A model generated the notes under the pieces. The model did no database searches, had not been told where the DNA came from, and was given only the letters and a program-made list of their open reading frames with translations. DNA of 64,000 nucleotides from Undibacterium sp. CCC3.4 (GTDB lineage Bacteria; Pseudomonadota; Gammaproteobacteria; Burkholderiales; Burkholderiaceae_D), in assembly GCF_034347425.1 (NCBI RefSeq), contig NZ_CP133779.1, forward strand, positions 310,001 through 374,000, in the 5' to 3' direction. This document shows positions 1 to 64,000 of the stretch, piece by piece. A program made the translations under genes and the position numbers. Each line of letters begins with the position of its first letter. Within the stretch, counting starts at the first letter, position 1.

Positions 1-333
1 CATGGCAAAACCGACAAATGGGCCTGGCTGCATTTGCTCAGCCTGCCCTTGTCGATACTGTTATCATCATTTTACTTCGGCGTACCGGGCTTATTGAGCT
101 GGAGTCCACTGATTTTATCGCTGCTCATTGCCCTGCTGGAGACGCTGGTACTCGGCTTGATACCGGATGAAAAATGGGATCACACCTACAACCGCGACTC
201 CGGTCAGCAAAGCGACTCATCTTGGCCACTGGCCTTGATCCTGGTGCTGGCCATGGCCTGCGGCGCCACCGCCTTGATTGCCACCATTGCCCGCGCCTTT
301 GACTTACTCTATACCGGTGGCGCCTACGGCTGA
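1..333 (+). CDS. C-terminal part of an unrecognised membrane protein (cut by the left edge)
   Basis: The frame is open from base 1 (first residues His-Gly-Lys-Thr-Asp-Lys-Trp) to the stop at 331-333, so the gene starts before the window and 110 residues of its C-terminus are visible. Three hydrophobic stretches can be seen: one near residues 14-28, one near 32-53 and one near 75-97. A short polar loop with charged and Gln/Ser residues lies between the second and third, so this is an integral membrane protein. I recognise no family motif. A GTC-rich inverted repeat without a T-run follows at 339-360, and the next gene ends head-on at 365. The protein could be a small conserved inner-membrane protein or the tail of a transporter; the visible part does not decide. 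Confidence 0.6.
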   Translation, partial: HGKTDKWAWLHLLSLPLSILLSSFYFGVPGLLSWSPLILSLLIALLETLVLGLIPDEKWDHTYNRDSGQQSDSSWPLALILVLAMACGATALIATIARAFDLLYTGGAYG

Positions 334-364
334 AACACGGCGGCGCGCGCACCGCCGCCGCAAC

Positions 365-2155
365 TTAAAATTGCTCGTCGGCGAGACCCAGCACACCGCT
401 GCTGCCATCGACGATGGCGCTTTGCATACCCGGCGCTGCCGATAAAATGTGATCGGCAAAGAAACGCGCCGTAACAATTTTCGCTTCATAGAAAGCCGCG
501 TCGCCCGCCCCTGCCTGCAATTTCTGCTGCGCGATCAGCGCGGCGCGCGCCATTTGCCAGCCGCCAAGCACGATACCAGCCAGCTTCAGATACACCACAC
601 TGCCGGCAAACACGCCTTTGACATCGGTCTTGACATTGGCGAGCACATATTCAACCACCGCCTCAAGCGCCGTCGCACCGGCCGCCAAGCGCACAGCAAT
701 CGCCACCAGCGCCGGCGTGCCGCTGGCTGTGAGCTGTGCTGCGGTGGCACGGATCTGCGCAATCAGGGCTTTAGCCGTGGCACCGCCGTCGCGCGCGGTT
801 TTACGGCCGATCAAATCATTGGCTTGAATCGCCGTCGTCCCTTCGTAAATCGTCAGGATGCGGGCGTCACGATAATGCTGGGCCGCGCCAGTTTCTTCGA
901 TGAAGCCCATGCCGCCATGCACTTGCACGCCAGTCGAGGTGACATCGAGCGACATTTCAGTCGCCCAACCCTTGACTACCGGCACCAGGAATTCATAGAC
1001 AGCCTGATTGCTGGCACGTACAGCCGCATCCGGATGGTGATGCGCCAGATCGCTGGTGGCCGCGGCCACATAAGCCAGTGCGCGCGCGCCTTCGGTCTGG
1101 GCACGCATACTCATGAGCATGCGGCGCACATCGGGGTGACGAATAATTGCCACCGGTGCAGCCGAACCGGCCAGATCGCGCGATTGCACGCGATCACGGG
1201 CGTAGCCAACCGCTTTCTGATACGCGCGCTCAGCAATCCCGATACCCTGCATGCCGACGCCAAAACGGGCCGCATTCATCATGATGAACATGTATTCGAG
1301 GCCCCGATTTTCTTGGCCGATCAAGCTGCCGATGGCACCACCATGGTCGCCGAATTGCAACACGGCAGTCGGGCTGGCCTTGATGCCGAGCTTATGCTCG
1401 ATCGACACGCAATGGGCATCGTTGCGCGCACCCAGGCTGCCATCGGCATTGACGAGGAACTTAGGCACCAAGAACAGCGAGATCCCTTTCACTCCTTCCG
1501 GTGCGTCAGGTGTGCGTGCCAGCACCAGATGAACGATATTTTCGGCCATATCGTGCTCACCGTAGGTGATGTAAATTTTGGTACCAAAGACTTTAAAAGT
1601 GCCGTCATCCTGCGGCACGGCGCGCGAACGCACCATCGCCAGATCCGAACCGGCTTGCGGCTCGGTCAAGTTCATGGTGCCGGTCCATTTGCCGGAAATC
1701 AGATTTTCCAAGTACAGGGCTTTCTGCTCATCACTGCCAGCCGTCAACAAGGCTTCGATCGCGCCATCGGTCAACAAGGGACACAAGGCGAACGAGATAC
1801 TGGCGGCATTGAGCATTTCTATGCATGGTGTAGCCAACAGCTTAGGCAAGCCTTGACCGCCGAATTCCTGTGGATGCTGAACACCCTGCCAGCCGGCTTG
1901 ACCGAACAGCTGGAAGGCCTCTTTGAAGCCCTTACTGGTGACTACCTTCCCATCCTGCCAATAACTAGGCGCTTGATCGCCAGTCCAATTGAGCGGTGCC
2001 ACGACTTCAGCGGCGAATTTGGCATTTTCTTGCAGCACAGCTTGTACCGTTTCTGCCGTCGCATCTTCGCAACCAGGCAAAGCATTGACGACAGCCAGAT
2101 CAGCGAGCTCGTTGATCACAAACAGCATGTCTTTAACAGGGGCAAGATAAGTCAT
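365..2155 (-). CDS. Acyl-CoA dehydrogenase (long form with extra C-terminal domain)
   Basis: This flavoenzyme introduces the trans-2 double bond into acyl-CoA thioesters in beta-oxidation and passes electrons to electron transfer flavoprotein. The 596-residue product has the N-terminal helical domain, the middle beta domain with the flavin/substrate segment TMNLTEPQAGSDL near residues 160-172, and the C-terminal helical domain with the family pattern QVHGGMGFIEE and the acidic YEGTTAIQANDLIGRK segment near residue 440. At nearly 600 residues it belongs to the long subgroup with an added C-terminal domain rather than the 380-residue short-chain type. The start at 2155 (MTYLAPVKDM) follows an AGGAA ribosome site; an upstream in-frame start would add 18 residues without support. 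It lies downstream of etfB-etfA on the same strand, its expected redox partners. The substrate chain length cannot be read from sequence. Confidence 0.9.
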   Translation of the reverse strand: MTYLAPVKDMLFVINELADLAVVNALPGCEDATAETVQAVLQENAKFAAEVVAPLNWTGDQAPSYWQDGKVVTSKGFKEAFQLFGQAGWQGVQHPQEFGGQGLPKLLATPCIEMLNAASISFALCPLLTDGAIEALLTAGSDEQKALYLENLISGKWTGTMNLTEPQAGSDLAMVRSRAVPQDDGTFKVFGTKIYITYGEHDMAENIVHLVLARTPDAPEGVKGISLFLVPKFLVNADGSLGARNDAHCVSIEHKLGIKASPTAVLQFGDHGGAIGSLIGQENRGLEYMFIMMNAARFGVGMQGIGIAERAYQKAVGYARDRVQSRDLAGSAAPVAIIRHPDVRRMLMSMRAQTEGARALAYVAAATSDLAHHHPDAAVRASNQAVYEFLVPVVKGWATEMSLDVTSTGVQVHGGMGFIEETGAAQHYRDARILTIYEGTTAIQANDLIGRKTARDGGATAKALIAQIRATAAQLTASGTPALVAIAVRLAAGATALEAVVEYVLANVKTDVKGVFAGSVVYLKLAGIVLGGWQMARAALIAQQKLQAGAGDAAFYEAKIVTARFFADHILSAAPGMQSAIVDGSSGVLGLADEQF

Positions 2156-2295
2156 GGAATATTCCTGAATAAAATAGGCGTAAAAATGAAAAAAAGGGCA
2201 GGCAGGCAATATGTCATAACAATAAAAATTTTACTGTCAGTTACGCGACAAAGCACCTGTCTGCCCTGTTGATGCCGCCGCAGCGGCACCAAGGA

Positions 2296-3225
2296 TCAGC
2301 CGAGTTCAGCGATCAATGCTGGCACGATCTCAAACAAATCGCCGACGATGCCGTAATCGGCCACGGCAAAAATCGGCGCTTCCGGATCTTTATTGATGGC
2401 CACGATAGTTTTCGAATCTTTCATACCGGCCAAATGCTGGATTGCACCGGAAATACCGACGGCGATGTAAAGTTGCGGAGCAACAATCTTGCCGGTTTGA
2501 CCAACCTGCCAGTCATTCGGTACAAAGCCGGCATCGACGGCAGCGCGCGAGGCACCCATGGCGGCACCGAGTCGATCGGCCAGCGGTTCGAGCAGTTTGA
2601 AGTTATCACCTGAACCCATACCACGCCCACCAGAAACGATGACTTTGGCTGCAGTCAACTCAGGACGATCAGATTTAGCAACTTCGCGCGAAATAAAGGC
2701 CGAGATGCCGGCATCGGCAACGGCGCCAAGCACTTCCACTGCGGCGCTGCCACCGCTTGCTGCGGCATCGAAACCGGTGGTACGCACGGTAATGACCTTA
2801 ACGGCATCGGCCGATTGCACGGTGGCAATGGCATTACCAGCATAAATAGGACGCTCGAAGGTATCGGGCGCATCGATTTTAGTGATTTCAGAAATTTGCG
2901 AGACATCGAGCTTGGCAGCCACGCGCGGCAAAATATTTTTACCGTAGGCCGTGGCCGGTGCCAGAATATGGCTGTAGGCAGCGGCAATGGCTAAAACTTG
3001 GGCCGCGATGTTTTCCGCCAAGCCATCGGCAAAATGGGCGGCATCGGCGTGCAGCACCTTAGTCACACCGGCAATACCGGCAACAGCAGTGGCCACGCCG
3101 CCAGCTTGAAAACCGGCTACCAGTACATGGACGTCGCCGCCGCATTGGGTAGCGGCAGTAATGGTGTTGAGCGTGCTGCCTTTGAGGCTGACATTATCGT
3201 GTTCAGCGATGACGAGTGTAGTCAT
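2296..3225 (-). CDS. etfA: Electron transfer flavoprotein alpha subunit
   Basis: EtfA is the FAD-carrying subunit of the ETF heterodimer that collects electrons from acyl-CoA dehydrogenases and hands them to ETF-ubiquinone oxidoreductase. The 309-residue length is normal. The C-terminal FAD-binding domain shows [19 protein letters not shown] near residue 200, then [27 protein letters not shown] and the terminal [23 protein letters not shown], all classic for the family. The N-terminal half is the nucleotide-binding-like ETF domain. The start is preceded by AAGGAAAATATT. It lies 69 bp downstream of etfB, so the two are co-transcribed, with the acyl-CoA dehydrogenase gene 140 bp further on. Confidence 0.97.
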
Positions 3226-3294
3226 AATATTTTCCTTGTGCCCCGACCGGGGTACACCTTAAAACTTGAGAGTAATGGTCTGCAAGGACCGATA

Positions 3295-4047
3295 TCAGGC
3301 GATGACCTTGGCTTCATTGCGCAATTTGGCAACCAAGCTAGCGACATCAGGCACGATGATGCCGGCGCTGCGTTTTGCCGGTTCAGTCACTTTCAGTGTT
3401 TTCACGCGTGAGCTGACATCGACACCCAGATCGGCCGGCTTGACATTGTCGAGCGTTTTTTTCTTGGCTTTCATGATGTTAGGCAGCGTCACATAGCGCG
3501 GCTCATTGAGGCGCAAATCCGTGGTGATGATGGCAGGTAAAGTCAACGACAAAGTTTCCAAGCCACCATCAACTTCACGCGTCACCACGGCTTTGCCGTC
3601 GACGATCGCGACTTTGGAGGCAAAAGTCGCTTGTGGCCAGCCCAGCAAAGCAGCCAACATTTGGCCGGTTTGGTTGCAATCATCATCAATCGCTTGCTTA
3701 CCGAGGATAATCAATTGCGGTTGTTCTTTGTCGGCCAAGGCCTTGAGCAATTTTGCCACAGCCAATGGTTGCAGTTCAGCATCACTCTCAACCAAGATGG
3801 CACGATCGGCACCAATCGCCATAGCGGTACGCAAAGTTTCCTGGCATTGCGTAACACCGCAAGATACCGCGATCACTTCGGTCACGGCACCCGATTCTCT
3901 GAGTCGGGTGGCTTCTTCAACCGCGATTTCATCGAAAGGATTCATGGACATTTTGACATTGGCGATATCGACGCCTGAGCCATCAGATTTCACACGGACT
4001 TTCACGTTGTAATCGACGACGCGTTTGACTGGTACCAGGACTTTCAT
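3295..4047 (-). CDS. etfB: Electron transfer flavoprotein beta subunit
   Basis: EtfB is the AMP-binding partner of EtfA in the soluble ETF heterodimer. The 250-residue protein starts [20 protein letters not shown] and contains [16 protein letters not shown] (residues 32-47), the [21 protein letters not shown] segment and the family signature [20 protein letters not shown] near residues 177-196. The start has a strong AAGGAAG site six bases upstream. It is the first gene of the minus-strand etfB-etfA-acyl-CoA dehydrogenase group. Its promoter must lie in the 289 bases before the terminator of the neighbouring glpQ gene. Confidence 0.97.
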
Positions 4048-4336
4048 TTTCTTCCTTTATGAGCTGATAGGAAATACAAAGATGATGCGAATAGGGTTTG
4101 CAGCGGCAAAATGACCACACGCCAGAAAAGCGAGTTTAATTCTTTTGAGCGATCTGTGGCGACAAATTGACGTATACGTAAATCTTTCCGATTATAAATC
4201 GAAATCCTTAATACTTGGCATAATTTAGCACGATCGTTCCTTTTCCGGAATGCATTCTGCTAGAGCAAAGCACCTAATCAGGCTGATCTACGGCCTGATC
4301 CTGAAAAGATAGACCGCGACATATCCGCTCGCCGCA
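4048..4336 (-). promoter_or_regulatory. Upstream region of etfB
   Basis: This non-coding stretch lies between etfB and the terminator of the upstream phosphodiesterase operon, so it should hold the etfB promoter. On the minus strand a TATAAT hexamer reads from 4196 to 4191, about 145 bases before the etfB start. No good -35 box stands 16-18 bases upstream of it, so the assignment is weak. I see no operator or riboswitch. Confidence 0.35.
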
Positions 4337-4377
4337 AAAAAATACTCCGCAACCAGTAAGATCGCGGAGTATTTTTT
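4337..4377 (-). terminator. Rho-independent terminator after the glpQ gene
   Basis: A perfect 14-base inverted repeat, AAAAAATACTCCGC at 4337-4350 against GCGGAGTATTTTTT at 4364-4377, flanks a 13-base loop. The A/T ends give a T-run on either strand, so it can act in both directions. It sits 12 bases past the glpQ stop and separates that operon from etfB. Confidence 0.85.
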
Positions 4378-4389
4378 AATTCAACTCAT

Positions 4390-5535
4390 TCAGGCGTCGA
4401 TGGCTGCCCGTCCGAGTGCCGAATCATCACTGAAGAAACCATCGATACCGGTTTCGATATAGCGCTTCATTTCGGCGATGGAGCCGGCCTCATTGCGGGC
4501 ATTGAGGTCACTGCCCTGGCGGAAATCAGCTGCCAGAAAGACATTTTCCGGACGGAAAGTCCAGATATGTACGAGCAAGCCGGCTTGATGCGCATCGCTG
4601 ACGAATGAGGTCGGCGCCAACAAACGTGCATCTTTGCCCAGCGGGATAATGGCACGCGTCGGCGGGGCGATAACATCGGCATACTTGGCCACCTCACGCA
4701 TACCGGCCGGCGTGATCATTTCTGCGAAGCTGGTGTGACCACCGGCGGCAGCCACATCACTCGGCAGCACAGCCTCGCTGACTACCAATTGCATCAATCG
4801 TATGTTAGCCGGCCGCCCGAGCTGCTTGCGCAGATATTTCAGGTTGGCGACTTCGAACGATTGAATTTCGATCGGTGCACGCCGACTATATTCGTGCGCC
4901 ATCAAGGTGGCAACGAAAGTATCTTCCATCGGCAAGCCGACGCTGGCAAAGTAGGTCGAGCTTTTCAATTCAGGCACAATACCGATGACACGCCCACGCG
5001 TGGCCGATTCTGCGGCAACGAAGTCGATGATTTCCTCAAACGAGGGGATTTGAAATTGCCCGTTGTAAGCGACGTTACCCAAACGTATCGTCGACAAGCG
5101 TTCCACGGCGCGCAAGGTCTTCAATTCGCTCAAGGTAAAGTCGTCGACAAACCAACCATCATGTTCAACCCGGTCTATGGTTTTTTTGCGGCGGCGATTG
5201 GCAAACTCCGGCCGAGTACTGACATCCGTGGTATCCGACAAATGGTTTTCATGGCGCGCGACGAGCACGCCATCTTTTGTCATCACCAAATCCGGTTCGA
5301 CATAGTCGGCCCCATCGGCAATCGCTTTGGCGTAAGACGCCAAGGTATGCTCAGGGCGCAAAGCACTGGCACCACGGTGAGCGAACAGCAAGGGCTTGGT
5401 TTGTGGCGATAAGCGTTGCACCGTGGCTTGCGCCATGGCGAAACGCGGCAAGCTACCCAAGACCATGCCGGCCGCCGCCGTTTTGAGCAGAGTGCGGCGG
5501 GCAAAACCTGCTTGCGTGATCAATTCTATACGCAT
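4390..5535 (-). CDS. glpQ: Periplasmic glycerophosphodiester phosphodiesterase, Tat-exported
   Basis: The enzyme hydrolyses glycerophosphodiesters (deacylated phospholipids) to glycerol-3-phosphate and an alcohol. The 381-residue protein begins with a twin-arginine signal (RRTLLK at 13-18, then a hydrophobic stretch and AMAQA near 33-37), so it is exported folded. The catalytic pattern is clear: HRGAS at 53-57, EPDLVMTKDGVLVARHE at 80-96, later VPELKSS and the closing GIDGFFSDD. The length fits the periplasmic GlpQ type, not the 250-residue cytosolic UgpQ type. The start ATG shares one base with the stop of the upstream TonB-dependent receptor (TGATG), so the two are translationally coupled. 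That suggests the receptor imports what this enzyme cuts, or that both respond to phosphate shortage. Confidence 0.93.
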   Translation of the reverse strand: MRIELITQAGFARRTLLKTAAAGMVLGSLPRFAMAQATVQRLSPQTKPLLFAHRGASALRPEHTLASYAKAIADGADYVEPDLVMTKDGVLVARHENHLSDTTDVSTRPEFANRRRKKTIDRVEHDGWFVDDFTLSELKTLRAVERLSTIRLGNVAYNGQFQIPSFEEIIDFVAAESATRGRVIGIVPELKSSTYFASVGLPMEDTFVATLMAHEYSRRAPIEIQSFEVANLKYLRKQLGRPANIRLMQLVVSEAVLPSDVAAAGGHTSFAEMITPAGMREVAKYADVIAPPTRAIIPLGKDARLLAPTSFVSDAHQAGLLVHIWTFRPENVFLAADFRQGSDLNARNEAGSIAEMKRYIETGIDGFFSDDSALGRAAIDA

Positions 5536-7928
5536 CAGAAGTCTGCCTTGACGGTCAAGAAAGCTTGACGTGGAGGAATCGGATAAACGGCATAACTGCC
5601 GCTGACGGCGTAGCTGCCGTTCAGTTCCAAGCTACCTTGGCGGTTTGCCAGATTCGTCACGGCGATATTCCAGCGTGGATTTTTAATCAAAGTGCTTGGC
5701 AATGGCAATTTGCCAGCAATGTTCAAACCCATCAAGAAATAACTCGAGATCGACAAATCGTTGGTGTACGTGGCATAGCGACGACCGACAAAATCGCCGG
5801 TCAGTTGGACATCGACGTTAGCAATATTGGCCGAGGCGACGAATTTATTCATCCACTTCGGTGCCCCTGGCACGCTCTTGTCAGCGGTCAGAATCAGACT
5901 GGAACCGGAAGTGTAATTGTCTTGGTACTTAGAATCATTATAAGAGACGGCGTCGTACAGGGAAAAATTCTGACCAAAATGCAAGGTGCCGGCCAGATCA
6001 ACGCCATTGGTTTTGACCGTGCCAACGTTCGCCAACAAGGTGGTGCCGCCGACGAAAGAGGTGATGATAGGGTTGGAGCTAACCGCCAACAGACGATTAC
6101 TGAAATCCACATGATACAGATCGATCTGCCCCTCAAAGGCCGTGATCGGGCCTAAGTTGAGCTGGCGTTTGTCACGTAAGCCCAACTCGAAGGTGAGCGA
6201 GGTTTCCGGTTTGGCCGTGGCAGCGAACAAGTTGAAGGCCGCTTGTGTTGCTAAGCTCCACGGCGAAGCACCGCCGCCGCCATAGGTAACAAACTGACGC
6301 ATATTTTGCTGAATGCTGGCAAACAACTGGTCGTGCGCATCGATATCCCAACGCATACCCACTTGCGGCAGGAACCATTTTTTGGTGTCGATCTGCCCCT
6401 CTGGTAAGCCAGTGGAACCACTGCCGATGGCAGCCGGTAATTCTTGCACCGGGAAAGTCCCGTTCGCAAATTGCAAACTCGATTTGAAGCCGGCTTGCAG
6501 GGCTAAATCAGGACGCACTTTCCATTCATCTTGCAGATAAAATTGTAGTACTTGATTATCGATACTGCTGCCGTATTGGGTAATGAGCGGGCTGGCTAAA
6601 TTACCAGGGCGCGTGTACGGTGAGGAAGGATTAGCCAGATTGAGCGCATACCAGCGACGATACGCGGTGGATTGGTTGTGTTCGGCCCAAATACCGGTTT
6701 CAATGCTGTGCGCATCAAGGTCGATGTGCAGGGTAGAAATGAGACCTTTCCGGTTGATATTGTATTCCGTGGTGCGGGTGGCATAACCGGAATTACCGAA
6801 CACTTGTTTCAGATTTTGATTCGGAAAATAGACACTGAACAGTGCCGGCAATCCAGCCTGATTGATCGGCCCAGCTACCACACCGACGCCATCATCATGG
6901 TGGTAATAGAATTGATTCGACCAAGTGATGTTATCGTTCAGATAGGCATCGTACTTGAGGTAAGCGAGCTTATCAGTACGCTGCGCATCGCTGTAGTAAT
7001 TCTGAAAATTGGAACCGGCAGCAGCCGGTGGCGCGCCGGCGGTACTCAGATAATTTAAGGCTGCATTAAAATCAGGGTACAGAAACGGTCGGGTGTAAGG
7101 CGAACTGATGGTCGGCGAATGCAGGATACTGTCTTCGTTCGGTTCAGTCTTATCTGACCAATCGGCATACACCGTCAGCTTGCCGGATTTTCCTTGATGA
7201 ATGAACTTCGCATTGACTTGATCATCGCTCTGGCGACCATCGAAATCCCAGGCTTTGGCTTCGTGATGCAGCACTGACACATAGGCACTGTTACCCTCGC
7301 CGAATTCACCGGTATCGACACGCACGAAACTGCGTGAAGCATTGTGACTGCCGACAGTTTGTTGGACATTGATATTGCGTTCCTTTTGCGGATCGCTGGA
7401 ATAGGTTTCTATCGCACCGCCTAAGTTACTGGTCGAGGCCGTGCCGAGATCGGCCGCACCGGTTGACAGTACTACGCGGCGTACGTTTTCGCTGGTGACG
7501 GCGCGCTGTGGCGATAAGCCGTTGTAGTTACCGTATTGTTGATCACCGAGTGGCACACCATCCATGGTGTAACCTAATTGTTGACCATTAAAGCCATGTA
7601 CCACCAGCGAAATATTTTGCTCATTATTTCCCCATGGGTCGGCCGTTTGGAAGCTCACGCCAGGCAGGGTTTCCAAGGCTTTCAAAGGATTTACACCGGG
7701 TATCACTTTCTGAATTTCTTTGCCGCTCATGGTGACACTGGAACGAGTTTTTTCCGATGAAATTTCTACCGTGCTGACACTGGCATCGGATGCAGCAGCA
7801 GCAGTTGGTGCTGCTGCTACGGTGAGATTTTGTCCGATTGCAGGTGCGGATAGTGCTGCACACAAGGTAGCAACAGCTACAGTAATATGGGACGGTGTAA
7901 GCTGAAACGAACGAATGGAACGACGCAT
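5535..7928 (-). CDS. TonB-dependent outer membrane receptor, likely for a phosphorus-containing ligand
   Basis: This 797-residue outer membrane transporter has a signal peptide (hydrophobic residues about 14-32, cleavage near SAPAIGQ). The plug domain follows at about 55-180, with the typical LKALETLPGVSFQTADPWG and MDGVPLGDQQYGNYNG segments and the STSNLGGAIETYSSDP turn. A long beta-barrel ends in the aromatic residue expected for Omp insertion (…QAFLTVKADF). The barrel region AFNLFAATAKPETSLTFELGLRDKRQLN is the usual TonB_dep_Rec pattern. The start has an AGGAA site. It is the first gene of a two-gene operon with the secreted glycerophosphodiesterase, and the next gene upstream is another secreted phosphodiester hydrolase, so a phosphorylated ligand is my inference. 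The ligand cannot be read from the sequence, and iron is not excluded. Confidence 0.9.
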   Translation of the reverse strand: MRRSIRSFQLTPSHITVAVATLCAALSAPAIGQNLTVAAAPTAAAASDASVSTVEISSEKTRSSVTMSGKEIQKVIPGVNPLKALETLPGVSFQTADPWGNNEQNISLVVHGFNGQQLGYTMDGVPLGDQQYGNYNGLSPQRAVTSENVRRVVLSTGAADLGTASTSNLGGAIETYSSDPQKERNINVQQTVGSHNASRSFVRVDTGEFGEGNSAYVSVLHHEAKAWDFDGRQSDDQVNAKFIHQGKSGKLTVYADWSDKTEPNEDSILHSPTISSPYTRPFLYPDFNAALNYLSTAGAPPAAAGSNFQNYYSDAQRTDKLAYLKYDAYLNDNITWSNQFYYHHDDGVGVVAGPINQAGLPALFSVYFPNQNLKQVFGNSGYATRTTEYNINRKGLISTLHIDLDAHSIETGIWAEHNQSTAYRRWYALNLANPSSPYTRPGNLASPLITQYGSSIDNQVLQFYLQDEWKVRPDLALQAGFKSSLQFANGTFPVQELPAAIGSGSTGLPEGQIDTKKWFLPQVGMRWDIDAHDQLFASIQQNMRQFVTYGGGGASPWSLATQAAFNLFAATAKPETSLTFELGLRDKRQLNLGPITAFEGQIDLYHVDFSNRLLAVSSNPIITSFVGGTTLLANVGTVKTNGVDLAGTLHFGQNFSLYDAVSYNDSKYQDNYTSGSSLILTADKSVPGAPKWMNKFVASANIANVDVQLTGDFVGRRYATYTNDLSISSYFLMGLNIAGKLPLPSTLIKNPRWNIAVTNLANRQGSLELNGSYAVSGSYAVYPIPPRQAFLTVKADF

Positions 7929-7989
7929 TTTTATTCCTGATTTTTTTTAAATAAAATATTTACCCTGAGGCGCTAAGATAACTGCGCAA

Positions 7990-8009
7990 TATGACTGGCT
8001 TATGTCATT
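7990..8009 (-). promoter_or_regulatory. Possible Pho box upstream of the receptor-glpQ operon
   Basis: On the minus strand, 62-81 bases before the receptor start, two TGACATA/AGTCATA half-sites stand 11 bases apart (ATGACATAAGCCAGTCATA). Against the enterobacterial consensus CTGTCATAWAWCTGTCAY I count 13 of 18 positions. The spacing is that of PhoB repeats, and the downstream genes are organophosphate genes. By sequence alone this is only suggestive. Confidence 0.35.
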
Positions 8010-8084
8010 ACAAAGTGCTTTTTCAAAAAAAAATTCACAAGCTTAGTTAAAAAAAATGCGGGAATTTTTGCCGAATTGAGGCAT

Positions 8085-8125
8085 AAAAAAAACGCCATTT
8101 CCAATGTATGGAAAATGACGTTTTC
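8085..8125 (-). terminator. Terminator after the secreted phosphodiesterase gene
   Basis: An inverted repeat AAAACGCCATTTCCA (from about 8089) against TGGAAAATGACGTTTT (to 8124), with one bulge and one mismatch, has A-runs at its left end that become a T-run on the minus strand. It lies 70 bases after the stop of the minus-strand gene ending at 8197, which it probably terminates. Confidence 0.65.
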
Positions 8126-8196
8126 AGCGCATCCGTGATCAAGCAATCGAAGGTGAGACTGGTTTTCCCTGCCGAAACGCAGAGCAATTTCCTTGC

Positions 8197-10038
8197 TTAT
8201 TGCACCGCTGGATCAGCATCGAGACCGACAGTACGACCAGGAAAACCGGCAGCATCGAAATACCTTGTGGTGCCGACTTGTTGATAGTTAAGAATAGTGC
8301 GCAAGCCGGTTTTTGTCGGGGCAGATTTAATCGATGCTTTGATTACTTTCGGCATCTTGCCATCGGTCATTGCTTCGCTCATCACGCGACCAAGCAACTT
8401 ACCTTGATCAGGTATGCTGAGTTTCAAAATAGCCGCAATGGTCTTACCGATATCGGCATTACTCACTGGTGCGGTATCAAGAAATTTTTGTTTGAAATCA
8501 GGGCCATAAGCGGCAGTAAAATTAAAGGTATCGGCACGACTGAAACTGCCATGCATGCCCTGCCCTTGCTGCAAACCGGTATCGGAAATTTCAACTGCAC
8601 AGGTGTAAGGCTGGGCGCAACCGGTGGAGAAAGATTTGAAGTTGACGACGATGGCCGGCATCGGTGTGACCGCAGTCCCTTGCAAGTTAATATCGCTCAG
8701 AGTCAGGGTGCCGGGAAATTTCCCCAAACGGCTATCGACAAATAAGCCACTGACATAATCTTGCGTCAGCAAGGCAGCGATGACTTTACCAGCCAGGGCA
8801 TGGGCCTCTGCTTTGCTCGCTTTCGCTGGTAAATAAATCAGGTCAGAGCCGCCATTGCCGGCCACGACGACGAGCGGGTTAGCAGGATCTTTACCTAATA
8901 CGCCGTTGGCAAACTTAGGATGGGCATCTGGCAGAATCGGCGCATTTTTTTGATCGGGATCGGCCAAAGGCAGGTCGAGTAAATGCGCCAAGTCTTTGGC
9001 TAAAAATCCTGGTGGGATAAATCCGACTGGCACGTCAGCGTAGTGCAGCTTGGCTGATGGACTGGTCGCGCTTTGCTTGGAAATGGTAGAAAATCCGTGA
9101 TCGGCCGACACCACAATATCAGTAGTTTGATCGAGCCCTAAGGCGACCAAGGTTTCACGGATTTGGCGTAAATTATCATCGGCATTTTTGATCGCGGCCA
9201 GCGAGGTCGGACCATTAATTCCCGGCACCAATTGATTCAAACTGTCGCCTTGATTATGCTGACTGCCATCGGGATCGCGGGACCAAAATACAGCAATGAA
9301 TGGCTTATCGTCTTGCTTGAATTTGCTCAAAACTACTTTATTGAATAAATCGGCAAACCACTGTTGTTGCGTGACATTGGCAGCCAAGGTACCGGCGGTC
9401 GTGGCATTGCCAGATTTACCGTTTTCGCCGCGCGTCGGTGCCACGCTGGCGATGCCTGAAGTGCGCAGCGCTTCAAGCATCCAAGGGGCCAAGGGAATGC
9501 CATTCGGCGTGCCGGTGGAGTCGTCGACGATGACACTTTGTTGCCCGGTTCGTTCGGTGTGATCAAAAATCAGCACCGGTCCTAATTTGCCAACGCTTGC
9601 CGTGTTGAAGCCAGCCTTACGGGCCGCTTTCAACAGTGTGTCGGCATTGAGGTAGTCGCCGGCAAAATGTTCGTCGACATCACCGAGTACCGGATCACTT
9701 TCCAAGAATGGGGTCACGGAAAAGCCTGCCCCCGGAACCGGGTAGCCGGTGTAAATAGTATTACTGAAATCACCGGTGTCACCCAGATGATGGCCGGTCG
9801 CCATGGCGGAGGCATTGGCGGTGGTAAAGGTCGGAAATAAGGAATGGCTGTTATTGAAAGTGACGCCGGCATCGCGCAAGGCCGCCATGTTCGGTGCTGT
9901 TGCGGCGCTGACCATTTGGGCGCGCAAGCCATCGGGCACGAATAAGATGACATTATGCGGCTTGTCCGCGGCGTAAGCGGCCATACACAGCGTGGCGCTG
10001 ATGACCAAAGCAATTGCTTGTTTGCGTTTACATTTCAT
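8197..10038 (-). CDS. Secreted alkaline-phosphatase-superfamily phosphodiesterase / nucleotide pyrophosphatase
   Basis: The 613-residue protein carries a signal peptide (KCKRKQAIALVISATLCMAAYA, cleavage near residue 22-23). It then opens with the metal-binding strand NVILFVPDGLR and the nucleophile region SLFPTFTTANASAMATGHHLGD typical of type I phosphodiesterase/nucleotide pyrophosphatases, with a Thr as probable nucleophile. The second metal motif VVVSADHGFSTIS occurs mid-protein. It probably hydrolyses phosphodiesters or phosphomonoesters in the periplasm or outside the cell. I place the start at 10038 because GGAGA stands six bases before that ATG and gives a proper signal peptide; an upstream ATG would add eight residues. 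It has its own terminator and stands next to the receptor-glpQ operon, which supports a role in organic phosphate use. The substrate is unknown. Confidence 0.85.
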   Translation of the reverse strand: MKCKRKQAIALVISATLCMAAYAADKPHNVILFVPDGLRAQMVSAATAPNMAALRDAGVTFNNSHSLFPTFTTANASAMATGHHLGDTGDFSNTIYTGYPVPGAGFSVTPFLESDPVLGDVDEHFAGDYLNADTLLKAARKAGFNTASVGKLGPVLIFDHTERTGQQSVIVDDSTGTPNGIPLAPWMLEALRTSGIASVAPTRGENGKSGNATTAGTLAANVTQQQWFADLFNKVVLSKFKQDDKPFIAVFWSRDPDGSQHNQGDSLNQLVPGINGPTSLAAIKNADDNLRQIRETLVALGLDQTTDIVVSADHGFSTISKQSATSPSAKLHYADVPVGFIPPGFLAKDLAHLLDLPLADPDQKNAPILPDAHPKFANGVLGKDPANPLVVVAGNGGSDLIYLPAKASKAEAHALAGKVIAALLTQDYVSGLFVDSRLGKFPGTLTLSDINLQGTAVTPMPAIVVNFKSFSTGCAQPYTCAVEISDTGLQQGQGMHGSFSRADTFNFTAAYGPDFKQKFLDTAPVSNADIGKTIAAILKLSIPDQGKLLGRVMSEAMTDGKMPKVIKASIKSAPTKTGLRTILNYQQVGTTRYFDAAGFPGRTVGLDADPAVQ

Positions 10039-10315
10039 GTATTTCTCCGAATTTGAAATCACCTTGCCCGGCTTGTCTTTGCCGAGCTACTGCCAGTCAA
10101 TTTGATTTTATTGACGAAAATGAGAGGGGGATTATCAAGCAAAAGGCTTGAATGAGAGAAATATTTAAGGTCTGACGGTGAAAAATACTGTGTGTCTGTC
10201 GTGTTTTTACAGCAAAGCTAGGGACGTTATACAGCGGTCATAAACGAAGCTTACAATAGGGCTCTTAGGCCCTGCTGCGCCTCATTGCAAAGCTGGAGTT
10301 GCATTTTCTTTGTAA
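10039..10315. other. Non-coding region upstream of the phosphodiesterase gene
   Basis: No gene is supported between the phosphodiesterase start and the terminator of the tusA-like gene. It must contain the phosphodiesterase promoter. A TGTCTGTCGTG stretch near 10191-10201 resembles half a Pho box, but I find no second half at the right distance. A GCAAAAGGCTTGAATG segment near 10139 and an A/T-rich run at 10160-10175 are otherwise unremarkable. Confidence 0.4.
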
Positions 10316-10350
10316 TAAAAAAGCCCGATACACACGGTATCGAGCCTCTT
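10316..10350 (-). terminator. Terminator after the tusA-like gene
   Basis: On the minus strand the repeat AAGAGGCTCGATACC / GTATCGGGCTTTTTT forms a stem of about nine pairs with a four-base loop, followed by a run of T. It lies 65 bases beyond the stop of the gene ending at 10415. Confidence 0.75.
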
Positions 10351-10414
10351 GGGATTGCCACCAGCGAGCGAAGGCTAAGGCCGGTCGCTCAGAGCTTGAT
10401 GTGTCACAAGCTCG

Positions 10415-10642
10415 TCACTTGCGTTTGATATAGTATTCGAATTCATTGCTGCTTTCCTGATGCGACAACAATTCGTTGCCGGTTTGTTTGGAAAACGCTT
10501 TGAAGTCACGCACTGAACCGGGGTCGGTTGCCAATACATGCAGCACTTCGCCGGTAATCATATCAGCTAAGGCTTTTTTTGTTTTCAAGATCGGCAGTGG
10601 GCAGTTGAGTCCGCGCGCGTCCAGTTCTTTATTGAATTGCAT
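10415..10642 (-). CDS. TusA/SirA-family sulfur carrier protein
   Basis: This is a 75-residue single-domain protein with the family motif LDARGLNCPLPILKTKKAL at 7-25, whose Cys-Pro pair carries the persulfide in sulfur relay. TusA itself feeds sulfur to 2-thiouridine in tRNA; paralogues serve molybdenum cofactor synthesis or dehydrogenase regulation, so the exact partner is uncertain. The start at 10642 is chosen because GGAAAG lies four bases upstream and the family begins right there; the longer open frame of 117 codons adds residues without homologous character. It stands alone with its own terminator. Confidence 0.85.
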   Translation of the reverse strand: MQFNKELDARGLNCPLPILKTKKALADMITGEVLHVLATDPGSVRDFKAFSKQTGNELLSHQESSNEFEYYIKRK

Positions 10643-10832
10643 TATCTTTCCTTGTGCATCTGGGCACAGTGCACGATAAATAAATCGCCCGATACGATCA
10701 GGCCAGACCAAGTTTACTCTATGCACTAATTCTACCGGAATTTTCATTCGCATGGTGCAATGCAACACACTTACAACATTAGCTTATTCTTTGCACAATT
10801 AAAGCGCACTAAAATGTGGCAAATCGCTGCTA

Positions 10833-11363
10833 TCAAGGCAAAATGTTTTGCTGCCAATCAATAAAATTTGGCACCAAGCCCTGTCCGCGCATCCAGTCAG
10901 CCAGCGCATAACCGGTGCCGGTGTTCCAAGGGCGTAATTTAGCCGGTGCAATCAGCCGGTATTCAAGCAATTCCTCGGACAAACTGATTTCACCGCTTGC
11001 CACCACATGATAGGCCAAAATGACTTCATTCTTTTGAGCAAATTCATACACGCCGATCAGCTTGACGGCTTGCGCATCGAGATTGGTTTCCTCTTTCACT
11101 TCGCGCATTACCGCTTGCTCTGGTGTTTCACCGCGTTCCATGAACCCGGCAATGAGGGCGAATTTATTTTCCGTCCAAGCCGCATTGCGCGCCAACAGAA
11201 TGTGACCAGCCACTTCCAGCACCGCTGCCACGACGGGCACAGGATTATCCCAATGAGTCCAGTGGGCCTCTGGACATGTCAGTCGCGTCAAGCTGGGGTC
11301 ATGCGCATCGCCACGCGGCACCAGTGCGACGGCACAAACTGGGCAATAGCGCAAGGCCGTCAT
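10833..11363 (-). CDS. Nudix hydrolase with N-terminal zinc-ribbon-like segment
   Basis: The 176-residue protein has CPVC at 7-10 and a later Cys around residue 30, resembling the zinc ribbon of NudC-type enzymes. The Nudix domain follows with the box GFMERGETPEQAVMREVKEE from about residue 72, matching GX5EX7REUXEE; the usual Gly after the second Glu pair is Asn. Such enzymes hydrolyse nucleoside diphosphates linked to another moiety (NADH, ADP-ribose and others). It lacks the long N-terminal domain of NudC, so an NADH role is not proven. Its ATG overlaps the stop of the upstream acetyltransferase gene by four bases (ATGA), making it the third gene of a coupled alaS-GNAT-Nudix set. Confidence 0.85.
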   Translation of the reverse strand: MTALRYCPVCAVALVPRGDAHDPSLTRLTCPEAHWTHWDNPVPVVAAVLEVAGHILLARNAAWTENKFALIAGFMERGETPEQAVMREVKEETNLDAQAVKLIGVYEFAQKNEVILAYHVVASGEISLSEELLEYRLIAPAKLRPWNTGTGYALADWMRGQGLVPNFIDWQQNILP

Positions 11364-11878
11364 GATTGACGCACCGGCATCGTTGGTTGATGCGGGTGCA
11401 GTCGCGCCATCGAATAACTATCGGCAAACAAGCCATTGCGTAAGCTGGCACCACGATGCGTGCCTTCGATATCGAAACCGAATTTCTTGTACAGATGTAC
11501 GGCCGCCGCACTATCACAAAAGACCATCAATTCTATGCGCAACAAATTGAGCCAGTTATCAGACAGGCTCAGTAACTCGGTCAGCAAAGCGGTGCCGACG
11601 CCGCGTCCAGTAAACGAATCAGCCACGCCCAGGCTCAGGGTGGCGACATGCGAACGTCGTGGCGTCGTCTCGATGTGCAGGCCGGCCGTGGCGACAATCA
11701 CGCCGTCGTAAATAGCGACGAGTAAGGTGTCATCACGGCTGACTTGGCGCAAACGCTCCTGCCATAGATCGACAGAAGGATGCGGCAATTGCAAGGTAGC
11801 GGCATAGGTACCGCTGCTGGCATAGACCCGTTGAATCTGGGCCGCATCAGAGAGTTCCGCACGACGGATATGTATCAT
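11360..11878 (-). CDS. GNAT-family N-acetyltransferase
   Basis: The 172-residue protein starts [19 protein letters not shown], a typical GNAT beginning. The acetyl-CoA pyrophosphate loop follows in [20 protein letters not shown] (residues about 84-103) and then [20 protein letters not shown], the standard C-terminal GNAT motif. The family acetylates amines on small molecules or proteins; the end resembles the YhhY group, but the substrate is unknown. The start is set by the ATGA overlap with the alaS stop at 11875-11878. The tight coupling to alaS on one side and the Nudix gene on the other indicates one transcript; why a tRNA synthetase gene should be coupled to an acetyltransferase is not clear. 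Confidence 0.87.
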
Positions 11879-14487
11879 AAGCGCGCGTTGATCCACTCAG
11901 GCACAGCTGCCAGCGCTTTGGCCAAGCCGCTCGCATCGGTACCGCCGGCCTGCGCCATATCAGGACGGCCACCGCCTTTGCCGCCTACTTGTTGCGCAAC
12001 GAAGTTCACCAGATCGCCCGCCTTGATTCTGGCGGTACTGTCGGCCGTGACGCCGGCGATCAAAGTCACTTTTCCTTCATTGACAGCCGCTAACACAATG
12101 GCTGCGGTTTTCAGCTTGTCTTTGAGCTTATCCATGGTTTCACGCAGCGCTGTCAGGTCGGCACCCTCAAGCGTGACGGCCAACACCTGTATGCCCTGAA
12201 TATCTAGGGCTTGGGAGAGCAATTCGTCACCTTGATTACTGGCCAGTTTCGACTTCAAACCAGCCAATTCTTTTTCCAAGGCTTTGACGTGGTCTTGTAC
12301 CTGGGTGATACGCGGGATTAATTCTTCGGCCGGCGCTTTCAAGGCGGCGGCGGCTTGGTTGAGGCGCGTACTGAGGTTTTGTACCAGCGTGAGGGCGACT
12401 TCACCGGTAACGGCTTCGACCCGACGGATACCGGCTGCGACACCGCCTTCGGCGACAATTTTGAACAGGCCGATATCACCAGTACGAACGACGTGGGTAC
12501 CGCCGCACAATTCGCGCGAACTGCCGATGTCGAGCACCCGCACTTCATCGCCATATTTTTCACCGAACAAAGCCATGGCACCGTGTTTGACGGCGTCATC
12601 ATAGGCCATCGATTGTGCACGGGTGGCGCTGTTGGCGAGAATTTCGCGATTGACCAGGGTTTCGACGCTGCGAATTTCTTCGCTCGAGAGCGGCGCATTG
12701 TGGCTGAAATCGAAACGAGTTTTTTCGACGTCGACCAAGGAACCTTTTTGTGCGACATGGCTGCCCAAGACTTCGCGCAAGGCTTTGTGCATCAAGTGGG
12801 TGGCGGAGTGATTGCGCATGATCTGAGCGCGCACATCCAAGGCAACGCTGGCGTTGATGCTTTGCCCCAGTTGCAGGCTGCCGTTTTGCAGCACACCGTG
12901 ATGGCCGAACACATCGGCCTGTACTTTGAGCGTATCACTGACGGCAAACAGACTGCCGTCGGCCACCACCAGCGTGCCGCAATCGCCGCACTGCCCGCCC
13001 GATTCGGCGTAAAACGGTGTGGTATCGAGTACCACAATGGCCAATTGACCGACCGTGATCGCTTGAACGGCGCTGCCATCGACGTAGAGGGCGACGACTT
13101 TGGCTTCTTGTTGCAAGTGTTCGTAACCGACGAAGCGGGTTTTTTCACCGCTGTAGTCAATCGCTGCTGCCATTTTAAATTTACCGGCGGCGCGCGCGGT
13201 TTGTTTTTGTCGGTCCATGGCCGCGGTGAAGCCGGCTTCATCGAGGGTAACATGGCGTTCGCGACAGATATCGGCGGTCAGATCGAGCGGAAAACCATAG
13301 GTGTCGTAGAGCGTGAAGGCGGTATCGCCATCGAGGTGGCTACTGTCTTTGGCCAGCGCCGCTTCGAGGATTTTCATGCCGTGTTCGAGGGTTTCACCGA
13401 AACGTTCTTCTTCTTGCTTGAGCACTTGCGCGACGCGTTCGCCGGCCGCGGCCAGTTCCGGATAAGCGCCACCCATTTCCTTGACCAGATCGGCCACGAG
13501 TTTGTAAAAGAATGGCTGGCTCTGGCCGAGTTTGTGACCATGGCGCAGCGCGCGGCGGGTAATCCGACGCAAAACATAGCCGCGCCCTTCGTTGCCGGGA
13601 ATAATGCCATCGACAATCAGGAAGCTGGCGCAGCGAATATGATCGGCGATCACGCGCAGGGAATTGTTTTCCAAATCGGTACAGCCGGTTTCGCGCGCGG
13701 CTGCCTTGATCAGATTTTGGAAGGTGTCGATTTCATAATTCGAGTGTACATGCTGCAGTACTGCCGACAAACGTTCCAGACCCATGCCGGTATCGACGCA
13801 GGGTTTCGGTAAAGGATGCAGCACGCCGTGCTCATCTTTATTAAACTGCATGAACACCAAATTCCAAATTTCGATGAAGCGGTCGCCATCTTCTTCGGCC
13901 GAGCCCGGTGGGCCGCCCCAAATATCGGCGCCATGATCATAGAAAATTTCGGTACACGGACCACAGGGGCCGGTTTCCGCCATTTGCCAGAAATTATCAG
14001 ACGCGTAGCGCGCGCCCTTATTGTCACCGATGCGGATGATGCGCTCGGCCGGTACGCCGATTTCATCTTTCCAAATGGCATAGGCTTCGTCATCTTCTTG
14101 ATACACGGTAACGGTTAATTTATCTTTTGGCAAACCATAGACGGTGGTCAGCAATTCCCAGGCCGAGTGGATGGCCTCGGTTTTGAAGTAAGCACCAAAC
14201 GAGAAATTGCCGAGCATTTCAAAGAAAGTATGATGACGTGCCGTATAACCGACGTTTTCCAAATCATTATGCTTACCGCCGGCGCGCACGCAGCGCTGTG
14301 CCGTGGTAGCGCGGTTATAGGCGCGCTGATCTTGACCGAGGAAGACATCTTTGAATTGCACCATGCCCGAATTGGTAAACAACAGGGTCGGGTCATTGCC
14401 CGGTATCAGGCTGGACGAACGCACGCGCGTATGGCCCTTGGATTCAAAAAAACTGAGGAATTTATCGCGGATTTCGGACGAGTTCAT
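11875..14487 (-). CDS. alaS: Alanyl-tRNA synthetase
   Basis: AlaS charges tRNA-Ala and edits misacylated Ser and Gly. The 870-residue length is typical. The class II core begins [19 protein letters not shown], with [15 protein letters not shown] (33-47) and the [12 protein letters not shown] active-site segment near 235-246. The editing domain has the zinc ligands HSATHLMH near 560-567 and the CGGTH motif near 663. The C-terminal C-Ala domain ends with the glycine-rich [15 protein letters not shown]. No SD-like sequence of note precedes the start. Two genes are translationally coupled downstream. Confidence 0.98.
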
Positions 14488-14647
14488 AGGGTAATAAGTT
14501 GGAGCTGAAATAGGTTGAATTTCGATTATACGGTATAAATTCTTCCGGCCAGACGCAAAGCGCAGTGCTGCAAACGGTGGAAGTAAATTTAATCTTTTTT
14601 ACAACATCGACGATATTTTGCAAAAAAACGCCGACTATCACGCGCCC

Positions 14648-15397
14648 TTACTTAAAATCGGCCGCAATGAGGTCGATGCGGTCGGTACAAAATCCATCGA
14701 CGCCCCAGCTCAGCAGTTCGCGTGCGCGCGTCGGGCTGTTGACGGTGTAACAAAATAAAGCAGCACCGCTGTGTTTGACCGCGCGCGCCAGTTCCGGCGT
14801 CAGAAAGGCTTCGTTGGTATGCAGTGCAACAGCACCGAGCTCGGCCAACTGGCGTTGCCAGTCCGCTTCGATACGGTCGCATAACCAGGCGCGCGGCAGC
14901 GCCGGTGCGGCCAGCCGAGCCGCGTGTAAGGCAGCGATGGAAAACGAGGATAATAAGGGCAATTGCTCTACCCGTTCGCTGGCGACATCGGCAAAACAGG
15001 CCGCGCTCATGGCGGCGACGATGCCGCCGGTAAGCGTTTCGTAGCCCGGCACCGGTTTGATTTCGACATTCATCCAAATACCGTGGCGACGGCAATATGC
15101 CATGGCCTCGGCATAGGTCGGCACGCGCTCACCGGCGAATTCGGCGGAAAACCAGGCACCGGCATCCATTTCCTGTAAATCAGCTACTGCGGTTGTTGCA
15201 ACATTACCTATTCCGGCGATAGTTCTGCCGAAATCCGGGTCATGCATGAGCACAGGTACGCTGTCCTTTGATAACATGACATCAAATTCGACTGCAGCAA
15301 AACCATGCGACAAACCGCAGGCCAAGGCCGCGATGGTGTTTTCCGGTGCCAGTCGGCCGCCGCCGCGATGGGCAAGAACTTTGGGATAGGGCCACAT
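14648..15397 (-). CDS. ugpQ: Cytoplasmic glycerophosphodiester phosphodiesterase
   Basis: This 249-residue enzyme without a signal peptide starts MWPYPKVLAHRGGGRLAPEN, close to the beginning and length of E. coli UgpQ. The catalytic motifs are HRGGG, EFDVMLSKDSVPVLMHD and, later, MNVEIKP; the chain ends SWGVDGFCTDRIDLI. It releases glycerol-3-phosphate from glycerophosphodiesters after import. An AGGA site seven bases before 15397 fixes this start; upstream in-frame ATGs at 15421 and 15589 lack a ribosome site, and the latter would run into the divergent neighbour. It does not sit next to ugp transporter genes here. Together with the periplasmic GlpQ at 4.4 kb the strain has two such enzymes in this window. 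Confidence 0.92.
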   Translation of the reverse strand: MWPYPKVLAHRGGGRLAPENTIAALACGLSHGFAAVEFDVMLSKDSVPVLMHDPDFGRTIAGIGNVATTAVADLQEMDAGAWFSAEFAGERVPTYAEAMAYCRRHGIWMNVEIKPVPGYETLTGGIVAAMSAACFADVASERVEQLPLLSSFSIAALHAARLAAPALPRAWLCDRIEADWQRQLAELGAVALHTNEAFLTPELARAVKHSGAALFCYTVNSPTRARELLSWGVDGFCTDRIDLIAADFK

Positions 15398-15443
15398 ATT
15401 GCCGTCCTGATAAATAAACATAGAACCGATAGGATAATCCAAG

Positions 15444-16709
15444 ATGGCCACAGACCCGCAAGAAAACGCGTCAGCACCGGCCGCAATGGCCAGCGCGCTC
15501 GGACATTTACGCGTGCTCGACCTCACGCGCGTGCTGGCGGGGCCTTGGTGCAGCCAGAATTTGGCTGATCTCGGGGCCGAGGTGATCAAGGTAGAACGCC
15601 CCGGTGTCGGCGACGATACCCGCAGTTGGGGCCCGCCGTATCTGCAAGATGCAAACGGCCAGGACAGCAGCGAAGCGGCGTATTATCTGGCGGCCAATCG
15701 CGGCAAGCAAGCGATCACGGTCGATCTGGCCACACCCGAGGGACAGCAAATCATCCGCGACTTGGTCGCGCAGTGCGACGTCGTGCTGGAAAATTATAAG
15801 GTCGGTCAGCTCGCCAAATATGGCCTCGATTATGCTGCACTCAAACTGATCAAGCCGGATCTGATTTATTGTTCGATCACAGGCTTCGGCCAAACCGGTC
15901 CGTATGCCCATCGCGCCGGATATGATTTTATCGTGCAAGGCATGGGCGGCTTCATGTCGCTGACCGGCGAACGCGATGCCCTGCCCGGCGGCGGCCCGCA
16001 GAAAGCCGGCATCGCCATCACCGATCTGATGACCGGCATGTACGCCACCATCGCCGTGCTGGCCGCGCTCAGCCATCGCGACCGCAGCGGCGAAGGTCAA
16101 TACATCGATATGGCGCTGCTCGATGTGCAAGTGGCGATGTTGGCTAATATGGGTAGCAATTATCTGTGCAGCGACACCGCGCCAGTCCGTTGGGGGAATG
16201 CCCATCCGAATATCGTGCCGTATCAAAGCTTCGCCAGTTCCGATAGTCACATCATCGTTGCCGCCGGTAATGACGGCCAATTTCGGCAGTTCGTGCGTGC
16301 CGGTGGCTGCCCGGAGTTGGCCGAGGATGCGCGCTTTCTCAGCAACCCGGAGCGGGTGCGCCAACGCGAGGTCTTGGTGCCGCTGCTGGCGGCTATGATG
16401 AAACAAAAAAGCAAACAGGAATGGCTGAGCTTATTGGAAGCGGCCGGAGTACCGTGCGGCCCGATCAACCGGCTCGATGAAGTGTTCGCCGATCCGCAAG
16501 TGCAAGCCAGAGAAATGCAACTGAGCCTGCCGCATGCCAGTGCCGGCACGGTGCCGCTGCTTGCCAGTCCGATGAAACTCTCGCGCACACCGGTGCAGTA
16601 CAAGGCTGCGCCGCCGCTGCTCGGCCAAGATACCGACGCGGTGCTGGCCAAGCTGCTCGGTTATGATGCTGCGCAGTTGCAGGCGCTGCGCGATCGGCAG
16701 ATTATCTGA
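15444..16709 (+). CDS. CaiB/BaiF family (class III) CoA-transferase
   Basis: Class III CoA-transferases exchange CoA between carboxylic acids through an aspartyl-CoA intermediate. The 421-residue protein has the N-terminal signature LDLTRVLAGPWCSQNLADLG (27-46) followed by AEVIKVERPGVGDDTR, the YDFIVQGMGGFMSLTGE region and YIDMALLDVQVAMLANMGSN around residues 216-235, with the expected Asp. The start is preceded by AGGAT nine bases upstream. It is divergent from ugpQ with only 46 bases between the two starts. Substrates (for example succinyl-CoA with a catabolic acid) cannot be inferred; no dedicated pathway genes adjoin it. Confidence 0.9.
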   Translation: MATDPQENASAPAAMASALGHLRVLDLTRVLAGPWCSQNLADLGAEVIKVERPGVGDDTRSWGPPYLQDANGQDSSEAAYYLAANRGKQAITVDLATPEGQQIIRDLVAQCDVVLENYKVGQLAKYGLDYAALKLIKPDLIYCSITGFGQTGPYAHRAGYDFIVQGMGGFMSLTGERDALPGGGPQKAGIAITDLMTGMYATIAVLAALSHRDRSGEGQYIDMALLDVQVAMLANMGSNYLCSDTAPVRWGNAHPNIVPYQSFASSDSHIIVAAGNDGQFRQFVRAGGCPELAEDARFLSNPERVRQREVLVPLLAAMMKQKSKQEWLSLLEAAGVPCGPINRLDEVFADPQVQAREMQLSLPHASAGTVPLLASPMKLSRTPVQYKAAPPLLGQDTDAVLAKLLGYDAAQLQALRDRQII

Positions 16710-16843
16710 ATGTTACTCACGCCAAGAATTTCTGCTTCGGCACCATCGACACCTGCTTTCGTCGCAGCGCTGCGGACAAGTGCAGCGCAGTGTGGCAGGA
16801 TGGACGCCATCTGTTTATCCTCGGCCCTTAGCGGTCAGCTCAA

Positions 16844-17950
16844 ATGACATCACCTCCCCCCGTGCAGCCCTCACTGTTGGCCTCCTTGGTCGCGACTTAT
16901 CGACAAAGCTTCAGCCCGACGCTGCAGTATGTGATCAGCGATCTGCCACGCCTGTTGCTGATCAATTTAATCTGTGGCGTGCTGGTCACGTATGTCATGC
17001 ATGCCGGTGGCAGTTTTTTCGAAAATTGGATATTTTCGAATTGCATAGGCTTGTGCGCTTATACCCTCATCACCGGTTTGAAAAAGCTGATTTGGCGCGG
17101 CCGCACGCCGAATAGCCTGACTTTCTATGCGCTCTGCTGTTTGATCGCGCCGGTCTCGTTCGTGCTCGGCACACTGATAGCGGCTACGCTGTTCTCGTAC
17201 CCGCTGCCGCATGTCTTGGCCTTACAATGGAATGTGGCCAGCAGTTTCATCGCCGTGACTTCACTGGCCAGCCTGCTGGCCTCGTGGTCGTTTTGGAACA
17301 AGAGCAAAATGGCGGAGCTGGCGGCACATGCAGCGGCGATCGAAAAGCAAGCGATCCAAGCGCAATTGCAAATGCTACAGGCGCAGATAGAGCCGCATAT
17401 GCTGTTCAATACCTTGGCCAATCTGCAGGGCTTGATCATGCTCGATCCGGCGCGCGCCCAGCATATGCTGGAACAACTGATCATTTACCTGCGCATGACT
17501 CTGTCTGCTTCGCGCGCCGAGCAGAGCAGCTTGGAACAGGAATTTGGCCTCATCACCGCCTACCTTGAGCTGCTGGCTATCCGCATGGGTCAGCGCCTCA
17601 GTTTCACGCTCGATTTGCCAGCGGCACTGCGCGGGCATCGCATTGCACCGATGTTGCTGCAACCACTGGTGGAAAATGCGATCAAACATGGCCTCGAACC
17701 GAGCATCAGCGGCGGCCATGTGCATGTCAGCGCCAGCAGCGACGACGCGTGTTTGTGTTTGCGCGTGCAAGATGGCGGACTGGGTTTGAGCGCCGTCGTC
17801 GATGAGTCGCGGCAGCACGTCGGCAATGACAATATCCGCCGACGGCTGCAGGTCTTGTACGGCGCGGCTGCCACCCTCACGCTCACGCCCGCGCTGCCGA
17901 CCGGCGTCTGCGCCGAACTGCGTCTTCCTTTTGCCCTGACCGCCCCATGA
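16844..17950 (+). CDS. Sensor histidine kinase of the LytS/AlgZ type
   Basis: The 368-residue inner-membrane protein has four hydrophobic segments in residues about 38-150. A short coiled segment follows, then the His_kinase H-box LQAQIEPHMLFNTLANLQ near 186-203 (acceptor His in EPHMLFN). The ATPase N-box is LLQPLVENAIKHGLEP near 269-284 and the G-box region is DGGLGL. It lacks a recognisable periplasmic sensor domain, so it probably reads a membrane signal. Its stop overlaps the start of the LytTR regulator by four bases (ATGA), so the two form a coupled two-component pair. The 134 bases before it (16710-16843) show no gene. Confidence 0.92.
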   Translation: MTSPPPVQPSLLASLVATYRQSFSPTLQYVISDLPRLLLINLICGVLVTYVMHAGGSFFENWIFSNCIGLCAYTLITGLKKLIWRGRTPNSLTFYALCCLIAPVSFVLGTLIAATLFSYPLPHVLALQWNVASSFIAVTSLASLLASWSFWNKSKMAELAAHAAAIEKQAIQAQLQMLQAQIEPHMLFNTLANLQGLIMLDPARAQHMLEQLIIYLRMTLSASRAEQSSLEQEFGLITAYLELLAIRMGQRLSFTLDLPAALRGHRIAPMLLQPLVENAIKHGLEPSISGGHVHVSASSDDACLCLRVQDGGLGLSAVVDESRQHVGNDNIRRRLQVLYGAAATLTLTPALPTGVCAELRLPFALTAP

Positions 17951-18756
17951 ATCCACCACGCGCCCTGCTGGCTGAAGATGAGCCTATCCTGTCACAAATG
18001 CTGCAACTCTTGTTAGCGCAATTATGGCCACAATGTCAGTTGTGCAGCATCGTCGATAATGGTAACGCCGCGGTAGAACAAGCCTTGTTACTGCGCCCGG
18101 ATATGCTATTCCTCGATATCAAAATGCCGGGCCGCAGTGGCCTCGAGGTGGTGCGCGACTTGCTCGAAGAATGGCCTCTGGACAGCGCTTTTCCGCTGCT
18201 GGTATTTGTCACGGCCTATGATGAATTTGCCGTGCCAGCCTTTGACCAGGCAGCAGTCGACTATGTACTCAAACCGGTCAATGCGACACGACTGCAGCAA
18301 ACGGTCGAACGTCTCAAGCTGCGTTTGCAAGCGCGCGCAGCAGTGCAGCCACAACACGACGGCGAACTCGCGCGCGTGCTAGCGCAATTGCGCGATCTGG
18401 TGCCCGCTGCGCCCAGCATGCCGGCGCCAGAACGACTGCAAGTAATTCGTGCCGCCGTCGGTAACACGATACGCATGATACGGGTGGCCGATGTGCTGTA
18501 TTTCGAAGCCACCGATAAATATATCAATGTCGTCACGCGTGAACACTCGTCCTTGATACGCAGCAGTCTGCGCGAATTACTGCCACAATTGGATGGCGGG
18601 ATTTTTTGGCAAATCCATCGCAGCACCGTGGTCAACAGCTTGCACATCCACAGTGCGCACAAAGATGAAGCGGGAAAAATCACCCTGCTGCTGCGTGAAA
18701 GTACAGAAAAACTGCCGGTCAGCCGGATCTACGCCCACCTCTTTAAACAAATGTAA
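17947..18756 (+). CDS. LytTR-family response regulator
   Basis: The 269-residue regulator has an N-terminal receiver domain (acidic pocket LLAEDEP at 7-13, phospho-acceptor Asp57 in LFLDIKMPG, VTAYDEF and the conserved Lys in YVLKPV). A LytTR DNA-binding domain follows at about 165-265, shown by VLYFEATDKYINVVTREHS and IHRSTVVNSLHI. It resembles AlgR/YehT-type regulators. It is translated from the ATGA overlap with the sensor kinase gene. Its regulon is unknown; direct-repeat LytTR sites were not identified in the window. Confidence 0.94.
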   Translation: MNPPRALLAEDEPILSQMLQLLLAQLWPQCQLCSIVDNGNAAVEQALLLRPDMLFLDIKMPGRSGLEVVRDLLEEWPLDSAFPLLVFVTAYDEFAVPAFDQAAVDYVLKPVNATRLQQTVERLKLRLQARAAVQPQHDGELARVLAQLRDLVPAAPSMPAPERLQVIRAAVGNTIRMIRVADVLYFEATDKYINVVTREHSSLIRSSLRELLPQLDGGIFWQIHRSTVVNSLHIHSAHKDEAGKITLLLRESTEKLPVSRIYAHLFKQM

Positions 18757-18763
18757 ACCTGCT

Positions 18764-19243
18764 ATGTCTGATCTCACACAATTACGCTGGCAATTGGCCG
18801 ACTTCGATGCCCTCACCGCCTTGCAGTGGCATCACATTTATGCGGCGCGCTGCGCCGTGTTCATCCTCGAACAGAATTGTCCTTATCAAGATATCGACGG
18901 TAAAGATCCGCATTGCCGCCATCTGATTGCCTGGGATGGCGAGCAGGTCGCGGCCTATCTGCGTCTGGTGCCGGCCGGGCGCAGTTTTGCCGAAGTCTCG
19001 CTGGGTCGGGTGCTGAGCAGCGCGGCATGGCGCGGCAGCGGAATCGGTAAGGACTTGCTCGGCCGCGGTATCGCCGCGCTCCATGCAGCGCATCCGGGCA
19101 CGGCGATACGCATCGGTGCGCAAGCCTATTTGGAAAAATTTTACGCCAGCTTCGGCTTTGAAACCGTCTCGGCCACGTATCTGGAAGATGACATCGCCCA
19201 TATTGACATGCTGCTGCCAGCCGCACGCGACGGCGCTGCCTGA
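18764..19243 (+). CDS. elaA: ElaA-like GNAT acetyltransferase
   Basis: The 159-residue protein closely follows the ElaA pattern: LTALQWHHIYAARCAVFILE near 15-35, EQNCPYQDIDGKD, HLIAWDGEQVAAYLRL, and VLSSAAWRGSGIGKDLL, which holds the acetyl-CoA loop. It ends in AQAYLEKFYASFGFETVSATYLEDDIAHIDM. The acetyl acceptor of ElaA is not established. The start at 18764 comes eight bases after the response-regulator stop with no strong ribosome site, so it may depend on translation of the upstream gene. It is probably in the same transcript but not functionally tied to the two-component pair. Confidence 0.9.
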   Translation: MSDLTQLRWQLADFDALTALQWHHIYAARCAVFILEQNCPYQDIDGKDPHCRHLIAWDGEQVAAYLRLVPAGRSFAEVSLGRVLSSAAWRGSGIGKDLLGRGIAALHAAHPGTAIRIGAQAYLEKFYASFGFETVSATYLEDDIAHIDMLLPAARDGAA

Positions 19244-19316
19244 GCAGAAACCCGGCATTATCAGCCGATTTTCTACTATAATGCAGGTAAATCAATGACT
19301 TACTGAATTCTTTATT

Positions 19317-20189
19317 ATGCCGGCAGCAACTCTCTCTCGCGCTACTCCTTACGTTAATATTTCTGCTTACAAATTCATCAGCTTCGACGATACGGCCGAG
19401 CGACGCCCAGCCTTTCTGGCTAAGTGCAGCGAGCTCAATCTCAAGGGTACGATCTTGCTCACGCCCGAAGGCATCAATATGTTCTTGGCCGGTTTGCGCC
19501 ATGAAATCGATGCCTACATGGATTGGTTGCGCAGCGATGTGCGTTTCGCCGATATCGTGGCCAAGGAAAGTTTTTCCGAGCGCCAGCCGTTTACCAAGTT
19601 GCTGGTAAAAATCAAGGCCGAAATCATCACCATGCGCATGCCGCTGATTAAGCCGGAAGAAGGACGCGCGCCATTTGTTACTGCGCCTACCCTCAAACGC
19701 TGGCTTGATCAAGGTCATGATGATCAGGGTCGTGCCGTGGTGATGGTCGATACGCGCAATGATTTCGAAGTCGATGTCGGCAGTTTCGACAATACCATCG
19801 ATTACCGCATCAGCAAATTCACTGAATTCCCCGCCGTGATCGAGGCTAACCGTGAAGCGCTCAACGATAAAACCGTGGTCACTTTCTGCACCGGTGGCAT
19901 ACGTTGCGAAAAGGCCGCCATTCACATGCAAAACATCGGTTACGACAGCGTGTATCAGCTCGAAGGTGGGATTCTCAAGTATTTTGAAGAAGTCGGCGGG
20001 GCCCATTATCATGGCGACTGTTTCGTGTTCGATTACCGCACTGCCCTCAATCCGCAACTTGAAGCGACCGATACCAAGCAATGTTACGCCTGTCGTGCCG
20101 TGGTCACTCCACGCGAACAATTGTCGCCTTGGTATATCGCCGGCAAATCCTGCCCACACTGTATGAAAGCCTCATCGGCAGCGGCCTGA
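19317..20189 (+). CDS. trhO: tRNA uridine(34) hydroxylase (rhodanese-like, YceA family)
   Basis: TrhO hydroxylates uridine 34 of certain tRNAs using molecular oxygen, the first step to 5-carboxymethoxyuridine-type wobble bases. The 290-residue protein has the N-terminal acylphosphatase-like domain ([18 protein letters not shown] near 43-60) and the rhodanese domain ([18 protein letters not shown], active-site Cys in [13 protein letters not shown]). The Cys-rich C-terminus ([15 protein letters not shown]) is characteristic of the family. A TATAAT hexamer at 19277-19282 is 35 bases before the start, though its -35 is poor. A strong terminator follows at 20209-20244. Confidence 0.95.
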
Positions 20190-20208
20190 AACGCGCTGTG
20201 CTGAGATC

Positions 20209-20244
20209 ACGCCATGCTGCCTCACACAGCATGGCGTTTTTTTT
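20209..20244 (+). terminator. Rho-independent terminator after trhO
   Basis: A perfect 11-base stem, ACGCCATGCTG at 20209-20219 and CAGCATGGCGT at 20228-20238, has an eight-base loop and is followed by a run of T to 20244. Confidence 0.9.
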
Positions 20245-20276
20245 CGTCGAAAAAATGCTCGCTACGAATTTGACAT

Positions 20277-20566
20277 CCTCCCCGCCCTGAAGAGGCTGTC
20301 GCAAAAGCCTGATGGACGTTTTTTAAACCTGAAACACCGCATACCTCGTCATTCCCGCATGCCGCAGCCTCGTCATTCCCGCATGCTTTTAGCGGGAACC
20401 CAGTGTCGTTTTCAGCGCTGAAAACACGATCATCTCTGGCATTTTTTTTAAGCACGAACGCCGCTGGGTTCCTGCCAAAAGCGCGCAGGAATGACGTGGC
20501 CACCAGTTAGGGTAATGACACCGACTCAATACCCTTTTGCGACAGCCTCTGAAGGCCGGGGTTTCC
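20277..20566 (+). repeat. IS200/IS605-type end hairpin, split by an inserted element
   Basis: The two halves CCTCCCCGCCC (20277-20287) and GGCCGGGGTTTCC (20554-20566) would form a GC-rich hairpin with a TGAA loop if the 258 bases between them and one TGAA were removed. Read on the minus strand the joined form ends GGGCGGGGAGGATGTCA, which resembles the right-end hairpin found after tnpB genes of IS200/IS605-group elements. No tnpA or tnpB is present, so this is a solo end or a relic. A related copy lies at 32413-32540. Confidence 0.65.
20292..20549. mobile_element. 258-bp miniature inverted-repeat element (MITE-like)
   Basis: Perfect 16-base terminal inverted repeats, GAGGCTGTCGCAAAAG at 20292-20307 and CTTTTGCGACAGCCTC at 20534-20549, are flanked by a direct TGAA on both sides (20288-20291 and 20550-20553), a likely 4-bp target duplication. 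There is no transposase gene inside. The interior is a second imperfect inverted repeat of about 33 bases: CGTCATTCCCGCATGC at 20372 onward is matched by GCGCAGGAATGACG ending near 20497. This resembles the ATTCCC…GGGAAT repeats common in betaproteobacteria. It must have been moved by a transposase encoded elsewhere. Confidence 0.8.
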
Positions 20567-20661
20567 AACCCTAGTCAGATTTTTGATAAATGTATTTGTG
20601 TTTTTTTGAATTTACTGGCATGTTACGTTTTTGTCTACTTCACAATGCATCGGAACTCAGC

Positions 20662-21087
20662 ATGTTTTCTCGTCTCACACACAGTTTGCTCATGAGCCTC
20701 ATCTTGGCGGCACTGCTGCCCACCGCACAGGCGGCGGATTGTCCGTCTTGCGCCGCCTCGGCTGGCTCGGAAAATGTCTCGGTCGGTGCCGGCATCGTGG
20801 TCTTGGGCAGTCTGTCGGTGGTGGCCGGTGGTGCCAGCCTTGTCGTCGACAGTGTGCAGCATCTGGCCGATGGCATGCTGGTAGTGCTCAAGGCCTCAGG
20901 CACAGCAGCGAGCACGACCATCAAACTATCCGGTCAAGGGATAGAGAAAGCGGCCCTCGTCAGCGGCGCAGTCATCGAAGTCAGCGCTACGGCCACCGGT
21001 TATCTGCTGATTGCCGCCGGCAAAGCGCTCGCCTTCATTCCCAATGAAGCCGGCAAAGCCTTGCTGCAGCATAGTAAAGCGCCATGA
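20662..21087 (+). CDS. Small exported protein of unknown function, partner of a DUF2145 gene
   Basis: The 141-residue protein has a signal peptide (MFSRLTHSLLMSLILAALLPTAQA, cleavage before ADC). A CPSC motif follows immediately after cleavage, then a Gly/Ala/Ser/Val-rich chain with two hydrophobic stretches near 42-62 and 108-128. No family is recognised. The start at 20662 gives a normal signal peptide and has GGAA upstream; the longer open frame from 20590 adds 24 residues with no support. Its stop overlaps the DUF2145 start (ATGA), so the two products are made together and both enter the periplasm. The Cys pair at the mature N-terminus could bind a metal or form a disulfide. Confidence 0.7.
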   Translation: MFSRLTHSLLMSLILAALLPTAQAADCPSCAASAGSENVSVGAGIVVLGSLSVVAGGASLVVDSVQHLADGMLVVLKASGTAASTTIKLSGQGIEKAALVSGAVIEVSATATGYLLIAAGKALAFIPNEAGKALLQHSKAP

Positions 21088-21872
21088 TGCGGCGTTTTTG
21101 CCGCACACTCGTGCTGCTGTGGCTATGCCAGAGCGGTTTGGCGCAGGCCGGCCGCGCCTGTGATAGTCCGCCCCAAGATGCGCGCAAAATCATGCAGGCA
21201 CTCGAGTTCGCGCAAAAAACCAGCCAGCGGCTCGATGCCAGTCAAGCCGAGTTGGTGCTGCTGGCGCGGGTAGGGCAAGATTTATCGGCCTACCATGTGC
21301 GCTATTCGCATCTGGCATTCGCCCGCAAACAGCAGGATGGACGCTGGTTGATTACGCACGAATTGAACCAATGCGGCACTGCCGCCTCAGATTTGTTCAA
21401 TGAGGGTGTGGGGAATTTTTTTCTCGACGATGTGTTCGCCTATGAAGCGCTGATTCTGATCCCGCCACCGGCCCTGCAACAGCAAATCGCGCAAGCTCTC
21501 AGCAATGGCAACGCCCGCCGGCTGCACGACCCGCATTACAATATGCTGGCCTATCCGTTCGCCGCTGACTATCAAAATTCTAACCAATGGATACTCGAAG
21601 TACTGGCCGCCGCCAGCGCCAGCGATCTGCATATTAATCGACGCGATATGGCGCAGGCTTGGCTCAAAGCAGCCGGCTATACGCCCGACACGCTGCACAT
21701 CGACGCCGCCACGCGGCTCGGTGCGCGTTTGTTTCGTGCCAATATCAGTTTCGCCGACCAACCCTTCAATCGTCGCATGGCCGGACAAATTGATACGGTG
21801 ACGGTGGAATCGATACAGCGTTTTCTGCTCGCGCGCGAACCGGCGACGCAGAAAATCGTGCTCAATCAGTAG
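21084..21872 (+). CDS. DUF2145 family exported protein
   Basis: The 262-residue protein has a signal peptide (hydrophobic residues about 8-22, cleavage near AQAG). The conserved body is known only as DUF2145: ELVLLARVGQDLSAYHVRYSHLAF near 56-79, WLITHELNQCGTAASDLFNEGVGNFFLDD near 92-120 and HDPHYNMLAYPFAADYQNSNQWILEVL near 148-174. The His/Asn/Cys pattern looks like a papain-like or NlpC-like fold, but I have not shown this. It is coupled to the upstream small exported protein by an ATGA overlap. Confidence 0.75.
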   Translation: MMRRFCRTLVLLWLCQSGLAQAGRACDSPPQDARKIMQALEFAQKTSQRLDASQAELVLLARVGQDLSAYHVRYSHLAFARKQQDGRWLITHELNQCGTAASDLFNEGVGNFFLDDVFAYEALILIPPPALQQQIAQALSNGNARRLHDPHYNMLAYPFAADYQNSNQWILEVLAAASASDLHINRRDMAQAWLKAAGYTPDTLHIDAATRLGARLFRANISFADQPFNRRMAGQIDTVTVESIQRFLLAREPATQKIVLNQ

Positions 21873-21928
21873 TGCAACTGCGCCTGCTGAGGGACGCTGC
21901 CGTTCCGGTCGCAGGCGCGAATGCGCGA

Positions 21929-22498
21929 TCAGCGCAGTTTTTTCGCCACTTCGGCAATCCGTTGGCCAAATAATTTCGCTGTTTCCAAATCGCCCGGCAA
22001 AGGTCCTTCTTGCGGCGACGCATCGGATGGCGACTGCGTCATCAAACCGCTGAAGCTACCCAAATAATTGATGTCGTTGCGTTGCGCTGCTTTGCTGTTC
22101 GCTGGCATCAGACCAGTGCCGACCCAAATCATCGAATGCTGCTGCGATAAGGTAAACAAAGTTTGCAAGGTAGCCAGCTTATCGCCATTCATGCTGGCGG
22201 AATTGGTGAAGCCGGCGGCGATTTTATCTTTCCATACTTGGCTATACCATGGCTTGGAACTGGCATCGGCAAATTTCTTGAACTGCCACGATACGGTACC
22301 CATGTAAGTCGGCGAACCGAAGACGATGGCATCGGCAGCAGCCAGACTGGCCCATTGCGCTTCAGTGATATTGCCTTCGGCATCGATGGCGATCAATTCG
22401 CTGCTGGCGCCGGTGGCGCTGGCACCGCTCTGTACTGCTTGGGCGGTTTGAGTAGTGTGGCCGTAGCCGGAATGGTACACAATTGCTACTGTTGTCAT
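21929..22498 (-). CDS. Flavodoxin-like NAD(P)H-dependent oxidoreductase (WrbA-like)
   Basis: The 189-residue protein has the flavodoxin fold start VAIVYHSGYGHTTQTAQAV, whose loop binds FMN phosphate, then ADAIVFGSPTYMGTVSWQFKKF near 72-93 and a late HSMIWVGTGL segment. This is the WrbA/FMN reductase pattern, so quinone or other two-electron reduction is likely. Two ATG codons are adjacent (22501 and 22498); I choose 22498 because GGGAG then sits six bases away. It is followed upstream by a pirin gene on the same strand, a common pairing in stress-related redox operons. Confidence 0.85.
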   Translation of the reverse strand: MTTVAIVYHSGYGHTTQTAQAVQSGASATGASSELIAIDAEGNITEAQWASLAAADAIVFGSPTYMGTVSWQFKKFADASSKPWYSQVWKDKIAAGFTNSASMNGDKLATLQTLFTLSQQHSMIWVGTGLMPANSKAAQRNDINYLGSFSGLMTQSPSDASPQEGPLPGDLETAKLFGQRIAEVAKKLR

Positions 22499-22542
22499 CA
22501 TTTGCTCCCTGTTTCGTTGGTGAGATAAAGAAAAAACCGCGC

Positions 22543-23244
22543 TTACGTCGGCAAATCAAAGACCAGTACTTCGGCCTCGTGTCCTGCTGAAATCTGTAAC
22601 AAACTCTCGTCTTGCAATTTCAAGGCGTCGCCTTCTTTGAGCGCGATACCGTTTACGGTCAAGCTGCCGCGTGCCAAGTGCACATACGTCAAGCGCTCTG
22701 CTGCCAAGGCCAATTCGGTCGTTTGCACGCCATCGAACAAGCCTATGTACAGGCGCGCATCCTGACGGATTGCGATAGAATCAGCACTGCCATCTGGGGA
22801 AACGACCAGGCACAGACGACCATCTTTATCGGCGCGGCTGAAGATTTGTTCTTGATAGCGCGGCGGCTGGCCCAGCACATTCGGTTGTATCCAGATTTGC
22901 AGCAACCGGGTAGGCGTGGCCGCATCGGGATTGAACTCAGAGTGCCGCACACCGGTGCCGGCACTCATGTATTGCACATTCCCGGGGTGTATCGTGCTGC
23001 CATTGTCCATGCTATCTTTATGAGCAATCGCGCCTTCGAGCACATAGGTGATGATTTCCATATCTTTGTGCGGATGCGTGCCGAAGCCCATGCCGGGAGC
23101 GATCCAATCATCATTGATGACACGCAGCGGACCGAAACCCATGTGGGCAGGATCATAATATTCGGCGAAAGAAAAACTGTGCTTGGACTTGAGCCAGCCA
23201 TGTTCGGCATAACCACGTTGACCGGCAGCTCTGAGTGTAATCAT
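22543..23244 (-). CDS. Pirin family protein (YhhW-like bicupin)
   Basis: The 233-residue bicupin has the pirin N-terminal domain with metal ligands in GFGTHPHKDMEIITYVLEG (residues about 53-71) and GTGVRHSEFN near 96-105. A second cupin half contains LTYVHLARGSLTVNGIAL. YhhW-type pirins show quercetin dioxygenase activity, and other pirins act as transcription cofactors, so the role is not settled. The gene lies 44 bases upstream of the flavodoxin-like gene and is divergent from a LysR regulator (113-base gap), which probably controls it. Confidence 0.92.
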   Translation of the reverse strand: MITLRAAGQRGYAEHGWLKSKHSFSFAEYYDPAHMGFGPLRVINDDWIAPGMGFGTHPHKDMEIITYVLEGAIAHKDSMDNGSTIHPGNVQYMSAGTGVRHSEFNPDAATPTRLLQIWIQPNVLGQPPRYQEQIFSRADKDGRLCLVVSPDGSADSIAIRQDARLYIGLFDGVQTTELALAAERLTYVHLARGSLTVNGIALKEGDALKLQDESLLQISAGHEAEVLVFDLPT

Positions 23245-23357
23245 CTGATTCTCCTGAAATCACGTTAATTTGATGCTATGGATCACACTATAGACCAGCA
23301 GCAAGAAGCCGATAAGAGTAAAATTTCCTATATATCATTCAAATTTTTTCAACAACA

Positions 23358-24275
23358 ATGAACCTGACGCTCGAAGCCCTGCAAATTCTCGATGCGATTG
23401 AGCGCAAAGGCAGCTTTGCCGCCGCCGCTGCCGCCCTCGATAAAGTTCCATCGGCGATCACTTACAGCATCCGTAAGCTGGAGGAAGATCTTGATGTGCT
23501 GCTGTATGACCGACGCGGCCACCGTGCCAAACTCACGATTGCCGGGCAAGAGTTGTTGCTGCAGGGACGGCACTTGCTGAACGCCGCACAAGAGTTGGAA
23601 AACCGCGTGAAACGCGCCGCCAGCGGTTGGGAAGCCGAGCTGCGCATCGTCCTCGATGGTGTGATTGCCTTCGATGATTTACTGCCATTGATCAAAGAAT
23701 TTGAACAACAAGCTTGCGGCACGCGCTTACGCATCTCTCAAGAGATTTTATCGGGTGTGTGGGAAAGCATGGTCTCGGGCCGTGCCGATTTAGCCATCGG
23801 TGCCGCCTTTGATGGCCCGGAGGCGATCCGCACCCAAGGAGAATTTCACACCCGCGTACTCGGCAGCATCGATTGGGTGTTCGCGGTGGCCCCCCAACAT
23901 CCGCTCGCGCATGCCAGCGAACCGCTGACGCATGAAATGATTCAAACCCACAGGGCGATTGCGGTCGGGGATACCGGTCTGGACTTGCCGAGCATGACGG
24001 CCGGCTTGTTGCGTGGCCAAGATACCCTGACCGTACCCTCGATTGCGGCGAAATTATCGGCGCAATTGGCCGGCCTCGGTTGTGGCCACTTGCCACGTCG
24101 TTTGGCCCTGCCGCATTTGAACAACGGTAGTTTGGTAGAGAAACAAACCGAGGGCCACCGGCTGATCGGCAGCAATCGCATCGTCTGGCGTAGCTCGAAC
24201 AGAGGTAAGGCCTTGCACTGGTTTTTACAGAAGCTGCAAGACCCGGTCGTGCAACGTATGCTATTAGGAAATTAA
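23358..24275 (+). CDS. LysR-family transcriptional regulator
   Basis: The 305-residue protein has an N-terminal winged helix (ALQILDAIERKGSFAAAAAALDKVPSAIT near 6-34) and a LysR substrate-binding domain from about residue 90 (ELRIVLDGVIAFDDLLPLI, then DLAIGAAFDGPE). The context suggests that it regulates the divergent pirin/flavodoxin operon; the inducer is unknown. There is no visible ribosome site before ATG 23358 (only AACAACA), so translation may be weak or leaderless. It runs into gluQ, which starts four bases after its stop. Confidence 0.92.
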   Translation: MNLTLEALQILDAIERKGSFAAAAAALDKVPSAITYSIRKLEEDLDVLLYDRRGHRAKLTIAGQELLLQGRHLLNAAQELENRVKRAASGWEAELRIVLDGVIAFDDLLPLIKEFEQQACGTRLRISQEILSGVWESMVSGRADLAIGAAFDGPEAIRTQGEFHTRVLGSIDWVFAVAPQHPLAHASEPLTHEMIQTHRAIAVGDTGLDLPSMTAGLLRGQDTLTVPSIAAKLSAQLAGLGCGHLPRRLALPHLNNGSLVEKQTEGHRLIGSNRIVWRSSNRGKALHWFLQKLQDPVVQRMLLGN

Positions 24276-24279
24276 CAGC

Positions 24280-25167
24280 ATGCGCCCGCCTTATCTCGGA
24301 CGCTTCGCGCCCTCGCCGACCGGACCATTGCACATGGGCTCATTGGTTGCCGCCATGGCCAGTTATCTCGATGCCCGCGCCCACCAAGGACAATGGCTGA
24401 TACGCATAGAAGATTTGGACATCGATCGCCAGGTAGCCGGTGCCGACACACATATTCTACAGTCGCTGCAACGCTGCGGCATGCTCAGCCATGCCGCAGT
24501 CACTTGGCAGAGTCAGCGCCAAGCGCTGTATCAAGCGGCCTTCGATCAACTTGGCAGCTTGGTGTATCCCTGCGCCTGCTCACGCAAGGAAATTGCCGAC
24601 TCTCAAAGGCACAGCGCGGCGGCGGCCTTGCCGGTGTACCCTGGCACTTGTCGCAATGGCTTGGCAACTGGGAAGCGTGCACGCTCCTGGCGCTTGCGCG
24701 TGCCGCCACAGCCTGCGGCCATCATCAGTTTCGATGACTCTTGGTATGGCAAAAAAATTCAGGATCTGAGCCATCAAACCGGTGACTTCATATTGCGCCG
24801 CGGCGATGGATTCTGGGCTTATCAACTGGCGGTCGTCGTTGATGATGGCGCGCAAGGCATCACCGATGTGGTGCGTGGTGCCGACTTGATCGATTCGACC
24901 GCACGGCAAATTTATCTGCAACAGTTGTTACAATTGCCGCAGCCGCGCTATCTGCACGTGCCGGTCGTGTGCAATGAGCAAGGAGAAAAATTGTCGAAGC
25001 AAACCGGCGCGCTGGGCTTCGATCGCGGTGATAATGATTTGCTGCAAGAAGCCTTGCTGCCTGCCGCACGCCATCTGGGCTTGTTACTGCCCGGCAGCGC
25101 GACGGATATCGGCCATTTTTGGGAACAGGCCTGCGCTGCGTGGCAGAAAAAATTTGCGATAGAATAG
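24280..25167 (+). CDS. gluQ: Glutamyl-Q tRNA(Asp) synthetase
   Basis: GluQRS glutamylates the queuosine at position 34 of tRNA-Asp. The 295-residue protein matches the truncated class I synthetase type: the HIGH-like GRFAPSPTGPLHMGSLVAA at 7-25, IRIEDLD at 42-48, zinc ligands CACSRKE near 98-104 with a later YPGTC, and the KMSKS-like KLSKQTGALGF near 238-248. It lacks the anticodon-binding domain of GltX, as expected. The gene begins four bases after the LysR stop. Confidence 0.95.
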   Translation: MRPPYLGRFAPSPTGPLHMGSLVAAMASYLDARAHQGQWLIRIEDLDIDRQVAGADTHILQSLQRCGMLSHAAVTWQSQRQALYQAAFDQLGSLVYPCACSRKEIADSQRHSAAAALPVYPGTCRNGLATGKRARSWRLRVPPQPAAIISFDDSWYGKKIQDLSHQTGDFILRRGDGFWAYQLAVVVDDGAQGITDVVRGADLIDSTARQIYLQQLLQLPQPRYLHVPVVCNEQGEKLSKQTGALGFDRGDNDLLQEALLPAARHLGLLLPGSATDIGHFWEQACAAWQKKFAIE

Positions 25168-25174
25168 AAATCTG

Positions 25175-25639
25175 ATGAAAACAATCAATCAAATCCGCCT
25201 CGCAGTATTGGCTTTTATGTGCCTAGCGATGCTCGCAGCCACCCCTTGGGCACTGTATTATTACGGCTTGCGCGAACTCGGCGGCACGCCTGATTTAGCA
25301 GCAGTATCCATCGACCGTATGCAGCAGCAAGCGCTGTGGGCAGCCGCTGGTTGCGCAGGCGAACCGTTACTCGAAGTACTCGATCCCTTCTCCTACCTGC
25401 TGGCCGCCGCGACGCTCGAAGCACCGCCGCCTTCGAGCATCTTTGCCTGGCGTATCGCTTCCGCCTACCAACATGGCCACCTGCAACACACCGGCATGCT
25501 GTGGCGACAGTTATCGGGCACCGCCTTGACGATCTGGATCACGCGACACTGGACCATGGAGCAAATACTTTCCAAGGTAGCGCAAGCCGATCAGGCGCGT
25601 GCACCAGCCATTGCACTACAGCGGCAAACGGTGGAATAA
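25175..25639 (+). CDS. Hypothetical membrane-anchored protein
   Basis: The 154-residue protein starts seven bases after the gluQ stop. It has one N-terminal transmembrane segment (residues about 9-31) followed by a mainly extracytoplasmic domain. That domain contains Cys60 in AAAGCAGEPLLEVLDPFSYLL and SIFAWRIASAYQHGHLQHTGMLWRQLSGTALTIWITRHW. The end looks like a compact alpha-helical domain, but I recognise no family. Its last 24 bases overlap the convergent argO gene, so the exact 3' extent is unusual, though the frame is open and well positioned. Confidence 0.65.
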   Translation: MKTINQIRLAVLAFMCLAMLAATPWALYYYGLRELGGTPDLAAVSIDRMQQQALWAAAGCAGEPLLEVLDPFSYLLAAATLEAPPPSSIFAWRIASAYQHGHLQHTGMLWRQLSGTALTIWITRHWTMEQILSKVAQADQARAPAIALQRQTVE

Positions 25640-26233
25640 GAGATTGAGTGCCAAGCCCCACATCAGCACAGCCACACCAACATCGAGAATTTGCCAAGCA
25701 CGCGGGAGCGCGAACAGTGGAGCTAACCAGCGGGCACCGAAACCCAAGGCCAGAAACCACACGACGGCATTACAGATGGCCCCCGCAGCAAACCAGTATT
25801 GACCAAGCAACCCTTGCTGTGCAGCTACAGCACCGAGCAAGATGACGGTATCGAGATACACATGCGGGTTGAGCAAGGTAACGGCCAACACCGCTAAACT
25901 GGCCGTGCGTCGATCAAGCTTGAGGCCGCGCGGGTCGGCACGCAGCGTTTGTGCCTGCCATGCGGCCCGCCAAGCGCGCCAACCATACCAAGTAAGAAAG
26001 GCCGCACCACCAAAGCGGGCCGCATCGAGTGCGGCCGGATGCCGGCTGATCAGACTGCCCATGCCAGCCACGCCGAATAAGATCAAGACCGCTTCGCAGA
26101 GTATGCAGATCAATACGGTCAAACCGACGTGCTCACGCCGAATGCCGATGCGCAACACGTGGGCATTTTGTGAGCCTATGGAAAGGATTAATCCTGCGCT
26201 CAAACTCATGCCCTTGAAAAAAAATAGCCACAT
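25616..26233 (-). CDS. argO: LysE/ArgO family amino acid exporter
   Basis: The 205-residue inner membrane protein has five to six hydrophobic helices. It shows the LysE-family features GLILSIGSQNAHVLRIGIRREH near 14-35 and LAVTLLNPHVYLDTVILLGAV near 116-136, close to the ArgO consensus. It exports arginine (and probably toxic analogues). It is divergent from an ArgP-like LysR gene, the known activator of argO, with a 102-base intergenic region. Its 3' end overlaps the convergent hypothetical gene by 24 bases. Confidence 0.9.
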   Translation of the reverse strand: MWLFFFKGMSLSAGLILSIGSQNAHVLRIGIRREHVGLTVLICILCEAVLILFGVAGMGSLISRHPAALDAARFGGAAFLTWYGWRAWRAAWQAQTLRADPRGLKLDRRTASLAVLAVTLLNPHVYLDTVILLGAVAAQQGLLGQYWFAAGAICNAVVWFLALGFGARWLAPLFALPRAWQILDVGVAVLMWGLALNLLFHRLPL

Positions 26234-26335
26234 AAAAAAACTTTCTGGTGAGAATGGAAGACAGATTGTGCTTTTTAAAAGTGAGAAGTTAAAGTAAATT
26301 TAAAATATTTCCGATTTCATTAAAATTTCTTAATC

Positions 26336-27286
26336 ATGACTTTCCTCAGCCAAACCGCCTTTCACCTCGACAGCAAGCAAGCGCAAGCCTTTCTCAGTGT
26401 GATCGACAGCGGCAGTTTTGAAGCGGCGGCACAAGCTTTGCACCTGACCAGTTCGGCCGTGTCGCAAAGGCTGAAGGCCTTGGAAAGCGCTCTTGGGGTC
26501 ACGCTGATGACGCGCAGCCGTCCTTGCCGGGCGACGCCGGCCGGGCAAAAGCTCTTGCAGCATTTGCGACGAGTCAAAGAAATGGAGCAGGATTTGCACT
26601 CCGAATATGCAGGAGAGCGACATTCTGCGCTGCGCGTAAGCTTGGGTGTGAATGCCGATAGCGTTGGTAGCTGGATGTTACCGGGGCTGGCAGATTTTTT
26701 GATCGCGGAAAATATTTTGCTCGAACTGATCATCGATGATCAAGACCATACCCATGCCCTGCTGGAACAAGGCTTGGTGCTCGGTTGCATTTCTGCCGAA
26801 GCCGACAGCATGCGTGGTTGCCATACTATGGCTCTGGGCATCATGCGTTATCACGCTGTAGCCAGCAAAGCTTACTGTGCGCGTTGGTTTCCGATGGGGA
26901 TGACGCGCAGCAGTGCGGCGCTGGCACCTGTACTCTGTTTCAACCGCAAAGACAGCTTGCAAAGCACTTTTTTGCAAAGCCATTTCGGCCTGCCGAGCGC
27001 CAGCTACCCCAGTCATTTCATTCCCGCGACAGGTGCTTATAATCAATCGATTGTGCTCGGACTGGGCTGGGGTTTGATACCCGAAGTCATGCTGACTGGA
27101 CCGGACATGGCAGAGTTGGTAAGGCTGATGCCGCACAGCAGCGTCGATATAGCCTTGTATTGGCACCAGTGGAAGGTGCAGACACCGCGCCTGCAGCGCC
27201 TGTCAGCCAAGTTGCTTGGTGCCGCCCAAGCGGTCTTACACCCAGTTGCAGCGCCGCTCAGGACGCGCGGTCGCGAATCTCTCTGA
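26336..27286 (+). CDS. argP: ArgP/IciA-like LysR regulator of the argO exporter
   Basis: The 316-residue LysR protein begins with LDSKQAQAFLSVIDSGSFEAA (12-32) followed by the HTH region ALHLTSSAVSQRLKALE. The inducer domain includes VSLGVNADSVGSWMLPGLADFL near 101-122 and GLGWGLIPEVM. The sequence and divergent placement next to argO indicate a lysine/arginine-responsive activator. The ribosome site is poor (TTCTTAATC before ATG). Its last 29 bases overlap the convergent diguanylate cyclase gene. Confidence 0.9.
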   Translation: MTFLSQTAFHLDSKQAQAFLSVIDSGSFEAAAQALHLTSSAVSQRLKALESALGVTLMTRSRPCRATPAGQKLLQHLRRVKEMEQDLHSEYAGERHSALRVSLGVNADSVGSWMLPGLADFLIAENILLELIIDDQDHTHALLEQGLVLGCISAEADSMRGCHTMALGIMRYHAVASKAYCARWFPMGMTRSSAALAPVLCFNRKDSLQSTFLQSHFGLPSASYPSHFIPATGAYNQSIVLGLGWGLIPEVMLTGPDMAELVRLMPHSSVDIALYWHQWKVQTPRLQRLSAKLLGAAQAVLHPVAAPLRTRGRESL

Positions 27287-28541
27287 GTGTGACGCGGCCA
27301 TCCGCGGCTTGCACCCGATTGCGACCATGATTCTTGGCCACATATAGGGCTTGGTCGGCGCGCTGCATGAAATTTTCCAGTGTATCGATGGGTTTTTTTT
27401 GTGCCACACCGAAGCTGGCGGTAATCTGCAGCATCGTGCCGTCTGCCAGCGGCACGACCAAGGCCTGTTCAACCGCGGCACGCATGCGCTCGGCCACCTC
27501 GACGGCGGCGATCAAGCTGGTTTCCGGCAACACAACGACGAATTCTTCCCCGCCATAACGGACTACCCAATCTGAGTCAGAGCGCAAATTATCTTTGATG
27601 CAGTTGGCAAAAGAAACCAAGACTTTGTCTCCAACCGCATGGCCATAGCTATCGTTGACGCGTTTGAAAAAATCGATATCACAAAACAGCACTGACAGTT
27701 CGCGCACATAGCGCGTCGCACGCTGCATTTCGGTCGGCATACGCTGATTGAACAGCAAGCGGTTGTAACAAGCGGTCAAGCCATCGGTAATCGACAATTT
27801 TTCCAACGTAGACATGGCGTTTTCGAGTTGCTCGGTGCGTTGCAACACCAACTGATCTTGCTGCGAAATATGTTTTTGTATGCTCTCTTGCATGGTTCGG
27901 AAACCATCGATGACAAGATCAATTTCATTGTAGGCATGGCCGGGCGGCAAATCCAAAGCCAGCGGCGTGGAAATTTGATTGGCTTGTAAATTTTTAACGA
28001 AATCGGCCAGTTGCCGCATCGGTCTTTGCAAATCCTGCCGCAATACCGCGACCAAGGCGATCAGGATGAAGATGGCCAGTACCAGCACTTCAATGAATAC
28101 GACGATGAAATTGCGCAGCAATTCTTCGCGCAAGCGGCTGCGGTCTATCACCAGCTCCAGCACGCCCAAGGCTGCGGTGCCCTCGGTTTGCGCGGGTATG
28201 TCAAATTGCAATATTTGCCCGTTGCTGCGCAATTCACGACGCCCACCTTCGAATTGCTGACCGGTAGAGGCACGAATATGTGCGTAAATGATAGGGCTGT
28301 TTTTCACCAGCAAGCCGATTTGCTTTTGTATCGCCTGCGGTTCAATATCCCAGATCGCCAATGACAATAAGGGCAGGTGCGTTTGCACGACATCATTGAT
28401 GGTCATGTCAAAATTCTTTTCAATCGCCCGGTAATTGAGCCAAGCCTGCAGGCTGCTGAAAGCGATGATGGCCAGCATGACCCATTTGAACACACGTCGT
28501 ATCAATAAGCCGGCTATTGGTTGCAAGGGGGTAATGCTCAT
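27258..28541 (-). CDS. Membrane diguanylate cyclase (GGDEF) with periplasmic domain
   Basis: The enzyme makes cyclic-di-GMP from two GTP. The 427-residue protein has a transmembrane helix at about 16-36, a periplasmic domain of about 110 residues and a second helix near 146-165. A HAMP-like linker with a coiled coil follows to about residue 250. The GGDEF domain starts at LSITDGLTACYNRLLFNQRM and has FCDIDFFKRVNDSYGH and the active site RYGGEEFVVVLPE. The inhibitory I-site position five residues before GGEEF reads SDSD rather than RxxD, so product inhibition may be absent or altered. The gene is coupled by ATGA to an upstream periplasmic binding protein gene, which probably supplies the ligand signal. 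Confidence 0.93.
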   Translation of the reverse strand: MSITPLQPIAGLLIRRVFKWVMLAIIAFSSLQAWLNYRAIEKNFDMTINDVVQTHLPLLSLAIWDIEPQAIQKQIGLLVKNSPIIYAHIRASTGQQFEGGRRELRSNGQILQFDIPAQTEGTAALGVLELVIDRSRLREELLRNFIVVFIEVLVLAIFILIALVAVLRQDLQRPMRQLADFVKNLQANQISTPLALDLPPGHAYNEIDLVIDGFRTMQESIQKHISQQDQLVLQRTEQLENAMSTLEKLSITDGLTACYNRLLFNQRMPTEMQRATRYVRELSVLFCDIDFFKRVNDSYGHAVGDKVLVSFANCIKDNLRSDSDWVVRYGGEEFVVVLPETSLIAAVEVAERMRAAVEQALVVPLADGTMLQITASFGVAQKKPIDTLENFMQRADQALYVAKNHGRNRVQAADGRVTLREIRDRAS

Positions 28542-29665
28542 TTACGCTCCTTGCCAGCAGACAACAAAGCACGAAAATTGAATGTGTAATCGGTGCTGGC
28601 CGGATGCAAGACTCGGCTGAATTTTCGGAAATCCACTCGATCAAAATCAAGGTCGCCAAACAATTGCTTGAAGCGCCGCGCATCGTCGCGACTGAATAAG
28701 ATCGACATCGAGCGCTCCTGCTCCAAGCCTTCCTGACTGAAATCTTTGCCATTGTGGTAATCGTAAAGCATCACCAAAGCAAATGCGCCGGCGATGAAGT
28801 GACCGCCAGCCAAAGCGCTGATGCTGCCACTTTGCAACGCCGTCAAGGCTTCGTCGGAGGTGTTAATGGCGCTGAAGTGGGCATCGACGCCAGGCTTGCC
28901 TCCACGCAAACGCCAACTGTTCATCGCCCCGAAGGCCATCAAATCATTGCCAGACCAAATCAAACGCGCTTGCGGATAGCGCTGATACAACCACTGACTT
29001 TGCTCTTCAGCTTTGGCGCGCGCCCACTCACCATAGATTTCTTGATCGATCACCACATTTCCGGCTTCGACCACGGCACGACGCATGCCTTCATTGCGTT
29101 TGAGCGAAGTGGTAGTCGAGCGGTCACCGGCGATGACTAACAGGTGCAAGCGCCCTTCTGGGTCTTGCCAGTGCTCGGCATTACCACGGGCAATCAAGGC
29201 GCGCGCCGTCAGATAACCACTCTCGGCCGTCAGCGGTTCCAAACTGCCTAACCAGCCCGGATACTTAGTACGCGGCAAGCCGATGCGCTGCCGTTCTTGC
29301 GGATCGCGAATGCCGCTGAAAGCAAGAAAGGTTTTAATGCCGGCACCGTCGAGAATGCGGATGGCTTCTGCCGCAACGCCATAATCATTCGACAAAATGA
29401 CATATTCGGGTCGCTGCAGCGGCGTGCGGGCGGCCAATTGCCGCGCCAATTGCACCACTTGTAAATGGTCGCGCTGCGCATACAAGACTTCCAGCCGAAT
29501 TCCCAGGCTATGGGCGGCAGCGCTCATGCTGTGCGAGGCAGTCAGCCAAAAAATTTCATCAGACTTGCCAGGATTGATAAACGCCACTGTCATCGCTGAG
29601 ACACAGGCTGGCATTGCCAAGAGCAGGCAAAGTACCAACTGATGCAACAAACGATACCCACCCAT
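28538..29665 (-). CDS. Periplasmic binding protein, probable sensor partner of the diguanylate cyclase
   Basis: The 375-residue protein has a signal peptide (MGGYRLLHQLVLCLLLAMPACVSA) and a type I periplasmic-binding fold of the sugar-binding kind: MTVAFINPGKSDEIFWLTAS, VILSNDYGVAAEAIRILDGAGI, a central LHLLVIAGDRSTTTSLKRNEGMRRA, and LIWSGNDLMAFGAMNSWRLRG. There is no permease or ATPase gene nearby, so uptake is unlikely. The start at 29665 is chosen because a GGAGGT site stands five bases upstream; an upstream in-frame ATG at 29710 lacks a site. It overlaps the cyclase start by ATGA. The family and the pairing suggest that a ligand-loaded binding protein contacts the cyclase periplasmic domain. 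Confidence 0.85.
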   Translation of the reverse strand: MGGYRLLHQLVLCLLLAMPACVSAMTVAFINPGKSDEIFWLTASHSMSAAAHSLGIRLEVLYAQRDHLQVVQLARQLAARTPLQRPEYVILSNDYGVAAEAIRILDGAGIKTFLAFSGIRDPQERQRIGLPRTKYPGWLGSLEPLTAESGYLTARALIARGNAEHWQDPEGRLHLLVIAGDRSTTTSLKRNEGMRRAVVEAGNVVIDQEIYGEWARAKAEEQSQWLYQRYPQARLIWSGNDLMAFGAMNSWRLRGGKPGVDAHFSAINTSDEALTALQSGSISALAGGHFIAGAFALVMLYDYHNGKDFSQEGLEQERSMSILFSRDDARRFKQLFGDLDFDRVDFRKFSRVLHPASTDYTFNFRALLSAGKERK

Positions 29666-30005
29666 CACGACCTCCACTACGCCAGTACGCGCTACGTTGC
29701 GACTGAGCATTACTATTTAAAAATACGCACACGCTCATTTTGTACGTTTTCACAAGGAAATGTAGCTTCGTGACAAAAAATCACAAATTCAACGGGAAAA
29801 TCGATCAAATAGATTAATTTTTTAATGTTTTTTCACTGTCCGATTGCGAAAAATGCTTGGTAAATTCCTTACTAGCCGTTAATAAGCGGCAGGTAGGCAG
29901 AGCAAAACCCTGCCGCTGCATTGAATAACGGATGTTTTCCTTAAGATTCTTCGCAGCATAACTCACTGTTTTTAAAAGAAAAATTGATTTAGTTGATTTT
30001 TGTTG

Positions 30006-30035
30006 CTTGAAATGCTTGCAGGTCGCCCATATAAT
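30006..30035 (+). promoter_or_regulatory. groES-groEL promoter: overlapping sigma-32 and sigma-70 elements
   Basis: CTTGAAA at 30006-30012 and CCCATAT at 30026-30032, separated by 13 bases, match the heat-shock sigma-32 consensus exactly. The same stretch holds TTGAAA (30007-30012) and TATAAT (30030-30035) with a 17-base spacer, a near-perfect sigma-70 promoter. Both lie just ahead of the CIRCE operator. Confidence 0.88.
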
Positions 30036-30061
30036 TAGCACTCGACGGGAGAGAGTGCTAA
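30035..30061 (+). promoter_or_regulatory. CIRCE operator (HrcA site)
   Basis: TTAGCACTC-N9-GAGTGCTAA is the exact consensus inverted repeat bound by the HrcA repressor. It starts at the last base of the -10 box, so HrcA would block polymerase or initial transcription. hrcA itself is not in the window. Confidence 0.95.
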
Positions 30062-30121
30062 CAGCTTTTCCCCGGCTACTATTTCATTCCCTATTAATTA
30101 CTCGCAAATTAAGGAGCTTGT

Positions 30122-30412
30122 ATGAACCTTCGTCCCCTGTATGATCGTTTGATCGTCAAACGTCTGGATCAAGAAACAAAAACTGCATCCGGTATCGTTC
30201 TGCCTGACGCTGCTGCTGAAAAGCCAGATCAAGGTGAAGTATTGGCTGTTGGTACAGGCAAACAACTCGAAAACGGTACTTTGCGCGCCCTGGAAGTCAA
30301 AGTCGGCGATCGCGTATTGTTTGGTAAATATTCCGGTCAAGCTGTCAAAATTGACGGCAATGAAGTCTTGGTTATGCGCGAAGAAGACATCTTCGCCATC
30401 GTGCAGAAGTAA
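30122..30412 (+). CDS. groES: Co-chaperonin GroES
   Basis: This 96-residue ring-forming lid of the GroEL chamber starts [20 protein letters not shown]. It carries the mobile loop [20 protein letters not shown], the [20 protein letters not shown] segment and the terminal DIFAIVQK typical of the family. The ribosome site AAGGAG precedes the start. It is the first gene of the heat-shock operon with groEL 49 bases downstream. Confidence 0.98.
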
Positions 30413-30428
30413 TTCCGCACCCTTGTAA

Positions 30429-32111
<1,683 letters not shown>

Positions 32112-32140
32112 GATTGCTTATCGGGCGTATTGCCTGATGC

Positions 32141-32180
32141 AAAAAAAACCTCTGCAAGTTTGCTTGCAGGGGTTTTTTTA
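32141..32180 (+). terminator. Terminator of groES-groEL
   Basis: The stem CCTCTGCAAG (32149-32158) and CTTGCAGGGG (32163-32172), with a short loop, A-run before and T-run after (32173-32179), gives a strong rho-independent terminator 29 bases after groEL. Confidence 0.9.
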
Positions 32181-32833
32181 TTTCACCATGACGTGAGCAC
32201 CGAATTTGGCTGACGTACGCTGAGGCTCGCCACAACGAGTTTCCCTAGCGGCGCAGACAACTAAATGGATCGTCGCAAGCGACGATGGAACAGACTTTGG
32301 AAGGGGTTTGTATTCACCCAGCTGCCCAATTCGTCATTGCCGCGCAGGCGGCTTTTATCTCAGGCGCAGCAGGACGTGTTCATCTCACAGAAAAAAAGTA
32401 CACTTGATCGACCCTCCCACCCTGAAGGCACTAGCGTGCCACTCGATTCCTGCCTACGCAGGAATGACGAGGCATACGGTGTTTCAGGTGTAAAAAGCGT
32501 CCATTAGGCTTTTGCGACAGCCTCTGAAGGCCGGGGTTTCAAACCCTAGTCAGATTTTTGATCAACATGGCTAGGCAGCAGACATTTTTTATCGATTTCG
32601 CGCTTTATTTTTGAATGTATGCAAGGCTTTAAAACTTGGTTTCTCTGCCATTTTTCTGGAAAACCATTAAAAATTCGGAATTACCGCGAGACAACTTGAC
32701 AGCACGCTGAGTGACTCGGATACTGCGCCATCTGAAAAAAAAGTTTCAGATTTAAAGGCGCAATAAAAAATTCAGAAAATAATCTGTCATTATTGCGTCA
32801 GTTTTAAGACTTATTAGCAATATTGGAGACAAA
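32181..32833. other. Non-coding stretch with decayed repeats, between groEL and the OPT transporter
   Basis: No gene is supported. It holds a short hairpin (ATCGTCGCAAGCGACGAT, 32269-32286) and a degenerate CGTCATTGCCGCGCAGGCGG repeat at about 32331. The second copy of the IS200-type hairpin with a truncated MITE is at 32413-32540, and an A/T-rich stretch of about 250 bases before the transporter start should hold its promoter. Reading frames here are short and lie across repeats. Confidence 0.6.
32413..32540 (+). repeat. Second copy of the hairpin with a truncated MITE-like insert
   Basis: The half-hairpin CCTCCCACCCTGAA (32413-32426) is followed by about 98 bases and then CTTTTGCGACAGCCTC (32509-32524), TGAA and GGCCGGGGTTTC (32529-32540). 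The last 80 bases of the insert (from about 32442) match, with a handful of changes, the reverse complement of the left end of the element at 20292. Only one terminal repeat remains, so this copy is deleted at the other end. It lies in the opposite orientation relative to the flanking AACCCTAGTCAGATTTTTGAT side. Confidence 0.7.
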
Positions 32834-34828
32834 ATGGCGCTGCAACAACTATCAGACGAGCAAATCGCGAGCTGGACCCGCTCCCAAAAGGATGCTTGGT
32901 GGTTCAGCCATATCTATCGCGGCGACATGGCGCAATTGACCTTGCGTTCCGCCTTCACCGGTTTCTTTCTCGGCGGCATTCTGGCTGCCACGGCACTGTA
33001 TATCGGTGCCAAAACCGGGGTCGGCATCGGCGTCGGTCTGACTTCGGTCATTCTGGCTTTCGCGCTCTTCAAGGCGCTCAATAAAGCCGGCATCGCGACC
33101 GATTTCACTGTACTCGAAAATAATTGTACGCAATCGATCGCCACGGCGGCCGGTTATATGATTTCGCCGCTGATTGCCAGCTTGAGCGCCTTCATGCTGG
33201 TGAGCGGTAAAATCATTCCTTGGTGGCAAATGATGATCTGGATGGTGGTGGTCGCCATACTCGGCGTCTTGATTGCCTTTCCAATGAAACGCCGCTTCAT
33301 CAATGAAGACCAGTTGCCGTTTCCGGAAGGCCGCGCCTGCGGCGTCGTGCTCGACTCACTCTACACCGGCGACGCGGCAGCCGGCATGTACAAAGCGCGT
33401 CTGCTGGGCCTGACGGCACTGGTATCGGGCGGCTACCAAATGATCACCAGTGATGGTTGGATGAAATTGATTCAGTTTAAAGTTTTGCAAATGCAGAGCT
33501 GGACCGGCATGACCCAAGCCTTCAGCGTGCGTGAGCGACTCGACGACTACTACTACACGGCCGCAATCAAATACGATTTGTGGATCCCGAAAATTGCCGG
33601 CGTCGATATCCGTACACTGGGATTGCGCTTCACCATCGATGCCGCCATGCTTGGTGTCGGCGGACTGATGGGCATACGCGTGGCTAGCAGCGTGCTGCTG
33701 GGCGGCTTCCTCAACTTTGCCTTGCTGGCACCATGGATGATTAACCGTGGCGACATCGCTCCACGCTTAGCACAAGACGGTCACCTGCTGGCACTCAACC
33801 GCGCCGAAATCGTTAATCAATGGTCACTCTGGTGGGGCGTGGCGATGATGGTGGTCGGTTCCCTGGTCGGCTTGTTGGCAAAACCGGAAATTTTTACCAA
33901 TGCCTTTAAAAGCCTGCGCAAAAAATCCGGCACTGCGCCGGCCCAGCCGCTGGCTAACGATGTCTTACGCGATATCGAATTGCCGCTGTGGGTTTCGTAT
34001 GTCGGCGTGCCGATTTTCAGTGTCATCGGTGCGGCCGCCACACATGAATTTTTCGGCGTACCTTGGTTGCTGTCTTTCATTTCCTTGCCACTGATTTTCA
34101 TCCTCACCGTCATCGGCGTCAACTCTATGGCCCTGACTTCTTGGGTGCCGACCGGTGCTTTGTCAAAAATCACCCAGTTTTCCATCGGTGCCATCGACCA
34201 TGCCAATCCGGCTAATAATCTGATTCCGGCCGGGATGACGGCGGAAGTGGCGCTCAATGCCGCCAATCTGCTGTCTGACATCAAACCAGGCTACATGCTC
34301 GGTGCCAAACCGCGCCAGCAAGCGATCGGCCATGTGATCGGCATTATTTCCGGCGCGCTGGCCTGTATTCCCTTGTTTTATTTGTTGTTCCTGCCACCGG
34401 ACAGCAATGGTGTACGCAGTACTGCCACCATTGTCAGCGATCAATTTGCCTTCCCCGCCGCCGTGCAATGGAAGGGCGTGGCCGATTTGATCGCTCATGG
34501 CATCCACAGCTTGCCGGTTTCGGCCCTGATCGCGATGACGGTCGCGGCAATCTGTGCCGTCGCCATCGAACTGGCGCGGATTTCCACCAAAGGGCGCTTC
34601 CCTTTGTCGGCCGTCTCTATCGGTTTGGGTGTAGTGTTGCCACCTGACGCCAGTCTGGCGATGTGGCTCGGTGCCTTGGTATTCTGGTGGATGGGCCGCC
34701 GCCACCGAGAAACCAATAGCAGTGGCTATCGCTTCTGGGTGGAAGGTTGTGAGCCTATTTGTGCCGGTTTGATTTCGGGCGCGGCCCTGATCGGCATCGG
34801 TAATGCCATTATTAACGTCTTAATCTGA
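32834..34828 (+). CDS. OPT family oligopeptide/metal-chelate transporter
   Basis: The 664-residue inner-membrane protein has about 14-16 hydrophobic helices. The OPT features include LTLRSAFTGFFLGGILAATALYIGAKTG near 34-61, AGYMISPLIASLSAFML and RFINEDQLPFPEGRACGVVLDSLYTG near 154-180. Prokaryotic members of the YSL/OPT group are mostly uncharacterised; peptides, siderophores or metal-nicotianamine-like chelates are the usual guesses. A GGAG site precedes the ATG. No binding protein gene is adjacent, as expected for a secondary carrier. A strong terminator follows at 34861. Confidence 0.9.
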   Translation: MALQQLSDEQIASWTRSQKDAWWFSHIYRGDMAQLTLRSAFTGFFLGGILAATALYIGAKTGVGIGVGLTSVILAFALFKALNKAGIATDFTVLENNCTQSIATAAGYMISPLIASLSAFMLVSGKIIPWWQMMIWMVVVAILGVLIAFPMKRRFINEDQLPFPEGRACGVVLDSLYTGDAAAGMYKARLLGLTALVSGGYQMITSDGWMKLIQFKVLQMQSWTGMTQAFSVRERLDDYYYTAAIKYDLWIPKIAGVDIRTLGLRFTIDAAMLGVGGLMGIRVASSVLLGGFLNFALLAPWMINRGDIAPRLAQDGHLLALNRAEIVNQWSLWWGVAMMVVGSLVGLLAKPEIFTNAFKSLRKKSGTAPAQPLANDVLRDIELPLWVSYVGVPIFSVIGAAATHEFFGVPWLLSFISLPLIFILTVIGVNSMALTSWVPTGALSKITQFSIGAIDHANPANNLIPAGMTAEVALNAANLLSDIKPGYMLGAKPRQQAIGHVIGIISGALACIPLFYLLFLPPDSNGVRSTATIVSDQFAFPAAVQWKGVADLIAHGIHSLPVSALIAMTVAAICAVAIELARISTKGRFPLSAVSIGLGVVLPPDASLAMWLGALVFWWMGRRHRETNSSGYRFWVEGCEPICAGLISGAALIGIGNAIINVLI

Positions 34829-34860
34829 AACAACAACCGACCCTGACCAGACTCCATTGG

Positions 34861-34887
34861 GCCCCGCGCAAGCGGGGCTTTTTTTTA
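34861..34887 (+). terminator. Terminator of the OPT transporter gene
   Basis: GCCCCGC (34861-34867), a GCAA loop, GCGGGGC (34872-34878) and a run of nine T form a compact GC-rich terminator. It also overlaps the last three bases of the convergent DTW-domain gene. Confidence 0.92.
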
Positions 34888-35562
34888 TTGCTGGCGATAG
34901 GCGGCGGTGCGCGCACTGTGTAGCGCGACGAAGGCGTCGAAGGCAGCCAGCAAGGGCAGATAGCGCGCCTCATTCTGTTCGAGCTGCATGAGTGCATACG
35001 CACAAGCTTCCAGACTGGCCAGTTGATCGGGCTTGTGGGCTTTGCGTATGCGGTAATGCGACGGCGGCATCGCCGCCAAGGAAACGCGTGGCAAGGCTTG
35101 CAGCAAGGGGTTCAGGTATAGCATTTTGCGGCTCTTGCGCCAGGTTGCATCGAGCAGCACCAGACGCAGTTGCCGCGGCTGGTCTGGCAAGGAGGCTGGA
35201 ACGACAACTGGCGCTGCCGTGCCACGTAAGGCCGGCGCTTGGTTGTCGGCCGTATCGGGGTAGAGCAACACCGGCTGAGACTGGCCCGGGTACTCTGCCG
35301 AGGTGCCATACAACGCACGCTGTAAGCTGGCTTCATCAAATTGTTCCCCCACCCAAATCTGCGAGCGCTGCAGGCATAAATCGAGCAGGCCGGCACTACC
35401 CTTGGCTTGCTTGACTTCGAGCGGATGTTGCAGGATCAATACTTCGCAACAGTTGGCAATCGGCCGGCTACAGGCACAAATACAGGTGTCGGCAGGACGC
35501 TGACAACGCGGACAATGAAGGCGTTGATTTGCTGCATCATCATTTGCTACATCGGATATCAT
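34885..35562 (-). CDS. DTW-domain tRNA-uridine aminocarboxypropyltransferase
   Basis: DTW-domain proteins transfer the 3-amino-3-carboxypropyl group from SAM to uridine in tRNA (acp3U). The 225-residue protein has an N-terminal zinc site (CPRCQRPADTCICACSRPI near 17-35) and VLILQHPLEVKQAKGSAGLL near 42-61. The DxTW motif stands in RLVLLDATWRKSRKM near residues 132-146, followed by HYRIRKAHKPDQLASLEACAY. Its placement is isolated; it converges on the OPT gene and is divergent from a lipoprotein gene only 32 bases away. Confidence 0.9.
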   Translation of the reverse strand: MISDVANDDAANQRLHCPRCQRPADTCICACSRPIANCCEVLILQHPLEVKQAKGSAGLLDLCLQRSQIWVGEQFDEASLQRALYGTSAEYPGQSQPVLLYPDTADNQAPALRGTAAPVVVPASLPDQPRQLRLVLLDATWRKSRKMLYLNPLLQALPRVSLAAMPPSHYRIRKAHKPDQLASLEACAYALMQLEQNEARYLPLLAAFDAFVALHSARTAAYRQQ

Positions 35563-35594
35563 AGGTTCAAGCCTTCTTCTACAAATTCAAATTC

Positions 35595-36857
35595 ATGAAA
35601 CTTTCTTCCTTACTCAGTTATAGCTTGCTCCTGCTACCGGCCGCCTGCGGTGGTGGTGGTGGCAGTGCCGCACTGGCCAGCGGCACTACGCCGGTGACCG
35701 TGCCGGTCACACCACCAATCACGGTACCGGTCACCCCACCAGTAACACCGCCAGTCACGCCACCAGTGACCCCGCCGGTAGTCAGCACGCCACCGCCGCC
35801 CTTGACGCTGGCGCAAAAAGCCGCCGCCCTGAGCGCGCAGCTCGGCCTCGGCAAGCACCTCTTGCTCGGCTTGGGCTCGACCAGTGTGGCTGATATCAAT
35901 AAACAAAACCTGCACATAGAAATCTATGATCAGTATCTCAACGGCGTCGGCAGCACGGCGTGGCCGACTTGGAATAGCCCAAGCGGTGCCTATGTGCAAC
36001 TCGTGGCGGCGAATGCCGCCAGTCTCGGTGCCGTGCCTATGTTCACGCTCTACCAAATGGCCAGCAATGGCGATGGCAATCTGAGTGGTCTCAGTGATCC
36101 GATATTCATGACGGCCTATTGGGCTAATGTGAGCCTATTATTCCAGCAAATCAAAATTGTTGGCAAACCAGTGCTGGTCAATTTTGAGCCGGATTTCTGG
36201 GGCTATGCGCAGCGTTTGTCGAGCAATGCCGATCCCAGCACCGTCGCGGCCGTGGTCAGCAGCAATCCCGATTGCAGCACGCTGTCGAACGATGTCAAAG
36301 GTGTCGCCCAATGTTTGCTGCAAACTGCACGCAAGTATGCACCACTTGCCTACGTCGGCTTCCCGACTTCCTTGTTTCCCGACTTGGCCGGCACGGCCTT
36401 GGGATTCATGCAAAAACTCGGTGCCGACAAGGCCGATTTCATCGTCATGGAAACACTGGACCGCGATGCCGGTTGCTTTGAAAAAAGCGTTCAAGCAAGC
36501 TACTGCCAACGCAGCAGCAGCACGCCGTGGTATTGGGATGAAAATAATCTGAGCACGCCGAATTTCAGCCAACATCTGAGCCTGGCACAAACATATCACC
36601 AAGGTTTGCAATTACCTTTGCTATGGTGGCAAACGCCACTCGGCGCACCATCGGTGCAGCCCGGTGGCGTGGCCAATGCTTGGCGCGACAACCGCGCCCA
36701 TTATTTCCTCACCCATGCAACTGACTTGGTTGCCGTCGGCGGCTTTGGGGCTGTGTTCAGTGCCGGTGAGTCGCATCAAACCACCATCAATAGCGATGGG
36801 GGACAGTTCAAAACCCTGAGCAGCCAGTATTACGCTGCCCCGGCAGCCCTACCGTGA
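35595..36857 (+). CDS. Uncharacterised lipoprotein with a Thr-Pro-Pro-Val linker
   Basis: The 420-residue protein has a lipoprotein signal (LLLLPAAC, lipid on Cys18). A Gly-rich CGGGGG stretch and a proline-rich linker of VTPP-like repeats from about 31 to 70 follow; the linker is coded by imperfect 12-15 bp repeats at 35695-35780. The globular domain of about 350 residues contains ILIEIYDQYLNG-type and VLVNFEPDFWGYAQ segments (Glu and Asp near 200), VGFPTSLFPDLAG, ADFIVMETLDRDAG and LPLLWWQTPLGAP. Acidic residues after beta-strands of this sort recall TIM-barrel glycoside hydrolases, but I cannot assign a family. The start has no clear ribosome site. It is surface-anchored, and its 3' end overlaps the convergent epimerase gene by nine bases. 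Confidence 0.7.
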   Translation: MKLSSLLSYSLLLLPAACGGGGGSAALASGTTPVTVPVTPPITVPVTPPVTPPVTPPVTPPVVSTPPPPLTLAQKAAALSAQLGLGKHLLLGLGSTSVADINKQNLHIEIYDQYLNGVGSTAWPTWNSPSGAYVQLVAANAASLGAVPMFTLYQMASNGDGNLSGLSDPIFMTAYWANVSLLFQQIKIVGKPVLVNFEPDFWGYAQRLSSNADPSTVAAVVSSNPDCSTLSNDVKGVAQCLLQTARKYAPLAYVGFPTSLFPDLAGTALGFMQKLGADKADFIVMETLDRDAGCFEKSVQASYCQRSSSTPWYWDENNLSTPNFSQHLSLAQTYHQGLQLPLLWWQTPLGAPSVQPGGVANAWRDNRAHYFLTHATDLVAVGGFGAVFSAGESHQTTINSDGGQFKTLSSQYYAAPAALP

Positions 36858-37751
36858 CGCATAAAGATCGGCCAGCGCATCGGCCAAGCGCGTAAACCGA
36901 AAGCGGTAGCCAAGCGCGCTGATCTTGGCCGGCAGCACACGCTGTCCGCCCAGCAGCAAACTCGACATTTCCCCCATGGCAAGTCGCAATACGAAAGCGG
37001 GAATCAGCCACGGTGCCGGCCGGTGCAGCGCGTGCGCGAGCGCGGCGGTGAACTGGCGGTTCGATACAGGTTCCGGTGCCACCATATTGAAACACCCGGC
37101 GGCCTCGGTTTGCGTCAGCAAAAACCGCAGCATGTCGACGTAATCGGCCACATGAACCCAGCTCATCCACTGACTGCCCTGACCGAGGCGCGCGCCGAGT
37201 CCGAGCTGGAACGGCAGGTGCATTTTCTTGAGCATGCCGCCGCTTGCATCGAGCACTAAGCCAGTACGTAAGATGCAGGTGCGGATGCCCAGCGCGGCCG
37301 CCTGATTTGCTGCGGCTTCCCAATCAACACATAATTGCGCACTGAAATCGCCGCCGGCAGCGGCTTGCTCGCTCAGCGGGGTGGCACCGCTGTCACCATA
37401 AAAGCCGACCGCCGACCCACTGAGAAACACCTGGGGGCGTCGCTGTGCGGCATGGACTTTCTGTAATAATAATTCGGTCAGGGCGATTCGGCTAGTGCGC
37501 AGAATTTGCTGGCGTGCCGGACTCCAGCGCGCATCGGCGATCGCTTCGCCAGCTAAGTTGATGATGGCATCGAACACCATCTCACTGTGGTATTCATTGA
37601 GATCAGCCATGCTGTGCACGGCCGCACCACAGATGCTGGCGACCGTTTGCGGACGGCGGCTCAGTACCGTCAGTTGATGGCCGTCAGCCAACAAGGCTGC
37701 ACATAAACGACGGCCTATCATGCCGGTACCGCCAGTGATCAAAATGTGCAT
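36849..37751 (-). CDS. TIGR01777 family NAD-dependent epimerase (YfcH-like)
   Basis: The 300-residue protein belongs to the short-chain dehydrogenase fold with the Rossmann motif ILITGGTGMIGRRLCAALLADG at 3-24. It also has FDAIINLAGEAIADARWSPARQQILRTSR near 65-93 and FLSGSAVGFYGDSGATPLSEQA. The family ends with a DUF1731-like C-terminal piece, seen as VLPAKISALGYRFRFTRLADALADL. The substrate is unknown. It runs towards the lipoprotein gene with a nine-base overlap. Confidence 0.88.
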   Translation of the reverse strand: MHILITGGTGMIGRRLCAALLADGHQLTVLSRRPQTVASICGAAVHSMADLNEYHSEMVFDAIINLAGEAIADARWSPARQQILRTSRIALTELLLQKVHAAQRRPQVFLSGSAVGFYGDSGATPLSEQAAAGGDFSAQLCVDWEAAANQAAALGIRTCILRTGLVLDASGGMLKKMHLPFQLGLGARLGQGSQWMSWVHVADYVDMLRFLLTQTEAAGCFNMVAPEPVSNRQFTAALAHALHRPAPWLIPAFVLRLAMGEMSSLLLGGQRVLPAKISALGYRFRFTRLADALADLYASR

Positions 37752-37818
37752 GGCGAGTTTTCCACTGAAGTTGAAAACACATAGTGTAACTGTTTGCGCC
37801 CAAGGTCACCGAAGTGCT

Positions 37819-39588
37819 TCATCGCAGTTCGTCGAGAATTTTCAATTGCTCGTCAAAACTCCAAATGCGCCGAATTTCAATGACATCGTATTGATCGGCA
37901 ATCGCCGCTGGAAACACGGCATAACGGGCATTGAGGCGCACGATGTTGTTGATTGCCGCATCAAGATCGACGCGGCCAGTCGAGCGTAAAATCCTGATCT
38001 CCGTCACGCTGCCATCGCTGCGCAAGCCGATACTGACCAAGGCATCACCGCGCGCACGCTGCGCCGAGAGTTGGGAATAGTTGAGATTGCCATTGCGCTC
38101 AATTTTCTGCTTCCAGCTCTCTGCGTACATGCGCAACTGGATATCCTTTTCGCGGCTGCCCTGATCGCTATAGCGTCGTGGCACGAGAACGCTATCGCGT
38201 CGTGGCAAGGGCGGAACGGCGCGTAAATAATCGAGTCCGCGCTGCCTTGAGCGATTCGCCAAGTCGCTGCTCAAGTCTCCCTGCCCCACGGCGTCACTGA
38301 CGGCGCTGCGCTTGCCTAACTTGCCGTCGATGGTGCCGGAAAGCGCATCGCCGGGTTCGGCTTGGTTTCGTGCGACCAGCGCTGCGGCGGCTTGGGCGGC
38401 TTGGGTATCTTTCGCAGCTTGGGCGGCTTGGGCGGCTTGGGCGGCTTGGGCGGCTTGGGCGGCTTGGGCAGCTTGGGCATCTTTCTCAGCTTGGGCTGCT
38501 TGCACCTCCTGTTGAGCTCGAGCCAGCAACTCCTGCTCCTGCTGGCGGCGCTCGATAGCCGCAGCATGCTGCTTACGCAGTTGTTCGCGCTGCTGCACTT
38601 CTTCCTGCAATTGCTGTTCGAGTGCAGGGTCCGGCAGTGTCTGTTGCCGACGCTGTTGCGTGAGTTGCGTCAAACTGGCGGCGGCGGCCGCCAGACGCTC
38701 TTGCGTGGCGGCCGACTCGCGTTCTTGCTGCCTCGCCGCCTCATGAGCTTGCTGCAGACGTATTGCGGCTTCGGCCTCCTGCTTCGTCTCGCTCGATAAT
38801 TGCTGCAGCAAGTTCTGACGAGCAGGTAGATCGGCCTTGTGTTCGCTCAAATCCGGTGCAGCGATTGCCTTACGCCGAGTCGATTTCGCACGCGACGGTT
38901 CCGGTTCGGCCACGGGCACAGGTTCTGGCAAGCTTGCAGTCGGGATTTCAAGCGCCGGCACAACTGCAGGAGTAACAGCGGGAACAAGCAACGCTGCAAC
39001 AACCGCTGGGCTGGCAACTGAGGGCGTATCAACAGCAAGGCTCGCACTGGCCGCTTCAGGCACAGCAACCGGCAAGCTCGCAGCGCTAAGCCGCGTATCG
39101 CTACGCGCAGGATCTTCTGGGGCGCGCACGGCCACTACAAAATTCTCATCGCGATGGACATCCTGAGTAATCAGGTCGGGTAAATTCGCTAGCGGCAAAG
39201 CTGGTGGCGGTGGTGGTGGCGGCGGCAGCAAGCTTGCAGCACGATGCCGCCGTGATTTTTTCACTTTTTTCACAGGTGGCGGAACCGGACGAGCGGCCAA
39301 AATTTGCATGCCAGTAATTACGGCCGGGGGCGGCAGTGCAGTCGGCAAGCTACTGGAGGGCCTTAATTGCTCGAGCTCGGCAGTTGGCATCAAGTTCAAC
39401 ACCAAGGGTGCCGGCGTCTCGACGGCCGCCAGCACGGTCGTATTCTTGAGGCGCGCTGCACTTGGGGCTGCAAATTGCAAAGACAATAAGATCCCATGCA
39501 AGAGCAAGGATAAACACAAGGCGACGGCCAGACGCCTTCTGATAGGCTCAGAAAATGTGGTATCGGGTTTATTGACAAATACATTCAT
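37819..39588 (-). CDS. TonB-like protein with an Ala-Ala-Gln repeat stalk
   Basis: The 589-residue protein has one N-terminal transmembrane segment (RRLAVALCLSLLLHGILLSL near 18-37), a proline-rich region (PPPPPPPPAL near 124), a long Gln/Glu/Ala-rich coiled-coil stalk and a TonB-type C-terminal domain. That domain runs from about residue 490 and includes RMYAESWKQKIERNGNLNYS, ALVSIGLRSDGSVTEIRILRSTGRVDLDAAI and ARYAVFP. It could energise outer membrane receptors such as the one at 5.5 kb, or act like TolA; no exbB/exbD genes are adjacent. The stalk has a tract of AAQ units coded by a 9-bp tandem repeat. Confidence 0.85.
   Translation of the reverse strand: MNVFVNKPDTTFSEPIRRRLAVALCLSLLLHGILLSLQFAAPSAARLKNTTVLAAVETPAPLVLNLMPTAELEQLRPSSSLPTALPPPAVITGMQILAARPVPPPVKKVKKSRRHRAASLLPPPPPPPPALPLANLPDLITQDVHRDENFVVAVRAPEDPARSDTRLSAASLPVAVPEAASASLAVDTPSVASPAVVAALLVPAVTPAVVPALEIPTASLPEPVPVAEPEPSRAKSTRRKAIAAPDLSEHKADLPARQNLLQQLSSETKQEAEAAIRLQQAHEAARQQERESAATQERLAAAAASLTQLTQQRRQQTLPDPALEQQLQEEVQQREQLRKQHAAAIERRQQEQELLARAQQEVQAAQAEKDAQAAQAAQAAQAAQAAQAAQAAKDTQAAQAAAALVARNQAEPGDALSGTIDGKLGKRSAVSDAVGQGDLSSDLANRSRQRGLDYLRAVPPLPRRDSVLVPRRYSDQGSREKDIQLRMYAESWKQKIERNGNLNYSQLSAQRARGDALVSIGLRSDGSVTEIRILRSTGRVDLDAAINNIVRLNARYAVFPAAIADQYDVIEIRRIWSFDEQLKILDELR
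38417..38479 (+). repeat. Seven 9-bp tandem repeats inside the TonB-like gene
   Basis: GCTTGGGCG repeats in phase, seven units, the last two ending GCA. On the minus strand it codes for repeated Ala-Ala-Gln within the stalk. Because the unit is a multiple of three, copy number changes would lengthen or shorten the stalk without a frameshift. Confidence 0.9.
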
Positions 39589-39800
39589 TCGTTACGACAT
39601 CTTCCACAAAATTTTTTTGCAGATCGCCAAGCGATGCGACTACTTTACCATTGTACCGTTGCAAAAAACAACACAGCTTGTGCGTCGGGGCCAGCAAACC
39701 GAGCGACTGTGCCGATTTCGCCGCGCTGCGGCCCGGAATCGCTCAAGACATGCCATCGCGTCGGGCGCTATGATAACAAAACACGCGCTCAGGAGTAGCC

Positions 39801-40763
39801 ATGCACAGCATACACGTCATCGATTCGCATACCGGCGGTGAACCGACCCGCGTCATCATCGCCGGCGGCCCGGCGCTCGGCGGCGGCAGCGTTGCCGAGC
39901 AATTACAGCTCATGCGAGCGGAATTCGACCATTATCGCCGCGCCAGCGTGTGCGAGCCGCGCGGTGCCGATGTCCTCGTCGGCGCACTGGTCTGCCCGGC
40001 GCAGGATGCCGAATGCGTCGCCGGTGTGATTTTTTTCAACAATGTCGGCTACTTGGGCATGTGCGGACACGGACTGATAGGCTTCATCACGACTCTGGCA
40101 TATCAAGGAAAAATTGCTGTAGGGCGACACAAAATAGAAACTCCGGTCGGTATCGTCGCTGCCGAACTGCATGATGATCACAGTGTCAGCGTGCACAATG
40201 TACCGGCCTATCGCCATGCCCGCGCCGTCACGCTCGAAGTACCCGGCATCGGTACGGTCTGCGGCGACATCGCGTGGGGTGGCAACTGGTTTTTCCTCAT
40301 TGGCGAGCACCAACAAAGCTTGCACTTATCCAATGCAGCCGCACTTGGCAGCTATGCGCGCGCGGTGCGCTTGGCACTGGAACAGCTTGGCATACAGGGT
40401 GCCAACGGCGCGCCTATCGACCATATCGAACTCTTCGCCGCTGCTGCCGACAGCCGCAACGACAGTCGAAATTTCGTGCTTTGCCCGGGCGGCGCCTATG
40501 ATCGCTCGCCATGTGGCACTGGCACCAGCGCCAAGTTGGCCTGTCTGGCGGCAGATGGTGTACTCGCTCCGGGCCAGATATGGCGTCAGGAAAGTCTGAT
40601 CGGCAGCGTGTTTTGCGCCTCGTACCGCAGCGTCCAGAATGCTGCAGGACAGCCGCAACACATCTTGCCGGTCGTGCGCGGTAGCGCCTTCATCACCGCC
40701 GAGGCGCAGCTCTTGCTCGACCCGCGCGATCCCTTCATCTGGGGTATCACCAGCACGGCCTGA
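39801..40763 (+). CDS. Proline racemase superfamily, probable 4-hydroxyproline 2-epimerase
   Basis: The 320-residue cofactor-free epimerase has the two catalytic thiols: Cys88 in [13 protein letters not shown] and Cys238 in [13 protein letters not shown]. The start [15 protein letters not shown] is typical. Two catalytic Cys residues distinguish true racemases/epimerases from the Thr-containing dehydratases, and the length suits hydroxyproline epimerase (trans-4-hydroxy-L-proline to cis-4-hydroxy-D-proline). AGGAG stands six bases before the start. The neighbours are AraC and GntR regulators, but no D-amino acid oxidase or dehydratase genes of the hydroxyproline pathway adjoin it, so the substrate remains inferred. 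Confidence 0.85.
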
Positions 40764-41534
40764 TTAAAGGCTCGCAATATGTACGCGGTAAGCGCTCGGA
40801 GTCATGCCGACGGTGGCTTTGAAGATGCGTGAAAACGCACTGTGATCCTGATAACCGCAAGTCAATGCGACCTCGGTGATACTGACGCCGGGGTCACTGA
40901 GTAAGCGTGCGGCGGCATCGAGTCGCAGTTTGAGCATCATCTGCCGTGGCGTGAGAGAGAAAATTTTTCGGAAGTGATGCTCGAGCCGCGCCACCGACAA
41001 GCCGCTCAAGGCCGCCAGCTCAGCCATCGATACGGCACGCGCATAATGCTCTTGTAGATACCGCAATGCCAGTGCGACAGCAGCAAACTGCGGATGCGGC
41101 CGATCCGGTGCCGCCAAATCGCGCGAAATACCGGTCATGCCGATAATGTTACGGCGCATATCATAGAGCGCAATCTTTTGCGTCAAACACCAACCTTGAC
41201 GCCGATTTGTGTAAAGGTGTAACTCGAGTTGATCAAATAATTGCCGTTTCCCACTCAGCACCAAGGCATCCTGAGCGGCATAACTGGCCGCCAGCCCAGC
41301 CGGAAACAGCGCCTCGGCAGTTCGCCCGAGCACGGCCTGCTTGCTGCGCAAACCGCAGCGTTGTACCAAGGTCTGATTGACTACCACATAGCGACCGGCA
41401 CAATCTTTGACAAAAAACACGATATCGCTCATGCGATCGAACAAGGCTTCGGCAAAAAACACATCAGCGACTTGGCGCGCTAATTGGGCACTGGCGGCAG
41501 CCGTCAATCGCACGGCATCGTCCTTGACAGGCAT
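40764..41534 (-). CDS. AraC-family regulator with N-terminal PAS domain
   Basis: The 256-residue regulator has a PAS-like domain at about 25-130 (ALFDRMSDIVFFVKDCAGRYVVVNQTLVQ, later LFDQLELHLYTNRRQGWCLTQKIALYDMRRNIIGMTGISRD). A C-terminal AraC double HTH domain follows from about 155 (LQEHYARAVSMAELAALSGLSVARLEHHFRK, then VALTCGYQDHSAFSRIFKATVGMTPSAYR). The last codon abuts the stop of the epimerase gene, tail to tail with no gap. The similar PAS-AraC proteins near hydroxyproline genes make it the likely regulator, by context only. Confidence 0.9.
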   Translation of the reverse strand: MPVKDDAVRLTAAASAQLARQVADVFFAEALFDRMSDIVFFVKDCAGRYVVVNQTLVQRCGLRSKQAVLGRTAEALFPAGLAASYAAQDALVLSGKRQLFDQLELHLYTNRRQGWCLTQKIALYDMRRNIIGMTGISRDLAAPDRPHPQFAAVALALRYLQEHYARAVSMAELAALSGLSVARLEHHFRKIFSLTPRQMMLKLRLDAAARLLSDPGVSITEVALTCGYQDHSAFSRIFKATVGMTPSAYRVHIASL

Positions 41535-41735
41535 AGCAGGTATCCATCCTCAGCGACGCAAACAAGCTGGCAAGAAACTTGGCTGCGCCAGGTAAAATTG
41601 CTCAAAGACAAAAAATAAGGCGGCGATTTAGTAGAAAACAGCGCGTTAATTTGTCATTTACACTTTAAACAAAGTAATATTCAGAGTTAAGCGGGTATCA
41701 TCAGTATTACTCTTTCGTTCAGCCAAGGTCCGTTC

Positions 41736-42404
41736 ATGCTCAACCCTCCCTCCACGTCGCTCGCGCCGGTGCAAAAAAAACGCGCAGCAGACATCGCTTA
41801 CGACGCCATCGAGAGCATGATCGTCACGATGGAATTAATACCCGGCGCCCCCATCATCGAAGCGGCGCTGATGGAAAAAACCGGACTCGGGCGTACCCCT
41901 CTGCGCGAAGCCCTGATGCGCATGTCTTCCAACGGCTTGATCACGCCGATGCCACGACGCGGCCTCATCGTCAGTCAGATCGAAGTCAAGGAACACCTTA
42001 CCCTGCTCGAAACTCGGCGCGTGATCGAACGCTTGATCATCCAACGCGCGGCACAACATGTCAGCGCCGAACAGCGCAAGCAACTCGTCAGCTGTGCCGA
42101 ACAAATGCTGATTGCGGCCAAACGGCATACGCTGGCTGAATACATGGCGGCCGATCAAGCCTTTGACCATATCGTGCACGATGCCTGCCTCAATCCGTCT
42201 GCCGTTGCGGCCGTCATACCCTTAATCATCAAAAGCCGTCGCTTTTGGTACGCCTACCAACATGAGGGCGATATTGAAGAATGCGCGCGCTGCCACTTGT
42301 TAATCGCCAAAGCGATTGCCAAGGGCAATGTGGAATTGGCCGGCAAATCGTCCGATGGTCTGCTCAATTATCTGGAGTCCTTCACGCGCTTGTCTATCCA
42401 CTGA
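41736..42404 (+). CDS. GntR-family regulator with FCD domain
   Basis: The 222-residue protein has a winged helix at about 18-80 (AYDAIESMIVTMELIPGAPIIEAALMEKTGLGRTPLREALMRM) and an FadR-like C-terminal FCD domain rich in helices and metal-binding His residues (FDHIVHDACLNPSAV near 143-157, and late CARCHLLIAKAI). FCD regulators commonly control amino-acid or organic-acid catabolism. It is divergent from the PAS-AraC gene with 201 bases between, and may share its target pathway. AAGG precedes the ATG. Confidence 0.9.
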   Translation: MLNPPSTSLAPVQKKRAADIAYDAIESMIVTMELIPGAPIIEAALMEKTGLGRTPLREALMRMSSNGLITPMPRRGLIVSQIEVKEHLTLLETRRVIERLIIQRAAQHVSAEQRKQLVSCAEQMLIAAKRHTLAEYMAADQAFDHIVHDACLNPSAVAAVIPLIIKSRRFWYAYQHEGDIEECARCHLLIAKAIAKGNVELAGKSSDGLLNYLESFTRLSIH

Positions 42405-42410
42405 GGCGTT

Positions 42411-43346
42411 TCAGTCGGCCGGCTCGGTGTCGGCTTGCGGCATACTGCTGGTGATATCCTTACCCTGCCCTAACAAGAGCGGTGGCACATAGGTCGCCAG
42501 CAAATGTTGGCGGCTGGCAGGTGTTTCCAAGCTCACCCGTCCCAAGGCTCCGCTGCGATAATCGAGCAGTAAAGTGTGCGAGGCTTTTTCAAAATCCCAT
42601 TCGCCGCCTTTGAGCTTGTAACCGCGTTTCTTCGCCACCCCTTCGACCACCGCCACGGCATCCATGCCGGCCAGGGTAAAGCCATAACGCGTGACCAAGG
42701 ATTGCGGATAATGCTGCAGCAATTGCTCGGCCAAGAAAGTAGCGATCTCTTCTTCGATCAAGGCATTGATGCCGATCGCATGGCTGGCAGCGAGCATCAA
42801 ACCATCGGTAGGATGGGCAATCTTGGGCCACAACATCCCCGGCGTATCGGTCAAAATCATATTACTGCCCAGATATAAACGCTGCTGCGTCTTGGTCACA
42901 GCCGGTTCATCGCCGACTTTGGCCACGCGCTTTTTGAGCAAGGCGTTCATCAAGGTCGACTTACCGACATTGGGAATCCCCATGATCATCATACGTAAAG
43001 GCTTGGTCGGCACGCCGCGATGCGGTGCCATTTTCAGCGCAAAGCCGGGCACCTTGGCAACATCGGCCGGCTTCTTGCAACTCATCGCCACTGCATACAC
43101 ATCTTTTTGGGCATTATAAAAATCGAGCCAAAGCTGGGTCGCGTGGGGATCAGCCAGATCGGCTTTATTGAGAATTTTCAGGCAAGGACGCTGCCGAAAC
43201 AAACGCAGCGACTCCACCATAGGATTGCAACTGGCCTGAGGAATCCGCGCATCGAGTACTTCGATGACCAGATCGGTATTTTCCATGGTTTCCGCCGCCT
43301 TCTTGCGGGCGGCGTTCATGTGGCCGGGGAACCATTGTATAGACAT
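42411..43346 (-). CDS. rbgA: Ribosome biogenesis GTPase (YlqF/RbgA type)
   Basis: The 311-residue circularly permuted GTPase has the G4 motif ILNKADL (near 62-68) ahead of G1 GIPNVGKSTLMNAL (near 125-138) and G3 DTPGMLWP. The start MSIQWFPGHMNAARKKA is the family signature and fixes the start at 43346; an upstream ATG would add 29 residues. It assembles the large ribosomal subunit. Followed tail to tail by the GntR gene at six bases. Confidence 0.93.
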   Translation of the reverse strand: MSIQWFPGHMNAARKKAAETMENTDLVIEVLDARIPQASCNPMVESLRLFRQRPCLKILNKADLADPHATQLWLDFYNAQKDVYAVAMSCKKPADVAKVPGFALKMAPHRGVPTKPLRMMIMGIPNVGKSTLMNALLKKRVAKVGDEPAVTKTQQRLYLGSNMILTDTPGMLWPKIAHPTDGLMLAASHAIGINALIEEEIATFLAEQLLQHYPQSLVTRYGFTLAGMDAVAVVEGVAKKRGYKLKGGEWDFEKASHTLLLDYRSGALGRVSLETPASRQHLLATYVPPLLLGQGKDITSSMPQADTEPAD

Positions 43347-43457
43347 GCCTGTTCTTCTTTTTTGCGAAATCAAAGCGATATTGTACGGAACTATGCCGCC
43401 ATTGACCCAAAAGTTTACATTTCTCGTGCTCAAAGCCGGTAAAACCAGTGTGCAGAC

Positions 43458-43488
43458 AACAAAACGCGCACCGAAAAACAGTGCGCGC
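43458..43488 (-). terminator. Terminator after the S53 peptidase gene
   Basis: On the minus strand CGCGCAC (43487-43481), a nine-base loop and GTGCGCG (43471-43465), followed by TTTTGTTG, lie about 20 bases after the peptidase stop. Confidence 0.7.
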
Positions 43489-43508
43489 CGGGCTAGCTCA
43501 GGCCCGTT

Positions 43509-46130
43509 TTACTTGGCAGTAATCGTAATCGGTACCAAGGCCTTGGCCGTGCGGCCGAGATTATCGGTTAGCGTGACGGTGAGCGTATAGTTGCCGGTGA
43601 CCGGTGTTGCCCAACTAGCCGTGATCACGATTGCCCCGGACAGCGAGAACGACATCCCCAACGGTGCGCCGGCAATCGAAATCGAGGCTGAACTGGCACC
43701 GACATCGACGATGCTGATGGTACCGCTAAGTGCTTTACCCAGCACACCGGTCATGGCGGGAGCGGTAATCACCGGCCCGACCACGCCGGCTGCGGTGATA
43801 CTGACCGTGTACACGCCCTGCCCGCTCAAACCGGTTTTGCTGTCTTTGGCAATCACTGTCACCGCATACGTGCCGGCCACTGGTACTGCCCAACTGACCG
43901 CACCGGCGCTACTGATCGTCATCCCGCTCGGGGCACCGCTCAAGCTGTAGCTGAGTGGATTACTAGCCGTCACGGATACATTGAAAGCCAAAGCCGTGCC
44001 GACTTTGCCGCTGATGGCCGCAGCATTCACCACCGGTGCAGGCTGCGCAGCAATTATCACGGTGTAGACCGCTTTGCCGCTTAAACCAGTTTTGGCATCG
44101 AGTGCCGTCACCGTCACCGCATAGGTTCCCAATACAGGGGTTGCCCATGTCACCACACCGGCCGTGCTGATCGTCATCCCACTCGGGGCGGCCGTCATGC
44201 TATACGTAACCGGATTGGCATTGACGACGCTGACAGTGAACGACAAGGCCGTACCGACTTTGCCGCTGATACTCGCAGCGCTGACGACCGGAGGCAGAGG
44301 CGCGGCAATCGTCACCGTGTAAATCCCTTTGCCGGACAGATTGGCTTTGGCATCGCTGGCGGTGACCGTGACCGTGTACGTGCCGGCCACCGGTACCGCC
44401 CAAGTGACGATCCCGCTGCTGTTAATCGCCATACCAGCCGGTGCGCCGCTCAAGCTGTAAGTAAGCGGATTGACCGAACTGGCCGAGACCGTGAATGACA
44501 AGGCCGTGCCGACTTGGCCGCTGATGCCGGCGTTGCCAACCACCGGCGCACTGACCGGAGCAGCGGCATTCAAGGCAGTCAGCAAGGCCGTGACATTCGG
44601 CGTACCGAGACCGGTAACCGGATCGTAACCGAGCTTGGCGGTGCAAGTCGCGCAAGTGCCGTCGCTGCCTTTGGTGATGTCAGCAAAGGCGCTGGCATAA
44701 CTGCCGGGAACGCTGGCAATTTTGGTGTACAGCATGGCATGCGGACCGGCTAAGGCGGCTTGGGCAGTTTGTGCTCGTACAGCATTGGCGACGGCGACGA
44801 TGCCGGCCCACTGCGGCGTCGACAAACTGGTGCCGCCGGCCGACAACCAGCTCACTGCCGTGCTGCCCGGACTGATGGTGGCCAAATATTGACCGGTATT
44901 CGGATCGGCATTGAATGAGACATCGGCCACCGTGCGATGGGCCGGCGAGCCCATGCCAGGTACGCTATTGTTTTGGTAAGCTGGGGTGACAGTATATGCA
45001 CTCATGCCGCCGCCAGTACCAGACCACGCCGTTTCCGCACGCGCACCAGTTCCCGAATACGTCAAGGAAGTGCCGCTGACGGCAAGCACATTGCTCGATA
45101 CCGCCGGCCAACTGACCGCTGCGCCACCGTCACCGGTGGCGGCGATGTAAGTCATCTTGGCAGCCGTAAACACGCTGTCAACCGAAGCCGTGTAACCGGC
45201 TTCGGCAGCACCGAAACTCATCGACACCACGCCGGGGCCCATGGCGTTGGCCAATTGCACGCCACCGATCAAACTGTTGAGCGAGGCATCGGGCGCTTCA
45301 ATCAACACGATCCGTGCCAGCGGTGCGGTCGCGTGGGCCCATTGGACGTCGAGCGCGATTTCAGTGGCCCAACCGGAATTATAAGCCGGTGCCGTCGTGG
45401 TTAAGGTACCGGATGCGGTGTTGTAAGCGACGATCAATTCACAGGAAGTCAGCGATGCAGCGGCCAAGGGCACGGAACTGACAGTCTTGCTGGTGCACGC
45501 TGGCAAGCCGAATTTTTGGTTAAACGTGCTTAATTCCAGGGCCGCATTCGGATCATGCTGTGCGTCAACGATGTAAATCGTTTGGCCGGCACCGAATTGC
45601 GCCGCCTGGGCCGCCGTCAGGCCGGTAAAACTGGCAGGCAAAGCCGGCAAACCGTAGGCTGCGCGAATTTGTGCCGGCGTATAGGTCGACACCACCGTCG
45701 GTGTCGCACTGGGCGTAAGGGTTTGGCTGACGGCCGACTCTTGTATGGTTTGCTGGGCGGAATGCAAAGTGGCGGCAGTCAAGCCGCGCGCGGATAAATG
45801 CTGGAATTGCACCGGAACAGTTTGCTGGCGCGGCGCCATCAGGGCTGAAACACTGCCATTACCCTGATCAATATCGGCCGGCACATCGAGTAATACCGGC
45901 GCGACGTGAAAGCTCGGTTGCGCGCTTTGCGTCAACAGCGGAATGTCACCCAAGCTCACTTCCAAAGTCGTTGATGCTGTTGCCGTTGCCGCCGGCGCAT
46001 CGGCCGCTGCGGTTTTGTTGTCAGTGCCGCTGCCGCTGCCACAGGCACTGAGCAAGCTCAGCAAGGCGGCGGCCAAAACAGTACGAGGAAAAACGACTGT
46101 CACTGCTGAGGGGGAAAATTTATGCATCAT
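43509..46130 (-). CDS. S53 (sedolisin) lipoprotein peptidase with four Ig-like repeats
   Basis: The 873-residue protein starts with a lipoprotein signal (lipobox LSAC, Cys30). A linker of about 115 residues that could be a very short propeptide follows. The sedolisin domain runs at about 148-525. The catalytic set is visible: Glu257 and Asp261 in GWATEIALDVQWAHA, the oxyanion Asp334 in AATGDGG, Ser435 in SAGGTSLSTPQWAG, and a calcium site in FADITKGSDGTCATC. From residue 528 four immunoglobulin-like repeats of about 84 residues follow (each starts PVV or PVI and has a GxxLSFTVS strand and an AVTVTAxD strand). The start is placed at 46130, where GGAG stands seven bases upstream; an upstream ATG at 46169 would break the signal. 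Expression is probably under the cyclic-di-GMP riboswitch just upstream. Confidence 0.9.
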   Translation of the reverse strand: MMHKFSPSAVTVVFPRTVLAAALLSLLSACGSGSGTDNKTAAADAPAATATASTTLEVSLGDIPLLTQSAQPSFHVAPVLLDVPADIDQGNGSVSALMAPRQQTVPVQFQHLSARGLTAATLHSAQQTIQESAVSQTLTPSATPTVVSTYTPAQIRAAYGLPALPASFTGLTAAQAAQFGAGQTIYIVDAQHDPNAALELSTFNQKFGLPACTSKTVSSVPLAAASLTSCELIVAYNTASGTLTTTAPAYNSGWATEIALDVQWAHATAPLARIVLIEAPDASLNSLIGGVQLANAMGPGVVSMSFGAAEAGYTASVDSVFTAAKMTYIAATGDGGAAVSWPAVSSNVLAVSGTSLTYSGTGARAETAWSGTGGGMSAYTVTPAYQNNSVPGMGSPAHRTVADVSFNADPNTGQYLATISPGSTAVSWLSAGGTSLSTPQWAGIVAVANAVRAQTAQAALAGPHAMLYTKIASVPGSYASAFADITKGSDGTCATCTAKLGYDPVTGLGTPNVTALLTALNAAAPVSAPVVGNAGISGQVGTALSFTVSASSVNPLTYSLSGAPAGMAINSSGIVTWAVPVAGTYTVTVTASDAKANLSGKGIYTVTIAAPLPPVVSAASISGKVGTALSFTVSVVNANPVTYSMTAAPSGMTISTAGVVTWATPVLGTYAVTVTALDAKTGLSGKAVYTVIIAAQPAPVVNAAAISGKVGTALAFNVSVTASNPLSYSLSGAPSGMTISSAGAVSWAVPVAGTYAVTVIAKDSKTGLSGQGVYTVSITAAGVVGPVITAPAMTGVLGKALSGTISIVDVGASSASISIAGAPLGMSFSLSGAIVITASWATPVTGNYTLTVTLTDNLGRTAKALVPITITAK

Positions 46131-46185
46131 GTCAACGCTCCGTAAGGGTGCAGGACGGCATATGCGCAACGAGATCAGGTCTGCG

Positions 46186-46272
46186 TTGGCAACCCCGCTG
46201 CCGTAGCGCTGGTGCGCCTTAGGCCGGTGGCTTTGCGTCGCCGTTTTTCAACGGGTTTGCCCTGTAAATCTA
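46186..46272 (-). ncRNA. Cyclic-di-GMP-I riboswitch (GEMM-I class)
   Basis: The minus strand reads the GEMM-I consensus almost completely. ACAGGGCAAACC is followed by a hairpin CCGTT-GAAA-AACGG with the GNRA tetraloop, then GACGCAAAGCC, ACCGGCCTAA, a second hairpin and finally GGCAGCGGGGTTGCC. These are the conserved blocks of the class I cyclic-di-GMP aptamer. It lies in the leader of the S53 peptidase gene, 56 bases before its ATG. The CAACGC at the 3' edge of the aptamer (46187-46182) is complementary to GCGTTG next to the GGAG ribosome site (46139-46134), so folding could hide the site. A weak promoter (TACAAT at 46297-46292) lies upstream. Confidence 0.92.
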
Positions 46273-46407
46273 TTTCAAACAATCAATGATAATTGTAGGA
46301 AATTTCCCAAAAAAATTCCACAAAGAAACTGTTAAACACTGCAAAAACGTCGTCTAAACAACACAAATTAACGTTTGCCTGATCAAATTTAACGATCGCC
46401 GCAGCCC

Positions 46408-47346
46408 TTAATCGAGTTCGGCCAAAACTTTGATGTGCGCACTGACGCTACGCCCCAGCGCCGCCAAGTTATACCCACCTTCAAGGCAACTGACGATGCG
46501 CCCTTGCGCGGTTTCACGCGCGACTTGCATGATTTGTTGTGTCAACCAGATGTAATCTGCTTCGACCAAGCCAAGCTGCCCCATCTCATCGTCACGGTGC
46601 GCGTCGAAGCCGGCGGAAATGAACAACATTTCCGGCTTGAATGTACGCAGGGCTGGCAACCATTGCTGCAACACCAATTCACGAATCGTTTCGCCATAAC
46701 TGTGCGCCGGCACCGGCACATTGAGCATGTTCGCGGCCGCCGACGTGGCGCCGCTGTAGGGGTAATACGGATGTTGAAAAAAACTGACCATCAACACCCG
46801 CTCATCGCCGGCGAAAATGTCTTCAGTGCCATTGCCATGATGAACATCAAAATCGACAATGGCGACCCGCTGCAAGCCACGTACTTCCAGTGCATGCTTT
46901 ACAGCAACGGCAACGTTATTAAACATGCAAAAACCCATGGATTCACGCGAAGTGGCGTGATGACCAGGCGGACGAATCGCGCAAAAGGCATTTTCGATAT
47001 TGCCATCAATCACGGCATCGGTGGCAGCCAACGCTGCCCCGGCGGCGCGCAGTGAGGCGCGCCAAGTAAAAGCATTGAGCGAGGTATCGGCATCGAGCGG
47101 AAAATGCGCGTAGTCCGAACCCTCGGCCGGGCAATTTTCACGGATACGGTAAATCGCATCGGCGCTGTGTACCCGCGCCAAGTCGCTTTCTTGCGCCAGC
47201 GGCGCGCTGCGATGGTCGAGCAAATCATGAATCCGGCTGGCGATGAGTTGATCTTCGATGGCCTGTAAACGGTCCGGCGATTCCGGGTGCCAAGCGCCCA
47301 TTTCATGGCGCTTGCAATCGGCGTGGGTGTAGTACGCAGTAGTCAT
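46408..47346 (-). CDS. Histone-deacetylase-family hydrolase (acetoin-utilisation/polyamine deacetylase type)
   Basis: The 312-residue zinc hydrolase starts MTTAYYTHADCKRHEMGAWHPESPDR. It has IRPPGHHATSRESMGFCMFNNVAVA near 126-150, holding the catalytic His-His pair, the zinc ligands in VDFDVHHGNGTEDIF near 167-181, and FISAGFDAHRDDEMG. Bacterial members remove acetyl groups from acetylpolyamines or proteins; the substrate here is unknown. A 191-base region separates it from the divergent MoxR gene. Confidence 0.92.
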   Translation of the reverse strand: MTTAYYTHADCKRHEMGAWHPESPDRLQAIEDQLIASRIHDLLDHRSAPLAQESDLARVHSADAIYRIRENCPAEGSDYAHFPLDADTSLNAFTWRASLRAAGAALAATDAVIDGNIENAFCAIRPPGHHATSRESMGFCMFNNVAVAVKHALEVRGLQRVAIVDFDVHHGNGTEDIFAGDERVLMVSFFQHPYYPYSGATSAAANMLNVPVPAHSYGETIRELVLQQWLPALRTFKPEMLFISAGFDAHRDDEMGQLGLVEADYIWLTQQIMQVARETAQGRIVSCLEGGYNLAALGRSVSAHIKVLAELD

Positions 47347-47537
47347 GTCTCAATATTGGCGCGAACAGACACGCTGCGGCGGCCGGCGGCCGTGGCAATG
47401 CTGCTCTGTGATTATCATGTTAGCAGTGTCCGCCTATTCCGACACTTTTGCAAATATGCATTATTGAGACGCGACAATTATTACGGACAGCAACATTTCC
47501 GTTTACACTGTGCAAAATTCGTCCAACAAGGAAGCCG

Positions 47538-48458
47538 ATGTTTTCTCAAGTCCATGCTGTTGCTGCGCAAGTCAATCAAATCATCATCGGCAAGGAGTTA
47601 AGCATTCGCTTGGCCTTGGCCGGATTGTTGGCCGGCGGTCATTTGCTGATCGAAGATGTGCCCGGCGTCGGCAAGACCACACTGGCCCACGCTTTGGCGC
47701 GCTCGCTGGGTTTGCAATTCAATCGTGTGCAATTCACCAGCGATTTATTGCCGGCAGACATCACCGGCATTTCCATCTTCGAACGCGAAAAAAACCAATT
47801 CCAGTTTCATCCTGGCCCGATCTTCAGTCAAGTTTTGCTGGCCGATGAGATCAACCGCGCACCGCCGAAAACCCAATCGGCCTTGCTCGAGGCAATGGAA
47901 GAACATCAGGTTTCGGTAGAAGGACAGACCCGGCCCTTGCCGACACCATTTTTTGTCATCGCCACGCAAAATCCCTCCCACCAAGTCGGTACCTTTGCCT
48001 TACCGGAATCGCAACTCGACCGTTTCTTGATGTGCCTCTCGCTCGGTTACCCCGATGCCGCCGCCGAACGCGCACTGCTGCTTGGCGAAGACCGTCGCAG
48101 CTTGCTGGCCAACTTACCGGCAGTGATGAATCCGACACAATTTTTGCAAGCCCAGCAAGCCCTGAAACAGATCCACACCGCCGCCAGCTTGATCGATTAT
48201 GTGCAAGCACTCGCACAAGCCAGCCGCCGTGGCGACGTGTTTGCCGAGGGCATGAGTCCACGCGCCAGCATTGCCTTATTGCAGGCGGGGCGCGCTTGGG
48301 CGGCCTTAGAAGGGCGTGACCATGTGCTGCCGGAAGATATACAAGCAGTCTTGATACCAGTCATAGCGCACCGTTTGCGCCCGCTGAAATCGGTACTCGG
48401 CAAACCCGGTGCCAGCCATGAATTGCTGACGCAATTAATGCACAGCGTGCCACTGTAG
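47538..48458 (+). CDS. MoxR-family AAA+ ATPase
   Basis: The 306-residue AAA+ protein has Walker A VPGVGKTTLAHA at 41-52 and Walker B LLADEINRAPPKTQSALLEAMEE near 102-124. It also carries VIATQNP and the lid ending SPRASIALLQAGRAWAALEGRD. MoxR ATPases act as chaperones for their operon partners, usually a DUF58/von Willebrand protein. The start at 47538 has AAGGA upstream; the longer open frame begins in an unconserved stretch. It heads the moxR-DUF58-transglutaminase operon. Confidence 0.93.
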   Translation: MFSQVHAVAAQVNQIIIGKELSIRLALAGLLAGGHLLIEDVPGVGKTTLAHALARSLGLQFNRVQFTSDLLPADITGISIFEREKNQFQFHPGPIFSQVLLADEINRAPPKTQSALLEAMEEHQVSVEGQTRPLPTPFFVIATQNPSHQVGTFALPESQLDRFLMCLSLGYPDAAAERALLLGEDRRSLLANLPAVMNPTQFLQAQQALKQIHTAASLIDYVQALAQASRRGDVFAEGMSPRASIALLQAGRAWAALEGRDHVLPEDIQAVLIPVIAHRLRPLKSVLGKPGASHELLTQLMHSVPL

Positions 48459-48470
48459 ACAGGCGCTGTG

Positions 48471-49442
48471 ATGCTGACCACTTTACGCCGGCGTCTGCGC
48501 GAGCTGATTTTTCTGGAACGCCAAGCGGAAAGCGGCGAAGTCTATCTCACGCAAAGACGGGTATTCACCTTGCCGAGTAAAGCAGGCTGGATGTTCGTGT
48601 TGCTGTTGCTGATCATGTTTCTTACCGCCACCAATTACAGCCTCAGTCTGGGCTTTGCACTGACCTTCCTTCTCGCTGGTGTCGCCATCCTCAATACCTT
48701 TTGGTGCTTCCGCAATCTGGCCTATTTGCATCTGCGCAGTGGCTCGGCGGCGGCCGTGTTTGTCGGCGACGAGTGCCATTACACGATTCATCTGATCAAC
48801 CGCCGCGCCTACGCGCGCCACGCCATCTCGGTCGGTTTCAACACCGGCCGCAGCAGCGAACAAGTCTGTGACATCGCCGCACACGATACCACTACCGTGC
48901 AGCTCAGTTGTCCAGCCAATCAGCGCGGCTGGCAAGCGATCCCGCGCATCCGCCTGCAAACTTGGTTTCCACTCGGCTGGCTGCGCGCCTGGAGTACCTG
49001 GTTACCGGATAGTCAGGCGCTGGTCTACCCGCAACCGGAAGCCAATCCGCCCCCCTTGCCACAGACCGGCTACCGCGACGCTGGCGTGGCGGCGCAGGCC
49101 GAGCACGGCGAATTCGCCGGCGTGCGCGGGTATCAAGCTGGTGATGCGATGAAACACTTAGCGTGGAAACAAATCGCACGCCTCGACAGCGCCCCCGGTG
49201 CACCGCTGATCAGCAAACAATTTGCCGGTCTGGCCGGCGGCGAACTCACGCTCGATTTCGCCAAGCTGCCACGCCAACTCGATACCGAACTTAAACTCTC
49301 GCGCATGACCAGCTGGATCTTACAAGCTGAACAAGCCCAGCAAGCATATGCCTTTCGCCTCGGCGTGCATGCTTACTCCGCCGCCCTCGGAGCAGCGCAC
49401 CGCGACGCCTGCCTGCGCGCCTTAGCCTTGCATGAAAGTTAA
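48471..49442 (+). CDS. DUF58 domain protein
   Basis: The 323-residue membrane protein has two hydrophobic segments near residues 37-75 and the DUF58 core. The core includes FAGVRGYQAGDAMKHLAWKQIARLD near residues 218-242, the usual EFRPYQ-like Arg/Asp/His set, and LMSKQFAG-like text (ISKQFAGLAGGELTLDF). The partner MoxR gene stops 12 bases before it, and the transglutaminase gene starts 2 bases after its stop, so it belongs to one operon. A GTG codon three bases upstream of the chosen ATG is an alternative start. Confidence 0.88.
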   Translation: MLTTLRRRLRELIFLERQAESGEVYLTQRRVFTLPSKAGWMFVLLLLIMFLTATNYSLSLGFALTFLLAGVAILNTFWCFRNLAYLHLRSGSAAAVFVGDECHYTIHLINRRAYARHAISVGFNTGRSSEQVCDIAAHDTTTVQLSCPANQRGWQAIPRIRLQTWFPLGWLRAWSTWLPDSQALVYPQPEANPPPLPQTGYRDAGVAAQAEHGEFAGVRGYQAGDAMKHLAWKQIARLDSAPGAPLISKQFAGLAGGELTLDFAKLPRQLDTELKLSRMTSWILQAEQAQQAYAFRLGVHAYSAALGAAHRDACLRALALHES

Positions 49443-49444
49443 GC

Positions 49445-51439
49445 GTGCGTTTACTCAGCAAACTGCCGACTTGGTCGCGCGATAAAACCGAAACCCTGTT
49501 ATTGCTGCTGGCCTGTAGTGTCGTGCTGCTACCCCATGCCTTGCATCTGAGCACCTGGGTCACGCTGAGTTGCCTGGCAATGTTGCTATGGCGCAGTTAC
49601 TTGACGCTCAGCGGGCGGCGCTTGCCGCCGCCTTGGTTGCTGCTGCCAGTGGCGACAGCGTTGATGCTGGCAGTTTACCTGACGCAACACAGCCTGTTCG
49701 GGCGCGAAGTCGGGGTCACTATGCTGAGCTTACTATTGACTTGCAAGTTACTCGAAATGCATGCGAAACGTGATCTGTTCGTGGTCACCTCGCTGGCTTT
49801 TTTCTTATTGCTGAGCAATTACTTTTATCAGCAAAGCATCGCCATCGCCGTACTTTCTCTGCTGGCCCTCACCCTGCTGCTGTGCGCGCAAATGTCGTTT
49901 CACTACAGCGTGGCTTTGCCGCCTTTACGTCAGCGCTTGCAACTCGCGGCCACCTTAGTCGGGCTGGCGGTGCCGCTGTGTCTGTGCGCCTTTGTCTTGT
50001 TTCCACGAATTTCCGGGCCGCTCTGGAGCTTGCCCGGCGATGCACACGCAGGCAAGACCGGCTTGTCCTCCGCCATGGCACCGGGCGGCATCAGCGACTT
50101 GGCACAATCGGAAGAATTGGTGTTTCGCGTCAAATTTGACCGCGCAATTGCGAATAAATCGTGGTTGTACTGGCGCGCCATCGTCATGAGCGACTTCGAT
50201 GGCCGTAGTTGGCATGCCAGCGCTACCAGCGCCATCGATGAGAGCGCAGTGGAAGATGCGCCGGCACTGCAAATCGGCCAAGACATTGTGCTCGAACCGC
50301 AAGGTCAAAGTTGGCTGTTCGCGCTCGATCTGCCGCTGACCGGCGCGCGCAATGGCACGCAAATACTGGGCAAGCGTAACCATCAAGATGAATTGCGTAG
50401 CAACACCGCCGTCACCGAACGTCTGCGCTATCAAGTGCGCTCGGCACCGAACGCGCAGCGCGCCGCAGCGCTCACCCGCAGCGAACGCGCCGATGCCACG
50501 GAATTACCGCCCAACTACAACCCACGCACACTCGCCTTAGCCGCCGAACTCGCGCGCACTTACCCAGCCCCGGCGACGCTGATTCAAGCCGTGTTAATGA
50601 AATTTCGCCAAGAAGCATTCAGCTACACCTTAGAGCCACCGCTGTTAGGACGCAACAGTGTCGACGATTTCCTGTTCGTTACGCGGGCCGGCTTCTGCGA
50701 ACATTTTGCCAGCGCCTTCGTGGTCCTGATGCGCGCCGCCGACATTCCGGCACGGGTGGTCACCGGCTATCAAGGGGGCCGACGCAACGATGTCGATGGC
50801 TTTTACGAAATCCGTCAGTCCGACGCCCACGCCTGGGCCGAAGTCTGGCTTGATGGCACAGGTTGGACCCGCGTCGACCCAACTGCCGCCGTGGCACCGG
50901 AACGGGTAATGCAAAATTTAGCCCGTGCCCTACCGTCGCGCGGCTTGGCCGCCTTGGTTGGCAATGCTTGGAGCCGCAACTCCTGGGCGCAAAACCTGCG
51001 CATGCACTGGGATGCCATGAACCATGCTTGGAACCAACGCGTGCTGGCTTACAACCAGCAATCGCAGCTCGCGCTGCTGGCCTCGCTCGGCTGGAAAGAG
51101 GTAGACTGGGCCCAGCTTGCCCTGCTGTTTTTCGGCATTGCGGCCGGCCTGTTGGCCTTGCTTGCCCTACCTATCATGCGTAACAAAGCGCCCCTGTCGA
51201 AAACGAATGCAGTATACTTGGCATTCTGCCGACGCATGGCGAGTAAAAACTGTCCCAAGCATTTAGCCGAAGGGCCATCAGCGTACTTGCAACGCTTGGA
51301 ACACAGCCTGCCGCCGCACGCGTATCTGCCGGCGCAGGCGTTTTTACGCTGCTATATCGCGCTCACCTACGGCAAACCGACGCTGACGGAAGCTATTTCC
51401 GTCAAACAATTGAAAACCTTGCTAGCGGCCTGCCGCTGA
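49445..51439 (+). CDS. TgpA-type transmembrane transglutaminase-like protein
   Basis: The 664-residue protein begins with a GTG codon. It has about six N-terminal transmembrane helices (to residue ~190), an extracytoplasmic transglutaminase-like domain and a final helix near 560-580. The cysteine-protease-like triad is in place: Cys418 in TRAGFCEHFASAF, His462 in SDAHAWAEVW and Asp478 in RVDPT. This architecture (DUF3488 plus transglutaminase core) is that of Pseudomonas TgpA, which is essential in P. aeruginosa. The role here is probably envelope protein processing or crosslinking. It is the third gene of the moxR operon. Confidence 0.93.
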   Translation: MRLLSKLPTWSRDKTETLLLLLACSVVLLPHALHLSTWVTLSCLAMLLWRSYLTLSGRRLPPPWLLLPVATALMLAVYLTQHSLFGREVGVTMLSLLLTCKLLEMHAKRDLFVVTSLAFFLLLSNYFYQQSIAIAVLSLLALTLLLCAQMSFHYSVALPPLRQRLQLAATLVGLAVPLCLCAFVLFPRISGPLWSLPGDAHAGKTGLSSAMAPGGISDLAQSEELVFRVKFDRAIANKSWLYWRAIVMSDFDGRSWHASATSAIDESAVEDAPALQIGQDIVLEPQGQSWLFALDLPLTGARNGTQILGKRNHQDELRSNTAVTERLRYQVRSAPNAQRAAALTRSERADATELPPNYNPRTLALAAELARTYPAPATLIQAVLMKFRQEAFSYTLEPPLLGRNSVDDFLFVTRAGFCEHFASAFVVLMRAADIPARVVTGYQGGRRNDVDGFYEIRQSDAHAWAEVWLDGTGWTRVDPTAAVAPERVMQNLARALPSRGLAALVGNAWSRNSWAQNLRMHWDAMNHAWNQRVLAYNQQSQLALLASLGWKEVDWAQLALLFFGIAAGLLALLALPIMRNKAPLSKTNAVYLAFCRRMASKNCPKHLAEGPSAYLQRLEHSLPPHAYLPAQAFLRCYIALTYGKPTLTEAISVKQLKTLLAACR

Positions 51440-51462
51440 TCTTTTTTTTTGCGATTACCATT

Positions 51463-52542
51463 TTGAAATTTTCTCGCTTAGTCTCATTTTTTTGCCTTTC
51501 AGCCAGCTTGATACAGCCCGGCAGTGACGCCATCGCTGCCGCGAAAAGCAAACTCCCTCCCGCCGCGGCAACGAACACCGTTCACTTCGAGCAATGGCCA
51601 GAAGTCGCCGCGTTCTCCAATGATATGGCCAGTAAGCATGGCATCGATCCGGCTTATCTGCGCGCGGTCTTCGCGCGCACGCGCTATATCGAAAGCGCAC
51701 GACAATTAATGCGTCCGGCACCGGCCGGTAAGCCCAAAAATTGGCAAGCCTACCGCGCCCGCTTCGTCGAAGGCAAACGGATTGCTGCCGGGCTGGCCTT
51801 TTGGGATAAATACAGCGCCACCTTGGAGCGGGCGCAAAAACAGTATGGCGTACCAGCGGAAATCATCGTCGGCTTGATCGGCGTCGAAACAATTTACGGC
51901 CAACATACCGGCAGTTTTCGCAGCATCGATGCGCTGACCACGCTGGCTTTTGACTACCCGGAAACCCCGACGCGCGATGCAAGAATGCAATTTTTCAAGC
52001 AAGAATTGGAAAGTCTGCTGTTAATTTCTAAAGAATCGGAAATCGACCCGTTTGCCTTCACCGGTTCCTATGCCGGTGCAATCGGCTGGCCGCAATTTAT
52101 GCCTAGCAGTATACGCGCCTATGCGGTTGACTTCGATGGCGATGGCAAAATCAATCTCAGTACCTCCGCCGTCGATGCCATCGGCAGTGTCGCCAACTAT
52201 CTCGCCGCCCATGGTTGGAAAGCCAACTTGCCGGTCGCATTTCCGGCCACGCTGACCGGCAGCGAGGCCCATACGGCAGAACTGCAAAGCAGCCTGAGCC
52301 AAGGACTCAAAGCCACTTATCTACTATCTGAACTCAGCGGCTTCCTCAGTACGGCCAGCAGTGCCGCACCGAGCACGATACAATATGGCGTGGTCGACTT
52401 ACAAAATGGTGATGCCGCCACCGAGTATTGGCTGGGGAGTGAAAATTTCTTCGCCATCACACAATACAACCGCAGTTATTTTTACGCGATGTCGGTGTTT
52501 GAGCTTGGCCGTGTCATCGCGATCGCGCGCGAAAACCGCTGA
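51463..52542 (+). CDS. mltB: Lytic murein transglycosylase B
   Basis: The 359-residue exported protein probably starts at a TTG codon, giving a signal peptide (KFSRLVSFFCLSASLIQP) with no visible ribosome site. Family features are catalytic Glu142 in VGLIGVETIYGQHTGSFRS, then FTGSYAGAIGWPQFMPSSIRAYAVDFDGDG near 197-226 and a final NFFAITQYNRSYFYAMSVFELG. MltB cleaves glycan strands of peptidoglycan to anhydromuramyl ends. It lies 23 bases behind the transglutaminase gene and may be transcribed with it. Confidence 0.92.
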   Translation: MKFSRLVSFFCLSASLIQPGSDAIAAAKSKLPPAAATNTVHFEQWPEVAAFSNDMASKHGIDPAYLRAVFARTRYIESARQLMRPAPAGKPKNWQAYRARFVEGKRIAAGLAFWDKYSATLERAQKQYGVPAEIIVGLIGVETIYGQHTGSFRSIDALTTLAFDYPETPTRDARMQFFKQELESLLLISKESEIDPFAFTGSYAGAIGWPQFMPSSIRAYAVDFDGDGKINLSTSAVDAIGSVANYLAAHGWKANLPVAFPATLTGSEAHTAELQSSLSQGLKATYLLSELSGFLSTASSAAPSTIQYGVVDLQNGDAATEYWLGSENFFAITQYNRSYFYAMSVFELGRVIAIARENR

Positions 52543-52902
52543 GGTAGTGGATAGTTGACATTTGATATTTAAGGTTTAACAATATCTTTCACTTTAATCA
52601 ATTGCTATACGGAAAGTTTTATCCAATACTGTGTTGCCAGCATGTGATTTTAGGCAATAAAAATATTGAATCTTGAAAAAATCCTTGAAAACAATTTGTA
52701 CTTTCTTGTAATTTGAACTACAGTGCGAACATCTAGTTGATATTATGGCATGCAAACAAAGCAATATATCGGCAGATTTAACAATGTTTTGCTATTACTA
52801 TGATAAGGGTTTTCTATTTTAAAGATACAATATTACCGTATGATTAATTCTCATTGAAGCAACTTAATCTCCAGCATCAATAGACAAGACAACGAGGTAA
52901 TT
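52543..52902. promoter_or_regulatory. AT-rich 360-bp leader of the small HTH gene
   Basis: This region is clearly richer in A+T than the surrounding genes and has no supported reading frame. Promoter-like pairs are TTGAAA (52692-52697) with TAATTT, and TTGTAC with TACAGT at 17-base spacing further on, none perfect. It could contain a long untranslated leader, a foreign fragment or an unrecognised small RNA. The segment just before the gene ends in AACGAGGTAATT, a strong ribosome site. Confidence 0.4.
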
Positions 52903-53202
52903 ATGGCAAATCTGACACAGCTTGAATCGGACGAGATCGATTACGATCCGAATAATCTTTTAGACACGCTGATCAAACAATTGCATTTGAAAAATGATGC
53001 AGCACTTTCCCGCGCTTTGGAAGTGGCACCACCAGTGATCAGTAAAATCAGACATCGTCGTTTGCCTGTAGGCGCGTCTTTGTTAATTCGCATGCATGAA
53101 ATCAGTGATGTCAGCATCAAAGAATTGCGCGAACTGATGGGTGACCGTCGCGCCAAATTCCGCATCAGCGACAAGCAATTCAAGCCGAAAGACGCCGCAT
53201 AA
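52903..53202 (+). CDS. Small HTH (XRE-like) DNA-binding protein
   Basis: The 99-residue protein has an acidic start (ANLTQLESDEIDYDPNNLL) and a lambda-repressor-type helix-turn-helix (LDTLIKQLHLKNDAALSRALEVAPPVISKIRHRRLPVGASLLIRMHEISDV, residues about 20-70). A basic tail (MGDRRAKFRISDKQFKPKDAA) follows. It is probably a transcription factor; its targets are unknown. AGGT-rich site GAGG stands six bases before the ATG. No toxin or phage gene lies beside it. A strong terminator follows. Confidence 0.82.
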   Translation: MANLTQLESDEIDYDPNNLLDTLIKQLHLKNDAALSRALEVAPPVISKIRHRRLPVGASLLIRMHEISDVSIKELRELMGDRRAKFRISDKQFKPKDAA

Positions 53203-53251
53203 TTTGCGCCGCGATTCCCATCAAGTGCCGGTAACGGCGGCTTGAAGGCGA

Positions 53252-53295
53252 TATACCGAAATCACTCTGTCAGAGTCATTTCGGTATTTTTTTTA
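53252..53295 (+). terminator. Terminator after the small HTH gene
   Basis: A long stem with the arms ATACCGAAATCACTCTG (53253-53269) and CAGAGTCATTTCGGTAT (53271-53287), one C-C mismatch and a tiny loop, is followed by a run of T. It lies 50 bases after the HTH stop and 30 before the cysM end. Confidence 0.92.
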
Positions 53296-53324
53296 GAAAA
53301 TTGTATTAATGTAACAATCAATCA

Positions 53325-54236
53325 TCAGGCCGGAAATACGCCCGTCGACAAATAGCGGTCGCCGCGATCGCAGACGATGAACACGATGGTGGCATTTTCG
53401 ACTGTTTGGGCGATGCGCAAAGCAATTTCACAGGCACCGGCGGCAGAAATACCGCAAAAAATCCCCTCTTCTACCGCCAAACGACGCGCCATTTGCTCGG
53501 CGTCCGACTGCGAAACGGACAGGACTTCATCGACCGCCGCCTTGTCGAAGATTTTCGGCATGTAGGCTTGTGGCCATTTACGGATGCCGGGAATTTGTGA
53601 GCCTTCTTCCGGTTGCGCTCCGATGATGCGAATCTGTGGATTTTCCTGCTTCAAATAAGCCGACACACCCATGATGGTGCCGGTGGTCCCCATGGCACTG
53701 ACGAAATGCGTCACGCGGCCGCCGGTATCACGCCAAATTTCCGGACCAGTCCCTTCAAAATGTGCCAAGGGATTATCGGGATTGGCGAATTGATCAAGAA
53801 TCACGCCCTTGCCTTCTTTTTGCATTTGCTCGGCCAAATCGCGTGCATATTCCATACCGCCTGTCTTGGGGGTGAGAATAATTTGCGCGCCATAGGCGGC
53901 CATACTCTGGCGCCGCTCAATGCTGAGGTTCTCGGGCATGAGCAAGAGCATCTTATAACCACGCATCGCCGCCGTCATTGCCAGCGCGATACCGGTGTTG
54001 CCACTGGTCGCTTCGATCAGGGTGTCACCAGGCTTGATCTGGCCACGTTGCTCGGCCCGCAACACCATCGACAAGGCTGGACGGTCTTTCACCGAACCGG
54101 CCGGGTTATTCCCTTCCAGCTTGCCGAGGATAATATTATTACGCAGGACATTGTCCGCGCCGGGAATACGCTGCAAACGCACCAGCGGGGTATGGCCGAT
54201 TGTGTCTTCAATAGTCAGGTAGCGCATAGTCTTCAT
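53325..54236 (-). CDS. cysM: Cysteine synthase B (O-acetylserine sulfhydrylase, CysM type)
   Basis: The 303-residue PLP enzyme joins O-acetylserine with sulfide or thiosulfate. Lys50 in NNPAGSVKDRPA is the Schiff-base residue; TSGNTGIALAMTAA, VSAMGTTGTIMGVSAYL and EEGIFCGISAAGA are the substrate and phosphate loops. Relative to CysK the EGTGPEIWRDT and QPEEGSQIPGIRKWP segments point to CysM. Two possible ATGs (54236 and 54227) lie three codons apart; the first is used by length. It is the last gene of the conserved minus-strand block. Confidence 0.95.
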   Translation of the reverse strand: MKTMRYLTIEDTIGHTPLVRLQRIPGADNVLRNNIILGKLEGNNPAGSVKDRPALSMVLRAEQRGQIKPGDTLIEATSGNTGIALAMTAAMRGYKMLLLMPENLSIERRQSMAAYGAQIILTPKTGGMEYARDLAEQMQKEGKGVILDQFANPDNPLAHFEGTGPEIWRDTGGRVTHFVSAMGTTGTIMGVSAYLKQENPQIRIIGAQPEEGSQIPGIRKWPQAYMPKIFDKAAVDEVLSVSQSDAEQMARRLAVEEGIFCGISAAGACEIALRIAQTVENATIVFIVCDRGDRYLSTGVFPA

Positions 54237-54394
54237 TTCAAAACAGTCAGAGCCCTATTCTAATCGTTTTCGTCCTTCGCGCTGCGGCAACGATCGCGCC
54301 GGGCTATAGACAGATTTCAAATAAGCTAATGTGAATCACGTGACGAATGAAACCGCCGCGACGGCTACGCCGTCACAGCGTTTTCACCCGTGCT

Positions 54395-55339
54395 TCACTG
54401 CGCTGGAAACAATTCTTGCTGCGACACAGTGGCGGTACCCAGCTTGCCAACCACAATCCCGGCAGCGCGGTTGGCGATGACCACGGACTGCTCCATCGAC
54501 ATGCCTTGCGCCATCATCACTGCCATGGTGGCGATCACGGTGTCACCGGCGCCCGAGACATCAAACACTTCGCGCGCCATGGTCGGCACGTGCGTTACGG
54601 CGGCCTCGGTATAGAGCGTCATGCCTTCTTCCGAACGGGTCAGCAACAAGCCTTGTAGCCCCAAGTCGGTGCGCATCGCCTGCGCCTTCTCAGTCAATTC
54701 GGCTTCACTATCCCACTCACCGACAATTTGCCTTAATTCCGATTTATTCGGCGTGAGTAAGCTGGCGCCACGGTAGCGAGAAAAATCGCTGCCCTTCGGG
54801 TCGACCAAGATCAACTTGCCGGCCGCCGTCGCGCCACTGATCATAGCGGCCACATTGACCAAGCCACCCTTGGCATAATCGGACAAGACCACCACATCAC
54901 AGGTAGTCAGCAAGGCATTGTAGCGGTTGAGTTTATCGCTCAGCACATGGGCGGTCGGGCGCTCTTCAAAATCGATCCGTATCAATTGCTGCTGCCGCCC
55001 GATCACGCGCAATTTGATGATCGTTGAAATTTCGCGATCCCGACTCAAATAACTGGTGATGCCCGATTTTTTCAGCATCGCCTCGATGGCGTCGCCAGCT
55101 TCATCCTCGCCTATCACGCCGAGCAAGCTGGTCGTCACGCCAAGTGCGGCGACATTGAGCGCCACGTTCGAGGCACCGCCCAGACGCTCCTCGCGCCGCT
55201 GCACGCGCACTACCGGCACCGGTGCTTCCGGCGAGATACGATTGACTTCGCCGAACCAATACCGGTCGAGCATGACATCACCGGCAATCAGTATGCGTTT
55301 TTTGGCGCTATCGAGTAAGGCGTTCACAAGCATCCTCAC
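54395..55339 (-). CDS. rfaE1: D-glycero-beta-D-manno-heptose-7-phosphate kinase
   Basis: The 314-residue PfkB-type kinase phosphorylates D-glycero-D-manno-heptose 7-phosphate for lipopolysaccharide inner-core heptose. It matches the kinase half of Hld[25 protein letters not shown] near 23-46 and the catalytic [20 protein letters not shown] near 270-289. The adenylyltransferase half is absent, which is normal in Burkholderiales where it is separate (HldC/RfaE2). The reading frame begins with GTG overlapping the ugd stop (GTGA); an in-frame ATG at 55333 is an alternative. No hldD is adjacent. Confidence 0.93.
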
Positions 55340-56709
55340 TTACGCGTCAGTACCGAGCGGCCAATGCCGTGGTATTCAATGCCAAGTTCCGTCATCAGAG
55401 CGGGCTCGAACAAATTACGGCCATCAAAGATCACGGCTTGCTTCAAGCGTGCTTTGACTTGGTCAAAGTCGGGACTACGAAAAGCCTTCCATTCGGTCAC
55501 GATGGCCAGGGCATCAGCACCATCAAGGGCATCCATAGGATTGGCAGCGAAGCGTATTTTTTCCAACAATTCCGGCGCATCGTAGAAATCGAGTTCCAGT
55601 ACTCGCTGCGCTTCTTCCATCGCGACCGGATCATACACGGCCACCGAGGCGCCATTGCGCAGCAATTCGCCCAACAAGACACGGGAAGACGCTGCCCGCA
55701 TGTCATCGGTATTGGGTTTGAAGGCCAAACCCCAAACGGCAAAATGCCGACCGACCAATTTATTGTCAAAGCGCTGCAAAATCTTCGTTCCCAGCACCTG
55801 CTTTTGCCGTGCATTGACCGCTTCGACCGCTTGCAGTATCAGTAAATTAAGACCGTAATCTTGCGCCGTGCGCTCCAGGGCTTGCACATCTTTCGGAAAG
55901 CATGAGCCGCCATAGCCGCAGCCGGCATATAAAAAGCTGTGGCCGATGCGCGGATCAGAACCGATACCATGCCGTACCGCTTCGATATCAGCACCGACAT
56001 GGTCGGCCAAATTCGCCAACTCATTCATGAATGAAATCCGCGTCGCCAGCATGGCATTGGCCGCGTATTTGGTAAATTCTGCCGAACGCACATCCATCCA
56101 ATGCATGCGTTCATGGTTACGATTGAACGGCGCATACAGTTTTTTCATCAATGCGCGCGCCTTCTCGCCAGAAGGCGAGGTATCGCAGCCAATGACAATG
56201 CGATCAGGCCGCATGAAATCTTCGACCGCCGCACCTTCCTTCAAAAACTCCGGATTCGAGACCACCGAAAAACCAATCTGGGCAGGACGCAAAGCGAGTT
56301 CGGCGCTGATGGCGCCCGCAACGCGATCGGCGGTACCGACCGGCACCGTCGACTTATCGACCACCACTTTGAAATTTTTCATATACTTGCCGATGTTGCG
56401 CGCGGCTGCCAACACATATTGCAAGTCGGCCGAACCATCTTCATCCGGCGGCGTGCCGACCGCAATGAACTGCACATCACCGTGGGCCACACTGGCTTCG
56501 ATGTCAGTCGAAAAAGTCAAGCGCCCGGCCGCCCGATTGCGCGCCACGACTTCTTCCAAGCCCGGCTCATGAATCGGAATGCCGCCACCGTTAAGGATTT
56601 GGATTTTCCGCTCATCAACATCAAGACAAAACACATCATTGCCCAATTCAGCCAGGCAAGCGCCTGTAACGAGGCCAACGTAACCGGTACCGATAATAGT
56701 AATTTTCAT
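55336..56709 (-). CDS. ugd: UDP-glucose 6-dehydrogenase
   Basis: The 457-residue NAD-dependent enzyme oxidises UDP-glucose to UDP-glucuronate, feeding surface polysaccharides and lipid A decoration. It has the GTGYVG Rossmann motif at 7-12 and the central [21 protein letters not shown] near 150-170. The catalytic Cys270 stands in [14 protein letters not shown], and the C-terminal NAD domain holds [13 protein letters not shown]. No strong ribosome site is visible. It overlaps the downstream kinase start by four bases. Confidence 0.96.
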
Positions 56710-56807
56710 TTGGTGATCACAATTTCAAAAAATGTTGTGTTCAAAGAGTAAGCCTGTACTTACCGCCATAAGGACAGCTGGGTAGCACGCCGATCAGTTA
56801 ATTGCAG

Positions 56808-57983
56808 TCAATTCATTACATTCAATTCTTCGGTGCGGCGCGGTGGGTAAGTTTCCCAGCGACTGCATCCAGGGCAATGCCAATAAAACTGGCGGGCCTT
56901 GAAACCACAATGCGAGCATTGGTAGCGCGCCAGCTTTTGCGCATAGCCATGCACGAGGTTTTTAACCAGTGCCAGTTCCGGCCGAAATTCGTTTGGTACA
57001 TTCAGCATGCGGGCATCGAGTAATTTATCGAGACCCAACAGCGTCGGGGTGCGCCGCAACTCATCACTGACCAGCACATTGGCCGCTTCCACCGTATCGA
57101 GCTCCAGCGTGGCTTTGAACGCCACTTCGAGCAAATCGACCGAGGGTGCTTCGGCCAGATAGTTCTTGAGCAAATTCAAGCCTTCCTGCGGCCGTTCCAG
57201 CTTACGGTAGCCATCCATCAGGCGCTGGGCGACCAAGGCCACGTGGGGTACGCTTTGCTGCTCGACGCGCCGCCACGTCAGCACAGCTTGCTCGATCTCG
57301 CCGTTGGCCAGTTGCACATCACCGATCAGCATCGTGGCGCGCACATTCATGCGATCGGTCGCCAAGGCCTTATCGAGCGATGCCAAGGCCGCAGCGGAAT
57401 TGGTATGCACCAACTCATCTTGCGCAATTTCACAATAAAACTGCGCGATCTCTTTCTGACGGCCACCGGCACCGGCTTCCTGCAAGGCATGGGCAGCCTC
57501 AATGGCACGCGCCCATTCTTTTTCGCGCTGATAAATTTCCAACAAAGCGCGACGTGCCTGCGCTTCATAGTTGCCCGACAACAGCAGGTTGAAAGTTTCC
57601 TCGGCACGGTCTAGCAAGCCCGCCTTCAAATAATCTTGACCGAGTTCGTAGCAGGCCTGGGTTTTCAATTCGGCTGGCAAATCGGGCCGCGCCAGCATAT
57701 TCTGATGCACCCGTATCGCCCGCTCGGTTTCACCGCGACGGCGAAACAAAATACCGAGCGCGAAATGCAGCTCTACCGCCTCGGGATCGAGCCGCACGAT
57801 TTCGATGAAGGCATCGATGGCCTTGTCAGGCTGCTCATTGAGCAGGAAATTCAAGCCCTTGAAATAACCGTTGGGCAAACTGCGCGATTCTGATAACAAT
57901 TGCCGAATATCAACGCGCGCAGCCAACCAGCCGAGAGTAAAAAACAAGGGGATGCCCAGCAACCACCAAATTTCAAATTCCAT
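56808..57983 (-). CDS. lapB: LapB (YciM) tetratricopeptide protein of LPS control
   Basis: The 391-residue protein has one N-terminal membrane anchor (WWLLGIPLFFTLGWLAAR near 6-23) and then about seven to nine TPR helices. The C-terminal rubredoxin-like metal site is visible in YQCSHCGFKARQFYWHCPGC near residues 358-377. LapB works with FtsH to limit LpxC and so balances LPS synthesis. It follows lapA on the same strand, as in E. coli. Confidence 0.95.
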   Translation of the reverse strand: MEFEIWWLLGIPLFFTLGWLAARVDIRQLLSESRSLPNGYFKGLNFLLNEQPDKAIDAFIEIVRLDPEAVELHFALGILFRRRGETERAIRVHQNMLARPDLPAELKTQACYELGQDYLKAGLLDRAEETFNLLLSGNYEAQARRALLEIYQREKEWARAIEAAHALQEAGAGGRQKEIAQFYCEIAQDELVHTNSAAALASLDKALATDRMNVRATMLIGDVQLANGEIEQAVLTWRRVEQQSVPHVALVAQRLMDGYRKLERPQEGLNLLKNYLAEAPSVDLLEVAFKATLELDTVEAANVLVSDELRRTPTLLGLDKLLDARMLNVPNEFRPELALVKNLVHGYAQKLARYQCSHCGFKARQFYWHCPGCSRWETYPPRRTEELNVMN

Positions 57984-58045
57984 TTTTTCTTATTTTCTTT
58001 CTTGGTTCAATTGGTGCCGCCTGCCGGGGGCTTGAACAAATAGTT

Positions 58046-58360
58046 TCAGGTAGAGCGAATGCTATCAGCTTGCGGTGCTTCCGTGCTCGCTCGCTCGGCG
58101 GCAATACGTTCTTTTTCCATCTCGGCCAAAGTATTTTTGTGACGCGACACATCTCGACGATGGCGAAACACGATAGGCACCATCGCCAAAATACCAACGA
58201 CGGCACCGGCGACGAAAAATACCAGCAACATCAATACCAGTGGCCCCTTCTGCTCATAACCGAAAAAATAGCGCAGCGTCACTTCACCATCGTTTTTCAA
58301 GGCAAAGCCAAAAAATAGGATGAATAGAATGACGGCAAACAGTCTGGAAACATATTTCAT
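58046..58360 (-). CDS. lapA: LapA (YciS) inner-membrane protein of LPS control
   Basis: The 104-residue protein has two transmembrane helices (residues about 4-20 and 40-62) with the LapA DUF1049 core LKNDGEVTLRYFFGYEQKGPLVLMLLVFFVAGAVVG. A charged coiled tail ending AERASTEAPQADS follows. The start at 58360 has GGA upstream. It is translated ahead of lapB with 62 bases between. Confidence 0.92.
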   Translation of the reverse strand: MKYVSRLFAVILFILFFGFALKNDGEVTLRYFFGYEQKGPLVLMLLVFFVAGAVVGILAMVPIVFRHRRDVSRHKNTLAEMEKERIAAERASTEAPQADSIRST

Positions 58361-58436
58361 GGGAGTATCCTCATCAGTGAAGAAAAAAACGTGGAAGCTA
58401 AATCGATGTTGCGTCCACATACAGGATATTGTACTC

Positions 58437-58480
58437 AAAAAAAACGGCATACCGGAGGAAACCGATATACCGTTTTTTAA
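58437..58480 (-). terminator. Terminator after ihfB
   Basis: AAAACGGCATACCGG (from 58441) and CCGATATACCGTTTT (to 58476) form a stem with two G-U wobbles and a six-base loop. The A-rich left arm becomes a T-run on the minus strand. It lies 45 bases past the ihfB stop and separates it from lapA. Confidence 0.75.
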
Positions 58481-58521
58481 TTTATGTCAATCACGAAGCA
58501 CCATGACTCGTCTGTAAAAAC

Positions 58522-58827
58522 CTAGTCATCGTGTATCGGTTGCCCTACCATTGCATCTACACGTTCGCGCAATTCCTTGCCCGGTTTGAAGTGTGGTACC
58601 CGTTTTTCGGGAACCATCACTTTATCGCCCGACTTCGGATTGCGACCGATGCGCGGTGGACGGCTGTTGAGAGCAAAGCTGCCGAAACCACGGATCTCGA
58701 TACGTTGCCCAGTTGCCAAGGCATCGGACATCGCATCAAGGATGGTTTTGACAGCGACATCCACATCTTTAGCTACCAGTTGTGGATACCGCTCCGCCAG
58801 ACGAGCTATCAGCTCCGACTTCGTCAT
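58522..58827 (-). CDS. ihfB: Integration host factor beta subunit
   Basis: The 101-residue DNA-bending protein starts [17 protein letters not shown]. It has the IHF core [35 protein letters not shown] with the beta-arm Pro and final [15 protein letters not shown]. It pairs with IhfA (not in the window). It lies 30 bases behind rpsA, as in many Proteobacteria. Confidence 0.97.
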
Positions 58828-58857
58828 ATGAATAAAACCTGCGGACTGAGCTTGCGC

Positions 58858-60573
58858 TTAGTTTTTGTTGTCGAACTTAGCTTTCAACAACGCGCCCAGG
58901 CTAGTTGTACCGGAAGCAGCGTTCGAATCTGTAGAGATTTTTTGCATTGCTTCTTGAGTTTCAACACTGTCTTTCGCTTTGATCGACAATTGGATGCCAC
59001 GGGCTTTGCGATCGATATTCAATACCAAAGCTTCAACACTGTCGCCGACTTTCAGGTGTGTACCAGCATCTTCCACGCGGTCGCGCGAAATTTCGGAAGC
59101 ACGCAAGTAGCCTTCTACATCTTCAGCCAATTGGATCACTGCGCCTTTGGCTTCAACCGATTTAACGGTACCGATGACTACAGCGCCTTTGTCGTTCATT
59201 GCGCAGTAGTTATTGAACGGATCGCCTTCGAGTTGCTTAACACCAAGGGAAACGCGTTCACGTTCAACATCGATGGCCAACACGATGGCTTCGAGTTCGT
59301 CACCTTTTTTGAACTTGCGAACCGCTTCTTCACCAGCTTCGTTCCACGACAAATCGGACAAATGCACCAGACCGTCGATGTTACCGGACAAGCCGATGAA
59401 CACGCCGAAGTCAGTGATCGATTTGATCGCGCCGCGGACTTTATCGCCCTTCTTGTGGTTGATCGCGAAATCATCCCATGGATTGGCTTTGCACTGTTTC
59501 ATACCCAAGCTGATACGACGACGTTCTTCGTCGATTTCCAGAACCATGACTTCTACTTCGTCGCCCAATTGAACAACTTTATTTGGTGCCACGTTTTTGT
59601 TAGTCCAATCCATTTCGGAAACGTGGACCAAACCTTCAATACCTTGTTCGACTTCAACGAAGGCGCCGTAGTCGGTGAGGTTCGTGACTTTACCGAACAA
59701 ACGGGTATTGGCTGGGTAACGACGCGACAGACCTGTCCATGGATCATCGCCCAATTGTTTTACGCCCAGGGAAACACGGTTTTTCTCTTGATCAAATTTC
59801 AAGACTTTAGCCGTGATTTCTTGGCCGACCGTCAACACCTCGGAAGGGTGACGAACACGACGCCATGCCAAATCAGTGATGTGCAACAAGCCATCGATAC
59901 CGCCGAGGTCAACGAAGGCGCCATAGTCAGTGATATTTTTGACGATACCAGTAACAACGGTACCTTCTTTGAGTGTTTCCATCAATTTCTGACGTTCTTC
60001 ACCCATCGATGCTTCAACCACGGCACGACGTGACAAGACCACGTTGTTGCGTTTACGATCAAGCTTGATGACCTTGAATTCCATGGTCTTGCCTTCGTAC
60101 GGTGTGGTATCTTTCACCGGACGTGTATCGACCAAAGAACCTGGCAAGAAGGCACGGATGCCGTTGGTCAGAACAGTCAGACCACCTTTGACTTTGCCAT
60201 TGACCGTACCAGTAACGATCTCGCCGGACTCGAGCGCTTTTTCCAGCGCGAGCCACGAAGCCAAACGTTTCGCTTTGTCGCGGGACAAAATTGTATCGCC
60301 GAAACCGTTTTCCAGCGAATCAATCGCTACGGAAACGAAATCGCCGATATTAACTTCCAAGTCGCCTTGGTCGTTTTTGAATTCTTCAACAGGAATAAAT
60401 GCTTCTGATTTGAGGCCGGCGTTAACGATCACGAAGTTGTGGTCGATACGAACGACTTCAGCAGAAATCACTTCACCGGAACGCATATCCTGGCGTGACA
60501 AGGACTCTTCGAACAAAGCTGCGAAGCTATCTGCACCGGTTGCGAAATCTTGAGACATGAAAACAGTAGACAT
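58858..60573 (-). CDS. rpsA: Ribosomal protein S1
   Basis: The 571-residue protein holds six S1/OB-fold repeats (for example [33 protein letters not shown] near 33-65 and [33 protein letters not shown] near 224-256). S1 binds mRNA leaders and is required for most initiation. The start [24 protein letters not shown] is longer than E. coli by about 15 residues; an internal ATG at 60558 is an alternative. No strong ribosome site precedes it, which is common because S1 autoregulates through its own leader. Confidence 0.97.
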
Positions 60574-60773
60574 AGTATTTACGAGTTAGCCGGAACAAAA
60601 CAAAGGCTTTGTTTACCGGGTTAGGTTAACACACCCCGCTCCCTCATCAGCACGACAAGAGCAGCAGGACTTGATGCACAGCAGACCAATTAACCGGTCT
60701 GCCGATATAAAAATGATTGGAATGAAGAACCAGCGCGCCGATCAGCCTCGACCATGTTCAGCAAAGCAGTCGC

Positions 60774-60843
60774 CGCTACTTTACCGTCGCTACTTTACCG
60801 TCGCTACTTTACAGTCGCTACTTTACAGTCGCTACTTTACCGT
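60774..60843 (-). repeat. 14-bp tandem repeat between cmk and rpsA
   Basis: The unit GTCGCTACTTTACC repeats with two units ending ACA instead of ACC: a partial copy at 60774-60785, then full ones at 60786, 60800, 60814 and 60828, five in all. It lies about 200 bases before the rpsA start in an otherwise plain intergenic region. The repeated frame is open but obviously artefactual. Confidence 0.95.
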
Positions 60844-60867
60844 ATTACGCAGCGCTTATCGCATACG

Positions 60868-61542
60868 CTACTGCACCGCACGCAAGACCTGAGCGTAGCT
60901 CTGCAGCACTTGTTCGACGGCTTGCTCTGCCGTCATATCAGAGGTATCGAGAATTTTTGCGCCCGGCGCCGGCTTAAGCGGCGCAGCAGCGCGTTCACTG
61001 TCGCGCGCATCGCGTTCTGTCAAATCTTTTACCAAGTTTTCCATATTAGCAGAAATTCCCTTTTCAATCAATTGCTTATATCGGCGTCCGGCGCGCGCCT
61101 CAGCACTTGCTGTTAAGAAAACTTTTAAACTCGCATCAGGGAAAATTACCGAGCCCATATCGCGGCCATCGGCCACCAAGCCTGGTGCCTGACGAAACGA
61201 CACTTGCAAATCAATTAATGCTTTTCTGACCTCTGGCAAGACCGCAATGCGCGATGCCGCCACGCCTATCGCTTCAGCACGCACCAAGTCAGTCACATCC
61301 TGCTCTTCGAGCAATACATGCCCGTGCGCAAAACGACACGGCAAGCTACGCGCCAGCAGCGCGATAGCCGGCGCATCACTGAGCGCGACCTCATGGCGCT
61401 GCGCCATCAAGGCCGTCAAGCGATACAAAGCGCCGGAATCGAGGTAATGAAAACCGAGGTGCTTGGCGACCCGGTGCGCCACTGTCCCTTTGCCGGAAGC
61501 AGTGGGACCATCGATCGTAATGACAGGACTTAACATAGACAT
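60868..61542 (-). CDS. cmk: Cytidylate kinase
   Basis: The 224-residue enzyme phosphorylates CMP and dCMP. The P-loop [19 protein letters not shown] stands at about 11-29 and [13 protein letters not shown] near 33-45; [24 protein letters not shown] and [29 protein letters not shown] follow. I choose the ATG at 61542 because the preceding open frame contains an unconserved stretch; a second ATG lies six bases on. It precedes rpsA as in E. coli. Confidence 0.95.
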
Positions 61543-61593
61543 GCGCGACTTTGTAGGGTGAAAAATGCGAGGAATACCACCATCATAGGCCAT

Positions 61594-62925
61594 TTAAAAT
61601 AAGTCTTCATGCACGATGCTGGCAAAGGCTGCAAAATAATCGGGAAAAGTTTTTGCCACACAATGCGGATCGTTGATGCGAACGGCCGCACCTCGACGTG
61701 CCTTGCCATCCAAACTGGCGAGTGAAAAACACATCGCCATACGGTGATCATCATAGGTAGCTATGCTCGCTGGCAACATTTTACCGGGCGGCGTCACACG
61801 CATATAATCGACCCCCTCTTCGATCACGGCACCTAGCTTGCGCAACTCGATCGCCATGGCCGCCAAGCGATCAGTTTCCTTGACGCGCCAGCTGGCGATA
61901 TTGCGCAGCGTCGTGGTGCCGTCCGCATACAAGGCGGCAATCGCGATCGTCATGGCGGCATCGGGAATATGATTGCAATCCATATCAATGGCGCGCAACA
62001 CCCCATTCGACTGCACTTCTATCCAATTCTCGCCACGTGTCACCGTCGCCCCCATTTGCTCCAGCGCTTCGGCAAAGCGCACATCGCCTTGAATACTATC
62101 GCGCCCAACCCCCTCCACCCGCACCGGCCCACCGGCAATCGCACCGGCCGCCAAAAAATACGAAGCCGACGAGGCATCGCCTTCGACATGAATACTGCCG
62201 GGCGAACGATAGTGTTGGCCTGATGCAATTGTAAACGTTTGCCAGCCATCGCGCTGCACCGTCACGCCAAAGCGCTGCATCAGGTTAAGCGTGATTTCTA
62301 TATAGGGCTTGGAAATCAAGTCCCCCACCACCTCGATCACCACTTCATGTTGTTTTGCCATCAGTGGTGCGGCCATCAAGAGCGCGGTCAGGAATTGACT
62401 GGAAACACTTCCTTTGACTTGCAAGCGAGCGGCATGCAAATGACCGCGGCGGATATGCAAAGGAGGAAAACCAGGCGTGCCCGTGTAGGCAATTTGCGCA
62501 CCAGCATGATTCAAGGCATCAACCAAATCACCGATAGGCCGCTCATGCATACGAGCAACCCCATGCACCGTATAGTCGCCACCCAACACCGCCAGCGCCG
62601 CGACCAGTGGGCGTATCGCCGTACCGGCATTGCCCATGAACAAATCTGCCTGATGCTGAGGAAAATTCCCAGCGGCACCGATGACTTGATAATCATGGCT
62701 ATCGCCATGTTGTTGCCAGCGCACGCCGAGTTTTTGCAAGGCAGACAACATCACCATGGTGTCATCCGAAGCCAACAAATCCTTGATCTCGGTAGTCCCT
62801 TCAGACAAGGCTGCCAGCAGCAAAGTACGATTCGAAATACTCTTGGAACCCGGCAAGCGCACCGTGCCCTGCACACGCATCACTGGTGCCAAGTCAATAT
62901 AAGGGGGGAAATGTTTTTGATTCAT
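61594..62925 (-). CDS. aroA: 5-enolpyruvylshikimate-3-phosphate synthase
   Basis: The 443-residue enzyme of the shikimate pathway joins PEP to shikimate-3-phosphate. Visible motifs are [20 protein letters not shown] near 24-43, [16 protein letters not shown] near 96-111, [18 protein letters not shown], and [15 protein letters not shown] with the closing [13 protein letters not shown]. It lies downstream of tyrA, with 42 bases between, and 51 bases before the chosen cmk start. Confidence 0.97.
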
Positions 62926-62967
62926 GGCTCTTCTGCTTTCATTGCTCAGTTCAAACTCGCGGCGACC

Positions 62968-63876
62968 TCAGTCACCGCCTCCGGCGCGCTGTTGTTCGGC
63001 CGCTTCAATTGCGCTAATCCAGTTATGCCGCGCGCTTTGCGCATTGGCATACACCGCGTTAATGGCCGCACCATCGGCCTGCAGCAAATGCCCACGCAAG
63101 GCCTGCAGATTACTCATATAGGAATCCAATTCAGCCAGCAAGGCACTGCGATTGGCCAAACTGATATCGCGCCACATTTCCGGCGACGAACCGGCAATGC
63201 GTGTGAAATCTCGAAAACCGCTGGCCGCATACTGGAACAAGGTATCGGCATGCGGCTTTTTCGCAATATCATCGACTAAGGCATACGCCAGCAAATGCGG
63301 CAAATGACTAACCGCAGCAAACACGGTGTCGTGCGTGCTCGGATCGAGATAATGAATAATCGCACCGCACTGCTGCCACGCAGCGGCAACCCGGGCGACA
63401 TCGGCCGGGCGATTTTCCGCCAAGGCGGTGATCACTGCTTTTTTGCCGCGATACAAATCGCTCAAGGCCGCTTGCGGTCCATTGAGTTCACGCCCGGCAA
63501 TCGGATGGGCTGGCACAAACTGGCCGATACGCTCGCCCAGTGCAGCACGCGCGGCGGCTACGACATCCGACTTGGTGCTGCCGGCATCGGTAACGATGGT
63601 GGTCGGTGCTAAAAATGGCGCAATGCTCGCTAAAATGGCCTCGGTCTGTGCCACCGGTGCGGCAATCAATACCAAGTCGGCATCGCGCACCGCCTGCGCC
63701 GGTGAATCGGCAATACTGTCGATGATGCCAAGTTCCAATGCCGTCTGCAAGGAAGCGCGGCTGCGTCCGGCCCCAACGATGTGGGCAACGGCACCGGCTT
63801 GTTTCAACGCCAGCGCAAACGAGCCACCTATCAGTCCGACGCCGAAGATGGCGATTTTCTGAAACCCTGTCTGCAT
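62968..63876 (-). CDS. tyrA: Prephenate dehydrogenase
   Basis: The 302-residue NAD(P)-dependent enzyme makes 4-hydroxyphenylpyruvate for tyrosine. It has IFGVGLIGGSFALALKQAG near 10-28, DADLVLIAAPVAQTEAIL near 65-82, VPAHPIAGRELNGPQAAL near 125-142 and AASGFRDFTRIAGSSPEMWRDI near 220-241. The start at 63876 sits next to the pheA stop; an upstream open frame adds 40 unconserved residues. No chorismate mutase domain is fused. Confidence 0.96.
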   Translation of the reverse strand: MQTGFQKIAIFGVGLIGGSFALALKQAGAVAHIVGAGRSRASLQTALELGIIDSIADSPAQAVRDADLVLIAAPVAQTEAILASIAPFLAPTTIVTDAGSTKSDVVAAARAALGERIGQFVPAHPIAGRELNGPQAALSDLYRGKKAVITALAENRPADVARVAAAWQQCGAIIHYLDPSTHDTVFAAVSHLPHLLAYALVDDIAKKPHADTLFQYAASGFRDFTRIAGSSPEMWRDISLANRSALLAELDSYMSNLQALRGHLLQADGAAINAVYANAQSARHNWISAIEAAEQQRAGGGD

Positions 63877-63883
63877 CACTGCC

Positions 63884-64000
63884 TCACAAGGTGCAAGGAT
63901 AGGAACCGAGCACCTTGAAGAAGGCGGCTTGATCCTTGAGCTCGGCCATGGCCGCAGCGACCTTGGCCTCTTGCACATGCCCTTCGACATCGACATAGAA
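63884..64000 (-). CDS. pheA: C-terminal end of prephenate dehydratase/chorismate mutase (cut by the right edge)
   Basis: The reverse strand from the edge reads FYVDVEGHVQEAKVAAAMAE followed by LKDQAAFFKVLGSYPCTL and a stop at 63884-63886. This is the conserved PheA ending (…FF/FYVDVEGH… VKVLGSYP…). Only 38 residues are in the window. It starts the pheA-tyrA-aroA aromatic run, and its stop is seven bases from the tyrA start, indicating one transcript. Confidence 0.93.
   Translation of the reverse strand, partial: FYVDVEGHVQEAKVAAAMAELKDQAAFFKVLGSYPCTL

Follow-up and report, generated by a model that had tools for sequence, protein, structure and literature searches.

The locus raises the question of what a leader of the cyclic-di-GMP (c-di-GMP) riboswitch type does in front of an exported peptidase gene, and in which direction it would act. 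The window, meaning the whole 64,000-nucleotide stretch analysed here, was taken from Undibacterium sp. CCC3.4 (contig NZ_CP133779.1, positions 310,001 to 374,000), and both leader and gene lie on its minus strand. The first-pass annotation had assigned the leader to the GEMM-I class, had read the blocks of this class in order, and had proposed a minus-strand search with the Rfam c-di-GMP-I covariance model. That search returned a significant score, and class and block order both held. RF01051 (c-di-GMP-I) was matched at 46271–46185 by Infernal cmscan (84.7 bits against a gathering score of 35, E 2.9e-15), with the model covered end to end (positions 1–87 of 87), and GGGCAAACC, a GAAA-capped hairpin, GACGCAAAGCC, CCGGCCTAA and GGTTGCC follow one another in the leader. 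This was the sole Rfam match over threshold in the whole window and the sole RF01051 match in the whole 4.59-Mb genome. The leader at 46271–46185 is thus confirmed by computation as a complete c-di-GMP-I (GEMM-I) aptamer. Aptamer and target gene are placed as follows:

46185–46271, minus strand: c-di-GMP-I (GEMM-I) aptamer, RF01051 (cmscan, full model length, single match in the genome)
43509–46130, minus strand: gene for a predicted S53 peptidase lipoprotein of 873 aa, with ATG at 46130 and stop at 43511–43509 (open reading frame, family match, Ig-like repeats)

Candidate c-di-GMP pocket residues are kept in the aptamer, namely G46260, C46189 and the A of CGCAAAGCC, and the pocket G column (46260) is unchanged in 40 of 40 leaders. 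We take G46260 to be G20 of Vc2, and the three pocket residues to match G20, A47 and C92 in Vc2 numbering, both assignments resting on our mapping to the Vc2 sequence. Compared with the RF01051 family at large, the leader is alike in its full-length model match well above the cut-off and in the kept equivalents of these residues (by our mapping); it differs in its S53 lipoprotein target and in a 5′ edge, GAGGGC or CAGGGC, that pairs with a box ahead of the Shine–Dalgarno (SD) sequence. The predicted aptamer would be expected to bind c-di-GMP, and 34 GGDEF matches in the genome are a candidate source of this signal. In the available passages of PMC9049102, G20, A47 and C92 are the key ligand residues of the c-di-GMP-I riboswitch.

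The target had been described as an S53 lipoprotein with four Ig-like repeats. The window protein alone matched only tripeptidyl-peptidase 1 in a single-sequence search (1.1e-7); a profile of 18 orthologues matched kumamolisin-As (3.7e-28) and, less strongly, sedolisin (about 1e-16). Residues E257, D261, D334 and S435, which we take to be the catalytic residues of S53 enzymes, are invariant in the 18 orthologues, as is Cys30 of the putative lipobox LLSAC. By this profile, the invariant E, D, D and S, and the lipobox cysteine, the S53 lipoprotein claim was upheld, and by sequence the product belongs to the S53 (sedolisin/kumamolisin) family. No S53 model in Pfam or NCBIfam matched the window protein, the NCBIfam search returning a sub-threshold repeat and nothing else. 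A Pfam search of the window protein at E 0.001 did not return PF09286, presumably the N-terminal activation propeptide of S53 peptidases; about 120 residues separate the lipobox from the catalytic part. Three of the four repeats were recovered by Pfam as He_PIG (Ig-like) stretches, and a fourth beta-sandwich, at residues 787–871, is seen in a structure model of low mean confidence. The whole-protein prediction had a mean pLDDT of 59.3, with the catalytic part poor. Among the 50 fold-search matches listed, out of 1838, there were cadherins, Ig proteins and other repeat or assembly proteins and no peptidase, so the S53 assignment rests on sequence. Like kumamolisin and sedolisin, the protein has the profile match and the kept E, D, D and S; unlike them, it is a predicted lipoprotein with C-terminal Ig-like repeats and without a propeptide model match. 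It would be located at the cell surface. An upstream TTG start (46169) was ruled out, as it lies inside a conserved hairpin without an SD in front.

Among relatives, the S53 gene was found in 20 of the 43 genus genomes searched, and the aptamer stands directly in front of it in all 20. The pair also occurs elsewhere in Burkholderiales and in Chitinibacteraceae, and when S53 loci were collected from the protein side only, eight of 11 carried the aptamer. RF01051 was matched somewhere in the genome in 56 of the family's 73 S53 genomes; in the genus group g40, 17 of 20 S53 genomes had no RF01051 match. A plasmid search returned 44 records, every one below 60% identity. Of 44 RF01051 matches in the genus, 34 leaders were read, and S53 was the most frequent target among them (20 of 34). 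With this, and with the single match in this genome lying in front of the S53 gene, the earlier view of the peptidase as an unusual member of the regulon was not sustained. The leader comparisons leave out 20 pattern candidates that had over three mismatches and leader L013, a verified copy of L075; the protein tree leaves out L064, which was too short.

The comparisons bear on the following elements of the leader:

46259–46264, minus strand: aptamer 5′ edge CAGGGC, 5′ arm of an alternative helix, which holds G46260 and pairs with 46156–46151
46151–46156, minus strand: pre-SD box GTCCTG, 3′ arm of the alternative helix and also part of the SD-masking hairpin (compensatory change)
46184–46188, minus strand: CAACG, 5′ arm of the conserved hairpin directly 3′ of the aptamer, pairing with 46171–46167 in covarying columns
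46167–46171, minus strand: CGTTG, 3′ arm of the same hairpin (covariation)
46138–46141, minus strand: Shine–Dalgarno sequence GGAG (sequence)
46131–46156, minus strand: predicted ribosome-site-masking (OFF) hairpin, GTC/GAC, TGC/GCG and CC/GG around the SD (minimum-energy fold past the aptamer, coordinates worked out by hand)

In the window, CAGGGC (46264–46259) pairs with 46156–46151 at all six positions, one of them a G-U, and the box ends 20 nt ahead of the start codon. The box reads GCCCTC in most relatives and GTCCTG in the window, and CAGGGC/GTCCTG is a compensatory change relative to GAGGGC/GCCCTC. Over 40 aligned leaders, 93.1% of cells in this helix are paired, versus 34–55% when the arms are slid; its covariation score and double-change cells were reached by none of 500 shuffles, and its pair types by 31 of 500. 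Duplex energy was −10.25 kcal/mol with the leader's own partner versus −9.37 with swapped partners, the own-partner value being reached in 15 of 20,000 swaps (51 of 5000 by a cruder length measure), and the window's own 5′ edge ranked second of 28 on the window's box. The energy was best only in stretches ending 8–20 nt before the start. At least six pairs are present 16–32 nt before the start in 58 of 64 leaders (22 of 28 clusters), the other six clusters having five (L027) or four (L045, L064, L077, L112 and L125). The 5′ edge GAGGGC occurs in 56 of 64 S53 leaders (22 of 28 clusters); a set of 48 other GEMM-I leaders, collected by pattern, has it in none. On the protein tree the leader changes label six times, four of these changes being forced by well-supported branches, and the partner follows the change of the 5′ edge in four of six lineages. 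Part of the conservation of the box could stem from SD pairing alone.

When the sequence 3′ of the aptamer is folded, the minimum-energy structure contains the masking hairpin; the fold of 46200–46122 lacks it, and the stability of this stretch does not exceed that of its shuffles (z 0.20). Its homologue is 82.5% paired over 40 leaders versus 25–46% when slid, with covariation not clearly above shuffles (double-change cells 51/500, score 57/500). Folding with and without constraints, as had been proposed, moved the SD little and in the direction opposite to OFF: its mean unpaired value in the window, 0.25 without constraint, was 0.35 when the aptamer was imposed and 0.23 when the alternative helix was imposed. 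The window's own folds thus show no OFF switching and lean slightly the other way. Blocking the pre-SD box left SD exposure in the window unmoved (0.35 to 0.34). Across 28 clusters, the SD was freed more by blocking the box than by blocking elsewhere (Wilcoxon p 0.0007, kinship uncorrected), with no clear rise in 10 of them.

The first-pass annotation had placed the switch in a pairing of CAACGC with GCGTTG, and its letters are indeed present and exactly complementary in the window (46188–46183 and 46138–46133). If this pairing masked the SD without ligand and were opened by ligand binding, the leader would be a translational ON switch, consistent with the 57.5% of cells paired over 40 leaders (slid controls up to 44%) and with window folds that do not favour OFF. 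However, 36 of 500 shuffles reach that paired fraction and 26 of 500 the covariation score, and CAACG has a better conserved, covarying partner in the nearer CGTTG (81.2% paired over 40 leaders, 59 double-change cells, score reached by none of 500 shuffles). Forcing the more distant pairing in the window fold also costs about 8 kcal/mol relative to the minimum. Because of weak covariation in the 40 leaders and the costly forced fold, CAACGC:GCGTTG was set aside as the main switch helix, and we consider an ON switch unlikely.

A constitutive hairpin of box and SD might instead merely set a low level of translation, the 5′ edge match being a by-product of both sequences being SD-like. GAGGGC does resemble an SD, the masking hairpin is widely paired, and window folds show no switching, but the compensatory changes track the 5′ edge (matched by 0/500 shuffles and 15/20,000 swaps), and GAGGGC departs from the edge found in other GEMM-I leaders, which leaves little probability for this explanation. 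If the leader instead acted on transcription or on RNA stability, for example through Rho-dependent ending within it, it would resemble the functional class I switches of C. difficile, which act on transcription termination according to the available part of PMC6366702. Against this, all four terminator-like sites in 46000–46500 are on the plus strand and none on the minus strand (a test for intrinsic terminators), and it is around the SD and start codon that the conserved helices come together. The translational control originally proposed is therefore supported over an intrinsic terminator, and we regard control at the level of transcription or stability as improbable.

The leader is, in our judgement, probably a Vc2-like c-di-GMP-I translational OFF switch for the surface S53 peptidase lipoprotein, because of the aptamer, its association with the gene in 20 of 20 genomes, the compensated helix, the widely paired masking hairpin, and the precedents of Vc2 and zmpI. 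At low c-di-GMP, the 5′ edge CAGGGC would pair with the pre-SD box GTCCTG; with the box so held, the SD would be left free and the peptidase made. With c-di-GMP bound, the 5′ edge and its putative ligand-contacting G would be locked into the aptamer, and the released box would form a ribosome-blocking hairpin together with the SD and the start region. The CAACG/CGTTG hairpin would be compatible with both states, and probably draws the two helix arms together. We infer both the mutual exclusion of the helices in the cell and the OFF direction. Comparison with related bacteria suggests that c-di-GMP blocks production of the S53 peptidase, which would then have its role when c-di-GMP is low.

Two known systems are close to this reading. 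In the available passages of PMC7371385 and PMC9262584, Vc2 is a translational OFF switch with P1 as its switching element. The class, the OFF mode and the use of an aptamer edge as switching element would be shared with Vc2 of V. cholerae (tfoY), the last two being predictions here; the gene is another one, and the likeness is one of description. In C. difficile, the accessible parts of PMC6366702 and PMC4591827 describe zmpI as encoding a secreted protease repressed by c-di-GMP via a type I riboswitch. As far as these parts go, Cdi1_12/zmpI (PPEP-1) shares with the present locus a class I riboswitch ahead of an exported protease, and the repression predicted here; it differs in being transcriptional and in serving a zinc metalloprotease, whereas control here is predicted to be translational and the target an S53 serine-carboxyl peptidase lipoprotein. 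Among the open-access matches listed, no paper joined riboswitch, c-di-GMP and 'peptidase S53', and none joined riboswitch and kumamolisin; one listed paper contained riboswitch and sedolisin (PMC9144310), in passages that have nothing to do with each other.

The riboswitch class is an already known kind, of which the S53 leader is a further member. Its interest lies in a lineage-wide link, the pairing of aptamer and peptidase being kept across several Burkholderiales families, and in covariation that makes the expression platform of a class I switch readable, with pairs that are testable singly. As a rule, c-di-GMP governs the choice between an attached and a free-living state. Tentatively, and as something we think slightly more likely wrong than right, GEMM-I may run a dedicated exported-peptidase regulon in Undibacterium and its relatives (S53, HExxH and S8 with class I leaders, at least the S53 and HExxH platforms being related), in which a fall in c-di-GMP would free surface proteolysis directly at the level of translation, a riboswitch-based parallel to the shedding of adhesins through LapD/LapG and ZmpI. 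If the OFF-switch reading is true, a riboswitch directly gating a surface peptidase would connect c-di-GMP with surface-protein remodelling, with no receptor protein in between.

The leader of the S53 lipoprotein gene was matched over its full length by the Rfam c-di-GMP-I covariance model (RF01051) at 46271–46185 on the minus strand, with 84.7 bits against a cut-off of 35 bits and an E-value of 2.9e-15, which bears out the riboswitch class assigned by the first-pass annotation. This was the sole above-threshold Rfam match within the window and the single RF01051 match found across the 4.59-Mb genome. By a position mapping through the Vc2 sequence, which we assume to hold, the aptamer retains the equivalents of G20, A47 and C92, and a c-di-GMP pocket, rather than one of the G20A type, would thus be expected. 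These three are named as key ligand residues in PMC9049102. The host should make c-di-GMP, given 34 GGDEF matches in the genome; one of the 34 lies in the window at 27315–27791 on the minus strand.

The target gene encodes a protein of 873 residues with a lipobox (Cys30). As a lone query, the protein matched only tripeptidyl-peptidase 1 (1.1e-7), whereas a profile built from 18 orthologues reached 3.7e-28 against kumamolisin-As and about 1e-16 against sedolisin. Invariant across the 18 were Cys30 and E257, D261, D334 and S435, the last four of which we take to be the catalytic residues of an S53 enzyme. No Pfam match to the S53 propeptide model was obtained for the window protein. The C-terminal third contains three Pfam stretches of Ig-like repeats, and a possible fourth β-sandwich appears in a structure model of low mean confidence. 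The genome has no second S53 gene of this type. A histone-deacetylase-like gene on the same strand (46408–47346, minus) ends 136 nt upstream of the aptamer; read-through from it into the leader may occur, since no sigma-70-like site was found within 46000–46500.

The 64 S53 leaders were grouped into 28 clusters, and an alignment of 40 leaders (28 plus 12 others) was built, in which three helices stand out. The features of the expression platform are as follows, with the helices taken from the 40-leader alignment.

Helix 1, CAACG 46188–46184 with CGTTG 46171–46167, minus strand: hairpin directly 3′ of the aptamer
Helix 2, CAGGGC 46264–46259 with GTCCTG 46156–46151, minus strand: alternative helix joining the aptamer 5′ edge to a box that lies some 20 nt upstream of the start codon
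Helix 3, the box paired to the SD and the start region, minus strand: masking hairpin
46141–46138, minus strand: GGAG in front of the target gene
46130, minus strand: ATG of the target gene

Helix 1 was paired in 81.2% of cells, compared with 27–56% when slid, and carried 59 double-change cells, its covariation score being reached by none of 500 shuffles. For helix 2, 93.1% of cells were paired (34–55% slid), with double changes at four pairs; no shuffle of 500 matched its score or its double-change cells, and 31 matched its pair types. Its duplex energy was −10.25 kcal/mol with own partners, a value reached by 15 of 20,000 swaps, and −9.37 kcal/mol with swapped ones. The energy was best only for stretches whose end lay 8–20 nt ahead of the start codon, and a coarser measure based on length gave 51/5000. 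At least six pairs, 16–32 nt before the start, were present in 58 of the 64 leaders and 22 of the 28 clusters, the six shorter clusters having five pairs (L027) or four (L045, L064, L077, L112 and L125). Helix 3 was paired in 82.5% of cells (25–46% slid), with covariation not clearly above shuffles (reached by 51/500 and 57/500).

In the window, edge and box pair at all six positions with one G-U, whereas the sister leader L031 has GAGGGC:GCCCTC. The GAGGGC edge occurs in 56 of 64 S53 leaders versus 0 of 48 other GEMM-I leaders, the latter found by pattern. On the protein tree this label requires six changes, four of them forced by well-supported branches; the partner box follows the edge in four lineages (the window, L056/L069/L128, L059 and, with five pairs, L027) and not at all or partially in two (L045 and L112).

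Among 392 family genomes, RF01051 was present in 153 (33 of 43 in the genus) and an S53 match (E 1e-60) in 73, of which 56 had RF01051 anywhere in the genome; one of these, G097, has a weak 45% S53 match, and there the riboswitch does not lead the S53 gene. Within the genus, an S53 orthologue was present in 20 of 43 genomes, with the aptamer directly upstream in all 20. The 17 S53 genomes without RF01051 all belong to the genus group g40, which includes Pseudoduganella flava (locus L134, its sequence contained in L081), and no RF01051 match was found upstream of S53 in the 12 regions examined from these genomes, even at E up to 0.5. The g40 loci L131–L141 and L144 are S53 orthologues lacking an upstream match, the gene being kept and the riboswitch missing in 17 of 20 g40 S53 genomes. 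An order-wide draw of 399 genomes gave six with the S53 gene, five with the aptamer in front; the exception, G447, has a relative of 46% identity. A protein-only search of named genomes returned 11 S53 loci, eight of them led by the aptamer (Rhodoferax, two further Comamonadaceae, Undibacterium, Amantichitinum of the Chitinibacteraceae, and others), one truncated at a contig end (L078) and two without it (Duganella callida and P. flava). An S53 homologue lay downstream of 57 of the 78 GEMM-I leaders first read, a non-random sample of best-scoring and chosen sites. The 57 include the window's own leader, and L013 and L075, which are a single locus, are counted separately.

Of 44 RF01051 matches in the genus, 34 were read for the downstream gene, giving 20 S53 genes, 12 HExxH peptidases, a single S8 subtilase (L054, with a Pfam match at 1.7e-47) and an orphan leader. 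HELGH was found in 11 of the 12 HExxH genes, L049 being split across frames in a draft assembly; among the 11 proteins scanned, Pfam reprolysin (M12) matches were mostly below cut-off, with L048 alone above it and L044 unmatched. By eye, HExxH leaders resemble the S53 layout: a GYCCUUUGUU-type box could base-pair with AACAAAGG, which lies at the SD, and the GGC (often RGGGC) of the aptamer edge could do so with the first part of the box. In ten (L026, L032, L038, L039, L044, L046, L048, L051, L052 and L055), GYCCUUUGUU or similar is followed by AACAAAGG or similar at the SD, and most of the peptidases carry PKD and/or PPC domains. The orphan, L036 (G218:C1), a high-scoring HExxH-type leader with no downstream ORF of at least 90 residues, seems to have lost its gene. 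Targets outside the genus include S8 subtilases, SLT transglycosylases and DUF4402 proteins, and a PilZ protein is the longest ORF behind one leader. The S8 subtilases L065 and L066 (outside the genus) and L054 have bacterial Ig domains, and the DUF4402 proteins at L061 and L067 are under 200 residues.

When the box was blocked in silico, exposure of the SD, averaged across the 28 clusters, went up from 0.24 to 0.38, whereas blocking other stretches gave 0.26 (p 0.0007 by the Wilcoxon test, which takes no account of kinship); the rise was clear in 18 clusters. In the window's own leader the block gave no gain (0.35 to 0.34), the folding energy of 46200–46122 was no better than that of shuffles (z 0.20), and full-length folds lean slightly against OFF, the SD exposure being 0.35 when the aptamer was imposed and 0.23 when the alternative helix was. 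The direction of the switch therefore rests on comparison and not on energy, as the window folds do not show switching, and it is held with slightly less confidence on that account. The switch helix first proposed, CAACGC (46188–46183) with GCGTTG (46138–46133), kept 57.5% of cells paired, but its covariation was weak and its forced fold about 8 kcal/mol worse.

Among the matches listed, no S53 target of a riboswitch was found in the open-access literature. The riboswitch class, the OFF logic and the idea of a protease target are not new, because of two precedents: Vc2 of V. cholerae is described as a translational OFF switch with P1 as switching element (PMC7371385, PMC9262584), and in C. difficile c-di-GMP acts by way of a type I riboswitch to repress zmpI, the gene of a secreted protease (PMC6366702, PMC4591827). 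The former shares its OFF logic with the switch proposed here, and the latter is a protease target, as proposed for the S53 gene. Ligand-bound aptamer and helix 2 should be mutually exclusive, since helix 2 would draw on the GGC core of the aptamer and would compete with helix 3 for one box. Ligand binding would lock the aptamer edge, leaving the box to mask the SD, and the leader sequences suggest that a translational OFF switch probably precedes the S53 lipoprotein gene.
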